A DNA stretch of 37,560 bases, from assembly GCA_013822855.1 (NCBI GenBank), contig PNLE01000014.1, positions 1-37,560 of the forward strand. Reading direction: 5' to 3'. This document shows positions 1-37,560 of the stretch, piece by piece (the first letter of the stretch is position 1; each line of letters opens with the position of its first letter). The position numbers were made by a program, and so were the translations under genes. The notes under the pieces were generated by a model. The model searched no databases. It was not told where the DNA came from and worked only from the letters and a program-made list of their open reading frames with translations. This DNA comes from Planctomyces sp. (GTDB taxonomy: Bacteria > Planctomycetota > Planctomycetia > Planctomycetales > Planctomycetaceae).

Positions 1-1892
1 CCCTGGTGGATCGGCGTGCCGAAACCCATCGACCGCTGATAGTCGCGCAGGGTCATCCCCCGGCGATAGCGCACCATCCCCGCCCGCTCGGCGAAGCTCA
101 TCCCGCTGAGCAGAAGCTGCGCGACCGCGTCGCGGTATCGACCCGCCCGCGCGAGTTCATCGGCCCGCGCCAAATAGACATCCGCCGGGATCAATCCCGG
201 TTCCACATCCGGTTCCCTCACATCGACGGGACGATCTGCCGTGGGAAGTGTCTGCGAACGGTTCTTGTAAGCCGCGATGATCGACATCACCACGGCGGCG
301 ATAATCCCCACACAGATCAGCCCCACCAACAGATACGCCAGAGCCGTCCCCAAGGCCCCCAGGCCAAACGCCGCACCCAGATCCATCCGGGGGCCGCTGG
401 AGGAGGATGACGAACCGCTTGATGAAGAAGTTGAGGGATTGGAAGCTCGCCGGCTTGAGGAGTCGTCCTGTGCGCGGCTGGAGCGGGGCCGCCCGTTCCA
501 GCGATCGCTGGACCCCGCGCCGCCGTCGCGACCTCCACCGCCCCCTTCACCACCGCCGTCGCCCGCTCCCTTTCCCGACCGGCCGGACCCTTGCTTGCGG
601 CTGCGCATCGAACCGGGGAGCGTTCTCGAACCGCTTGATCGCGTGCCGTTCCCCTCGCCCGCTTCGCCCCCTTCTCCAGACCCTGAGCCGCTCGACTGGT
701 TCCACCGGCGGAAGCCTTCGAGGCCATCGACATCGTCACCGTTGAAATGATCGAAGTAGCGGAATTCGGGCTGTTCCAGAATCTTCCGCGCGGGGGGCAG
801 GATGGGGTGATTCGACTCGGCGGCCCCTGCCCGGCTGGAGGACTCCTCGCCCATTCCTCCCCAGGCCAGCATCGTGGCGAGAATCAACGGCAGCAGTTTT
901 CCTGCCTGCCGGGTCGTCTGGCGGATGGCGGCGGCGGCACTGTTCATCGCAAGTTCCAGATCCCAGCAATCATCCCGCACCCGCAAGTTGACATAGACGC
1001 ACAGCCAAGCCACGCGGCCCACCACGAAGGCCGCCAGCACGCAGAAGGTTTCCGCGAAAAGCAGCCGGGGATCGGTGGCGAGGAAGCGGCTCGTCACCCG
1101 CCAGATCTCGTCGAACGACTCGTCCGTCGCCGATAACCCTTGGGCAATGCCGATCACCGGCCCCAGGCAGAACGACGCCCCGAACCACACCTCCGCCATG
1201 ACATCCAGCGTGATCAACAGCACGACCGCCAGGCAGGCCGTCCAGAGGGCCAGCAGTCCCGCTTCGATCACCAGATCGGAGTAGTGCGATTTCACCAGTT
1301 GCTTCAAGCGATGCTCGTGGCCGCGCCGTCGGCGATCCTTCAGGGCGTCGTTCTCGGGGCGGAAGCTCAGGCCGACGGCTGCCAGCAGCCCGCCGACTCC
1401 ACAGAGGAAGAGGCCGCACAGGGCCGCCACCCGCCGCAGGAGGGAGACCGTCAACCGGCTGAAGGTGAGCGACTTCAGCCCCTCGCGATACGTCTCCGCC
1501 TGACCCATCAGGAGCGAGACCATGGCGGTGGCGACCATCGCCCCCAGCGGGCCGGAGACCAGGAGCCACAAGACGGGTGCCAGGGCCGCCATGCGCAGAT
1601 CGAGCGACGACAGCCACGCCACCAGCAGTGCCGTCGGGATGGTGATCGCCAGATAATTCAGCAGCAAGCCACGCCATTGCCAGCGACAAGCCTGGAAAGC
1701 GAGATCGATCGAATTGAGCAGCGATTGCCCGCGCAGTTCCAGGCGGGGAACCGGCACGGGACGATGGGCTGCGTCATATTCGGGCGGTTCATCGAGCGCT
1801 GGTTCACGACTGGCTCCACTCCCTGAAGGGCGACCGCGCTGCGATTGTTTGTCGAGGAACGCAGGGAGTGTCACGGAGGGCGGGGTCGTCAT
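1..1892 (-). CDS. DUF4129-type membrane protein (3' end outside the window)
   Basis: The frame opens with ATG at 1892, which overlaps the stop of the upstream SpoIIM gene as ATGA. It stays open for about 630 codons to the left edge, so the C-terminus is missing. Residues ~70-300 hold several hydrophobic segments. Around 370-380 there is a 'QPEFRYF' stretch of the kind seen in this family. Residues ~400-500 are a Ser/Gly/Arg low-complexity linker, followed by a membrane helix at ~510-540. The visible end, with an 'ARADELARAGRYRDAVAQLL' stretch followed by 'VRYRRGMTLRDY', matches the start of a DUF4129 domain. Such proteins sit in MoxR/RDD/SpoIIM/DUF58 clusters. Their function is unproven; an envelope or protease-related role is an inference. 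The sequence seen and the overlap are solid, and the family call is from motif recognition. Confidence 0.8.
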   Translation of the reverse strand, partial: MTTPPSVTLPAFLDKQSQRGRPSGSGASREPALDEPPEYDAAHRPVPVPRLELRGQSLLNSIDLAFQACRWQWRGLLLNYLAITIPTALLVAWLSSLDLRMAALAPVLWLLVSGPLGAMVATAMVSLLMGQAETYREGLKSLTFSRLTVSLLRRVAALCGLFLCGVGGLLAAVGLSFRPENDALKDRRRRGHEHRLKQLVKSHYSDLVIEAGLLALWTACLAVVLLITLDVMAEVWFGASFCLGPVIGIAQGLSATDESFDEIWRVTSRFLATDPRLLFAETFCVLAAFVVGRVAWLCVYVNLRVRDDCWDLELAMNSAAAAIRQTTRQAGKLLPLILATMLAWGGMGEESSSRAGAAESNHPILPPARKILEQPEFRYFDHFNGDDVDGLEGFRRWNQSSGSGSGEGGEAGEGNGTRSSGSRTLPGSMRSRKQGSGRSGKGAGDGGGEGGGGGRDGGAGSSDRWNGRPRSSRAQDDSSSRRASNPSTSSSSGSSSSSSGPRMDLGAAFGLGALGTALAYLLVGLICVGIIAAVVMSIIAAYKNRSQTLPTADRPVDVREPDVEPGLIPADVYLARADELARAGRYRDAVAQLLLSGMSFAERAGMVRYRRGMTLRDYQRSMGFGTPIHQ

Positions 1893-2893
1893 GCGGCGCG
1901 CCTCCCAGCCCAGCCCAGATAGAGGGCCACGACGAGCCACAGGCAGCCCCCCACGATGAACTTGTATTCCGCCGGGATGGGGGCGGGCGACCAGAAGGCT
2001 TCGATGAGGGCCGCGACCATCAGCATGAACGCCGCCCCGACGGCCAACTGGCCCGCATCCTTGCCCCGCCGCTGGAGGGCCGACCAGCGGGAATGTTCGC
2101 CGGGGTGCAGGAAGGCATCGCCGATCACCATCCCCGCCGCCCCTGCGATGACAAGTGCCGTCAACTCGAACGAGCCATGCGAGATGACGAAGCTCAGGAA
2201 GCGGTCGCCATGCCCCAGGGAAAGGACATACCCCGCCGTCGCCCCGATGGCGATGCCGTTGAACAGGAGTGTGTAGATCGTGCCGATCCCCAGCAGGATG
2301 CCCCGCCCGAAGGATTGCAGGGCGATCCCCACATTGTGTTGGACATAAAAACCCGCCATCGAGGCGCGCTCGTTGCCGTACTCGTTCCAGGTATCGAACA
2401 TCGAGCCGCCCGCATCGTCGGGGTCGTCGGATTCCTCGACATCGGCGTACATCATGTCGTATTGGTCGAGGGCTTCCTGGGGCATCACGCGGGAAGCGAG
2501 GCTGGGTTCGTTTTGTATGAGCGCCCAGCCGATCGCCAACGGCCCGAAAAAGAGGACTGCCGCGACGAGTTGATAGATCCACCATTGGCGAAAAACGCGG
2601 GGAAAATCGACCAGCAGGAACTCGCCCACCACGCGCCAGGTTCCGGTGCGCGAAGCGTGGTAATAGTCGTGCCCGCGCGACAGCAGCCGGTTGAGGTATT
2701 CCTCGAGATCGAGCCCCCAATCGCGGGTGCGGATCAGTTCGAGGTCGTGCGCCAATTCGCGCAGATGGCGCGAGAAGAGAAACGCCTCGCTGGCCGAAAG
2801 CCGGCGCGCGACGCCCCCCTCGACACCGGCCAGCATCGTTTCAAAAGATTTCCAGACAGGCCGTCTTCGGGCCAGGAACCGGGCGCGGTTCAT
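1889..2893 (-). CDS. SpoIIM-domain (stage II sporulation M-like) integral membrane protein
   Basis: This 334-residue protein has a soluble, charged N-terminal part (about 110 residues, with a 'RHLRELAHDLELIRTR' helix). Several membrane segments follow: one at ~120-140 and a cluster from ~210 to the C-terminus. The pattern 'SHGSFELTALVIAGAAGMVIGDAFLHPG' is the characteristic SpoIIM/DUF95 core, in which a His-Gly-Phe/Glu stretch precedes small-residue helices. In non-sporulating bacteria these proteins occur beside RDD and MoxR proteins and have no proven biochemical role. The start at 2893 overlaps the RDD stop (ATGA), and its stop overlaps the DUF4129 start, so the three genes are very probably translationally coupled. 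Confidence 0.88.
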   Translation of the reverse strand: MNRARFLARRRPVWKSFETMLAGVEGGVARRLSASEAFLFSRHLRELAHDLELIRTRDWGLDLEEYLNRLLSRGHDYYHASRTGTWRVVGEFLLVDFPRVFRQWWIYQLVAAVLFFGPLAIGWALIQNEPSLASRVMPQEALDQYDMMYADVEESDDPDDAGGSMFDTWNEYGNERASMAGFYVQHNVGIALQSFGRGILLGIGTIYTLLFNGIAIGATAGYVLSLGHGDRFLSFVISHGSFELTALVIAGAAGMVIGDAFLHPGEHSRWSALQRRGKDAGQLAVGAAFMLMVAALIEAFWSPAPIPAEYKFIVGGCLWLVVALYLGWAGRRAA

Positions 2894-3720
2894 CTCACCC
2901 TCCCTTGGCCTGCGGGTTCGGCTTCATCCCCCGGTCGATGGAACGTGGCGCAGACGCGGGCCAGGAACGCCATCGGGAACCGCCGCACGTTCTCCCGATC
3001 CCCCGTGAACTCCATCCGCTCGGCGACGACGTTCGCTAACTCCGCGGAGAGCTGGTGGCCCCGCTGATAGGTGAGCCGCGAACGCCGACCGAGGAACTGC
3101 CGGATTGTCGAGAGCTGCGACTGGCTGGGCGCGAAGCCGTTCGATTCGCCGCGCGGGATAGGGGCGATGTGGTCGAGGATCATCGGTTCGACGGGCAGGA
3201 CTACGGGATGCACCTGCACGACCATCGTGTGGGCGGCGATGTCGCCCAGTCTCTGGAATCGCGAGGTCATCACCATCGCGATCAGCCCCGGGCCGTACAA
3301 CGGGAGGATGCCGATCCAGGCGACATCCTCGAAGATCATGGCGATGGGGAGCATGTCCGCCACACGGAGCAGATTCCGGAGGACCGCCCCCCAGAACGTC
3401 AGTGGTGCCCCGCTGGTGTGGACGACCCGCACACCCACGATCCATTTGCCGATCGTCGTGCCGCTCCAGAAACCCTCCTGGACGATGTAGTACAGCCACT
3501 CAATGAAGAAGAGGGCCAGCAGGATCCCGCCCATCGTCAAGCCCGGCAGGATCGTCGCCAGCACGCACGATCCCATGATCAGCAGGAACATCAGCAGGCC
3601 GCGGACGAGGTAGTCGATGCCGTAGGCCGCACTGCGGAGGGCGGGCCCGGCCAACTGGTACGAGAGACGGACGTTCTCCGGCGTCTCGATGCGGACAGTC
3701 AGACCGACGGCGGCAGCCAC
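2890..3720 (-). CDS. RDD family membrane protein
   Basis: This 276-residue protein is first gene of the three-gene operon. An N-terminal strand-like region ('VRIETPENVRLSYQLAGPALRS') leads into the RDD domain. That domain contains the signature Arg and Asp positions ('RSAAYGIDYLVRG'), two long hydrophobic helices (~37-85), the 'GTTIGKWIVGVRVV' loop typical of RDD proteins, and a further hydrophobic stretch at ~120-150 ending in 'SRFQRLGDIAAHTMVV'. RDD proteins are small integral membrane proteins, some linked to ion transport; the substrate here is unknown. The C-terminal ~90 residues are soluble and resemble the linker seen in planctomycete homologues. ATG at 3720 is followed by a good reading frame; no strong Shine-Dalgarno is evident. 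Confidence 0.88.
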   Translation of the reverse strand: MAAAVGLTVRIETPENVRLSYQLAGPALRSAAYGIDYLVRGLLMFLLIMGSCVLATILPGLTMGGILLALFFIEWLYYIVQEGFWSGTTIGKWIVGVRVVHTSGAPLTFWGAVLRNLLRVADMLPIAMIFEDVAWIGILPLYGPGLIAMVMTSRFQRLGDIAAHTMVVQVHPVVLPVEPMILDHIAPIPRGESNGFAPSQSQLSTIRQFLGRRSRLTYQRGHQLSAELANVVAERMEFTGDRENVRRFPMAFLARVCATFHRPGDEAEPAGQGRVR

Positions 3721-3877
3721 TCACACACTCCTCTCGCCAAAGCTCCCCGCGCGGGGCTATTAGGGCAATGGAAGCATCATGGCAGACAAACCCGCCTGGC
3801 TCCACAGGGGAGTCTCGAGATTCGTCGGCTGGGCGGAATCTCACACGCGTTTCAATTTGAAACATCGCTTTGGGTGG

Positions 3878-3904
3878 CATGCCCCGCAGCTTTGCGCGGG
3901 CATG
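3878..3904. repeat. REP-like hairpin
   Basis: CATGCCC is paired with GGGCATG, and an inner CGCA/TGCG pair closes on a GCTT loop with a one-base bulge, giving an ~11-bp stem. It is preceded by GGGTGG, as in another hairpin at 15940-15975. A second dyad (ACGGGGGC/GCCCCCGT, 3933-3965) follows. It looks like an intergenic palindromic repeat unit rather than a terminator, since no T-run follows on either strand. Confidence 0.5.
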
Positions 3905-4060
3905 TTCTTGCGATCTTCACCACGCATGGGTGACGGGGGCGCACCGCGCCAGCGGAAGCCCCCGTACGCGCGACAACATGGGGAAGGCATCGGGGGCAGC
4001 CGAGGACGGCAGTCCCCGGCGCCCATCACGCGACAACTTTTCCATCCGTATCAAAACGCC

Positions 4061-4102
4061 GAAGCGTCGTCCCCCGCCTGCGAACTCGGGGGACGACGCT
4101 TC
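4061..4102 (-). terminator. Intrinsic-terminator-like hairpin after the secreted protein gene
   Basis: This is a perfect 16-bp inverted repeat: GAAGCGTCGTCCCCCG (4061-4076) against its complement (4087-4102), with a 10-nt loop. Read on the minus strand it is followed by GGCGTTTTGA. It lies 86 nt downstream of the stop at 4189 and upstream of the RDD operon, so it probably separates the two transcription units. Confidence 0.6.
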
Positions 4103-4188
4103 TCTCACAGGAACAGGCACTTGATTTCAATCGGCGGCCGGAAGTCTTTCCTTCGCGGCCGACGCGACGTTTCTGGCTGGCTGTCTTC

Positions 4189-4980
4189 TCACTGCGGGGC
4201 GGGTTGGATGGTTGTGCGCGAGGTGCTGCGGGCGGGAACCGACTGCCATTCGTCGCGTGTCGCGGTGCGGGGAATGATCCCCGGCCCCGAGACCGTTCGC
4301 GGCGCGGGAATCTGGATCGTCGGCAGTTCGGTGACATGCGAGTCGCCAGTCATTTCGCGGGGCGATACTGGGTGGGAACCAGCGGCGTCCGGCAAAACGG
4401 TGATGGCGGGAAGTTCGAGAACGAAGCCGGAATTCGGCGATGTGTTCGTGGGTGGTCGGCGGACGATCCGAGGCTCCACCAGAGGAGCTTGTTGTAAAGT
4501 TTCCGGGGTGTAGGGCGACTGCACCCAGGGAGCCGGTGCGGTACCAACGGAGCTGGTCACGAAGCGGGCCGAAGGTGAAGGGGGAATCAGTGTCAGTTCG
4601 GGGGGAAGCGGCGCGACTGCCGCTTGGTTTCCCATGGGAACTGGTGCAGCGCCAGTCGGTGGTTGGATCGTCCAGGGAACGGTTTCAGCGGGGAAGTTGA
4701 GGAATTGCGAGTCGTCGGATGGGCTGGCAATGCCCGCAGAGTCGCAATCACAACCTGTTGTTGCTGAATTGTTTATGGTGAATTGTGGAGGGTGGGAATA
4801 GCGGGGGGCGAGGGAATTCTGGGGCCAGTTGCAGGTGGCGCAACCCCTCTGCGAAGGCTTCCACCAATCGCGGGTGAGTTGGGCTTCCGCCGAAACGGAG
4901 GTGCCGCACCAGACGCCGCAGGCCAAAAAGGCCAACTGGCATGTTGCACGGAAACCCTGCTTCGACATGTGTGGTTCCAT
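4189..4980 (-). CDS. Proline-rich secreted protein, unknown function
   Basis: The product has about 263 residues from ATG 4980 (preceded by GAGCGAAC); an ATG at 4968 would remove four residues. The N-terminus 'MSKQGFRATCQLAFLACGVWCGTSVSAEAQ' pattern is a signal peptide with likely cleavage after an A-x-A site. The mature part is low in secondary-structure signal and rich in Pro, Thr and Ser. Cysteines are confined to the first ~60 mature residues (a 'CATC' and a 'CDC' motif). I recognise no domain. It resembles the many poorly conserved exported proteins of planctomycetes. The upstream gene is TerC on the same strand, 154 nt away, and a strong hairpin follows. Confidence 0.6.
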   Translation of the reverse strand: MEPHMSKQGFRATCQLAFLACGVWCGTSVSAEAQLTRDWWKPSQRGCATCNWPQNSLAPRYSHPPQFTINNSATTGCDCDSAGIASPSDDSQFLNFPAETVPWTIQPPTGAAPVPMGNQAAVAPLPPELTLIPPSPSARFVTSSVGTAPAPWVQSPYTPETLQQAPLVEPRIVRRPPTNTSPNSGFVLELPAITVLPDAAGSHPVSPREMTGDSHVTELPTIQIPAPRTVSGPGIIPRTATRDEWQSVPARSTSRTTIQPAPQ

Positions 4981-5134
4981 CGTTCGCTCAAGGCGAGTGA
5001 ACCGGAAAACCGGCCCATCAACGTCCCGTGCCAACATCATCGGCAACCACAATTCGCAGGCTTGAGTGTTTCTTGAATATTTTTTTCTGGGCCGTCACCG
5101 ACCGTTCAACCCGCCTGATTCACGGCTTCCGTCA

Positions 5135-5872
5135 TCAATGGGTCTCGGGCCCTTTTCCGGCCAGCGTGGCTTTGCGGGTGTTGTTTTCCTGCCACATCTG
5201 GAGCATCTCGATCCCCAGCGAGAAGGCCATCGCGAAGTAGATGTAGCCCTTGGGGATCTTGTGGTGGAATCCCTCCGCCACGAGCAGGAAGCCGATGAGT
5301 AGCAGGAACGACAGCGCCAGGAGCTTGATCGCGGGATGCTTGTCGACGAACCGCACGATGGGGCCGGAGAAGATCAGCATCACGACCACACTCACGATCA
5401 CGGCGGCGATGATGACGGGAATGTTGTCGGTGACGCCGACTGCGGTGATCACCGAATCGAGCGAGAAGACGACATCGATCGCCATCACCTGCATCAGCAT
5501 CCAGAAGAGCGACGCCGGGGCTTTCCCCCCCTTATGCTCGTCGTGGATCAGGTTGACCTTGTGATGGATCTCATAGGTCGCCTTCCCGATGAGGAACAGG
5601 CCCCCGACGATCAGCACCAGATCCTTGCCGCTGATGCTGGTCTCCAGGATCGTGAACAGCGGCTCCTTGAGCTTCAGCACCCAGCCGAGCGTGAACAGCA
5701 AACCGATGCGGGAGACGACCGCCAGGCTGATCCCCATCTTGCGGGCGAAATCCTGCTGCTCCTTGGGGAGTTTCCCGGCGAGGATCGCAATGAAGATGAT
5801 GTTGTCGATCCCCAGCACGATCTCCAGGAGCGTGAGGGAAAGAAAGGCGATCATCAGTTCGGTCGTGAACAT
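5135..5872 (-). CDS. TerC family integral membrane protein
   Basis: The product is 245 residues from ATG 5872, chosen because GAGGTG sits about 9 nt upstream; the frame extends further upstream but that part is not TerC-like. The protein shows the TerC layout of about seven membrane helices. It carries the two acidic intramembrane motifs 'EIVLGIDNIIF' (~17-27) and 'DVVFSLDSVITAVG' in the second half, which in this family are thought to bind metal. TerC proteins have been linked to tellurite resistance and more recently to Mn2+ export at the membrane; the exact substrate here cannot be told. The central acidic/His loop ('EIHHKVNLIHDEHKGG') may be metal-facing. There is no ter operon partner nearby, so it acts alone. 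Confidence 0.9.
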   Translation of the reverse strand: MFTTELMIAFLSLTLLEIVLGIDNIIFIAILAGKLPKEQQDFARKMGISLAVVSRIGLLFTLGWVLKLKEPLFTILETSISGKDLVLIVGGLFLIGKATYEIHHKVNLIHDEHKGGKAPASLFWMLMQVMAIDVVFSLDSVITAVGVTDNIPVIIAAVIVSVVVMLIFSGPIVRFVDKHPAIKLLALSFLLLIGFLLVAEGFHHKIPKGYIYFAMAFSLGIEMLQMWQENNTRKATLAGKGPETH

Positions 5873-6071
5873 TCCGTGGGGCACCTCTGGAACCGGTTCC
5901 ACCCGCCCCGCGTCAACAACACGCCAAGGCCTGTGAACCAGTTCAGTTTGCGAAACCAATCCCTGTTTGCGGCACCCCTAGACCCTAACGACTTTGCCTC
6001 GATCCGACACCGCAAAATCGTGTGGAACGTCGGGTTGGAAACGGAGGCCGTGGCGCACCGTGTCCCACGCC

Positions 6072-7076
6072 TTACTGAGCCGTGTCCTTCAGGGTTTTGA
6101 CGCAGGTGGTGATCAGGTCGCGGGGGGAGATCCCTTCCGCCTGGCCGTCGTAGTTGAGCAGCACGCGGTGCTGGAGGACTTCCTGGGCGAAGGAGCGGAT
6201 GTCGTCGATCGCCACATAGGGGCGGCCATCGGCCAGAGCTTTCACGCGGGCGGCCCGGATGAGGCCTTGGGCGGCACGCGGGCTGGCACCCCATTGGACG
6301 AACTGCTTCACCTCGGCGGGGGCGTCTTCGGTCTGCGGGTGCGTGCTGAGGACCAGGCGGCAGGCGTAATCGCGGATGATGTCGGTGACCACGACCTTGT
6401 CGAGCAGTTGACGCAACTCGAGGATGCGGTCGCCGGTGAGCAATTGCGGCACATCGACCGGCCGCTTCAAGATCGTGCGGCTGACCACTTCGTTGAGCTC
6501 GGCCCGGTTGAGGAACGGCACCACGACCTTGAAGAGGAAGCGGTCGAGCTGGGCTTCGGGGAGGGGATAAGTTCCTTCCTGCTCGACGGGGTTTTGCGTC
6601 GCCAAGACGAAGAAGGGCTGCTGGAGCTTGTGGATGACGCCGCCGGTGGTGACGGAGCCTTCCTGCATTGTTTCGAGCAGGGCGGATTGGGTCTTGGGGG
6701 AGGCGCGGTTGATTTCGTCCGCGAGGAGGAGCTGCGTGAAGATCGGCCCCTTGCGGAACTCGAAGCGGTACCGGCCGGCTTCGTCGGTCGACATGATGTT
6801 GGTGCCGATGATGTCGGCGGGCATCAGGTCGGGGGTGAACTGGATGCGGCGGAACTCGAGGTGGAGCACCCGCGAGAGGGCTTTGACCAGCTCGGTCTTG
6901 CCCAGCCCCGGCACCCCTTCGAGCAGGACGTTGCCGCCGGCGAAGATGGCCACGAGGACCGATTCGATGGCCACTTGCTGACCGACGATCACATCGCTGA
7001 TCGCGCGTCTGGCTTTCTGAAACTCCTCGGCGAAGCGGTTGGCCTCGTCACGCAGGCCTTCGACCTGAGATTCCAT
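6072..7076 (-). CDS. MoxR-family AAA+ ATPase
   Basis: This 334-residue cytosolic ATPase has Walker A 'GVPGLGKT' at 54-61, Walker B 'LLLADE' at ~116-121 followed by the 'INRASPKTQSALLE' segment, and sensor 1 'FVLATQNP'. Downstream are the 'PLPEAQLDRFLF' motif and a C-terminal lid with 'GASPRAAQGLIRAARVKAL'. This is the full MoxR architecture and usual length. MoxR ATPases act as chaperones for metalloenzyme or membrane complex assembly, usually beside DUF58 and von Willebrand A proteins. Here those partners are not adjacent, but RDD-SpoIIM-DUF4129 lies 2.3 kb downstream on the same strand. ATG 7076 has GGAG 5-6 nt upstream. Confidence 0.93.
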   Translation of the reverse strand: MESQVEGLRDEANRFAEEFQKARRAISDVIVGQQVAIESVLVAIFAGGNVLLEGVPGLGKTELVKALSRVLHLEFRRIQFTPDLMPADIIGTNIMSTDEAGRYRFEFRKGPIFTQLLLADEINRASPKTQSALLETMQEGSVTTGGVIHKLQQPFFVLATQNPVEQEGTYPLPEAQLDRFLFKVVVPFLNRAELNEVVSRTILKRPVDVPQLLTGDRILELRQLLDKVVVTDIIRDYACRLVLSTHPQTEDAPAEVKQFVQWGASPRAAQGLIRAARVKALADGRPYVAIDDIRSFAQEVLQHRVLLNYDGQAEGISPRDLITTCVKTLKDTAQ

Positions 7077-7200
7077 GAATGCTCCGTTCCGGCGGTGCCG
7101 CTGGCGACCGCCAAGGGAAGTGAAAGTCTGGCCCTATGAAGTTGCCAGACTCTTCGCCGGAAGTCGAGTACATGGGAGCCGAATTCGCTGCTGAAAGCGA

Positions 7201-7233
7201 ACAGCCTCCAGCGGAAGATCCGGAGGAGGCTGT
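7201..7233 (-). terminator. Hairpin after the DUF1573 gene
   Basis: ACAGCCTCC (7201-7209) pairs with GGAGGCTGT (7225-7233), a perfect 9-bp stem. On the minus strand it is followed by TCGCTTTCAG, only moderately T-rich. It lies 37 nt past the DUF1573 stop, so a weak intrinsic terminator is likely. Confidence 0.5.
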
Positions 7234-7270
7234 GGGAAATCAGTCTGACAAGTCGGCAAAGGTCGGCGGT

Positions 7271-8380
7271 TTACAGGCCGCTAGGAATCGCGGGGAGGCC
7301 GACGGGAGCCGGGATCGACGCGGCCGGGTTGGTGACCGGGGCTGCGGGAACCGAGACGATCGTGCCGGTGGCCTTGAACTGGATGGCATTGGGACGGCCG
7401 GGGAGCGAGATGGTGAATGTCTCGTTGAGCGGGCCAGCGAGTTCGGGAACCTTGAGTGTCATGGGGAGGACATGCACGGCACTGGTCGTGACGGGGAGCT
7501 TGACCTGGAAGGCTCCATCGACCGTTTCGCACTCGATCTTCTCGATCGTGAACGGCTTCTTGGCGCGGACAACGACTTGGAGCGACTTGGTGGTGCCGGG
7601 CACGAGATTGCCGAGGGTCAGCAGGGAAGGTGTGACGACAAACTCGGATTCGACCAAGCCATTGAACGGAACGGGGACGGCGGCGGTGCCGCCATCGTTG
7701 GTCATCAACGAGATGATTCCGCCGAAGGGCCCGACGGGGGCTTCGGGCGAGACCTTGGCGATGAGCTGGTAGTTGACCGCTCCGCCACTACGGCTGGTTT
7801 CCACCACAGTGGCGGTGACCATCGGATTGGAGGAGGTGACACCGGTGATGGCCCAGTCGGGACGACCGGCATAGGCGACGGTGGCGGTCGATTCCTTGCC
7901 GGCACCGACATCGAAGTTGCCGAAGCTGATGGAGCCGGGGGTCAGGACGACATCGGTGCGGATGTAGACGCGTAGGGGGATCTGGACTTCGACCGTGCCG
8001 ATGTTGGCGATCGAGAAGGTGACGAAGACGTTGGAGGTCTTCTCACGCATGAACTTGTAGGTGTCCATGCGAATCTCGACGAAGCCTTCCTCTCCGCTCT
8101 TGAGAAACTTGGTGCTGAGTTCGGCCTTGGAGCAGCCGCAACTGGTGCGGGTGCCGAGGATCTGCACGTCTTCTTTGTAGATGTTGCGGATCTTGAGGCG
8201 GTAGACGGTATCCGCGCCGCGGGCGACAGTGCCGAAGTCGATGTTTTGGCGCTCGAGCATCTTGTTGGCCCAGTTGAGTTCCTGGGCGGAAGCGAGCGTG
8301 GTGAGCGAAGTGAGGATTCCGAGGGCGAGGACACCTGATCGGAAGGTTATAGCCGCATTGCGAAACATGTTGACGATCAT
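7271..8380 (-). CDS. DUF1573-containing exported protein
   Basis: The product is 369 residues from ATG 8380, chosen because AGGA lies about 8 nt upstream and the following residues form a signal peptide ('FRSGVLALGILTSLTTLASAQE'). The mature protein opens with 'LERQNIDFGTVARGADTVYRLKIRNIYKEDVQI', then 'TSCGCSKAEL', the hallmark of DUF1573 (a beta-sandwich, ASPM/SPD-2/Hydin-like fold with a conserved Cys-Gly-Cys). Two more Ig-like repeats follow, each with a 'GxxxxGxxKS' turn, and the C-terminus is Ala/Pro-rich. DUF1573 proteins are periplasmic or surface proteins of unknown function, abundant in planctomycetes and Bacteroidetes. It is followed by a hairpin and then moxR. Confidence 0.85.
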   Translation of the reverse strand: MIVNMFRNAAITFRSGVLALGILTSLTTLASAQELNWANKMLERQNIDFGTVARGADTVYRLKIRNIYKEDVQILGTRTSCGCSKAELSTKFLKSGEEGFVEIRMDTYKFMREKTSNVFVTFSIANIGTVEVQIPLRVYIRTDVVLTPGSISFGNFDVGAGKESTATVAYAGRPDWAITGVTSSNPMVTATVVETSRSGGAVNYQLIAKVSPEAPVGPFGGIISLMTNDGGTAAVPVPFNGLVESEFVVTPSLLTLGNLVPGTTKSLQVVVRAKKPFTIEKIECETVDGAFQVKLPVTTSAVHVLPMTLKVPELAGPLNETFTISLPGRPNAIQFKATGTIVSVPAAPVTNPAASIPAPVGLPAIPSGL

Positions 8381-9261
8381 CCCAAAGGTCCTGGCAAATC
8401 CCACGGTTCTGGCCGATTCACAGGCCGCCTTCAAGGCGACCATCGGCACTGGACGGAACAAACGCTCCGCAGAGCAGCCAGCTCTTTCACCGAACCGATG
8501 TCCGATGTTCCCATTCCCTGGGCTTCTGCCACCATCAATTCAACCAGATCGACGGAATCGAACAAGCTCAATGCGCCCCGGCTGGCACACTTTTTGAGGA
8601 TTCCGCCATTTTCCCATCACGCTCAATGAGAATCCGGTCGTGCCGCCGGCAAGTTCGTTGACAGCAAAAGCGGCCAGTTTCAGCCAGCGCCTTCGTCGCA
8701 ACCCCTGAGGCCCGGAGGACCGGTTCCCCCTGCCTGGTCGGCACAGATTGTCGTCAATTGAACCATGAAGGTTCGGCGACAACCTGCTTAGGAGAATCGA
8801 CTTAACGCGAGCGCGAAGTTAGTTCACAAGGTGCAAAATGTCAACATGTTCCACGGTTCGGCAGCGCTCATGGAATCCCGTGTCGCATCGCCCTGTTCGC
8901 CCCATTTTGCCTATTCGTTGCAGCCGGAATGAAGGTGAGTTATGCCGGAAGTTGGGAAGCACCGGGAAAACTCGAGGGGGCAGAGATCGAAGGCATTCCC
9001 TCCGGTGATGGTCGTAAGTAAGTTTTAACTTGGATTGTCTTTGCAGTGCGCGTGATTCCGCTGTGAGGGTTTTGGGCGGAGTTTGTCTCGTCAACCCCGC
9101 TTGGGCCGCATTCTCGACCTAAGCTGCCAATGGTGGTTTGCGCCGCTTCCTGAATTCGCCGGGTGGACTGTTTCGCCGAGGTGTTTTCACGGGATGAGAG
9201 TTGTCCGGTGGGAGATGAATCGCCACCTCCAAGAGTGGCGGCAGCGAAGGTTGGCGGTGCG
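8381..9261. other. Long intergenic region, nothing recognised
   Basis: This is a divergent region of about 880 nt between the DUF1573 gene (-) and the flippase (+). Short open frames exist (for example 8540-8782 and 8819-9094 on minus) but they show no domain, hydrophobic pattern or ribosome site. I see no tRNA, terminator or clear promoter. Confidence 0.5.
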
Positions 9262-10767
9262 ATGGCGGGTCACAACTTGAAGGCCAATGTCCTGTTCACC
9301 TGGATCGCCCATATGGCGGCCCTGGTGACGGGCTTCTTTTTGATGCCCTACGTCATGCGCGTCCTGGGGGATGCGTCGTACGGGCAGTGGGTCTTCATCA
9401 ATTCGTTCGTTGCCTATGGCGGCCTGCTCTATATGGGGATGGGCGAGACCATCTGCCGCTACGTTTCCAAGTACCACGGCGAGGGGGATTCCACCAAGCT
9501 CAACGAGGTGGTGACGATCGTTGCCTCGGTCTATGCGGTGGGGGCCACGTTCGCGTTCCTGCTCTCCGTGGGCATCGCCCTCCTGTTGCCGTGGATCAGC
9601 CCATGGACGGGTGACGAACTGCTGGAGATCCAGTGGGTCGTCGTGATCCTGGGCCTCAACCTCTCCCTGTCGCTCCTGGGAAGCATTTACGGCGGCGTGC
9701 TGATGGGCGTCCGCCGGTTCGATCTCGAGCGAACGGTGGGGATCGTCTTCGATCTCGTCCGCGTGGGACTGATCATCGTCTTCCTCCATCGCGAGTGGGG
9801 CCTGTTGACGATGGCCCTCATCTACATGGTGATCACGGTCCTCGAGAATGGAGCATTCATGTTCCTGGCGTGGCGGGCACTGCCGGAACTGCAGATCACC
9901 CGCAAGCACTGGAAATATTCCGTCCTCAAGGAATGCACGTCGTTCAGTTCGATGGCACTCCTCAACAACTTCGCTCAAAGCCTGATCTACGCGACAGATA
10001 GCATTGTCATCGGCTTCCTGATGGGGGCGGAGGCGATCGTGCCGTACTATATCGCACTGCGGCTGGTGCAGTTCATCCGCCAGCCGATCGAGAAGGTGGC
10101 GTTCATCTGCATGCCGACAGCGGGGGCGATGCAAAGCTCGGCGGATCGCGGGAAGCTGCATAAGCTATTCATGCAGGCGATTGGAGTGACGTTCCTGCTC
10201 GCCACGGGAATCAACCTGGGGGCCTACTTCTTCGGTGGCGATCTGATCGCGCTGTGGGTCGGTCCCGGCTATGAGGAATCGCACCGGTTGCTGGTGATCC
10301 TGCTTGTCGCGACGATCATCACGTTGCCGTGCAACCTGCTGAGATCGTTCCTGCTGGCACAGGGGACGATCCGCTTCCCGGCGATGATCTACTTCGCCGA
10401 GGCGGTGGCGAATCTGGTGATCAGCCTGGCCTTGGGGTGGACAATGGGCCGCGTGGGGGTGGCGATCGGCACGCTGGTTCCGGCCGTGGTGCTGGAGGGA
10501 GCTGTGCTGCTGCCCGTGGGTCTGTCGATCCTGGGGATCTCGTGGGTGCGGTTGATACGGGAAGCGATCCGGCCGCAACTGGCCCCTTTGGCCGCATTGG
10601 CCGGCTATTGCCTGCTGGTCAGTCCGCAGCCGTGGGCGCATGGCAGCTGGCTGGCACTGGTGGGCGTGAGTGCCGGTGGTGGCGCGGTGCTGGGGATCGC
10701 CTGGCTCCTGGTCCACAATCCGCCAGGGAACTGGTGGCCGGGGATGGTACGGCGGCAAGAGGCGTAG
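9262..10767 (+). CDS. Polysaccharide flippase-like membrane protein (Wzx/MATE-type)
   Basis: The product is about 501 residues from ATG 9262; GAAGG is 13-14 nt upstream, so the start is approximate, and an in-frame extension to 9163 is not membrane-like. The start 'KANVLFTWIAHMAALVTGFFLMPYVMRVLGDASYGQWVFINSF' is typical of the polysaccharide transporter (PST) flippases, and 12-14 hydrophobic helices follow. The family moves lipid-linked saccharides across the cytoplasmic membrane for capsule, O-antigen or exopolysaccharide. There are no glycosyltransferases nearby, so it is not in a visible polysaccharide cluster. It converges with the kinase gene; only 58 nt separate the two stops. Confidence 0.85.
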   Translation: MAGHNLKANVLFTWIAHMAALVTGFFLMPYVMRVLGDASYGQWVFINSFVAYGGLLYMGMGETICRYVSKYHGEGDSTKLNEVVTIVASVYAVGATFAFLLSVGIALLLPWISPWTGDELLEIQWVVVILGLNLSLSLLGSIYGGVLMGVRRFDLERTVGIVFDLVRVGLIIVFLHREWGLLTMALIYMVITVLENGAFMFLAWRALPELQITRKHWKYSVLKECTSFSSMALLNNFAQSLIYATDSIVIGFLMGAEAIVPYYIALRLVQFIRQPIEKVAFICMPTAGAMQSSADRGKLHKLFMQAIGVTFLLATGINLGAYFFGGDLIALWVGPGYEESHRLLVILLVATIITLPCNLLRSFLLAQGTIRFPAMIYFAEAVANLVISLALGWTMGRVGVAIGTLVPAVVLEGAVLLPVGLSILGISWVRLIREAIRPQLAPLAALAGYCLLVSPQPWAHGSWLALVGVSAGGGAVLGIAWLLVHNPPGNWWPGMVRRQEA

Positions 10768-10825
10768 GGGGATGGGGCAGTTGTTGGTTGATGGTTGGGT
10801 CGCTGATGGGGTTGGAATCAGCCGG

Positions 10826-12502
10826 TCAGGGCTTTTCTGTTGAGCGTGTTTCGCTGAGGAGGCTCTCGGCTTGTGAGACCCAGTTGGCGGCGGAGGGGTC
10901 GTCCTGGTAGAGGGTCACGATTCCTTGCCAGATGGTGCGGGCCTGGTCGAGCTGGCCGATGGTGCGCAGCCGCTCAGCTCGTTCGAGCGAGGTGACGACG
11001 AACGCGTCGCGTTCGGCCCGCGAGACCTGCTGCCGCTCGAGGTCTTCGATCTGGTTGTTGACGATGGTCTTGAGCACCTCGTACTGGCCGTTCCCCTCCA
11101 AGAGCGTGCGGAGGGCTTCGAACGTTCGGCGGGCGGCGGGGACATCTCCGGCATCGAGCTGCGATCGAGCCAGCCTCAACAGACGCTCGGGTTCCGAAGC
11201 GGGGGGTTCGACGCGATCCCTGCGTCTGGAAGGCAGAATGGTCGACTCAATCTGGTAGACCTCGATCTTTTGCAGGTACGGCTCCACCTGATCGCGCCAG
11301 CGGACGGGATCGGATTGCAACAACGGAATGAGATACTGGTCGCGGGCACGGAACCAGGCGGGGCCGGGCGGGCCTTCCAGCAGGTCCTTGGCGTTGGCGA
11401 ACTGTTCCTCGGGCTCGATCCCCGTGGTGAGGAACAGATAGATCCCCGAGCCGGTGACAGCCAGGAACAGCAACAGCAGCACATAGGTGTTGTTGAGCAG
11501 CCGGGCGATGGGCCCCTGCTTGTTCTGGCGGTCGACCTCGGCCCGGACAAGATCGCGGACGAACGTGGGGCCCAGTTCAATGGGTGGGGAGTCGCCGTCC
11601 AGGCCAATCGAGGGCTGGGTCGAGCCACCATCGGCGGCGTGGGGCGTGGTGGCTCCCGGCCCGCCGCCCGCCTCGTTGCGGTATTCGATCTTCCTTTGGA
11701 TCTCCTGAAGCTTCTTTCCCAGCACATAGGCGTCGGGCGGTCGTTTGGAAGGATCCTTCTCCAAGAGCTGGCAGACGAGATCGTCGATCCAGATCGGCAG
11801 CTCGGGGAGGAATGAACGGGGCTTGTCGAACTGGCCGAAGCGGTGCTTGTTGAGAACCTCCGCCGCACCGTTGCCGCTGAACGGGGGGCGGCCGACGAGC
11901 ATCACATAGAAGACCGCCCCCAGCGAATAAAGGTCGCTGCGGCGCGACGACCGCGCTCCCTGGGCCTGCTCGGGCGACATGTACTCGGCGGTGCCGATGA
12001 CGCCGCCGGTGGCTGTGAGCTTCCCCCCCGCGAAGACCTGGGCCACGCCGAAGTCGGTCAGTTTGACCTTGCCATCCGGCGTGAGCAGCAGGTTCGAGGG
12101 TTTGAGGTCGCGGTGGATGATGCCCGCGTCGTGGGCGGCCTTCAGCGCGCCACAGATCAGGATCCCCAGCGACAGGACTTCCCGCCAGGGGATGCGCTTC
12201 TCCCGCTTGAGGCGCTGGGTGAGCGTTTCCCCTTCCACATATTCCATGGCGTAGAAGTGGGTGTCGCGGTCGGCACCGCTGCCGTACAGGCGGACGATCT
12301 GCGGATGGTTGAGCGTGCGGAGGACTTCGATCTCGCGATGGAAGCGGGCGACGAAGCCGTCTTCGCGGGCGAGCGAGGCGGGAAGCTCCTTGACGGCGGC
12401 GAAGGCACCGGTGGTTTCGTCCCGTCCGAGATAGACGTTCCCCATGCCGCCGGAACCGAGTTGCCGTTCAATGATGTAGTTGCCAATGCGGTCGGGAAGC
12501 AT
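10826..12502 (-). CDS. Membrane-anchored Ser/Thr protein kinase (Hanks type)
   Basis: The product is 558 residues from ATG 12502, directly before the kinase domain. An upstream in-frame ATG at 12646 would add a Pro/Thr/His-rich low-complexity tail encoded by GT-rich repeats. All kinase landmarks are present: glycine loop 'LGSGGMGNVY' (15-24), Lys38, HRDLKPSN (130-137), DFG (150-152), 'GTAEYMSPEQ' (170-179) and 'SDLYSLG'. A Pro/Gly/Ser linker (~278-330) leads to one membrane helix (~340-358), then a ~200-residue C-terminal domain with helical, TPR-like repeats ('ARSQLDAGDVPAARRTFEAL', 'ERAERLRTIGQLDQARTIW'). It probably phosphorylates cytosolic targets and senses through the extracytoplasmic part. 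There is no Shine-Dalgarno before 12502. Confidence 0.92.
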   Translation of the reverse strand: MLPDRIGNYIIERQLGSGGMGNVYLGRDETTGAFAAVKELPASLAREDGFVARFHREIEVLRTLNHPQIVRLYGSGADRDTHFYAMEYVEGETLTQRLKREKRIPWREVLSLGILICGALKAAHDAGIIHRDLKPSNLLLTPDGKVKLTDFGVAQVFAGGKLTATGGVIGTAEYMSPEQAQGARSSRRSDLYSLGAVFYVMLVGRPPFSGNGAAEVLNKHRFGQFDKPRSFLPELPIWIDDLVCQLLEKDPSKRPPDAYVLGKKLQEIQRKIEYRNEAGGGPGATTPHAADGGSTQPSIGLDGDSPPIELGPTFVRDLVRAEVDRQNKQGPIARLLNNTYVLLLLFLAVTGSGIYLFLTTGIEPEEQFANAKDLLEGPPGPAWFRARDQYLIPLLQSDPVRWRDQVEPYLQKIEVYQIESTILPSRRRDRVEPPASEPERLLRLARSQLDAGDVPAARRTFEALRTLLEGNGQYEVLKTIVNNQIEDLERQQVSRAERDAFVVTSLERAERLRTIGQLDQARTIWQGIVTLYQDDPSAANWVSQAESLLSETRSTEKP

Positions 12503-12877
12503 CGGGGGTGTTGTGGGTTGATGGTTGTGGGTTGGGAGTGGTGAAGAGACGGGCGATGTAATGGAAGCCGCAGGCGATGGGTGGGTGTGAGACGTTTTCC
12601 CTGTGAGGCGTTTTCTCGGTCTCTCGCGAGCCTCTCCATTCAGCATAGCCGTGTCGGAGAGGGAAAGTCGTTGGAAAATCGGGGGGCGGCGCGGGTGCGA
12701 TTGTGCTCTGCGGGTCGAAGCGCGTTAGACTTCCGTAAGGTTGACGGGCCGGGCGACAGTGCCCCACCCGCATCCCAGCCCGATGGATCCCTTCCAAGAT
12801 CCGACATCGGTGGCCCGGCCTGCTTGGCCTGGGTGACAGATCGATCAGACCTTCGACACACAACAGGAGTTGCGTGA
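12503..12877. other. Divergent promoter region with a REP-like element
   Basis: This region lies between the kinase (-) and pyrophosphatase (+). It holds a GT-rich repeat tract (12508-12540), one copy of a GGTGGCCCGGCC repeat (12809-12837), and AGGAG before the pyrophosphatase start. No extra gene is seen. Confidence 0.55.
12809..12837 (+). repeat. REP-like element, copy A
   Basis: GGTGGCCCGGCC is followed by TGCTT and GGCCTGGGTG, a self-complementary unit. It is related to the two copies at 23081-23110 and 23266-23297, sharing the GGTGGCCCGGCC arm and a CTT-containing loop. Confidence 0.6.
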
Positions 12878-13435
12878 ATGACTCACGCCTGGCACGACGT
12901 GACACCCGGCGAAGACCTTCCCTCCGAATTCACGGCGGTCATCGAGATCCCGCGCGGTTCGAGCGTGAAGTACGAACTCGACAAGGAGACGGGGATGCTG
13001 CGGCTCGACCGCATGCTCCACTCCGCCGTCTACTATCCCGCCAACTACGGGTTCATCCCCCAGACGATGGCCGAGGACGACGACCCGCTCGACGTGCTGG
13101 TGATGTGCCAGGAGCCGGTCGATCCCCTCACCCTCGTCGAGGCGCGGGCCATCGGACTGATGACGATGATCGATTGCGGCAAGCGGGATCACAAGATCCT
13201 CGCCGTCGCCACGCACGACCCCGAGTTCAACTCGTTCCACGAAGCCAGCGAACTGCCGCCCCACCGGCTGGCGATGATCCGCCGCTTCTTCCAGGACTAC
13301 AAAATGCTGGAAGGGAAGCAGGTTGAAGTGGACGACCTGACGAGCGCGGAGACCTGCTTCCCGATCATTCGCGAAGCCCTCGAGCGCTACAGCCTCGAGC
13401 GCCGCCGCGGCTTCAAGGATCCGAAATTGTCGTGA
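12878..13435 (+). CDS. ppa: Inorganic pyrophosphatase, family I
   Basis: This 185-residue cytosolic enzyme hydrolyses pyrophosphate to two phosphates and so pulls biosynthetic reactions forward. It has the family I fold signals: 'AVIEIPRGSSVKYELDKETGML' near the start, 'YPANYGFIPQT' (53-63), the acidic metal-binding signature 'EDDDPLDVLV' (66-75), and 'DHKILAVATHDP' with 'KxLExK'-type 'KMLEGKQVEV' toward the end. The length is normal for bacterial hexameric enzymes. AGGAG lies 9 nt before the ATG. It is transcribed away from the kinase and followed, after 135 nt, by the phosphodiesterase gene on the same strand. Confidence 0.97.
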   Translation: MTHAWHDVTPGEDLPSEFTAVIEIPRGSSVKYELDKETGMLRLDRMLHSAVYYPANYGFIPQTMAEDDDPLDVLVMCQEPVDPLTLVEARAIGLMTMIDCGKRDHKILAVATHDPEFNSFHEASELPPHRLAMIRRFFQDYKMLEGKQVEVDDLTSAETCFPIIREALERYSLERRRGFKDPKLS

Positions 13436-13570
13436 GGAGGGGAATCGCCGGGATGAAGATTTGATGAGTCCGGCGGCGGCAGGCGGCTCTCCAGAACGTG
13501 GAATGTTATTCTGCGGAATCGGGCGAATCGAGCTGTCTGCTGGTGATTCCATCTTCTGCCGAGGTGATGC

Positions 13571-14425
13571 GTGTTGAACAGGCTTTCGCGAGTTGCGGGC
13601 GTTTGTGGTCTGGCCGGTCTCTTGGGCTGTGGTTCGATGATGGGGTGGAGTGTGGCCGCCGATCAGCCTGCGAGTCGCAAGGTCGAGATTGTCGCCCACC
13701 GGGGAGCCTCCCACGACGCGCCGGAAAACACGCTCCCCGCCATTGAGCTGGGATGGGAGCAGGGGGCCGATGTCGTCGAGATCGACGTCTATCTTTCCAA
13801 AGACGGCGAAGTCGTGCTGCTCCACGACAAGACGACCAAGCGAACTACCGGCGTCGACAAACCGATTGCGGACCAGACTTGGGCCGAGTTGTCGACCCAG
13901 GACGCAGGGGCTTGGAAAGCCGCCAAGTACGCCGGGACGAAGCTCCCTCGCTTGGCCGATGCCCTGGCCACCATTCCCGCCGGCAAGCGGATGCTGGTGG
14001 AAGTCAAATGCGGCCCCGAGATCGTGCCGCACCTGAAACGCGAGTTCGCCAAATCGGGCCAGCCGGTCGAGTCCATTGTGGTGATCTGCTTCCAGGAAGC
14101 GGTCTGCGCGGCCGTCCGCAAGGAACTGCCGGAGCACAAGGCTTACTATCTGGCGAGCCTCAAGCAGGAGAAGTCGACCGGCGAGTGGCTGCCGACCGCC
14201 GCGTCGATCATCGCGACGGCGAAGGAACTTGGCGTGCAGGGAGTCGATCTTTCCGCCTGTGAAGCGATCGACGAGTCTTTCGTGAAGCAGGTGAAAGCCG
14301 CCAGCCTGGAGATGCATGTCTGGACGGTCGACAAGCCCGAAGTGGCCCGCGCGATGCAAGCCGCCGGCGTCGACAGCATCACCACCAACCGGCCCGCCTA
14401 TTTGCGGCAAGCCTTGGCGAAGTAG
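13571..14425 (+). CDS. Glycerophosphodiester phosphodiesterase family protein (exported)
   Basis: The product is 284 residues with a GTG start at 13571; GAGG is about 6-7 nt upstream, and a TTG one codon later is an alternative. The N-terminus is a signal sequence with 'GLLGC' at 16-20, a possible lipobox. The GDPD core is intact: 'AHRG' (His43, Arg44), 'ENT' (52-54), 'VEIDV' (Glu70, Asp72), 'LLHD' (His85), 'EVK' in the middle and 'WTVDKPEVARAMQAAGVDSITTNRP' at the C-terminus. The family cleaves glycerophosphodiesters to glycerol-3-phosphate and an alcohol. The likely location is the periplasm, membrane-anchored if the Cys is lipidated. Confidence 0.93.
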   Translation: MLNRLSRVAGVCGLAGLLGCGSMMGWSVAADQPASRKVEIVAHRGASHDAPENTLPAIELGWEQGADVVEIDVYLSKDGEVVLLHDKTTKRTTGVDKPIADQTWAELSTQDAGAWKAAKYAGTKLPRLADALATIPAGKRMLVEVKCGPEIVPHLKREFAKSGQPVESIVVICFQEAVCAAVRKELPEHKAYYLASLKQEKSTGEWLPTAASIIATAKELGVQGVDLSACEAIDESFVKQVKAASLEMHVWTVDKPEVARAMQAAGVDSITTNRPAYLRQALAK

Positions 14426-14806
14426 CAGCAGAGCCGCCCGTCCCCACGGCATTTCTTCCCTGAATCGTAACTGCGTGCTGTACGCTGGCGTGCCATGCTT
14501 GCAGCCGTTTCAAGAATCCAGCGTCCAGCGCTAGTATGCTCTTCGTTGGCTGGCTCAAGTCGCCCGTTTTCGGACCTCCTGTATGCCACAGGCGAAAGAA
14601 GATGCGGTTCTGGAAAGCATGCCATGTCTCTGGCTGCATCTTCCCAAGAGGCTTGATCGAGATTACTGTCTGGAGTGAAACTCTCTTGTGATGCAGCCAT
14701 CCTGGTAGAAACTGGAATTTCTAACTCGACCACCCTGCAGCTCTGTAGGTGGTGCCGTCATCCACTAATCCTCATTCCGTTATTGCAACACAATGGAATC
14801 GTTGAT
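14426..14806. other. Intergenic region, nothing recognised
   Basis: About 380 nt lie between the phosphodiesterase and the orphan gene. Base composition shifts from GC-rich to more AT-rich toward the right end. No RNA gene, terminator or coding frame is convincing. Confidence 0.45.
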
Positions 14807-15670
14807 ATGGCCAGTATTGAGTTTTCTGATCTGCATCGAACCCCCGGTGGCGGCATTGGATTTAGGTGGCAGCTTCAAGCGGCGACTCAGTGTGCACGAG
14901 AACTCATTGATGAACTCAAAGACAGTCGAAAACCTGACATGTCAGCATCTGGTGCAATTCATGGCCTGGCATTGCTGGCGAAGGAAGCATCTCGTCGAAA
15001 TCTGCCAGTTTCAGAGATGGAGGTGGATTATTGGAAAGAGATGTTTTTTAAATGGTTTGAATCCGTCAAACGCTATTTTGCCGAATCTGTGCGAGAAGAA
15101 TTCAAAAGTAAGGCGGAAGCGGACTTTGCCTTGATTCGTGAAAAGGCGGATATCCGATCAGATACACCCTGGGAACAACTCCGAACTCGCTATGAGCGTC
15201 CCGTTCGATTCCCAACTCGGGAGGCTTTCGATCTGGCGTGTGATCGAGCGAAGGCGAAGTACCCTGTTAACCTTGGCATTGCCCTGGATAAATATCTGGC
15301 GGCCTGTGTGCAACGTCTTCTGGATACAGATGACGTCGAACGGCCGCTCGTCGTGAAGGTCAAAGAGGAGGCAGCTGCGGATCGTCCGGGGACTGTTGCG
15401 CCTCGTTTTATCACATTCGACGACGGAGTCTATTCAATAGTCGTCACCTCATTTGGTGGTTTGCAGCGTCCTGCAAACTCGGGATTAGGTTTGCAGAAGG
15501 CAGTTCAACAGCGACTTCGCAAAACGGCACCAAGCACACTTGATCAATTAGAATTTGACTCGGAAAGTTCGATGTTTGTAGTAAGATCACATTCTCTAGA
15601 TTCCTTGGCTGCCGTTTCACAAGCGATCTTTACTACTGCAGCAGCCGCGAAGGAGACCAGCTCTTCTTGA
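14807..15670 (+). CDS. Hypothetical protein, AT-richer than its neighbours
   Basis: The product is 287 residues from ATG 14807. GGA lies about 11 nt upstream; an in-frame ATG at 14675 would add 44 residues with no structure. I do not recognise the family. Residues 1-185 look all-helical and charged ('YWKEMFFKWFESVKRYFAESVREEFKSKAEADF'). A strand-rich C-terminal part follows ('RFITFDDGVYSIVVTSFGG' at ~200-220, 'SESSMFVVRSHSLDSLAAVSQAIF' near the end). There is no signal peptide or membrane segment, so it is probably cytosolic. Codon use is visibly more AT-rich than the flanking genes, which suggests recent acquisition. It stands alone. Confidence 0.65.
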   Translation: MASIEFSDLHRTPGGGIGFRWQLQAATQCARELIDELKDSRKPDMSASGAIHGLALLAKEASRRNLPVSEMEVDYWKEMFFKWFESVKRYFAESVREEFKSKAEADFALIREKADIRSDTPWEQLRTRYERPVRFPTREAFDLACDRAKAKYPVNLGIALDKYLAACVQRLLDTDDVERPLVVKVKEEAAADRPGTVAPRFITFDDGVYSIVVTSFGGLQRPANSGLGLQKAVQQRLRKTAPSTLDQLEFDSESSMFVVRSHSLDSLAAVSQAIFTTAAAAKETSSS

Positions 15671-16056
15671 CGCGAGGAATTTTTCCGACAACAAAAGGCT
15701 CAATCAGAGCCGCGGGCGTGTGATGTTTGAGATCAACGTTTTCAATCCCTGGGTGGTATAGTCATGTAGGGTGGGTTGAGGCTTTGCGCAGGGTGGCCCC
15801 GGTTGAAATGCCGATTTCTACCGGGGTGGCGATGCCACAAGAGGTTTCAACGCCGGGCAGTAAGTCCCGCTCGAACTTCCTTGGAATCCACGACCATGAT
15901 TTCAGGATGCTTTCCGGCACAAAAACCTCTTCCGCCTGCGGCACACAGGTAGCCCGAAGACGGGCAACCTGTGCCACCCCGCGTCCTGGCGGCGTCAGAC
16001 CCATTCGTCTCTCAACAAGCGACCTCCATACGCCGCCACAAACCCCGCAAGGGGGG
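15671..16056. other. Intergenic region with palindromic repeat fragments
   Basis: No gene is seen between the orphan gene and moaA. It holds a small palindrome GTGGCGATGCCAC (about 15825-15837), a 'GTAGGGTGGGTTGAGGC' stretch resembling a dispersed intergenic repeat, and a strong hairpin at 15940-15975. Confidence 0.5.
15940..15975. repeat. Imperfect intergenic palindrome
   Basis: ACAGGTAGCCCG and CGGGCAACCTGT pair at 11 of 12 positions around an AAGA loop. The stem extends outward to GGC/GCC with a 2-nt bulge. There is no T-run, so a REP-like repeat is likelier than a terminator. Like the unit at 3878-3904 it has a GGTGG/CCACC flank. Confidence 0.5.
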
Positions 16057-17058
16057 TTAGCCGCCGATGGAGTGCATGGGGCGGAGAGGTTGGATGAAGC
16101 GGGCGGTGTTGATCTCGTGCCCTTCCTTCTTCTGCGATACCGAGGTGCGAATGGCCGCCAGGATGGCGGCGTCGATCTCCGGGCGGGGGCCCTCGCCGCG
16201 GAGCAAGCTGCGGAGGTCGGTCTCTTCGAGGCTGAAGAGGCAGTTGCGGAGCTTGCCGTCGGCGGTGAGCCGCAGGCGGTTGCAGTTCGCGCAGAACGGT
16301 TCGCTGACGGAGGCGATGAAGCCGATACGGCCTTGGCCGTTGGCGAAGGTGTAGTCGGTCGCGGGGGCGTCGGCCTGTTGCTGCGAGTTGGCGGCGAGCG
16401 GGCCGAAGTGGTCGACAAGGATCTGCCGGATCTCTTCGGCGAAGAGGACCTTGTCCCGCTCCCACTGGTTCTCGGCATCGAGCGGCATGTATTCGATGAA
16501 GCGGACCTCGGCCCCCGTCTCCAGGGCGAAGTGGCCGAAGGGGATGATCTGCTTCTCGGTGAGGCCCCGCACCGCCACCGCGTTGATCTTGATCGGCCCC
16601 AGGCCAACCCGGCGGGCCGCTTCGATCCCCCGGAGGACGGCTTCCAGACCGTCGCGGCGGGCGAACTCGCGAAAGCCGGCTTCGTCGAGGGCATCCAGGC
16701 TGATGTTGATCCGCGAGAGGCCCGCATCCCGCAACGCCTGGGCTTGATCGGCGAGCAGGATGCCGTTGGTGGTGAGGCCAATGTCACGGATGCCGTCGAT
16801 CCTGCGCAGGGCCTCGACGAGCTTGGGGAGATCCTGCCGCACCAGTGGTTCGCCGCCGGTGAGACGGACGCGGTCGATCCCCAGCGTGACGAACAGCCGC
16901 ACGAGATCGGCGATCTCCTCGTAGGTGAGGAGCTCCCGCCGTGGCATGAACTGCACGGGGCCTTCCGGCATGCAGTAGAAGCAACGGATGTTGCAACGAT
17001 CCGTCACGCTGATGCGCAGGTTGTTGTGCGTGCGGCCGAAGGAATCAACGAGTGCCAT
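16057..17058 (-). CDS. moaA: GTP 3',8-cyclase MoaA (molybdenum cofactor biosynthesis)
   Basis: The product is 333 residues from ATG 17058; GAGAAG lies 8 nt upstream, and a GTG three codons earlier is possible. It is a radical-SAM enzyme making the first committed step of molybdopterin synthesis, converting GTP to 3',8-cyclo-dihydro-GTP. The N-terminal 4Fe-4S site is 'CNIRCFYC' (CX3CX2C, Cys22, 26, 29), followed by 'RLTGGEPLVR'. The second cluster near the C-terminus is 'FCANCNRLRLTADGKLRNC' (CX2CX13C). The protein ends in the functional Gly-Gly tail. All key residues are present. No other moa gene is in the window; the upstream same-strand gene is a TIM-barrel protein. Confidence 0.96.
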   Translation of the reverse strand: MALVDSFGRTHNNLRISVTDRCNIRCFYCMPEGPVQFMPRRELLTYEEIADLVRLFVTLGIDRVRLTGGEPLVRQDLPKLVEALRRIDGIRDIGLTTNGILLADQAQALRDAGLSRINISLDALDEAGFREFARRDGLEAVLRGIEAARRVGLGPIKINAVAVRGLTEKQIIPFGHFALETGAEVRFIEYMPLDAENQWERDKVLFAEEIRQILVDHFGPLAANSQQQADAPATDYTFANGQGRIGFIASVSEPFCANCNRLRLTADGKLRNCLFSLEETDLRSLLRGEGPRPEIDAAILAAIRTSVSQKKEGHEINTARFIQPLRPMHSIGG

Positions 17059-17096
17059 GGTGCCCACTTCTCTTTGACACCAGTCTACTCGATGGA

Positions 17097-17128
17097 CACC
17101 CCTCCCGCACCAGCGATGCGGAGAGGTG
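17097..17128 (-). other. Hairpin between the TIM-barrel gene and moaA
   Basis: CACC-CTCCCGCA pairs with TGCGGAG-GGTG with small bulges around a CCAGCGA loop. It lies in the 85-nt gap downstream of the TIM-barrel stop. It has no T-run, so termination or mRNA processing are both only possibilities. Confidence 0.35.
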
Positions 17129-17143
17129 AAGAGTTACCGGCGG

Positions 17144-17887
17144 CTACAGCAGGCTTTCGAGCAGCATGCGCATTTTGCGAAGTTCCAGCGCGCGGTCGGT
17201 GCCGGTGATCAGTTCGGGGTACATCTCGACCGAAAGGGCGCGGGCGTAGTTGCACCGCTGGAGCTGGGTGATGATCCGGTTGTAATCGACTTCACCCAAT
17301 CCCACCGGCACCTGCATTTGCGAAGGGGAAGTGTCCCGCAGATGGGTGTGATAGGTATAGGGGAAGACGGGATCGATCGACTGGTTCGAGCACGGGCCGC
17401 AGATCACGGCACTCGGGTCGAGGGTAATCCCCAGACCCTGCACCGACTGGCAGAGCTCCACCGCCGTCCGGGGATCCTCCGTGAGAGTCGAAGTCTTCAT
17501 CTTGAGCGAGAGGCGGATGCCCGCCGTGTTCGCGATCGCCAGGCGGTTGCGGAGGCGGTCGATCTCCTCGTTGAAGGGCGTTCCCAGCGCACCGGCGGGA
17601 ATGGTGATCTGCGTGATCTTGAGGATCTTCGACAGCTTGCAGATCGCCTCGAACGGCACCGGTTCAATGTCGTGTTCGAGGGTCATGGCGACGGGTGTCA
17701 GCCGGGTCGACTCACGGTACTGCTTCACAAACCGCTCGGGATTGTCGGCCAGAACCGAGGGTTTGAGGTGTTCGGAGCGGTCGTCCATCCACAATTCAAG
17801 CTTGTCGTAGTGGAGATCCGAAATCAGCGAACAGGCTTCGGCGAATGGCACATCCGAGAAACATCGCGAAGAAATGGCGACGAACAT
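17144..17887 (-). CDS. Sugar phosphate isomerase/epimerase-like TIM-barrel protein
   Basis: The product is 247 residues from ATG 17887, chosen because an AGGGAGGGG ribosome site ends 4 nt upstream; the in-frame ATG at 17911 has none. The sequence 'FVAISSRCFSDVPFAEACSLISDLHYDKLELWMDD' starts the barrel. 'GIRLSLKMKT' (mid), 'LGITLDPSAVICGP' and 'YTYHTHLRDTSPSQMQVPVGLGEVDYNRIITQL' follow the AP-endonuclease-2/xylose-isomerase-like pattern, including the late 'H-x-R-D...G-G-x-D' metal-site region. It also has 'LSVEMYPE' near the C-terminus. The substrate cannot be told. It is probably a cytosolic carbohydrate isomerase or epimerase, transcribed toward moaA. Confidence 0.85.
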   Translation of the reverse strand: MFVAISSRCFSDVPFAEACSLISDLHYDKLELWMDDRSEHLKPSVLADNPERFVKQYRESTRLTPVAMTLEHDIEPVPFEAICKLSKILKITQITIPAGALGTPFNEEIDRLRNRLAIANTAGIRLSLKMKTSTLTEDPRTAVELCQSVQGLGITLDPSAVICGPCSNQSIDPVFPYTYHTHLRDTSPSQMQVPVGLGEVDYNRIITQLQRCNYARALSVEMYPELITGTDRALELRKMRMLLESLL

Positions 17888-18223
17888 CTGCCCCTCCCTG
17901 ACATTCCGCACCTTTTGCCGAACCCGCCCGCAAGACTGAATTAATACTTGCAGACAACGTGTTCGAGGTGCCTCTCATTTTCCCTAACTCAAAGCCAATC
18001 AACAGCTTCGGCTGGGCAGAACTCGACCTGATCCTTGGCCTCCGGCCATCAGTGACTTTATCCGGATCGTGCCGACCCTGCAAGGCGTTCCGATTGCGCC
18101 GTTCATGCCGAAAGGACTCGGCGGATCAATTGTTCGTGTTTTGAGGCGAAACGGCCGATAACCCATTCTGAGAGTCCAGGGAAGTCTTCCCTGGCACGGG
18201 GGCATTGTTCGGACGGTGGGAGA
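17888..18223. other. Divergent intergenic region
   Basis: About 336 nt lie between the TIM-barrel gene (-) and the lipoprotein (+). A TATTAA box-like sequence is present on the minus strand near 17940 but without a matching -35. No gene or RNA was recognised. Confidence 0.4.
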
Positions 18224-18823
18224 ATGGCGAGCATGAACTCGACATCAAAGCTGGGAATCCTGGCACTGGGTATTGCAGTCCTGTTTTCAGGCTGCTCTTC
18301 GGCGAACCAGACGGTTCGCGGACAATCACCATACACACTGGCCGACGGCACTCCCGTCGATCAGGCCACCATTCTGAATCAGGAGCGCACGCAGGCTCCG
18401 CTGATCGGCTCGGCCCCCGGCTACGGCCAACATGCCAAGGCCCACGCCAAGCATCATGACTACGCGATCGTGCCCGGTGCCCGCAATCACAATTACGGGT
18501 TCGAAGGTGGCTACTACGCCGGCAACGAAGGCTACTTCACCGGTGCCCAGGGCCAGATCTACACCAACCACGCCACCTACGGCCAAGGCCTGGGTCATGG
18601 CCGCGGCGGCGACCAGGGTTGCCCCGAATGCCAGTACGGCAACTCCTGCCCACCCGATGGCTGCAAGCGGTGCGGCAAGGGCTGCGGCTACCCGCACAAC
18701 CACCACACCTATCGCCATGTGTGGCCACAGAACCTCAGCTACCCCACCGGCCCCGTCCCCTCGGGCATGGTCCAGTACCCCTACTACACCCACCGCGGCC
18801 CGACCGACTTCTTCATGAAGTAA
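18224..18823 (+). CDS. Small Cys/His/Gly/Tyr-rich lipoprotein
   Basis: The product has 199 residues; ATG 18224 or 18233 may be used (GGGAG lies just upstream of the first). The signal peptide ends in lipobox 'LFSGC' with Cys24, so it is likely a lipoprotein. After a short linker the sequence becomes rich in His, Gly and Tyr ('HAKAHAKHHDY', 'GGYYAGNEGYFTGAQGQIY'). It then carries a Cys cluster with 'CPECQYGNSC' and 'CKRCGKGCGYPHNHH' that could bind metal. I do not recognise a named domain. It is followed by a strong terminator and stands as a single transcription unit. Confidence 0.8.
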   Translation: MASMNSTSKLGILALGIAVLFSGCSSANQTVRGQSPYTLADGTPVDQATILNQERTQAPLIGSAPGYGQHAKAHAKHHDYAIVPGARNHNYGFEGGYYAGNEGYFTGAQGQIYTNHATYGQGLGHGRGGDQGCPECQYGNSCPPDGCKRCGKGCGYPHNHHTYRHVWPQNLSYPTGPVPSGMVQYPYYTHRGPTDFFMK

Positions 18824-18859
18824 TCCCGGCCAGCTCGCATCCGGTGGAAGACGCACGAA

Positions 18860-18890
18860 CCCCATAGCGATATGGGGTTTTTTCGTTTTT
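18860..18890 (+). terminator. Intrinsic terminator after the lipoprotein gene
   Basis: CCCCATA-GCGA-TATGGGG is a perfect 7-bp stem with a GCGA tetraloop, immediately followed by TTTTTTCGTTTTT. It sits 36 nt after the stop at 18823 and before the convergent histidine kinase gene. Confidence 0.92.
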
Positions 18891-18945
18891 GAAGGAACGC
18901 GACTCCGGGAGAAATCTCTCCGTCACATCGCCGGAATGCATGGGT

Positions 18946-20130
18946 TCAAATCGCCGCGCTGGGTTCGGCTTCCAGGATGGGGTTGCCAGCACTCGCCACC
19001 GCTTCCCGGGGAAGATGGATGGTAAACGTCGTCCCGTCCTCGGCGGTGGAGGTCACTTCTATCCGACCATGATGCGATCGGACGACTTCCCGGGTGATGT
19101 ACAGGCCCATGCCGATGCTGCTGGTCCGCTCGGCCTGGGGACTTTCCGCCGTCGAGCCACGAACCAGGGGATCGAAGATCAGGGAAAGTTCCTCCTCCGG
19201 GATCGGGATGCCGCCGTTGTGAACTTCGATGACGACCCCCGTCGCCTCGCCGCGAAGTGACAGCGTGATGGGGATTTCCGCCAGGCCATGCTGCACGGCG
19301 TTCCCCAGCAGGTTCGAGATCGCCTGCCGGATCCGGTCGTGATCCCATTTGCCATGCAGATCGCCGTACGTCAGTAGTTCGATCCGGTGTTGGGGATGGG
19401 AGACGCGGCACTCCTTCACCAGTTCAGCCCCCAGCACCGCCAGATCCATCAGCACCGGCTTGACGGGCATGCCGGCCCCCAACCGGGTGCGGGTGTAATC
19501 CAGCAGGTCGTTGATCATCCGCTGCATCACATCGGCGCTCTGCGTGATCGTCGCCGCGCACTCGACCACCTCGGCCCGGTCATGGCTGATCAACGGCAGC
19601 ACTTCGGCCGACATCGTGATCGCGCTCAGCGGATTGCGCAGGTCGTGGCTGAGGATCGCCAGGAACATATCGCGGGCCTGATCCACCCGTGTGGTGTAGC
19701 TGGCCACCGATTTCGAGAGGGACTGGTCGATCGATTCGTTGAAGCGCGTCAGATCGTCGATGTCCTGCGTGTGGGGTTGGTGGCCGCTGTCACGCCAGAG
19801 CTGGATCACGCCGGCCCGGAGGGCGCGATACTCGCTCATCATCTCGAGCATGTCGAAGCCCAGGCTCAGGCGGTCGACGGCATGGGCGTCCGACGCACCG
19901 TCGAGCTCCTCGCTCTCCACCTCCGGCGACTCCCCCTTGGACTTCTCAGCCCGTTCGGCGACGGTTTGCGGCGATTTCATGTCCCGTGCGGTGGCGCCCA
20001 GAATCAGTTTGACATGATCCTGCAGGCGCAACTTGTCCAGATGCTCCCCCGACCGGGTGCTCCGCGCGAACACCTCCCATCCGGCCACAATGGGCTCCAT
20101 GTGGGAAAGAATGAAGTCGGCGAGACGCAT
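18946..20130 (-). CDS. Sensor histidine kinase with RsbRD-like N-terminal domain
   Basis: The product has 394 residues; ATG 20130 is preceded by GGAG at 6-7 nt. The N-terminus 'RLADFILSHMEPIVAGWEVFARS' is the opening of an RsbRD_N-type globular sensor domain (residues ~1-150), known from sigma-B stressosome proteins and many soluble histidine kinases. The phospho-acceptor box 'LAILSHDLRNPLSAITMSAE' places the His at 162. The ATPase domain has an N box 'ISNLLGNAVQHG', a G1-like 'VHNGGIPIP' (His replaces the usual Asp) and G2 'IGMGLYITREVVRSHHG'. There are no membrane helices, so it is a cytosolic sensor. No response regulator is adjacent, making it an orphan kinase. Confidence 0.92.
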   Translation of the reverse strand: MRLADFILSHMEPIVAGWEVFARSTRSGEHLDKLRLQDHVKLILGATARDMKSPQTVAERAEKSKGESPEVESEELDGASDAHAVDRLSLGFDMLEMMSEYRALRAGVIQLWRDSGHQPHTQDIDDLTRFNESIDQSLSKSVASYTTRVDQARDMFLAILSHDLRNPLSAITMSAEVLPLISHDRAEVVECAATITQSADVMQRMINDLLDYTRTRLGAGMPVKPVLMDLAVLGAELVKECRVSHPQHRIELLTYGDLHGKWDHDRIRQAISNLLGNAVQHGLAEIPITLSLRGEATGVVIEVHNGGIPIPEEELSLIFDPLVRGSTAESPQAERTSSIGMGLYITREVVRSHHGRIEVTSTAEDGTTFTIHLPREAVASAGNPILEAEPSAAI

Positions 20131-20651
20131 GAGTCACTCCGGTGAAGGGCCACGAAAAGTCGCCTGGGCCGACCGGTCTACTCTGCGTACCCCCTCCACA
20201 GTACACCACAGGGAAAAACTTCACAGCGGAAACTTCGCTGGGGAGGATTCCACGGGTGGAATCCGAGAGTGCAGCAAACGGCACTTCGGACGAATCACTC
20301 TCCATCCCTCATGGTCGCCGTTTTGATTCGACGCGGATTCAAGGTTCGGCCTCGATTCGGAATAACCGACCGCGATTCACACACCGGGGCATCATTACCT
20401 GCGAGCAGCTCAACCAGCTGGCGCCCCACCGACTGACAGCCGCCACCTCAACGAGGGGAGCTAGACGGTTTCTACGCCCCGGGATCCGCAGGTCACCGCC
20501 CACTACATCACCACAAAGCGGATGTATGAGATTCACCTCGGGCTGAAATCAGACCCGGTGGCTACCGCATCGTGACTTACCTATCTTCACCTATCAAGGG
20601 AGCCTCCCACAAGTTAAGCCGCTCTGTGGACCCCGAAGCGGGCGGCACCTT
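20131..20651. other. Intergenic region, one palindrome, no gene
   Basis: The sequence upstream of the histidine kinase holds a perfect palindrome (20245-20264) but no credible coding frame. It forms the left part of the accessory stretch that extends to 23.3 kb. Confidence 0.45.
20245..20264. repeat. Palindrome of the ATTCCAC family
   Basis: GGATTCCAC-GG-GTGGAATCC is a perfect dyad with a 2-nt centre. The ATTCCAC core recurs in palindromes at 20844, 22400 and 22553. Confidence 0.55.
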
Positions 20652-20816
20652 CTATTCAGGTCGTCCTTTTGCGACAAAAAACAACCACCAGACCTCGAGC
20701 CCGAATCCCAGTATGGGAATCCATGCCAGACCAACCACCACCCAGGCCAGATAGAGCAATCCACGCCGGATCCACCACGGGCGGCGATCTGGCGGGCGAT
20801 AGTCCCGTGAAACCAT
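20652..20816 (-). CDS. Possible small membrane protein
   Basis: The frame gives 54 residues from ATG 20816, or 66 from a GTG at 20852. It has a basic N-terminus ('RDYRPPDRRPWWIRRG') followed by two hydrophobic stretches ('LLYLAWVVVGLAWIPILGFGLEVWWLFFVA') and a basic end. This positive-inside pattern looks like a real small membrane protein rather than noise. There is no ribosome site in front of either start and no recognised family, so it is a tentative call. Confidence 0.35.
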   Translation of the reverse strand: MVSRDYRPPDRRPWWIRRGLLYLAWVVVGLAWIPILGFGLEVWWLFFVAKGRPE

Positions 20817-20843
20817 GTGGTGTCGCCATGTGCCGACGGAAAG

Positions 20844-20861
20844 TGATTCCACGCGGAATCA
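20844..20861. repeat. Palindrome left of the PIN module
   Basis: TGATTCC-ACGC-GGAATCA is a perfect 7-bp dyad. It matches the site at 22553-22570 in 17 of 18 positions and in the same orientation, and the two flank the PIN module. Confidence 0.6.
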
Positions 20862-20983
20862 GAATTACGCCAGATATAACAAAGAGGTGACGGCGGGGCT
20901 GCCCGAACAACGCCGTCCGCCCAGTGGGCGGGCAGTGCAACTCAGATCCGAGGTACGAACGGAAAGCGATTCGGAACACGAAG

Positions 20984-21463
20984 CTAAAAGAGCGTCTCAG
21001 CCTTTGGAATATCCAGAGCTTCAATTAACGAAGTGGCCATATTCCTGCATCTCTTGTCATGCGTGTAGAACTTTTTCGCTCCAACACCATGAATGGACGC
21101 AATAATCATCGCATCGGCCTTCACAACTTTGCGATCAGACGATTTCAAAGACTCGATAAGTTGTTCGTTCTCGCGACATATCTTTGCGGCATTGGCAGCA
21201 GCGCGAATGTCAAACTCGGCACAGATGAAGCGTTTGGCAAATTCCTGCGTCAGTGATGGGTGTTGATTCACAGGTACGCGCTGAAGGATCTCGGCAATGC
21301 TAATCGTGGAGATTGCTAACTGATGATTATCCTGAAGGATCCGATCGATCAGCGAAATTGCGCGTCGTTTCAACAATACGAAATCTGGATTGTCCTTGTT
21401 TTCAGCGATAACCGGCGCGAGACCAGCATAGATGATCACCATGGAATCAATACCAACGATCAT
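20984..21463 (-). CDS. PIN-domain ribonuclease-like protein (VapC type)
   Basis: This 159-residue protein has the conserved acidic set of PIN nucleases: Asp6 ('GIDSMVIIY'), Glu58 ('STISIAEIL'), Asp117 ('KADAMIIASI') and Asp136 ('YTHDKR'). These coordinate Mg2+/Mn2+ for RNA cleavage. Length and order of motifs match VapC-like toxins. Its ATG overlaps the stop of the upstream 268-residue gene (ATGA, 21460-21463), so the two are translationally coupled. In classical VapBC the upstream gene is a short antitoxin; here it is long and of a different type. The DNA is AT-richer than flanking genes. Confidence 0.88.
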   Translation of the reverse strand: MIVGIDSMVIIYAGLAPVIAENKDNPDFVLLKRRAISLIDRILQDNHQLAISTISIAEILQRVPVNQHPSLTQEFAKRFICAEFDIRAAANAAKICRENEQLIESLKSSDRKVVKADAMIIASIHGVGAKKFYTHDKRCRNMATSLIEALDIPKAETLF

Positions 21464-22266
21464 TCACGCTCTCCATGAATGACTGTTTCCGGACTCTCGA
21501 CTTTGTCCCAGGCCGAAAGACCGGCTCGACGGAGTGCCGCGATAGCCTCATGCGCTTTGCCAAACTGCGGTTGTGTGAATGAGGTGATTTCGAACGACAC
21601 TAGACGACCGGATCCCTGGATCCATTGAGATGTGCCTTTGGCGTGAATGCTCTCATAAAGGCGTTTTCCCAATTCTTGAGCAATTTCGCGGCTCTTTATG
21701 GAGCAGTAGAGCAGGGGCTTTCGATTGGACACGCGGAGAACGCATTTCATACCCGACGCACCACCGACGCGTTCGATTCGTCCGTAGATGCTGGATTCAC
21801 CTGTCATGAGAATTCGCTTCTCGATGTCGCCATATTCGTGCCCACTGATCACGAACAACGGATGACGAATCTGTCCGGGGACGGAGACTTCCATCTTCCA
21901 ACCGTGGGACTTTGACACTTCGCTCAGGCTGCGAATAGCCGGGAGAATTGCTTCGATGTCGTCCGTACTCGTTTCCCAATCGTCCTCTTCACCTGAGATC
22001 AAGTAATTCACACGACTCAGATTGCGAATCGCCTGTTCGGGATTTCGGGCACTACAAAGGTAGATCGCAGATCCCTTCTTCACGTCCACGAGGCCGATGG
22101 AACTCTCTGGATCCACGCGTGTGGACTCAAAAGGATTGCGACCACTGGCAAGATCCTGAACTGCGCTAAGCACATCGCTCACTGCGCGCAAAGGCACCTT
22201 CTCTGGAGACACACCAGGACCGACAAAGCGGACTTGGAATGTCACGGGTGGGCGATCTTTGACCAT
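21460..22266 (-). CDS. PIN-associated protein of unknown function
   Basis: The product is 268 residues from ATG 22266. This start is supported by AAGG 9-10 nt upstream and by a promoter at 22307-22335; the in-frame ATG at 22362 would lie upstream of that promoter. The N-terminal part reads 'VTFQVRFVGPGVSPEKVPLRAVSDVLSAVQDLASG', followed by a strand with 'IGLVDVKKGSAIYLC'. The C-terminal part contains 'SIYGRIERVGG', 'LLYCSIKSREIAQELGKRLYESIHAKGTSQW' and 'LVSFEITSF', which looks like two small beta domains. I recall similar uncharacterised proteins next to PIN genes, but this is memory, not a search. It could be an antitoxin or a targeting partner of the nuclease. Confidence 0.8.
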   Translation of the reverse strand: MVKDRPPVTFQVRFVGPGVSPEKVPLRAVSDVLSAVQDLASGRNPFESTRVDPESSIGLVDVKKGSAIYLCSARNPEQAIRNLSRVNYLISGEEDDWETSTDDIEAILPAIRSLSEVSKSHGWKMEVSVPGQIRHPLFVISGHEYGDIEKRILMTGESSIYGRIERVGGASGMKCVLRVSNRKPLLYCSIKSREIAQELGKRLYESIHAKGTSQWIQGSGRLVSFEITSFTQPQFGKAHEAIAALRRAGLSAWDKVESPETVIHGERE

Positions 22267-22306
22267 CACAATTGCCTTAGAAGACACTGCCGAGCGTACG
22301 CCACCA

Positions 22307-22335
22307 ACAATAGCGCACAGGAGAACACGTGTCAA
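22307..22335 (-). promoter_or_regulatory. Sigma70-like promoter of the PIN module
   Basis: On the minus strand there is TTGACA (22335-22330), a 17-nt spacer, and TATTGT (22312-22307). The -35 is a full match and the -10 a good one. The predicted start near 22300 gives a leader of about 34 nt to ATG 22266. Confidence 0.7.
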
Positions 22336-22399
22336 TCGGAAGCCAGATCCACCGGCTAACATCTCCTACGATAAGGGTATTCGACCGGCCGGGGAAACA

Positions 22400-22426
22400 T
22401 TCATTCCACCATCTTGGTGGAATGAA
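22400..22426. repeat. Perfect 11-bp inverted repeat upstream of the PIN module
   Basis: TTCATTCCACC (22400-22410) and GGTGGAATGAA (22416-22426) are separated by ATCTT. It lies about 65 nt upstream of the PIN-module -35. It may be an operator or one more member of the ATTCCAC palindrome family. Confidence 0.6.
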
Positions 22427-22552
22427 CGTCGTATCCCGACGGTGAGTTCCACGCGTAACCCGGTCGACAAGATGGTCGGCTCGGTAAAGTATGACTCACT
22501 TCAGTATGTGAAGCCCTTTGGGCGTGGAGAATCCGAGCCATTTTGTGACTTC

Positions 22553-22570
22553 TGATTCCACGCGAAATCA
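22553..22570. repeat. Palindrome right of the PIN module
   Basis: TGATTCCACGCGAAATCA differs by one base from the site at 20844-20861, in direct orientation, about 1.7 kb away. The two copies bracket the PIN module and its promoter. Confidence 0.6.
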
Positions 22571-22808
22571 GTTTGGGCTTGCGCGGCAGTTCCGCCAGCG
22601 GTAACAGCGAGGGACGTCACGAAAAAGGTGGCGACGGGACGGCGCGAACAGCCCCGCTGCCGATATCACCGCCAGCTTGGATGTTCTCTTTTGGGTACCC
22701 CAATGACTGCGCGTGGCCACGGGATCAGCGGTTTTGGCATGTGGAGGTCACGCGGAAGACTGTCCGATTGCCTTTGGGGACTTGCAACGCCTGATCCCGC
22801 TTCGGGCG

Positions 22809-22934
22809 CTAATCTTCAGTCACCAGAAGATTCAGCAGATCTTGGTTCAAAAACAGCTTTTCTCGTCCAGAAGAGTGTTCTTCCAGGATGCCGATTTCCA
22901 CGAGTTGTTTGAGGTTGTGGGAGGCTGTTTGGCG
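22809..22934 (-). pseudogene. C-terminal remnant of a Fic-family protein
   Basis: One minus-strand frame reads RQTASHNLKQLVEIGILEE, then HSSGREKLFLNQDLLNLLVTED and a TAG stop. This is the winged-helix C-terminus found in many Fic (AMP-transferase) proteins, where it is usually preceded by 'LxVSR'. Here a TAA stop lies directly before the Arg codon and no Fic catalytic motif is found upstream, so only about 41 residues remain. It is therefore a decayed fragment, not a working gene. A generic ArsR/MarR-like wing is a less likely source. Confidence 0.55.
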
Positions 22935-22984
22935 TTAGGTCGGATCTACTCGATCTTTGGTTCCTACTCTTCCGCCCTGCGATA

Positions 22985-23071
22985 TGTCGCACCCATCGAC
23001 ACGTCAAGAAAACGTGTCGATTTTTTCGTGTTTTTTCGACACGTTCTGAGAACGTGTCGTTGGGAGCGACA
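22985..23071. repeat. Nested inverted repeat with two identical inner dyads
   Basis: Two 36-nt arms (22985-23020 and 23036-23071) are inverse complements at about 29 of 36 positions, around a T-rich 15-nt centre. Each arm itself contains the dyad CGACACGT-N7-ACGTGTCG (22997-23019 and 23037-23059). The second dyad is complementary across all 11 bases of each half. The outer ends are TGTCGC and GCGACA. Confidence 0.75.
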
Positions 23072-23080
23072 TGTTCATGG

Positions 23081-23110
23081 GGGTGGCCCGGCCAGCTTGA
23101 GGCCGGGTCG
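23081..23110 (+). repeat. REP-like element, copy B
   Basis: GGTGGCCCGGCC, AGCTTGA and GGCCGGGT form a 7-bp stem hairpin. It shares arm and loop with copies A (12809) and C (23266). Confidence 0.65.
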
Positions 23111-23265
23111 CAAAGCGACAAGACGCCGCGCCCTGCTCGTGACCCGCTTCAAGAGCGGAGGCTTGGTTATGGGTGCTCAGATCATCCAGCAATTACGATT
23201 GCCAAAGCATATGGCGCGGAAGGCACGGCTTCTTCTGGCGGTGGCTACCAGTTGTCGTCAACACA

Positions 23266-23297
23266 GGCCACCCGGCCACAAGTTGGCCGGGCCACCC
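23266..23297 (-). repeat. REP-like element, copy C (inverted relative to B)
   Basis: The reverse complement reads GGTGGCCCGGCCAACTTG followed by TGGCCGGGT. It has an 8-bp stem around a 5-nt loop. Together with copy B it forms a facing pair about 155 nt apart. Confidence 0.65.
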
Positions 23298-23332
23298 ATT
23301 TCTCTTCACCCTTGTCACAGACCTTGGCCAAA

Positions 23333-26300
23333 TCAGCCCGCGCGGCGGGTTTGGGTTTCCAGGCGGGAGAGCCAGACGGGTTCCACGCCCCGCGATTGGA
23401 ACTGTTCCGCAAAGCTCATGTGGCTGGTGAAGACCAGCACTTGCTGGCCGGTCGAGGCGAAGTCGATCAGGGTGTCGACGGCGGCTCCCGAGCGCTGTTC
23501 GTCGAAGTTGACGGTGACATCGTCGAGGATCATCGGCAGTTCGATGTTCTTCGCCGTGAACCGGCGGACCATGGCCAGCCGGATGGCGAGGAAGAGCTGT
23601 TCGCGCGTGCCGCCGGAGAGCATCTGGACGGGCCAGGGGTGCTGGCGGTCGTCGTCGACGCAAAGGGCGTGCTGTCCGAGGGGTGTCCAGATGTTGGGAT
23701 ACTGCCCGCAGGTGAGCCGCGAGAGGAACGGCGACGCCTCGGCCAGAAGTTGCGGCTGGTTGGTCCGCTCGAACCGCTGGCGGAGTTCATCCATGCTCTG
23801 ACCCGCCAAGGCCGCGGCGTACCAGTCTTCCAGGCCATGCCGCATCTGCTGTTCGATCGTCGCCAGTTCCAGCCGGCGGGTGATGCCGGTGGTGTCGGCT
23901 TCGAGGGTGCGGGTCTCCTGCTTCACACTCCCCAGCTCTTCATAGAGCCGCTTGAGATCCTGCTCGATGACGGCCAGTTCCTTCGTCAGTTCGCTGATCC
24001 GCTGGTCGTTGTGGGTGCGGTTGAACTTGCGGAGGACATCTTCCGTGATCGCCAGCGTGGGCTGCGACTGGACGGCTTGCTCGAGATCGTGCTGGGCCTG
24101 CTCGAGGCGGAGTTCCCACTCCCGCCGCTTCTCCCAGGTGCGGATGCGATCCATGAGCCCTTGGCGGTCGCGGACACCGGCGGCACTGAGGAGGGCCGTG
24201 CGGTCGAGGTGATTCTGTTCGAGCTGTCGATCCAGCCGGAAGCGGATCTCCTGCCGACGTTCGAGGATGCGATCAAGCTTGCGTTTGGCTTTGCGTTTGA
24301 CGAGGGCGGTTTCGAGTTCGCCGCGCCAGCCTTCGAGCAGGTTCCACGGCTGCGACGTCGTGGTGAAGGGCCGCTGCATCCGCTTGGCGAGGGTTTCGAC
24401 CTGCTGGCGGAAGCCCTGCTGCTGGGCCTGAACCTGTTGCAGCCTGGCACCCAGATCTCGCGAGGTGGCCAGGAGGGCGAAGGCTCCGTGGACCTTCTCC
24501 CACAGGTTGTAGGCGTTGCCGATGGAGGTTGTTTCGTCGAGGCCCAGACCGACGAGTTTGCGGCTCCATTCATGCCGGGCCTGAGCCAGTTCGCGCTGGC
24601 CTTCCTGCAAGCGCTTGCGGGCCGTGCTGAGCGATTTGCGGACGCGGCGGATCTCCTGGAACTGCCGCTGGAGCTTTTCGAGATCGGCCAGCCGCGCCGC
24701 CGCCTGGGCGATAAGGCCGCCATCGTTGGCGCCGTTCATCCATTGGGCAAGCTCGGCGGCGTCCATCAGGTCGTGCCTGCTGGCCAGCTCGCGCATCTGC
24801 TCGCGGGCGTCGTGCAGCTTCACCTGATAGTCGCGGCGGCTTTCACGGATCGCGCGGACCTGGTCTTCGGCATCACGCTCGAACTGAACCTTCAAGCCAT
24901 ACGAGAGGCTGATGGCCATCGCACCGATGAGAGCGTAGATCGTGCCGACGAGGACACCCGTCGTCACTGAGGAAAGTGCTCCCCAGAAGACAAGTCCGAC
25001 ACCGGCCGCGAGGAACAGGAAGAGCAGCGTGAAGATCCAGGGGGGCATCGTCGAGCGGACCTGGATCCGTTCGAGCTGTTTTTCCAGTTCGCGGATCCGT
25101 TCGAGATGTTCCCCCGCCGCGATCTGCAGGCGGCCCAGTTCCACGACATGGGCCAACCGCTCCCGGGCGAAGTGAAGCGGCTCTTCGACCGTTTCGCTTT
25201 GAATCCCCAGTTCGAGCAGGTTGGTCTTGAGGGCCAGTTCGCGGTCGTGGCAGACGCTCGACTTCTTCTGATAGCGGTGCTGCCGCAAGGCCTGCCGGGA
25301 GCGGATGTCTTGATAGGTCCGCGCCGAGCCGAGCAGTTCGGCCTGCGTGGCGGGAGTATCGATGATTTCGCCCAGCCGCTGACGTGTCCAGCGGGGGCCG
25401 AGTTCCTTGAGGCGGCGGCCCAGGTCTTGTTCGGCGGTGGAGAGTTCCTGCTCGAGCCGCAGCCGGTCCGCGTCGCGGGTCTGCCAGGGAGTCTTCTGAT
25501 CCCACAGCGCATGGAGGCTGGGGCCGTAGCGGCCGAAGTCGGCCAACTTGCGGGCCGCCTTGAGTTTTTCGTCCATCGCATCAACGCGTGTGCGGGCTTC
25601 GGCCCGCTGCTGGCCAAGGGTGGCGATGGCCGTTTCGATGCGGTCGAGCTGCGAGATGGTGTCGGGCGCGATCGCCTTGAGTTCGGGCAGGCCGCTGAGT
25701 TCGCGCTGACACTGATTGACCAGCCGCCACGGTTCCCAGACGCGCTGGAGATGCCGGGCTTCCAGCAGCGAAGCCTGGATGTTCGTCTGGCGGTGAGTGA
25801 GATCGGCCTGGCGCGTCGCGAGTTCCTCCCGCTTGCGGAGGAGCTCGCGGTGTCGACCCAGGCGGACACCTTCGGCCTCGTTGAGCGCGCGGAGACGTGT
25901 TCGCTGCTGCGTGAGATCCAGCAGACGGCCCGACATCGCCATCGGGTTGCGGATGGCCCGCTGATAGGCCTCCAGCTTCGGCACGGCATCCTGCAACTGG
26001 CGGCCCTGCGGCCCGAGCGTCATCGCATAGATATGGCGGGCGACAACTTCATCTTCCAGTGTGCCGAGCTGTTGAAGTTCGGGCAGACCGAGGGCGAAGA
26101 CCGATTGGAACAGCCGGGCATCGAGATGGCCGACGATCTCCTCGTAGAGAGATTTGCCGGTGCCGTTGGCATCGAGGCCATCGATGGTGAGCCGGCCGGG
26201 ATCGGCTTCGAGCGTGGCCATGCGATGGAGGTGATGCGTGCGGCCCTGGTGCTGCACAACCAGCGAGCCTTCGCGGCTGAAGCGGTCGCGCCAGCGCTCG

Positions 26301-26476
26301 GCGATCTGCCGGTCATCGACCGTGAAGCCGTACAGCATCGCCCGGAGGAACCGCAGGAGGGTCGTCTTGCCGGTGCCGTTGGTGCCGTAGAAGACCGTCA
26401 GGCCGTTGGGTTTGATGGTCTGATCGAAGTCTTCCCAGACTCCGAAGCGGTCGATATGGATATTCGAGATTTTCAC
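23333..26476 (-). CDS. YhaN-like (SbcC/Rad50-type) AAA family ATPase
   Basis: The product is 1047 residues with a GTG start at 26476 that overlaps the stop of the partner gene (GTGA). The N-terminal ATPase lobe has 'KISNIHIDRFGVWEDF' and Walker A 'YGTNGTGKTTLLRFL' (31-38). Long coiled coils follow. A pair of membrane helices at ~480-535 ('WIFTLLFLFLAAGVGLVFWG', then 'VLVGTIYALIGAMAISLSYG') is the feature that separates YhaN from SbcC. More coiled coil follows. The C-terminal lobe has ABC signature 'LSGGTREQLFLAIRLAM' (~951) and Walker B 'LPMILDDVTVNFD' (~980). Such proteins pair with SbcD-like nucleases in DNA metabolism. All ATPase motifs are intact. Confidence 0.92.
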   Translation of the reverse strand: MKISNIHIDRFGVWEDFDQTIKPNGLTVFYGTNGTGKTTLLRFLRAMLYGFTVDDRQIAERWRDRFSREGSLVVQHQGRTHHLHRMATLEADPGRLTIDGLDANGTGKSLYEEIVGHLDARLFQSVFALGLPELQQLGTLEDEVVARHIYAMTLGPQGRQLQDAVPKLEAYQRAIRNPMAMSGRLLDLTQQRTRLRALNEAEGVRLGRHRELLRKREELATRQADLTHRQTNIQASLLEARHLQRVWEPWRLVNQCQRELSGLPELKAIAPDTISQLDRIETAIATLGQQRAEARTRVDAMDEKLKAARKLADFGRYGPSLHALWDQKTPWQTRDADRLRLEQELSTAEQDLGRRLKELGPRWTRQRLGEIIDTPATQAELLGSARTYQDIRSRQALRQHRYQKKSSVCHDRELALKTNLLELGIQSETVEEPLHFARERLAHVVELGRLQIAAGEHLERIRELEKQLERIQVRSTMPPWIFTLLFLFLAAGVGLVFWGALSSVTTGVLVGTIYALIGAMAISLSYGLKVQFERDAEDQVRAIRESRRDYQVKLHDAREQMRELASRHDLMDAAELAQWMNGANDGGLIAQAAARLADLEKLQRQFQEIRRVRKSLSTARKRLQEGQRELAQARHEWSRKLVGLGLDETTSIGNAYNLWEKVHGAFALLATSRDLGARLQQVQAQQQGFRQQVETLAKRMQRPFTTTSQPWNLLEGWRGELETALVKRKAKRKLDRILERRQEIRFRLDRQLEQNHLDRTALLSAAGVRDRQGLMDRIRTWEKRREWELRLEQAQHDLEQAVQSQPTLAITEDVLRKFNRTHNDQRISELTKELAVIEQDLKRLYEELGSVKQETRTLEADTTGITRRLELATIEQQMRHGLEDWYAAALAGQSMDELRQRFERTNQPQLLAEASPFLSRLTCGQYPNIWTPLGQHALCVDDDRQHPWPVQMLSGGTREQLFLAIRLAMVRRFTAKNIELPMILDDVTVNFDEQRSGAAVDTLIDFASTGQQVLVFTSHMSFAEQFQSRGVEPVWLSRLETQTRRAG

Positions 26477-27801
26477 GGTGTGGCGTCTCCCGGTGTCTTC
26501 ACATCCGGCGAAGAGGATCCGGCGAGGGTCATGTCCGAAGGATCGCTCAGCCACTCGTGGCAGAGCTGTCGGGCCTGACCGGCAATACGTTCGTCGTCGA
26601 GCGGGCCCACGCTGGCCAACAGGCCCGCGAAGAAATCATCGTGCTCGGGGAGATGATTAAGCATCCATTGCTGCCAGGTGTCGTCGTCGGTCGGTTCGAT
26701 CCGTTCCAGGACTTCCCGGGCACCGGCTTCCAGCGAGTTCTCGCTGCCAAGCCAGCCCGAGTGGCTGCCGTACCTCGGCGAGCAGGTGTGCCGCCATTTG
26801 CCGCGTTCGAGTTGATCGGTCCAATCCCCCAGATGACGCAGCGTGTTCTTCACGGCCTCATCACTGGCGAGGTCCTGCAGGACGGTGCTCGTTCCCATGA
26901 AGGTCCAATGGGCCAGGCAGAGCGATTCGTGCGGCAGCGGCTGCTGCTCCTGCACCAGGGCGAACATCTTCTCGACAAGCTCACCGCGCGTCTTGACGGG
27001 CGTGAGGTCGATGGTGAACTGGTAACGCCGCACCGGCGAAAGCGATTGGTGAAGCAGTTGAATTCGGCCCGAACCATCGACTTCCACCAGTGTCGCTCCG
27101 GTCATCACATCCCGGCGGCGGAACGGCACCGGCAAGGGCGGGGCATGCACCTGACCTTCGGTCACGGGGAGCAGCTCGGGCGATTGGCGGCCTCCATGGG
27201 CGAGGTAATGGACCGAGACATATTTGCGGGCGGCGTGAGTCGCGCTCGGTTCCGTCGACGTGCGGCTGTGCAGTCGATGGCACATGACCCCGACGACGAA
27301 CGGCTCGACTTGGCCTTTCCTGGCAACGCGCGAACGCAGCCGCTCGAGTTCGGGAGGATCGACGCTGGCGGAATCAGTGATCGGCGCGATGGAGCAGTAA
27401 GTCTGGCCGTTGGCCGTCAGATCGACAGTGGCATCTTCGGCGAGACGGAAGACGGTCACGTTTTCGGGGAGGGAGGGGATCGCGGCCCAGGCCGAGGCGG
27501 GATCGAGTTGTCCCGGCGCGACAATCAGCTCGATCTCCTTGGCCGCGAGGCGTTCGGCTCCATGTCGAAAGGCGACTTCGGCGGCGAGGGAGGGTTCGCG
27601 GGAGTCGAAGGTGTCGCCGGAAAGGAGGACGAAATCGACATCCTTGGCGATAGCAAGATCAACCAGCCGCTCCCAGGCGAAGAGCGTGGCGTGCGCCGCC
27701 GTCCTTGCCGCTTCTCCCGCAAGTTCGCCGGTTTCGAGAAGTGGCCGCTCAAGCATCAAGCCGGCGGCATGCAGAAACCGCATGGGCCTGAAGAGCATCA
27801 T
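26473..27801 (-). CDS. YhaO/SbcD-like metallophosphoesterase with lost catalytic motifs
   Basis: The product is 442 residues from ATG 27801, which follows AAAGGA by 5-6 nt. The fold is recognisable: 'RFLHAAGLMLERPLL' (8-22), 'DLAIAKDVDFVLLSGDTFDSREP' (48-70), 'KEIELIVAPGQLDP' (88-101). Active members have D-x-H in the first motif, GDxxD in the second and GNHD/E in the third. Here the first is G14-x-M16, the second is kept (G62-D63..D66) and the third is G97-Q-L-D100. Later His motifs ('GH', 'GHxH') are also not evident. It is therefore probably a non-catalytic partner that regulates or docks the downstream ATPase, with which it is translationally coupled. Confidence 0.82.
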   Translation of the reverse strand: MMLFRPMRFLHAAGLMLERPLLETGELAGEAARTAAHATLFAWERLVDLAIAKDVDFVLLSGDTFDSREPSLAAEVAFRHGAERLAAKEIELIVAPGQLDPASAWAAIPSLPENVTVFRLAEDATVDLTANGQTYCSIAPITDSASVDPPELERLRSRVARKGQVEPFVVGVMCHRLHSRTSTEPSATHAARKYVSVHYLAHGGRQSPELLPVTEGQVHAPPLPVPFRRRDVMTGATLVEVDGSGRIQLLHQSLSPVRRYQFTIDLTPVKTRGELVEKMFALVQEQQPLPHESLCLAHWTFMGTSTVLQDLASDEAVKNTLRHLGDWTDQLERGKWRHTCSPRYGSHSGWLGSENSLEAGAREVLERIEPTDDDTWQQWMLNHLPEHDDFFAGLLASVGPLDDERIAGQARQLCHEWLSDPSDMTLAGSSSPDVKTPGDATP

Positions 27802-28100
27802 CGGAATCCTTTCCGTAAAGGTCACTGGCGGCAGTTTCTGCCGGTTGAACCTAGCTTACCGCCTTTACTGGTTTTAGCGAAAGTGAAATTTGCAGGCCAA
27901 CATGTACGAGCGACCACATTTTCGCCGTTTTTGGAGAGAATTGGGGTTGTGTTGCCGTCAGCCGCGGGGCCTCCGCCGTCGCGGTGCGTTGCCGGCAGGC
28001 GATTCACTTGGCAGGGCTGGTACACTCGGGAGGTTTCAGCAGCAACCTATTCCCGCGACGGGTGTTCCTCGCGAACTCCACTGGAGAGCACTGAAACACG

Positions 28101-29093
28101 ATGCCCAAGGGTCGATTGGCACCTTCGCCCACGGGGGCTCAGCATCCGGGGAACGCGCGGACGTTTCTGGTGGCGTGGCTGGCTGCGCGGTCGAGTCGAT
28201 CGCCGCTGGTCTGCCGGATCGAGGACATCGATTCGCCGCGGGTGAAGCTGTGGGCGTTGACGCAGGCCCTCGATGATTTGGCGTGGCTGGGGTTGGATTG
28301 GGACGAGGGGCCGCCCCGGCCAGGTGTTCGGGCTGCGATGGAAGCTGGCGACGAACCGGGGGTCCCTTTTGTTCAATCACAGCGGTTGGCCCGGTATCGG
28401 GACGTGCTGGCCGAGCTAAAGTCGCGGGAGCTGATTTATCCCTGCACCTGCAGTCGCTCGGAGGCGAGTCAGGCGGCGAGCGCGCCCCATGCGGGCCATG
28501 AGCCGGCAGTCTATCCCGGCACTTGTGCGGGGCGATTCGCCGGTGAGGCGGCGAGCCTGCCGGAAGGGACGTATTGCTGGCGATTTCGGATGGCCGGATT
28601 CCGCGAACCAATCGGCTGGCAGGATGCGATTGCGGGACTGCAGGTGGCCAGTCTTCCCGGAACACTGGGCGACTTCGTCATCGCCAAGGCCGATGGGACC
28701 CCTTCATACCAGTTGGCCGTTGTGGTCGACGACCATGACATGGGAATCGAGCAGGTTGTCCGTGGCGATGATCTGATTCCCAGCACGTTCCGACAATTGG
28801 CCCTCTACCAGACGCTGGGCTGGCAGGCCCCGGGTTTCGCCCATGTGCCATTGGTGAAGGGGCCGGACGGCCTGCGACTCGCCAAGCGGCACGGCGACTC
28901 GCGGCTCTCGATTCTGCGGGAAGCGGGTGTCGATCCGCGGCGCGTCATCGGCTGGCTAGCGCGATCCCTGGGACTGGCAGAAGAAGCGTCGCCGATCACT
29001 CCCGGGGAATTGATCGAGACCTTCGCTTGGGAAAAGATCGCGAAGGATCCTGTGATGTTTCCAAGGGAGGTGTGGGAGGGATGGTTGAGGTGA
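28101..29093 (+). CDS. gluQ: Glutamyl-Q tRNA(Asp) synthetase
   Basis: This 330-residue protein is a class I synthetase paralogue of GluRS that lacks the anticodon-binding domain. It attaches glutamate to the queuosine base of tRNA(Asp), not to the 3' end. Visible features are the HIGH-like motif 'APSPTGAQHPGNARTFL' (7-23), 'CRIEDIDSPR' (38-47), a zinc site formed by Cys115, Cys117, Tyr138 and Cys142, 'GDFVIAKADGTPSYQLAVVVDDHDMGI' and the 'KRHGD' variant of KMSKS. The short length (no C-terminal domain) separates it from GltX. The ATG at 28101 lacks a strong ribosome site. It is divergent from the YhaO-like gene. Confidence 0.93.
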   Translation: MPKGRLAPSPTGAQHPGNARTFLVAWLAARSSRSPLVCRIEDIDSPRVKLWALTQALDDLAWLGLDWDEGPPRPGVRAAMEAGDEPGVPFVQSQRLARYRDVLAELKSRELIYPCTCSRSEASQAASAPHAGHEPAVYPGTCAGRFAGEAASLPEGTYCWRFRMAGFREPIGWQDAIAGLQVASLPGTLGDFVIAKADGTPSYQLAVVVDDHDMGIEQVVRGDDLIPSTFRQLALYQTLGWQAPGFAHVPLVKGPDGLRLAKRHGDSRLSILREAGVDPRRVIGWLARSLGLAEEASPITPGELIETFAWEKIAKDPVMFPREVWEGWLR

Positions 29094-29108
29094 AGGAGGG
29101 GGCAGTTG

Positions 29109-29133
29109 TCAGTTTGGAGTTTGGAGTTTGGAG
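29109..29133 (+). repeat. Heptamer tandem repeat after gluQ
   Basis: AGTTTGG occurs three times in tandem (29111-29131), preceded by GGGGCAGTTGT, which also follows the flippase stop at 10774-10784. It is a small low-complexity intergenic repeat. Confidence 0.6.
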
Positions 29134-29229
29134 AGGGGTGTGCGGAAAGGTGATGGTATTTTCAAGTGACTTGCGATGGAACATCTCGTTTTGAGATGCG
29201 TCATACGTTGGGACTCGCCCTCACCCCGG

Positions 29230-29255
29230 CCCTCTCCCATCGGAATGGGCGAGGG
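29230..29255. repeat. CCCTCTCCC-type intergenic hairpin
   Basis: CCCTCTCCCAT and ATGGGCGAGGG pair around a CGGA loop with one mismatch. The preceding CCCTCACCCCGGCCCTCTCCC pattern is a type of dispersed intergenic repeat seen in many GC-rich bacteria. It sits between the convergent gluQ and TPR genes. Confidence 0.6.
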
Positions 29256-29349
29256 GGTAAGAAATCTTCGCTCCTCTCCCTCTGGCTTCTTTCCTTTTCC
29301 CCTTCTTTCCTTCTTCGCTTTTCCGCTTCCACCCTTTTCCGCTCCCCCT

Positions 29350-32193
29350 TCAACTCCCCAGTTGGCTGATTTTTTCGAGCCAGAGTTCCCATTCCGCGCG
29401 GGTCAGGCTGGAGCCGAGGCTGTCGAAGGCGCTGTCGGGGATCTGTTTCTGCCGGAGGATCACGCGGCCTTGTTCGAGCATGCTGCGGGCCTCGGCCGGT
29501 TTGCCCAGGCGGCGGTAGGCTTCCGCCATCTGCAGAAAGGCGGGAAGGACCTGCACGCTGTCGCGGTAGCGGTTGATGGCGGTGTTGTAGGCGGCGATGG
29601 CTTCTTTATCCCGCCGCAGTTCGAAGAGCTGATGGGCGACATCGAAGGCGGTGGTGGCCAGCATCGCCTCCCCCAGGGGATCCAACGCATCGAGGCTCGA
29701 TTGCTTGGTCAGCACCGACCGCAGTGCCACGAGGTTGTCGAGTGACTGTTCGTCGAGGGTGTGCTGCTGTTCGATGAGGCGCAGTTTGACGGCTTCGGTC
29801 TGCGGGGTTTCGAGCAGGCGGCGGATAAGGCGGGCCTGCTCGCGCTGGGAACGGGAGAGCTGATACATTGCCTGCACGCGGGAGGGATCCTCCGGGTAGC
29901 GGGCCAGGAACTCGGTGAGGCGGGAGGAAGCCTCGATCTGGACGGCACGGATTCCGTCGAAGCCCGCTTCGGGAAGGGGTGTGCCTGCGGTTTCGGTAGG
30001 GAATGGGGACTGTGTCGTGATCGACGCGTTGGTGGCGACGGGGAGTATAGGTGTGGCGTTCTTGCCGGGTCGGTTCGAGTCCTGGCGGAGCAGGACGCCG
30101 CGATCGACGAGCAACGATCCGAGCCTGAGCAGGGCTTCCTTCCATTCGGCGGCGTCGGGTGTGAGGTTGTCGGCGGTGAGAATCGACCGCCACTGGGCCT
30201 CGGCCTGGCCCAGGTCGTTCTTCTCGGTGAAGGCGATTGCCAGCCGAGCCTGGGCCTTGTAGCAGGAGGGGTCGTCGGGAAACTTCTCGCGGATCGATTC
30301 GAGGATGGGGATGGCTTCATCGAGCCGATCGAGATCCATCAAGAGGCCGGCTTTGCGGACCAACGCCGTGGCCAGCATGTCGCGGGGGAGCGTGGCGAGG
30401 TACTCGTCGACACGGCTGAGAGCGGTGGCGTAGTCACGTGCCTGGATCGAATTGGTCGAGCTGGCCCAGAGATCGTCGGGGTAGCGGAAGGTCATCTTCC
30501 GGGCCTGAGCCAATTGGAACCAGGCTTTGGCGCTCGCCTTCCAGCGGGTGCGCACCGTGGCGGATCGTTGCGGCTTGAGCGACTCGGGAAGACCGTCGTA
30601 TTCCTCCTGCTGGGCTTGCGCCCACGCCTGGGTGGTGTTCGCCACCATCTCCGCTGTTTCGACGCGATCAAACAGCGGCGGGAGCGATTCGGCGAGGGTC
30701 AGCGCTTCGGCGTACTTGCCACCGTCCAGCCAGGCTTGCCACGCACTGCGGATGCGGTCGCGGAAGGCGGTCTGGCTGAGCCAGCGATTGTGGTAATCCT
30801 CCAGACGGACAATGGTGCGCACGGCTCCCGAATAAAGCTCGATGGCCCGCTCGGTGTTCCCTTCCAAGCGGTGGACATCGGCCATGTCGAGCATGCCGAC
30901 GACCGCTTCCTCCGTACCGACAAACCGCACCTGGAGATCTCGCAGGCGCTTCATCGCTTCGCCGCGAAGTGCGAGTTGTTCGTTGGGCGTTTTCTCGGCA
31001 TTCGACTTCTCCAACGCGCACCGGGCCAAGAGGTACAAGGCCGTGCGGACATGCTGCGCGTTCGGACGCTTCCCTTCGGTGAGGGGGCGCAACAGTTTTT
31101 CGGCGTCGTCGAACTTGCGTTTCGCCATCGCCAGGCGGGCTTCCTGGATCGCCAGACCATCGGCATCGGTCGCGGAGAGCCTCGCCAGTTGCAGGGCGGC
31201 CTCGGCTTCCCCGGTGCGCTCAAGGGCGAGGAGCACATCGGCTTTCCGCAAAAGCAGCATGGTCTGATCGGCGGGGGGCAACGTGCTGTCGCCCAGCAGA
31301 TCGGCCAGTCGTCTCAGATCCCCCTCGAGGAGGGGAAGCGTGCCGAAGGGATCGACGAACGGCGGTTCGACCGGTTCTTCCGGCTGGGCAGGTTCCGACC
31401 CGTGACCACCTCCATGTCCTCCCCCATGACCGCCCTTACCATGGGAATCGTCTTGAGAATCCCCGTGTTGAGAATCCCCGTGTCCGGCTTTGTCATGCCC
31501 TTCTTTGGCGTGCGTGTCGGGAGCGTGTGCTTCGCTGGTGGCGGCTGGCTTGGCAACCGGTTCGGTGATGGGGGGTGGCGTGATGCGGTTGATGTCGATC
31601 AGTGACAGGTCGAGGGCGCAGAGGGTATCGATACTGGCCGCACGATAGGGGCCGGGTGTGACGGAGAGGGGGACGAACCACTTGCGGGCCTCTTCGATCC
31701 CGCCGGTGCGATAGAGACATTGAGCCATGGCCTGCTGCCAGGTGGGTCGTTTGACGATGGCGGGCTCACGGGCCTGGGCGTCGCGGAGGAAGGCGATGGC
31801 CGCCGCCAGCCGGGGAAGCTCCATCTCCTTTTCGGAATTGCGGGCTTCGTGGTAGCCCAGGACGCCCTGCGCATAAGCCATGCCGCCGGGGAACTTCGGG
31901 TCGTTGAACTGGGCTTCGGCCAGCGGCGTGATGAGCTCGGTGGCCTTGTCGAACTCACCGGTTTCGAGGAGTGCGACCGCTTCGGCGAGCGATTTGGATT
32001 CGGTCGATTCACCGGGAAAGAGCCACCAGAAGATTCCTGCCAGGAGGAAGATCCCGACAGTCAAGCCACCGCCGAGGAACGCCAGTCGCCGTGGCAGGCC
32101 AAGGATCTTGCCGCTCGGCGAAGGGGCGTGCTTCCCGCCGTGACCTTTGCCGTCATGACCTTTGGCATCGGCGGACGGAGGATGCGCGGCCAT
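29350..32193 (-). CDS. Large membrane-anchored TPR protein with His-rich insert
   Basis: The product is 947 residues. A His/Gly/Lys-rich N-terminal tail (residues ~1-30) is followed by one membrane helix (~37-60, 'LAFLGGGLTVGIFLLAGIFWWLF'). The rest is mostly helical TPR-like repeats facing the periplasm or, if topology is reversed, the cytosol; for example 'ALLETGEFDKATELITPLAE', 'EAEAALQLARL', 'LDEAIPILESIREKFPDD', and the near-C-terminal 'AEAYRRLGKPAEARSMLEQG'. At ~220-265 there is a strongly His/Gly/Asp-rich stretch. It probably scaffolds an envelope complex; the substrate is unknown. A promoter at 32251-32279 fits ATG 32193. No domain partner is encoded nearby. Confidence 0.85.
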   Translation of the reverse strand: MAAHPPSADAKGHDGKGHGGKHAPSPSGKILGLPRRLAFLGGGLTVGIFLLAGIFWWLFPGESTESKSLAEAVALLETGEFDKATELITPLAEAQFNDPKFPGGMAYAQGVLGYHEARNSEKEMELPRLAAAIAFLRDAQAREPAIVKRPTWQQAMAQCLYRTGGIEEARKWFVPLSVTPGPYRAASIDTLCALDLSLIDINRITPPPITEPVAKPAATSEAHAPDTHAKEGHDKAGHGDSQHGDSQDDSHGKGGHGGGHGGGHGSEPAQPEEPVEPPFVDPFGTLPLLEGDLRRLADLLGDSTLPPADQTMLLLRKADVLLALERTGEAEAALQLARLSATDADGLAIQEARLAMAKRKFDDAEKLLRPLTEGKRPNAQHVRTALYLLARCALEKSNAEKTPNEQLALRGEAMKRLRDLQVRFVGTEEAVVGMLDMADVHRLEGNTERAIELYSGAVRTIVRLEDYHNRWLSQTAFRDRIRSAWQAWLDGGKYAEALTLAESLPPLFDRVETAEMVANTTQAWAQAQQEEYDGLPESLKPQRSATVRTRWKASAKAWFQLAQARKMTFRYPDDLWASSTNSIQARDYATALSRVDEYLATLPRDMLATALVRKAGLLMDLDRLDEAIPILESIREKFPDDPSCYKAQARLAIAFTEKNDLGQAEAQWRSILTADNLTPDAAEWKEALLRLGSLLVDRGVLLRQDSNRPGKNATPILPVATNASITTQSPFPTETAGTPLPEAGFDGIRAVQIEASSRLTEFLARYPEDPSRVQAMYQLSRSQREQARLIRRLLETPQTEAVKLRLIEQQHTLDEQSLDNLVALRSVLTKQSSLDALDPLGEAMLATTAFDVAHQLFELRRDKEAIAAYNTAINRYRDSVQVLPAFLQMAEAYRRLGKPAEARSMLEQGRVILRQKQIPDSAFDSLGSSLTRAEWELWLEKISQLGS

Positions 32194-32250
32194 GGGAGCA
32201 GCTTCGATGTCGGGAAGTGATGTTCAGCGGAACAGAGGGATTCTCGCCGA

Positions 32251-32279
32251 CTTATCATGAACAGCGGGCAACGCGTCAA
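32251..32279 (-). promoter_or_regulatory. Sigma70-like promoter for the TPR protein
   Basis: On the minus strand there is TTGACG (32279-32274), a 17-nt spacer and GATAAG (32256-32251). The predicted transcript start near 32244 leaves a leader of about 50 nt before ATG 32193. Confidence 0.5.
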
Positions 32280-32451
32280 TGGGAGTTCAGGGTGCAGCGT
32301 GCGGAAGAGCGATCCAGCCGACGGTTGCAGGAGGGGATTTAATAAGAAGTGAAATCTGCAGTTACTTCAGTCCAACTTGGAGAAGGCCAGCAACTCATCC
32401 CGAGCACTCCGCACCCCCTCTAAGCCCCAGCGAATCCCATTTGATCCCCGT

Positions 32452-32479
32452 TTGGCATATCCCTTGCTGCTTTGATAAT
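32452..32479 (+). promoter_or_regulatory. Sigma70-like promoter for the calpain-like protease
   Basis: TTGGCA (32452-32457), a 16-nt spacer and GATAAT (32474-32479). It predicts a start near 32486 and a ~28-nt leader to ATG 32514. It also argues against the in-frame ATG at 32472, which overlaps the -10 box. Confidence 0.6.
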
Positions 32480-32513
32480 TTGTCACGTCAACAGGTTTTC
32501 CCACGAGGTTCTC

Positions 32514-33839
32514 ATGCATTCACGGCAGTCCTTGCTGAAAAGTGTTGCGTCGGCTGGTGGAAAGTCCGACATCCCCGTGATCTCGATGAACCCACGCTCA
32601 GGCCGCCGATTTTCCCGCCCGCTGGCTGCAGCAGGGGCACTTCTGCTGCCCCTCGTCTGGAGCGTCTTTGGCGTTTCGGGTGCCGGGGCGGCGGATGGAG
32701 CCAAAAATCAGGCCGGCGCCAATTCCAGCAAAGGCGAAGTCCTTTCCAGCGAAGCGAAGAGCAAGCTGGCGGCCAGCCCGTTCTATGGGCAGGTGAGGAA
32801 GAACTTCGGCCAGTGGGATCTCGACCAGAGTGGCGACCTTTCCCTTCCCGAGATTGAACTGGCTGTTCATAACCCGGGTGTCAAAGGGGAATCGGCGGCA
32901 GCGGCGGCTTCCCTCCGACGAGCGGTGCGGGGCGATAAATCACTCCCGCCCCTCTCGCTGGAGAAGATCGCCGGCGGGGTGGTGACCCCCTCCACCAAGG
33001 ACATGCCGCAACCCAAGTACGAATCGATGTATGAGACGGGCTTGAAGAAGATTCGCGAGACCAACCGCGATCTCTTCGCCGATGGCCCGCCCAGGCTGGA
33101 ATCGATCAGCCAGGGGCGTCTGGGCGACTGCTTCCTGATCGTCAGCATGGGTACCTGCGCTTACTGTGATCCCCAGCGGCTGATGAACATGATGCGGATG
33201 CAACCCAGCGGCAAGGTGCTGGTGACACTCGGGAGTGGTCGCCAGTTTGAACTGGAGGCTCCCACCGATGGCGAAGTCATCATCGGTGCCACATCGAAGA
33301 ACACTGGCTGCTGGACCAACGCCTACGAGAAGGCGGTGGGCACCGTCATGCTCGAGCGGGCCCAGGAGAAGAAGACGACCCATGTCACCCCGCTCAGTCT
33401 GATCGGCGTCGGGGGGACGCCCAATGTTCCGTTGGAAATCCTCACCGGCCACAAAGTCCGTCGCCACGGCTGCGAAGACTACCGCCAGGAGAAGGATGCG
33501 AATGGTGCCAGTGCCGAAGACCTGCAACCCCTCCGAGACGACCTCAAGGCCGCCTTCGCCGAGAAGCGGTTGATCGTGGGGGGCTGTGGACCCAAGGGGA
33601 AGCAAGCTTTGGTCAAAGGGATTTACTACAACCATTCCTATGGCGTTTTGGAATACGACGAGGCGACGGATACGGTCCTCTTCTGGAATCCTTTCGGCCA
33701 CAAGTTCACCCCCAAGGGGCCGGATGGCCTGGAGCACGGCTACACCACAACGAACGGCAAGTTCCGTGTCCCGCTGAAGGAAGCCGTCATGTGGTATGGC
33801 TCGTTCAGCATCGAAACGGCCGAACCGTCGGGCAAGTAG
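32514..33839 (+). CDS. Exported calpain-like (C2 family) cysteine protease with EF-hand
   Basis: The product is 441 residues from ATG 32514, with GAGG 6-7 nt upstream and a promoter before it; an ATG at 32586 would give a shorter, more classical signal peptide. A hydrophobic signal segment lies at ~34-59. An EF-hand loop 'DLDQSGDLSLPE' (102-113) has the D-x-D-x-S-G-x-L-x3-E pattern. The protease domain has 'QGRLGDCFLIVSMGT' with catalytic Cys206, 'YYNHSYGVLEY' with His374, and 'FWNPFG' with Asn392, which is the calpain triad order. Calpains are intracellular Ca2+-dependent proteases in animals; bacterial members are scattered. Here both secretion and calcium binding are indicated. A strong terminator follows. 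Confidence 0.85.
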   Translation: MHSRQSLLKSVASAGGKSDIPVISMNPRSGRRFSRPLAAAGALLLPLVWSVFGVSGAGAADGAKNQAGANSSKGEVLSSEAKSKLAASPFYGQVRKNFGQWDLDQSGDLSLPEIELAVHNPGVKGESAAAAASLRRAVRGDKSLPPLSLEKIAGGVVTPSTKDMPQPKYESMYETGLKKIRETNRDLFADGPPRLESISQGRLGDCFLIVSMGTCAYCDPQRLMNMMRMQPSGKVLVTLGSGRQFELEAPTDGEVIIGATSKNTGCWTNAYEKAVGTVMLERAQEKKTTHVTPLSLIGVGGTPNVPLEILTGHKVRRHGCEDYRQEKDANGASAEDLQPLRDDLKAAFAEKRLIVGGCGPKGKQALVKGIYYNHSYGVLEYDEATDTVLFWNPFGHKFTPKGPDGLEHGYTTTNGKFRVPLKEAVMWYGSFSIETAEPSGK

Positions 33840-34291
33840 GGTTTGCTGCCTACATCCCGTATGAATCGCGAAGCACCCGCATCCCGCACATCGCCAAGGG
33901 AATGCTCCCGGTCGCCAACTGGCCGCCGGGAGTTTTTTCGTTGAGTGCCAAGTTGAAATTTGTCGCCCGTTCCGGGGAAAATCCTGAGTCGCCGGGAGCG
34001 ATCTGTTGTTCAAGGAGCGATTTTCCGGTGGCGGAATCGCTACAATCGGGAGATTCTCGCGCCCCTCGCTGTTCATCAGCCGAATGGGGCCGTTTGAGTT
34101 GTGGGATCCCGACTCGTGAGACGATCTTCGCGTTGGGGGAAGCCAGGAAAGCTTTTCCCGTCGGGCAAGTTGTGCGGCTGGTTGGGGACGGAGTCTTCAG
34201 CGATCGCGCGGGCTTGCCACACGGATGAGATGAGGCAAAAGGATGTTTGCCAGGCCCCCCCGCTTGTCCGCAGTGATGTCGGACCCGCAAC
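33840..34291. other. Intergenic region with terminator
   Basis: About 450 nt separate the calpain-like gene and the DnaA-like gene, beginning with the terminator at 33905-33938. I looked for DnaA boxes (TTATNCACA) and saw none. No other gene is seen. Confidence 0.45.
33905..33938 (+). terminator. Intrinsic terminator after the calpain-like gene
   Basis: CTCCCGG (33905-33911) pairs with CCGGGAG (33926-33932), followed directly by TTTTTT. It lies 65 nt past the stop. Confidence 0.88.
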
Positions 34292-35359
34292 ATGCTCGCC
34301 GGACTGTTGGCGCGCAGCCAATCCGCACTGGTTTCCTCGGAGCCGTTTTTGGTGCTTCCGGAGAACCATTTCGCCTATACGGCGGCGATGCGGATTGCCG
34401 AGCCCCTGGGCTCCGCGGGGATTCACGGGCCGAAGATCACGGTGGTCCACGGGCCGACCGGCGGTGGGAAGACCCATCTCTGCCGGCAAGCCGCCCGTGA
34501 AGCCGCCAAGCGTCTCTCGCGAGGGAAACTGCTGTTCGTCCGCGCCCAGGAGTTCACCACGTTCCTCGTCGAGGCCGCCGAGCAGCGGGCTTCGCTGGAA
34601 GCGCAGAGTGCCTTGCGGTCTATCGATGTGCTCGTGCTGGATCAGCTCGACGAACTTCAAGACCGGGCGGACCAGCAGCAGCAGCTCCTCGCCGTCCTGG
34701 ATCTGATGGCCGAGACGGGTGGGCATGTCCTGCTGATCAGCGAGAAGGCACCGGGCGAGCTGCGCGGCGTGACGGGCCGGCTGGTCAACCGTTGCCATGG
34801 GGGATTGTGCACGCCGCTCAAATGGCCAGGGATCGAAAGCCGGCGTCAATTGGCACTTCACTTCGCCCATCAGAAGCATCTCGCACTGAGCGAGGCGGCC
34901 GCTTTGGAGCTGGCCGAGAATCTGCCAGGTTCGCCGGCGCGGCTCTCGCAAGCCATCCAGCAGATTGAAGTGATGGCCCGGCGGGAACAGGCGACGGCGG
35001 ATGCGTTCTTCGTCAAACGTTTTTTGCAGGGGGATCTGCTCACCCAGGTGATCACTGTCGAACAGGTGGCCACGCAAGTCGCGGAGGAGTTCGGCGTCTC
35101 GCTGGAAGCGCTGCAGAGCAAGTCGCGGCATCAGTCGGTCGTGCTCCCCCGCCACTGCGCGATGCTATTGGCCCGGCAGATGACGCAGTCGACGCTCGAG
35201 GAGATCGGCCGCTTCTTCGGCGACCGCAACCACACGACGGTCTCGCACGGCTGCGCGAAGCTGGAAGAACTCCTCCCGGGCACGCCGACCCTGCGGCAGA
35301 TCCTCCAAAAGATCCGCAGCCGCCTCCCCGCCACCCCCGGCCACAGCCGCACGGCGTGA
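34292..35359 (+). CDS. DnaA-like AAA+ protein lacking domains I and II
   Basis: The product has 355 residues; ATG 34292 is the first start after an in-frame TGA at 34274, so no longer N-terminus is encoded here. Domain III has 'FAYTAAMRIAEP', Walker A 'GPTGGGKTHL', Walker B 'IDVLVLDQLDEL' (DQ in place of the usual DD), 'HVLLISEKAPGEL' and 'GRLVNRCHGGL' with the arginine-finger position kept. Domain IV has the DnaA signature-like 'RHCAMLLARQMTQSTLEEIG' followed by 'RFFGDRNHTTVSHGCAKLEE', so it should bind DNA at DnaA-box-like sites. Hda proteins lack domain IV, so this is not Hda. It may be the chromosomal DnaA of a divergent type or a paralogue. No dnaN or recF is adjacent. Confidence 0.85.
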   Translation: MLAGLLARSQSALVSSEPFLVLPENHFAYTAAMRIAEPLGSAGIHGPKITVVHGPTGGGKTHLCRQAAREAAKRLSRGKLLFVRAQEFTTFLVEAAEQRASLEAQSALRSIDVLVLDQLDELQDRADQQQQLLAVLDLMAETGGHVLLISEKAPGELRGVTGRLVNRCHGGLCTPLKWPGIESRRQLALHFAHQKHLALSEAAALELAENLPGSPARLSQAIQQIEVMARREQATADAFFVKRFLQGDLLTQVITVEQVATQVAEEFGVSLEALQSKSRHQSVVLPRHCAMLLARQMTQSTLEEIGRFFGDRNHTTVSHGCAKLEELLPGTPTLRQILQKIRSRLPATPGHSRTA

Positions 35360-35533
35360 TGCGTGCGGTGAGAGATCCCCAAACTGCATTCAGATCGAAT
35401 GCTACGCTCTTTTCTCATTGCATGTGTTGCAGTAAAGTATATCAGGGCTGTAGTGATGTGTGGAAAACTTATGCCAAGCTCAACGCCCTGAGTCCTGCGC
35501 GTCAAAATGATCGGGATGCCGTCTGAGAATTCA

Positions 35534-36595
35534 ATGAATAGAACTCCTATAGAATTCGTTTTTAACTTCGTCGATATTGAAGGCCGCAATATTTCGGAAC
35601 GCCTTCACGGCCGATTTAACGGCCGAATTCTCGATCTCGGTATTGGACAGGTGGGAATCGAATCCATCCTCCATGCCATCTCCCATGATTCCTCGCTCGT
35701 CATTTTTGTTGACGATCCTGAGGATGACTTCAGCGGTGCGATGCTCAAGTGCGACACGCCACACACCGTGTCGCGACTTAAAAGGTGGATTGACAATTCA
35801 CGCAGCTCCCATTGCGTCGAGGTCTATCTTGAATCCTTAGACGAATCCAAGACGATTTCTAGGCGATTCGATGCAGTTTGCCGTTGTTGCCATTCAACGA
35901 TTTTGCTGGCAGGGATCCCAGAAACACCAGAGATCTATTGCCCTTACTGTGTGACAACATCGATTCTCGCCCACGAAGGCTCAGCCATTCTCGAAGAAGA
36001 TCGCTACAGAATCTGTGATGAATGTGGATGTTTTGCAAGAATTCAAACCATGTCACTATTCTTCTTCAATACACTCTTTTTTCTTTTCTGGAGCAGCAGC
36101 TGGCAGAAAGCCTGTTGCCGCGTCTGCATGAGAAAAACGGCTTGGCTGGAACTCTTTGCCAATATTCTCGGATTTATTGGGATCCCCGTGGCTTTAGCGA
36201 ACCTATTCGACTGTTACTTTGGTGCGGACAAAAACATAGGTTTCCGTGATCTCGATAAGGCAAACCATGCGTTTAAGACGGGGCGATATGCGATTGCGGC
36301 CAATCTATATAGAGACATTCTCAGTTTTGTTAAAGTGTCTAGTGGTATCAAATACAATTATGGAATGGCATGTGAGAGAATGGGTGAGAGCCGCTTGAGT
36401 GCAAAGGCGTGGCAGTCCTCGATTCAAGACTGTGGAAACTACGCTCCAGCGTACGAAAAGCTTCGTGACATATATTGTCGTTCGGGGGATACGGCGTCGC
36501 TTGCGAAGCTGGATAAAGTGTTTGTTTGGTCTTACTGGCAAGCTTGCCCCTTGAAGGCAAAAGAGATTTTGGACGGCGCATCATTCGAGCCTTGA
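35534..36595 (+). CDS. Zinc-ribbon membrane protein with C-terminal TPR-like part, copy 1
   Basis: The product is 353 residues from ATG 35534, chosen by alignment with the paralogue that follows; upstream ATGs at 35507 and 35516 add only a few residues. An N-terminal strand-rich domain is followed by Cys pairs 'CRCC' (116-119), 'YCPYC' (136, 139), 'CDEC' (161, 164) and 'CCRVC' (194-198), which look like two zinc ribbons. Hydrophobic segments at ~174-190 and ~206-225 lie around the last Cys group. A C-terminal helical part ('HAFKTGRYAIAANLYRDIL') resembles TPR. I do not recognise a named family. The gene is clearly AT-richer than its paralogue. No good ribosome site is visible. Confidence 0.75.
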   Translation: MNRTPIEFVFNFVDIEGRNISERLHGRFNGRILDLGIGQVGIESILHAISHDSSLVIFVDDPEDDFSGAMLKCDTPHTVSRLKRWIDNSRSSHCVEVYLESLDESKTISRRFDAVCRCCHSTILLAGIPETPEIYCPYCVTTSILAHEGSAILEEDRYRICDECGCFARIQTMSLFFFNTLFFLFWSSSWQKACCRVCMRKTAWLELFANILGFIGIPVALANLFDCYFGADKNIGFRDLDKANHAFKTGRYAIAANLYRDILSFVKVSSGIKYNYGMACERMGESRLSAKAWQSSIQDCGNYAPAYEKLRDIYCRSGDTASLAKLDKVFVWSYWQACPLKAKEILDGASFEP

Positions 36596-36851
36596 GTGTC
36601 AATTGGTGGATGTATTGTTGCTGTAATTGTCCTCTTGATGCGACACACGGATTTCAGTGACCTCAAGACTGGAGATTGTCGAACTTCATCGCACAAGGTG
36701 GAGGAGGGGTGCGATTTCAAGGATCCCCCACCCACGTCACCGCAAGGCTCTTCTCCCAACCACTGGCGGGCGGTAATGTCGCGGGTGCGATGATTCGCCG
36801 GGGGACGACCGGCGGTGGGCTTCACGGGTATTCCGGCTTCGAGGTGTGGTC

Positions 36852-37560
36852 ATGCAGCCGACGATCGATCAACCGTTCAAGTTCAAATTCCAGTTCAGCG
36901 ATCAGAACGGCAACGCCACCAGCGTCTTCTCGCTCAAGGGGAGTTTTGACGGCCAGGCGCTGCAGCTCGACAAGGAGTCGCTGGTCATCGCCGGGCTGCT
37001 GAATGTCGTGCGGCGGCAGAACAGGATGGTGCTCACGGGGATCCGGGATGAGGGCGAAGTCGTCCAGTTCATCCTGATTCTCAGCTCGAAAGGTGTGGCC
37101 GCCCAACTCAAGCAGGCGGTGGATATCGCCCGCAGCGCCCATTGGGCGAAGGTGCATCGGGAACAGCTGGTGGCGGCAGGTCGCGGGAGCAGCTATCGCG
37201 ATGCGACCTGCCCGCACTGCACGGCGACGATCATCCTTTCGGATCTCCCGGTCACGCCGCAGCTCTTCTGCCCCTTCTGCGAAGCGTTGACCACGGTGGC
37301 CGCCAGCGCCGAGCCTCCCGCCAACGAGAAGGAATTCCGCCTCTGCGACGAGTGCGGTATGTTCTCGCATCCGCAGAAGTTCACGATCTTCTACTTCTAC
37401 TTTCTGCTGGTCGTCTACGGCTTCTGGACGAACGAGAAATGGTGCTGCCGGGCCTGCATGCGCAAGGACGCGTGGAAGATGCTCGCGGGGAATTTTCTGT
37501 TCGTCCTGGGGGTGCCCGTGGCGATCACGCAGTTGATCCGGGCCTATAGCGGCTCCTACA
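36852..37560 (+). CDS. Zinc-ribbon membrane protein, copy 2 (3' end outside the window)
   Basis: ATG 36852 is preceded by GAGGTG at 5 nt. The 236 residues seen align along their length with the preceding gene: Cys pairs at 120/123, 140/143, 165/168 and 198/199/202 in the same order. Both proteins have 'CDECG-F', 'CMRK-AW' and a following 'G-PVA' membrane segment. An added 'KFTIFYFYFLLVVYGFW' helix lies between the ribbons. The C-terminal part is cut by the window edge. It is GC-rich, like the bulk of the window. The two genes are tandem paralogues 256 nt apart. The function is unknown; a membrane-bound, zinc-stabilised protein is all that can be said. Confidence 0.78.
   Translation, partial: MQPTIDQPFKFKFQFSDQNGNATSVFSLKGSFDGQALQLDKESLVIAGLLNVVRRQNRMVLTGIRDEGEVVQFILILSSKGVAAQLKQAVDIARSAHWAKVHREQLVAAGRGSSYRDATCPHCTATIILSDLPVTPQLFCPFCEALTTVAASAEPPANEKEFRLCDECGMFSHPQKFTIFYFYFLLVVYGFWTNEKWCCRACMRKDAWKMLAGNFLFVLGVPVAITQLIRAYSGSY

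Follow-up and report, generated by a model that had tools for sequence, protein, structure and literature searches.

A PIN-domain gene and a long partner of no named family form an obligate overlapping pair in planctomycetes

PIN toxins are among the commonest prokaryotic toxins, and the antitoxins known to control them are small DNA-binding proteins. A VapC-type PIN protein carrying four acidic residues is a metal-dependent RNase, which often acts on tRNA or rRNA. The partners of PIN genes named in the main text of the survey by Makarova (2009) comprise AbrB, RHH, PHD, COG2442, COG2880, COG1753, MerR, Xre and COG2856-Xre (PMC2701414), and the order in which the antitoxin gene comes first is given as the commonest toxin-antitoxin layout in the main text on TASmania (PMC6504116). 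Restriction-modification units, another kind of self-contained addictive pair, are said to insert with long target duplications of variable length in the sections of that work considered here (PMC3031569).

The gene pair investigated in this study is located on the minus strand of a window of 37,560 nucleotides, which denotes the whole stretch of DNA that was analysed and corresponds to contig 14 in the 309-contig assembly of a planctomycete genome. Its first gene, the proposed antitoxin or regulator, encodes a partner protein of 268 residues (21460..22266, with its ATG at 22266 and its stop at 21460) and is followed by a gene for a PIN-domain nuclease of 159 residues, the proposed RNase toxin (20984..21463). 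As the initial annotation had described, stop and start of the two genes share the sequence ATGA, a 4-nt overlap at 21460..21463, which makes translational coupling of the two proteins likely. An AAGG motif resembling a ribosome-binding site is found at 22275..22278 of the same strand, 8 nt upstream of the partner ATG. An alternative partner frame of 300 residues starting at 22362 is unlikely, since homologues align from the start of the 268-residue protein and since the extra stretch would contain a promoter-like site. This sigma-70-like site, TTGACA-17-TATTGT (22307..22335, minus strand), had been proposed as a clean promoter and is indeed present with 10 of 12 consensus positions, but as 1.6 such sites are expected by chance per shuffled region, the consensus match alone does not constitute evidence. 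Further upstream in the window, a 15-nt inverted repeat with a 3-nt loop (22397-22429, 93%) possibly serves as an operator or terminator, as judged from its sequence.

The arrangement found in the window recurs in other genomes. When about 700 planctomycete genomes were searched by profile, 14 further intact homologues of the partner were recovered (L004, L005, L006, L007, L008, L009, L015 to L021 and L075), which share about 15-45% identity with the window protein, and in each of the 14 a PIN gene is located directly downstream on the same strand, although its frame is broken in the assembly of L015. At the junctions, the two genes overlap by up to 7 nt or lie up to 28 nt apart, the 4-nt overlap being the commonest (7 of the 13 compared). 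The reverse relationship was examined with phrog_21691, a PIN profile built independently by others from phage proteins, which at a cut-off of E 1e-5 matched 9 of 297 genomes; all nine matches were PIN proteins of the module. The partner and PIN genes are thus obligately paired and overlap, the partner gene being the first of the two, which bears out the expectation of a recurrent, undescribed module and contradicts the outcome named in advance as speaking against it, that homologues would never lie beside PIN genes. The identity matrices of the two proteins are correlated (r 0.59, Mantel p 0.0002), showing that both travel together, which by itself is no proof of binding. At one locus, L076, a degenerate remnant of the partner with four in-frame stops was observed, and no PIN gene was found there.

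With respect to function, we consider it probable that the pair is a mobile addiction module working like a type II toxin-antitoxin pair, in which a PIN RNase is held in check by a long, non-canonical antitoxin. Given that the partner gene lies upstream, in strict pairing, within a unit that is mobile, patchy and self-contained, its simplest assignment would be that of the antitoxin.

The partner belongs to a protein family without name or assigned function. Its members measure 251-297 residues as read, with about 260 being typical, and exceed the usual antitoxins of PIN proteins two- to fourfold in size. Ser 66 is invariant, and Pro 21, Leu 59, Gly 65, Gly 168, Gly 169, Gly 211 and Phe 225 are nearly so. 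Searches of Pfam, NCBIfam and PADLOC yielded no credible match to the partner, searches of PDB sequences returned chance-level matches only, and none of the enzyme families, whose detection would have spoken against the original proposal, was matched. Two isolated scores, to Pfam 2_5_RNA_ligase2 (one member, E 0.14) and to NCBIfam LAPAL (two members, 3.8e-5), were rejected because neither is common to the family. The predicted absence of AbrB, RHH and Phd patterns was likewise borne out, as no such domain, nor an HTH or other VapB-type domain, was found by profile in any of 14 partners (NCBIfam and PADLOC; Pfam for the first seven). This result bears on the view that the locus is an ordinary VapBC system whose antitoxin was enlarged by fusing its DNA-binding domain to an extra domain. 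Although its PIN toxin, gene order and overlap are all as in VapBC, the missing VapB-type domain leaves this explanation with only a very slight chance of being correct.

AlphaFold predictions of the partner from two sequences only reached a pLDDT of 38 and 35. The C-terminal half is basic in several members and, in these low-confidence models, may follow a beta-beta-beta-alpha-beta-beta order resembling an OB fold; within the toxin-antitoxin interpretation, we would guess that it might bind RNA. In a separate interpretation, the partner would be the RNA-binding subunit of a dedicated processing pair, delivering a specific RNA to the PIN protein for a housekeeping or regulatory cut. The possible OB-like strand order and the basic character of the C-terminal half in 7 of 13 members would be consistent with such a role, but the same half is acidic in the others, and the patchy distribution and the insertion as a mobile unit described below would be unexpected for a housekeeping activity, so that we regard it as highly unlikely.

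Returning to the toxin-antitoxin interpretation, the PIN protein retains its metal-binding acids and may be an active RNase. The four acidic residues initially noted as intact are present in the window protein (Asp 6, Glu 58, Asp 117 and Asp 136); the first three are invariant in 14 PIN proteins of the module and the fourth is an aspartate in most, with a shifted Asp or Glu in two. These residues have been kept although the proteins are only about 20-40% identical. The profile PF01850 matches six of the first seven module PINs, and VapC15 (4chg) shows a weak match, reflecting a weak similarity to VapC overall. The module PINs constitute a subfamily of their own. A profile built from them leaves canonical PINs in the same genome undetected.

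The module is found in about 2% of the sampled planctomycete genomes (>700) and is absent from all three genomes of the same genus, and its presence is thus sporadic. An all-phyla genome scan, conducted with one degenerate pattern only, found one planctomycete, and relatives could be searched for effectively within Planctomycetota only. A connection to phages emerged from the PHROGs, where phrog_19868 matches 11 of 14 partners (best 1.1e-11; window partner 2.4e-8) and phrog_21691 matches all five module PINs tested (window PIN 2.1e-9), which implies that the phages or prophages underlying these profiles contain relatives of both genes. Both families resemble the module proteins by profile, and neither has a function assigned in PHROGs. 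Their source phages were not located in a phage collection by tblastn or in IMG/VR scans with these queries, and sequence searches of IMG/VR, phages and plasmids yielded no credible relatives.

A second pronounced feature of the pair concerns its mobility, which had been suspected from an AT-rich composition. The module is AT-rich in a relative sense only, with a GC content of 51.0% compared with 61.9% in each flank, and the suspicion of mobility gains support from repeats on both sides and from an empty site. In 4 of 15 loci the module is bracketed by direct repeats, 19, 21, 25 and 84 bp in length, which enclose 1690 bp in the window (19-bp repeat with one mismatch), 1383 bp in L051 (21 bp, exact), 1470 bp in L061 (25 bp, exact) and 1433 bp in L053 (84 bp, 94%). 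The bounded stretches contain just the two genes, and neither a transposase nor an integrase is found inside the unit. In control intervals of equal size from the same loci, repeats were detected in 11 of 3771, at two distinct sites, a comparison that is indicative only because the intervals overlap. The left repeat of the window, TGATTCCACGCGGAATCAG (20844..20862, plus strand), is near-palindromic and its right counterpart, TGATTCCACGCGAAATCAG (22553..22571, plus strand), is identical in 18 of 19 positions. No other copies of its 17-nt core were found in its own genome with up to one mismatch, and a third, weaker copy is located at 20324. This weaker copy and the near-palindromic character make the window repeat the least certain of the four. 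A reading of the window repeats as integron attC sites was dropped, as no RYYYAAC/GTTRRRY core was recognised by eye.

An empty site was observed for L053, where the 3' end of the upstream gene, which we take to be DUF1015-like, is duplicated to give the repeat. In relatives of the genome G257 (G176, G298, G246 and G160), the corresponding site holds a single 84-bp copy and no module, and the DUF1015-like gene is there followed by the same convergent gene, presumably TatD-like. The pair is compositionally foreign and, in at least one relative, its two genes were inserted together and the target was duplicated. As an alternative for L053, an integrase supplied in trans that acts on 3' gene ends might account for the repeat. 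At the window locus, genomes of the same genus align only up to the stop of yhaN at 23333. Between the module and this gene we observed long inverted repeats at 22984-23072 and 23081-23297 (37 nt, 81%; 31 nt, 90%). Positions 18946-20130 encode a histidine kinase with a weakly RsbRD-like N-terminus, whose best same-genus counterpart is about 31% identical.

The surroundings of the module bear on its main rival interpretation, an anti-phage system in which the partner would sense infection through a phage protein or nucleic acid and, instead of only inhibiting the PIN protein, activate it to cleave RNA or DNA, resulting in abortive infection. Several copies have type I and type ISP restriction genes, TIR, IS1, resolvase and BRO-N genes as neighbours, and this proximity to restriction, TIR and phage-like genes, the long multi-segment partner and the relationship of both genes to phage protein families would be in line with such a function. 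Conversely, the copies in the window, L051 and L053 lie among housekeeping genes, the overlap with the first gene in antitoxin position is typical of toxin-antitoxin pairs, and the known anti-phage profiles of PADLOC gave no match (best 0.022, in a single member). We therefore regard a sensor-effector system as unlikely, with the qualification that many toxin-antitoxin pairs have a role in defence, so that both interpretations overlap. Within individual neighbourhoods, the module of L061 (4642-8669) adjoins a type I hsdR gene, of which 25 bp of the start are duplicated beyond the module; L055 harbours a canonical PIN gene (13653-14072) and a type ISP restriction-modification gene (9912-13526) within 5 kb of the module; and in L058 and L060 a similar small coiled-coil or winged-helix-like gene and IS1-type transposase sequence are found nearby.

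Collectively, we count in favour of a toxin-antitoxin pair the pairing in both directions (14/14 and 9/9), the correlated identity matrices, the gene order with the antitoxin in front, the retained acids, the sporadic presence, the repeats, the empty site and the neighbours, and against it the size of the partner, the lack of a profile-detectable DNA-binding domain, the weak similarity to VapC, the defence-type neighbours and the failure of the module-PIN profile to detect canonical PINs of the same genome. In the mechanism that we envisage, the long partner would bind the PIN protein and keep it inactive. Its loss or inactivation, for example upon loss of the locus or phage infection, would free the nuclease, which by analogy to VapC toxins would cut cellular RNA, probably tRNA or rRNA. 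Since the partner contains no recognisable DNA-binding domain, autoregulation of the VapB kind may be absent, and control would probably proceed through protein binding. More tentatively, and with some doubt on our side, the pair could represent a new toxin-antitoxin class, in which a PIN RNase is controlled by a large antitoxin that has a new fold and lacks a DNA-binding domain, and in which the two genes spread alone, as a unit of about 1.4 kb that inserts with target duplications of variable length (19-84 bp) and carries no recombinase. A much larger, strictly paired partner of no named family would add a new mode of control for PIN toxins, and the bracketing repeats and the empty site make it possible to test how a two-gene module can move without encoding a transposase, a question that has stood since such movement was proposed for restriction-modification units.

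In comparison to described systems, the module resembles VapBC in its PIN fold as detected by profile, its conserved acids, its upstream partner in overlapping or adjacent order and its mobility, and it shares strict two-gene pairing and mobility with type II toxin-antitoxin pairs. It differs in its partner of 251-297 residues devoid of an AbrB, RHH, Phd or HTH domain, in place of a short DNA-binding antitoxin. It is thus not VapBC proper, in agreement with the initial annotation, and may still work like VapBC. The partners in the main text of the PIN survey are likewise recurrent neighbours, whose role as antitoxins was proposed through guilt by association, yet none is a family of about 260 residues without DNA-binding domain (PMC2701414), and such a partner is absent from the passages considered of this survey, TASmania and NetFlax (PMC2701414, PMC6504116, PMC10440598). 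As in restriction-modification units, in the sections considered (PMC3031569), we find a self-contained and presumably addictive pair that is flanked by direct repeats differing in length, contains no transposase and has a one-copy empty site in relatives. The module is distinguished from these units by its different enzymes, and its repeats of 19-84 bp were observed at only 4 of 15 loci, with an empty site at a single one, L053.
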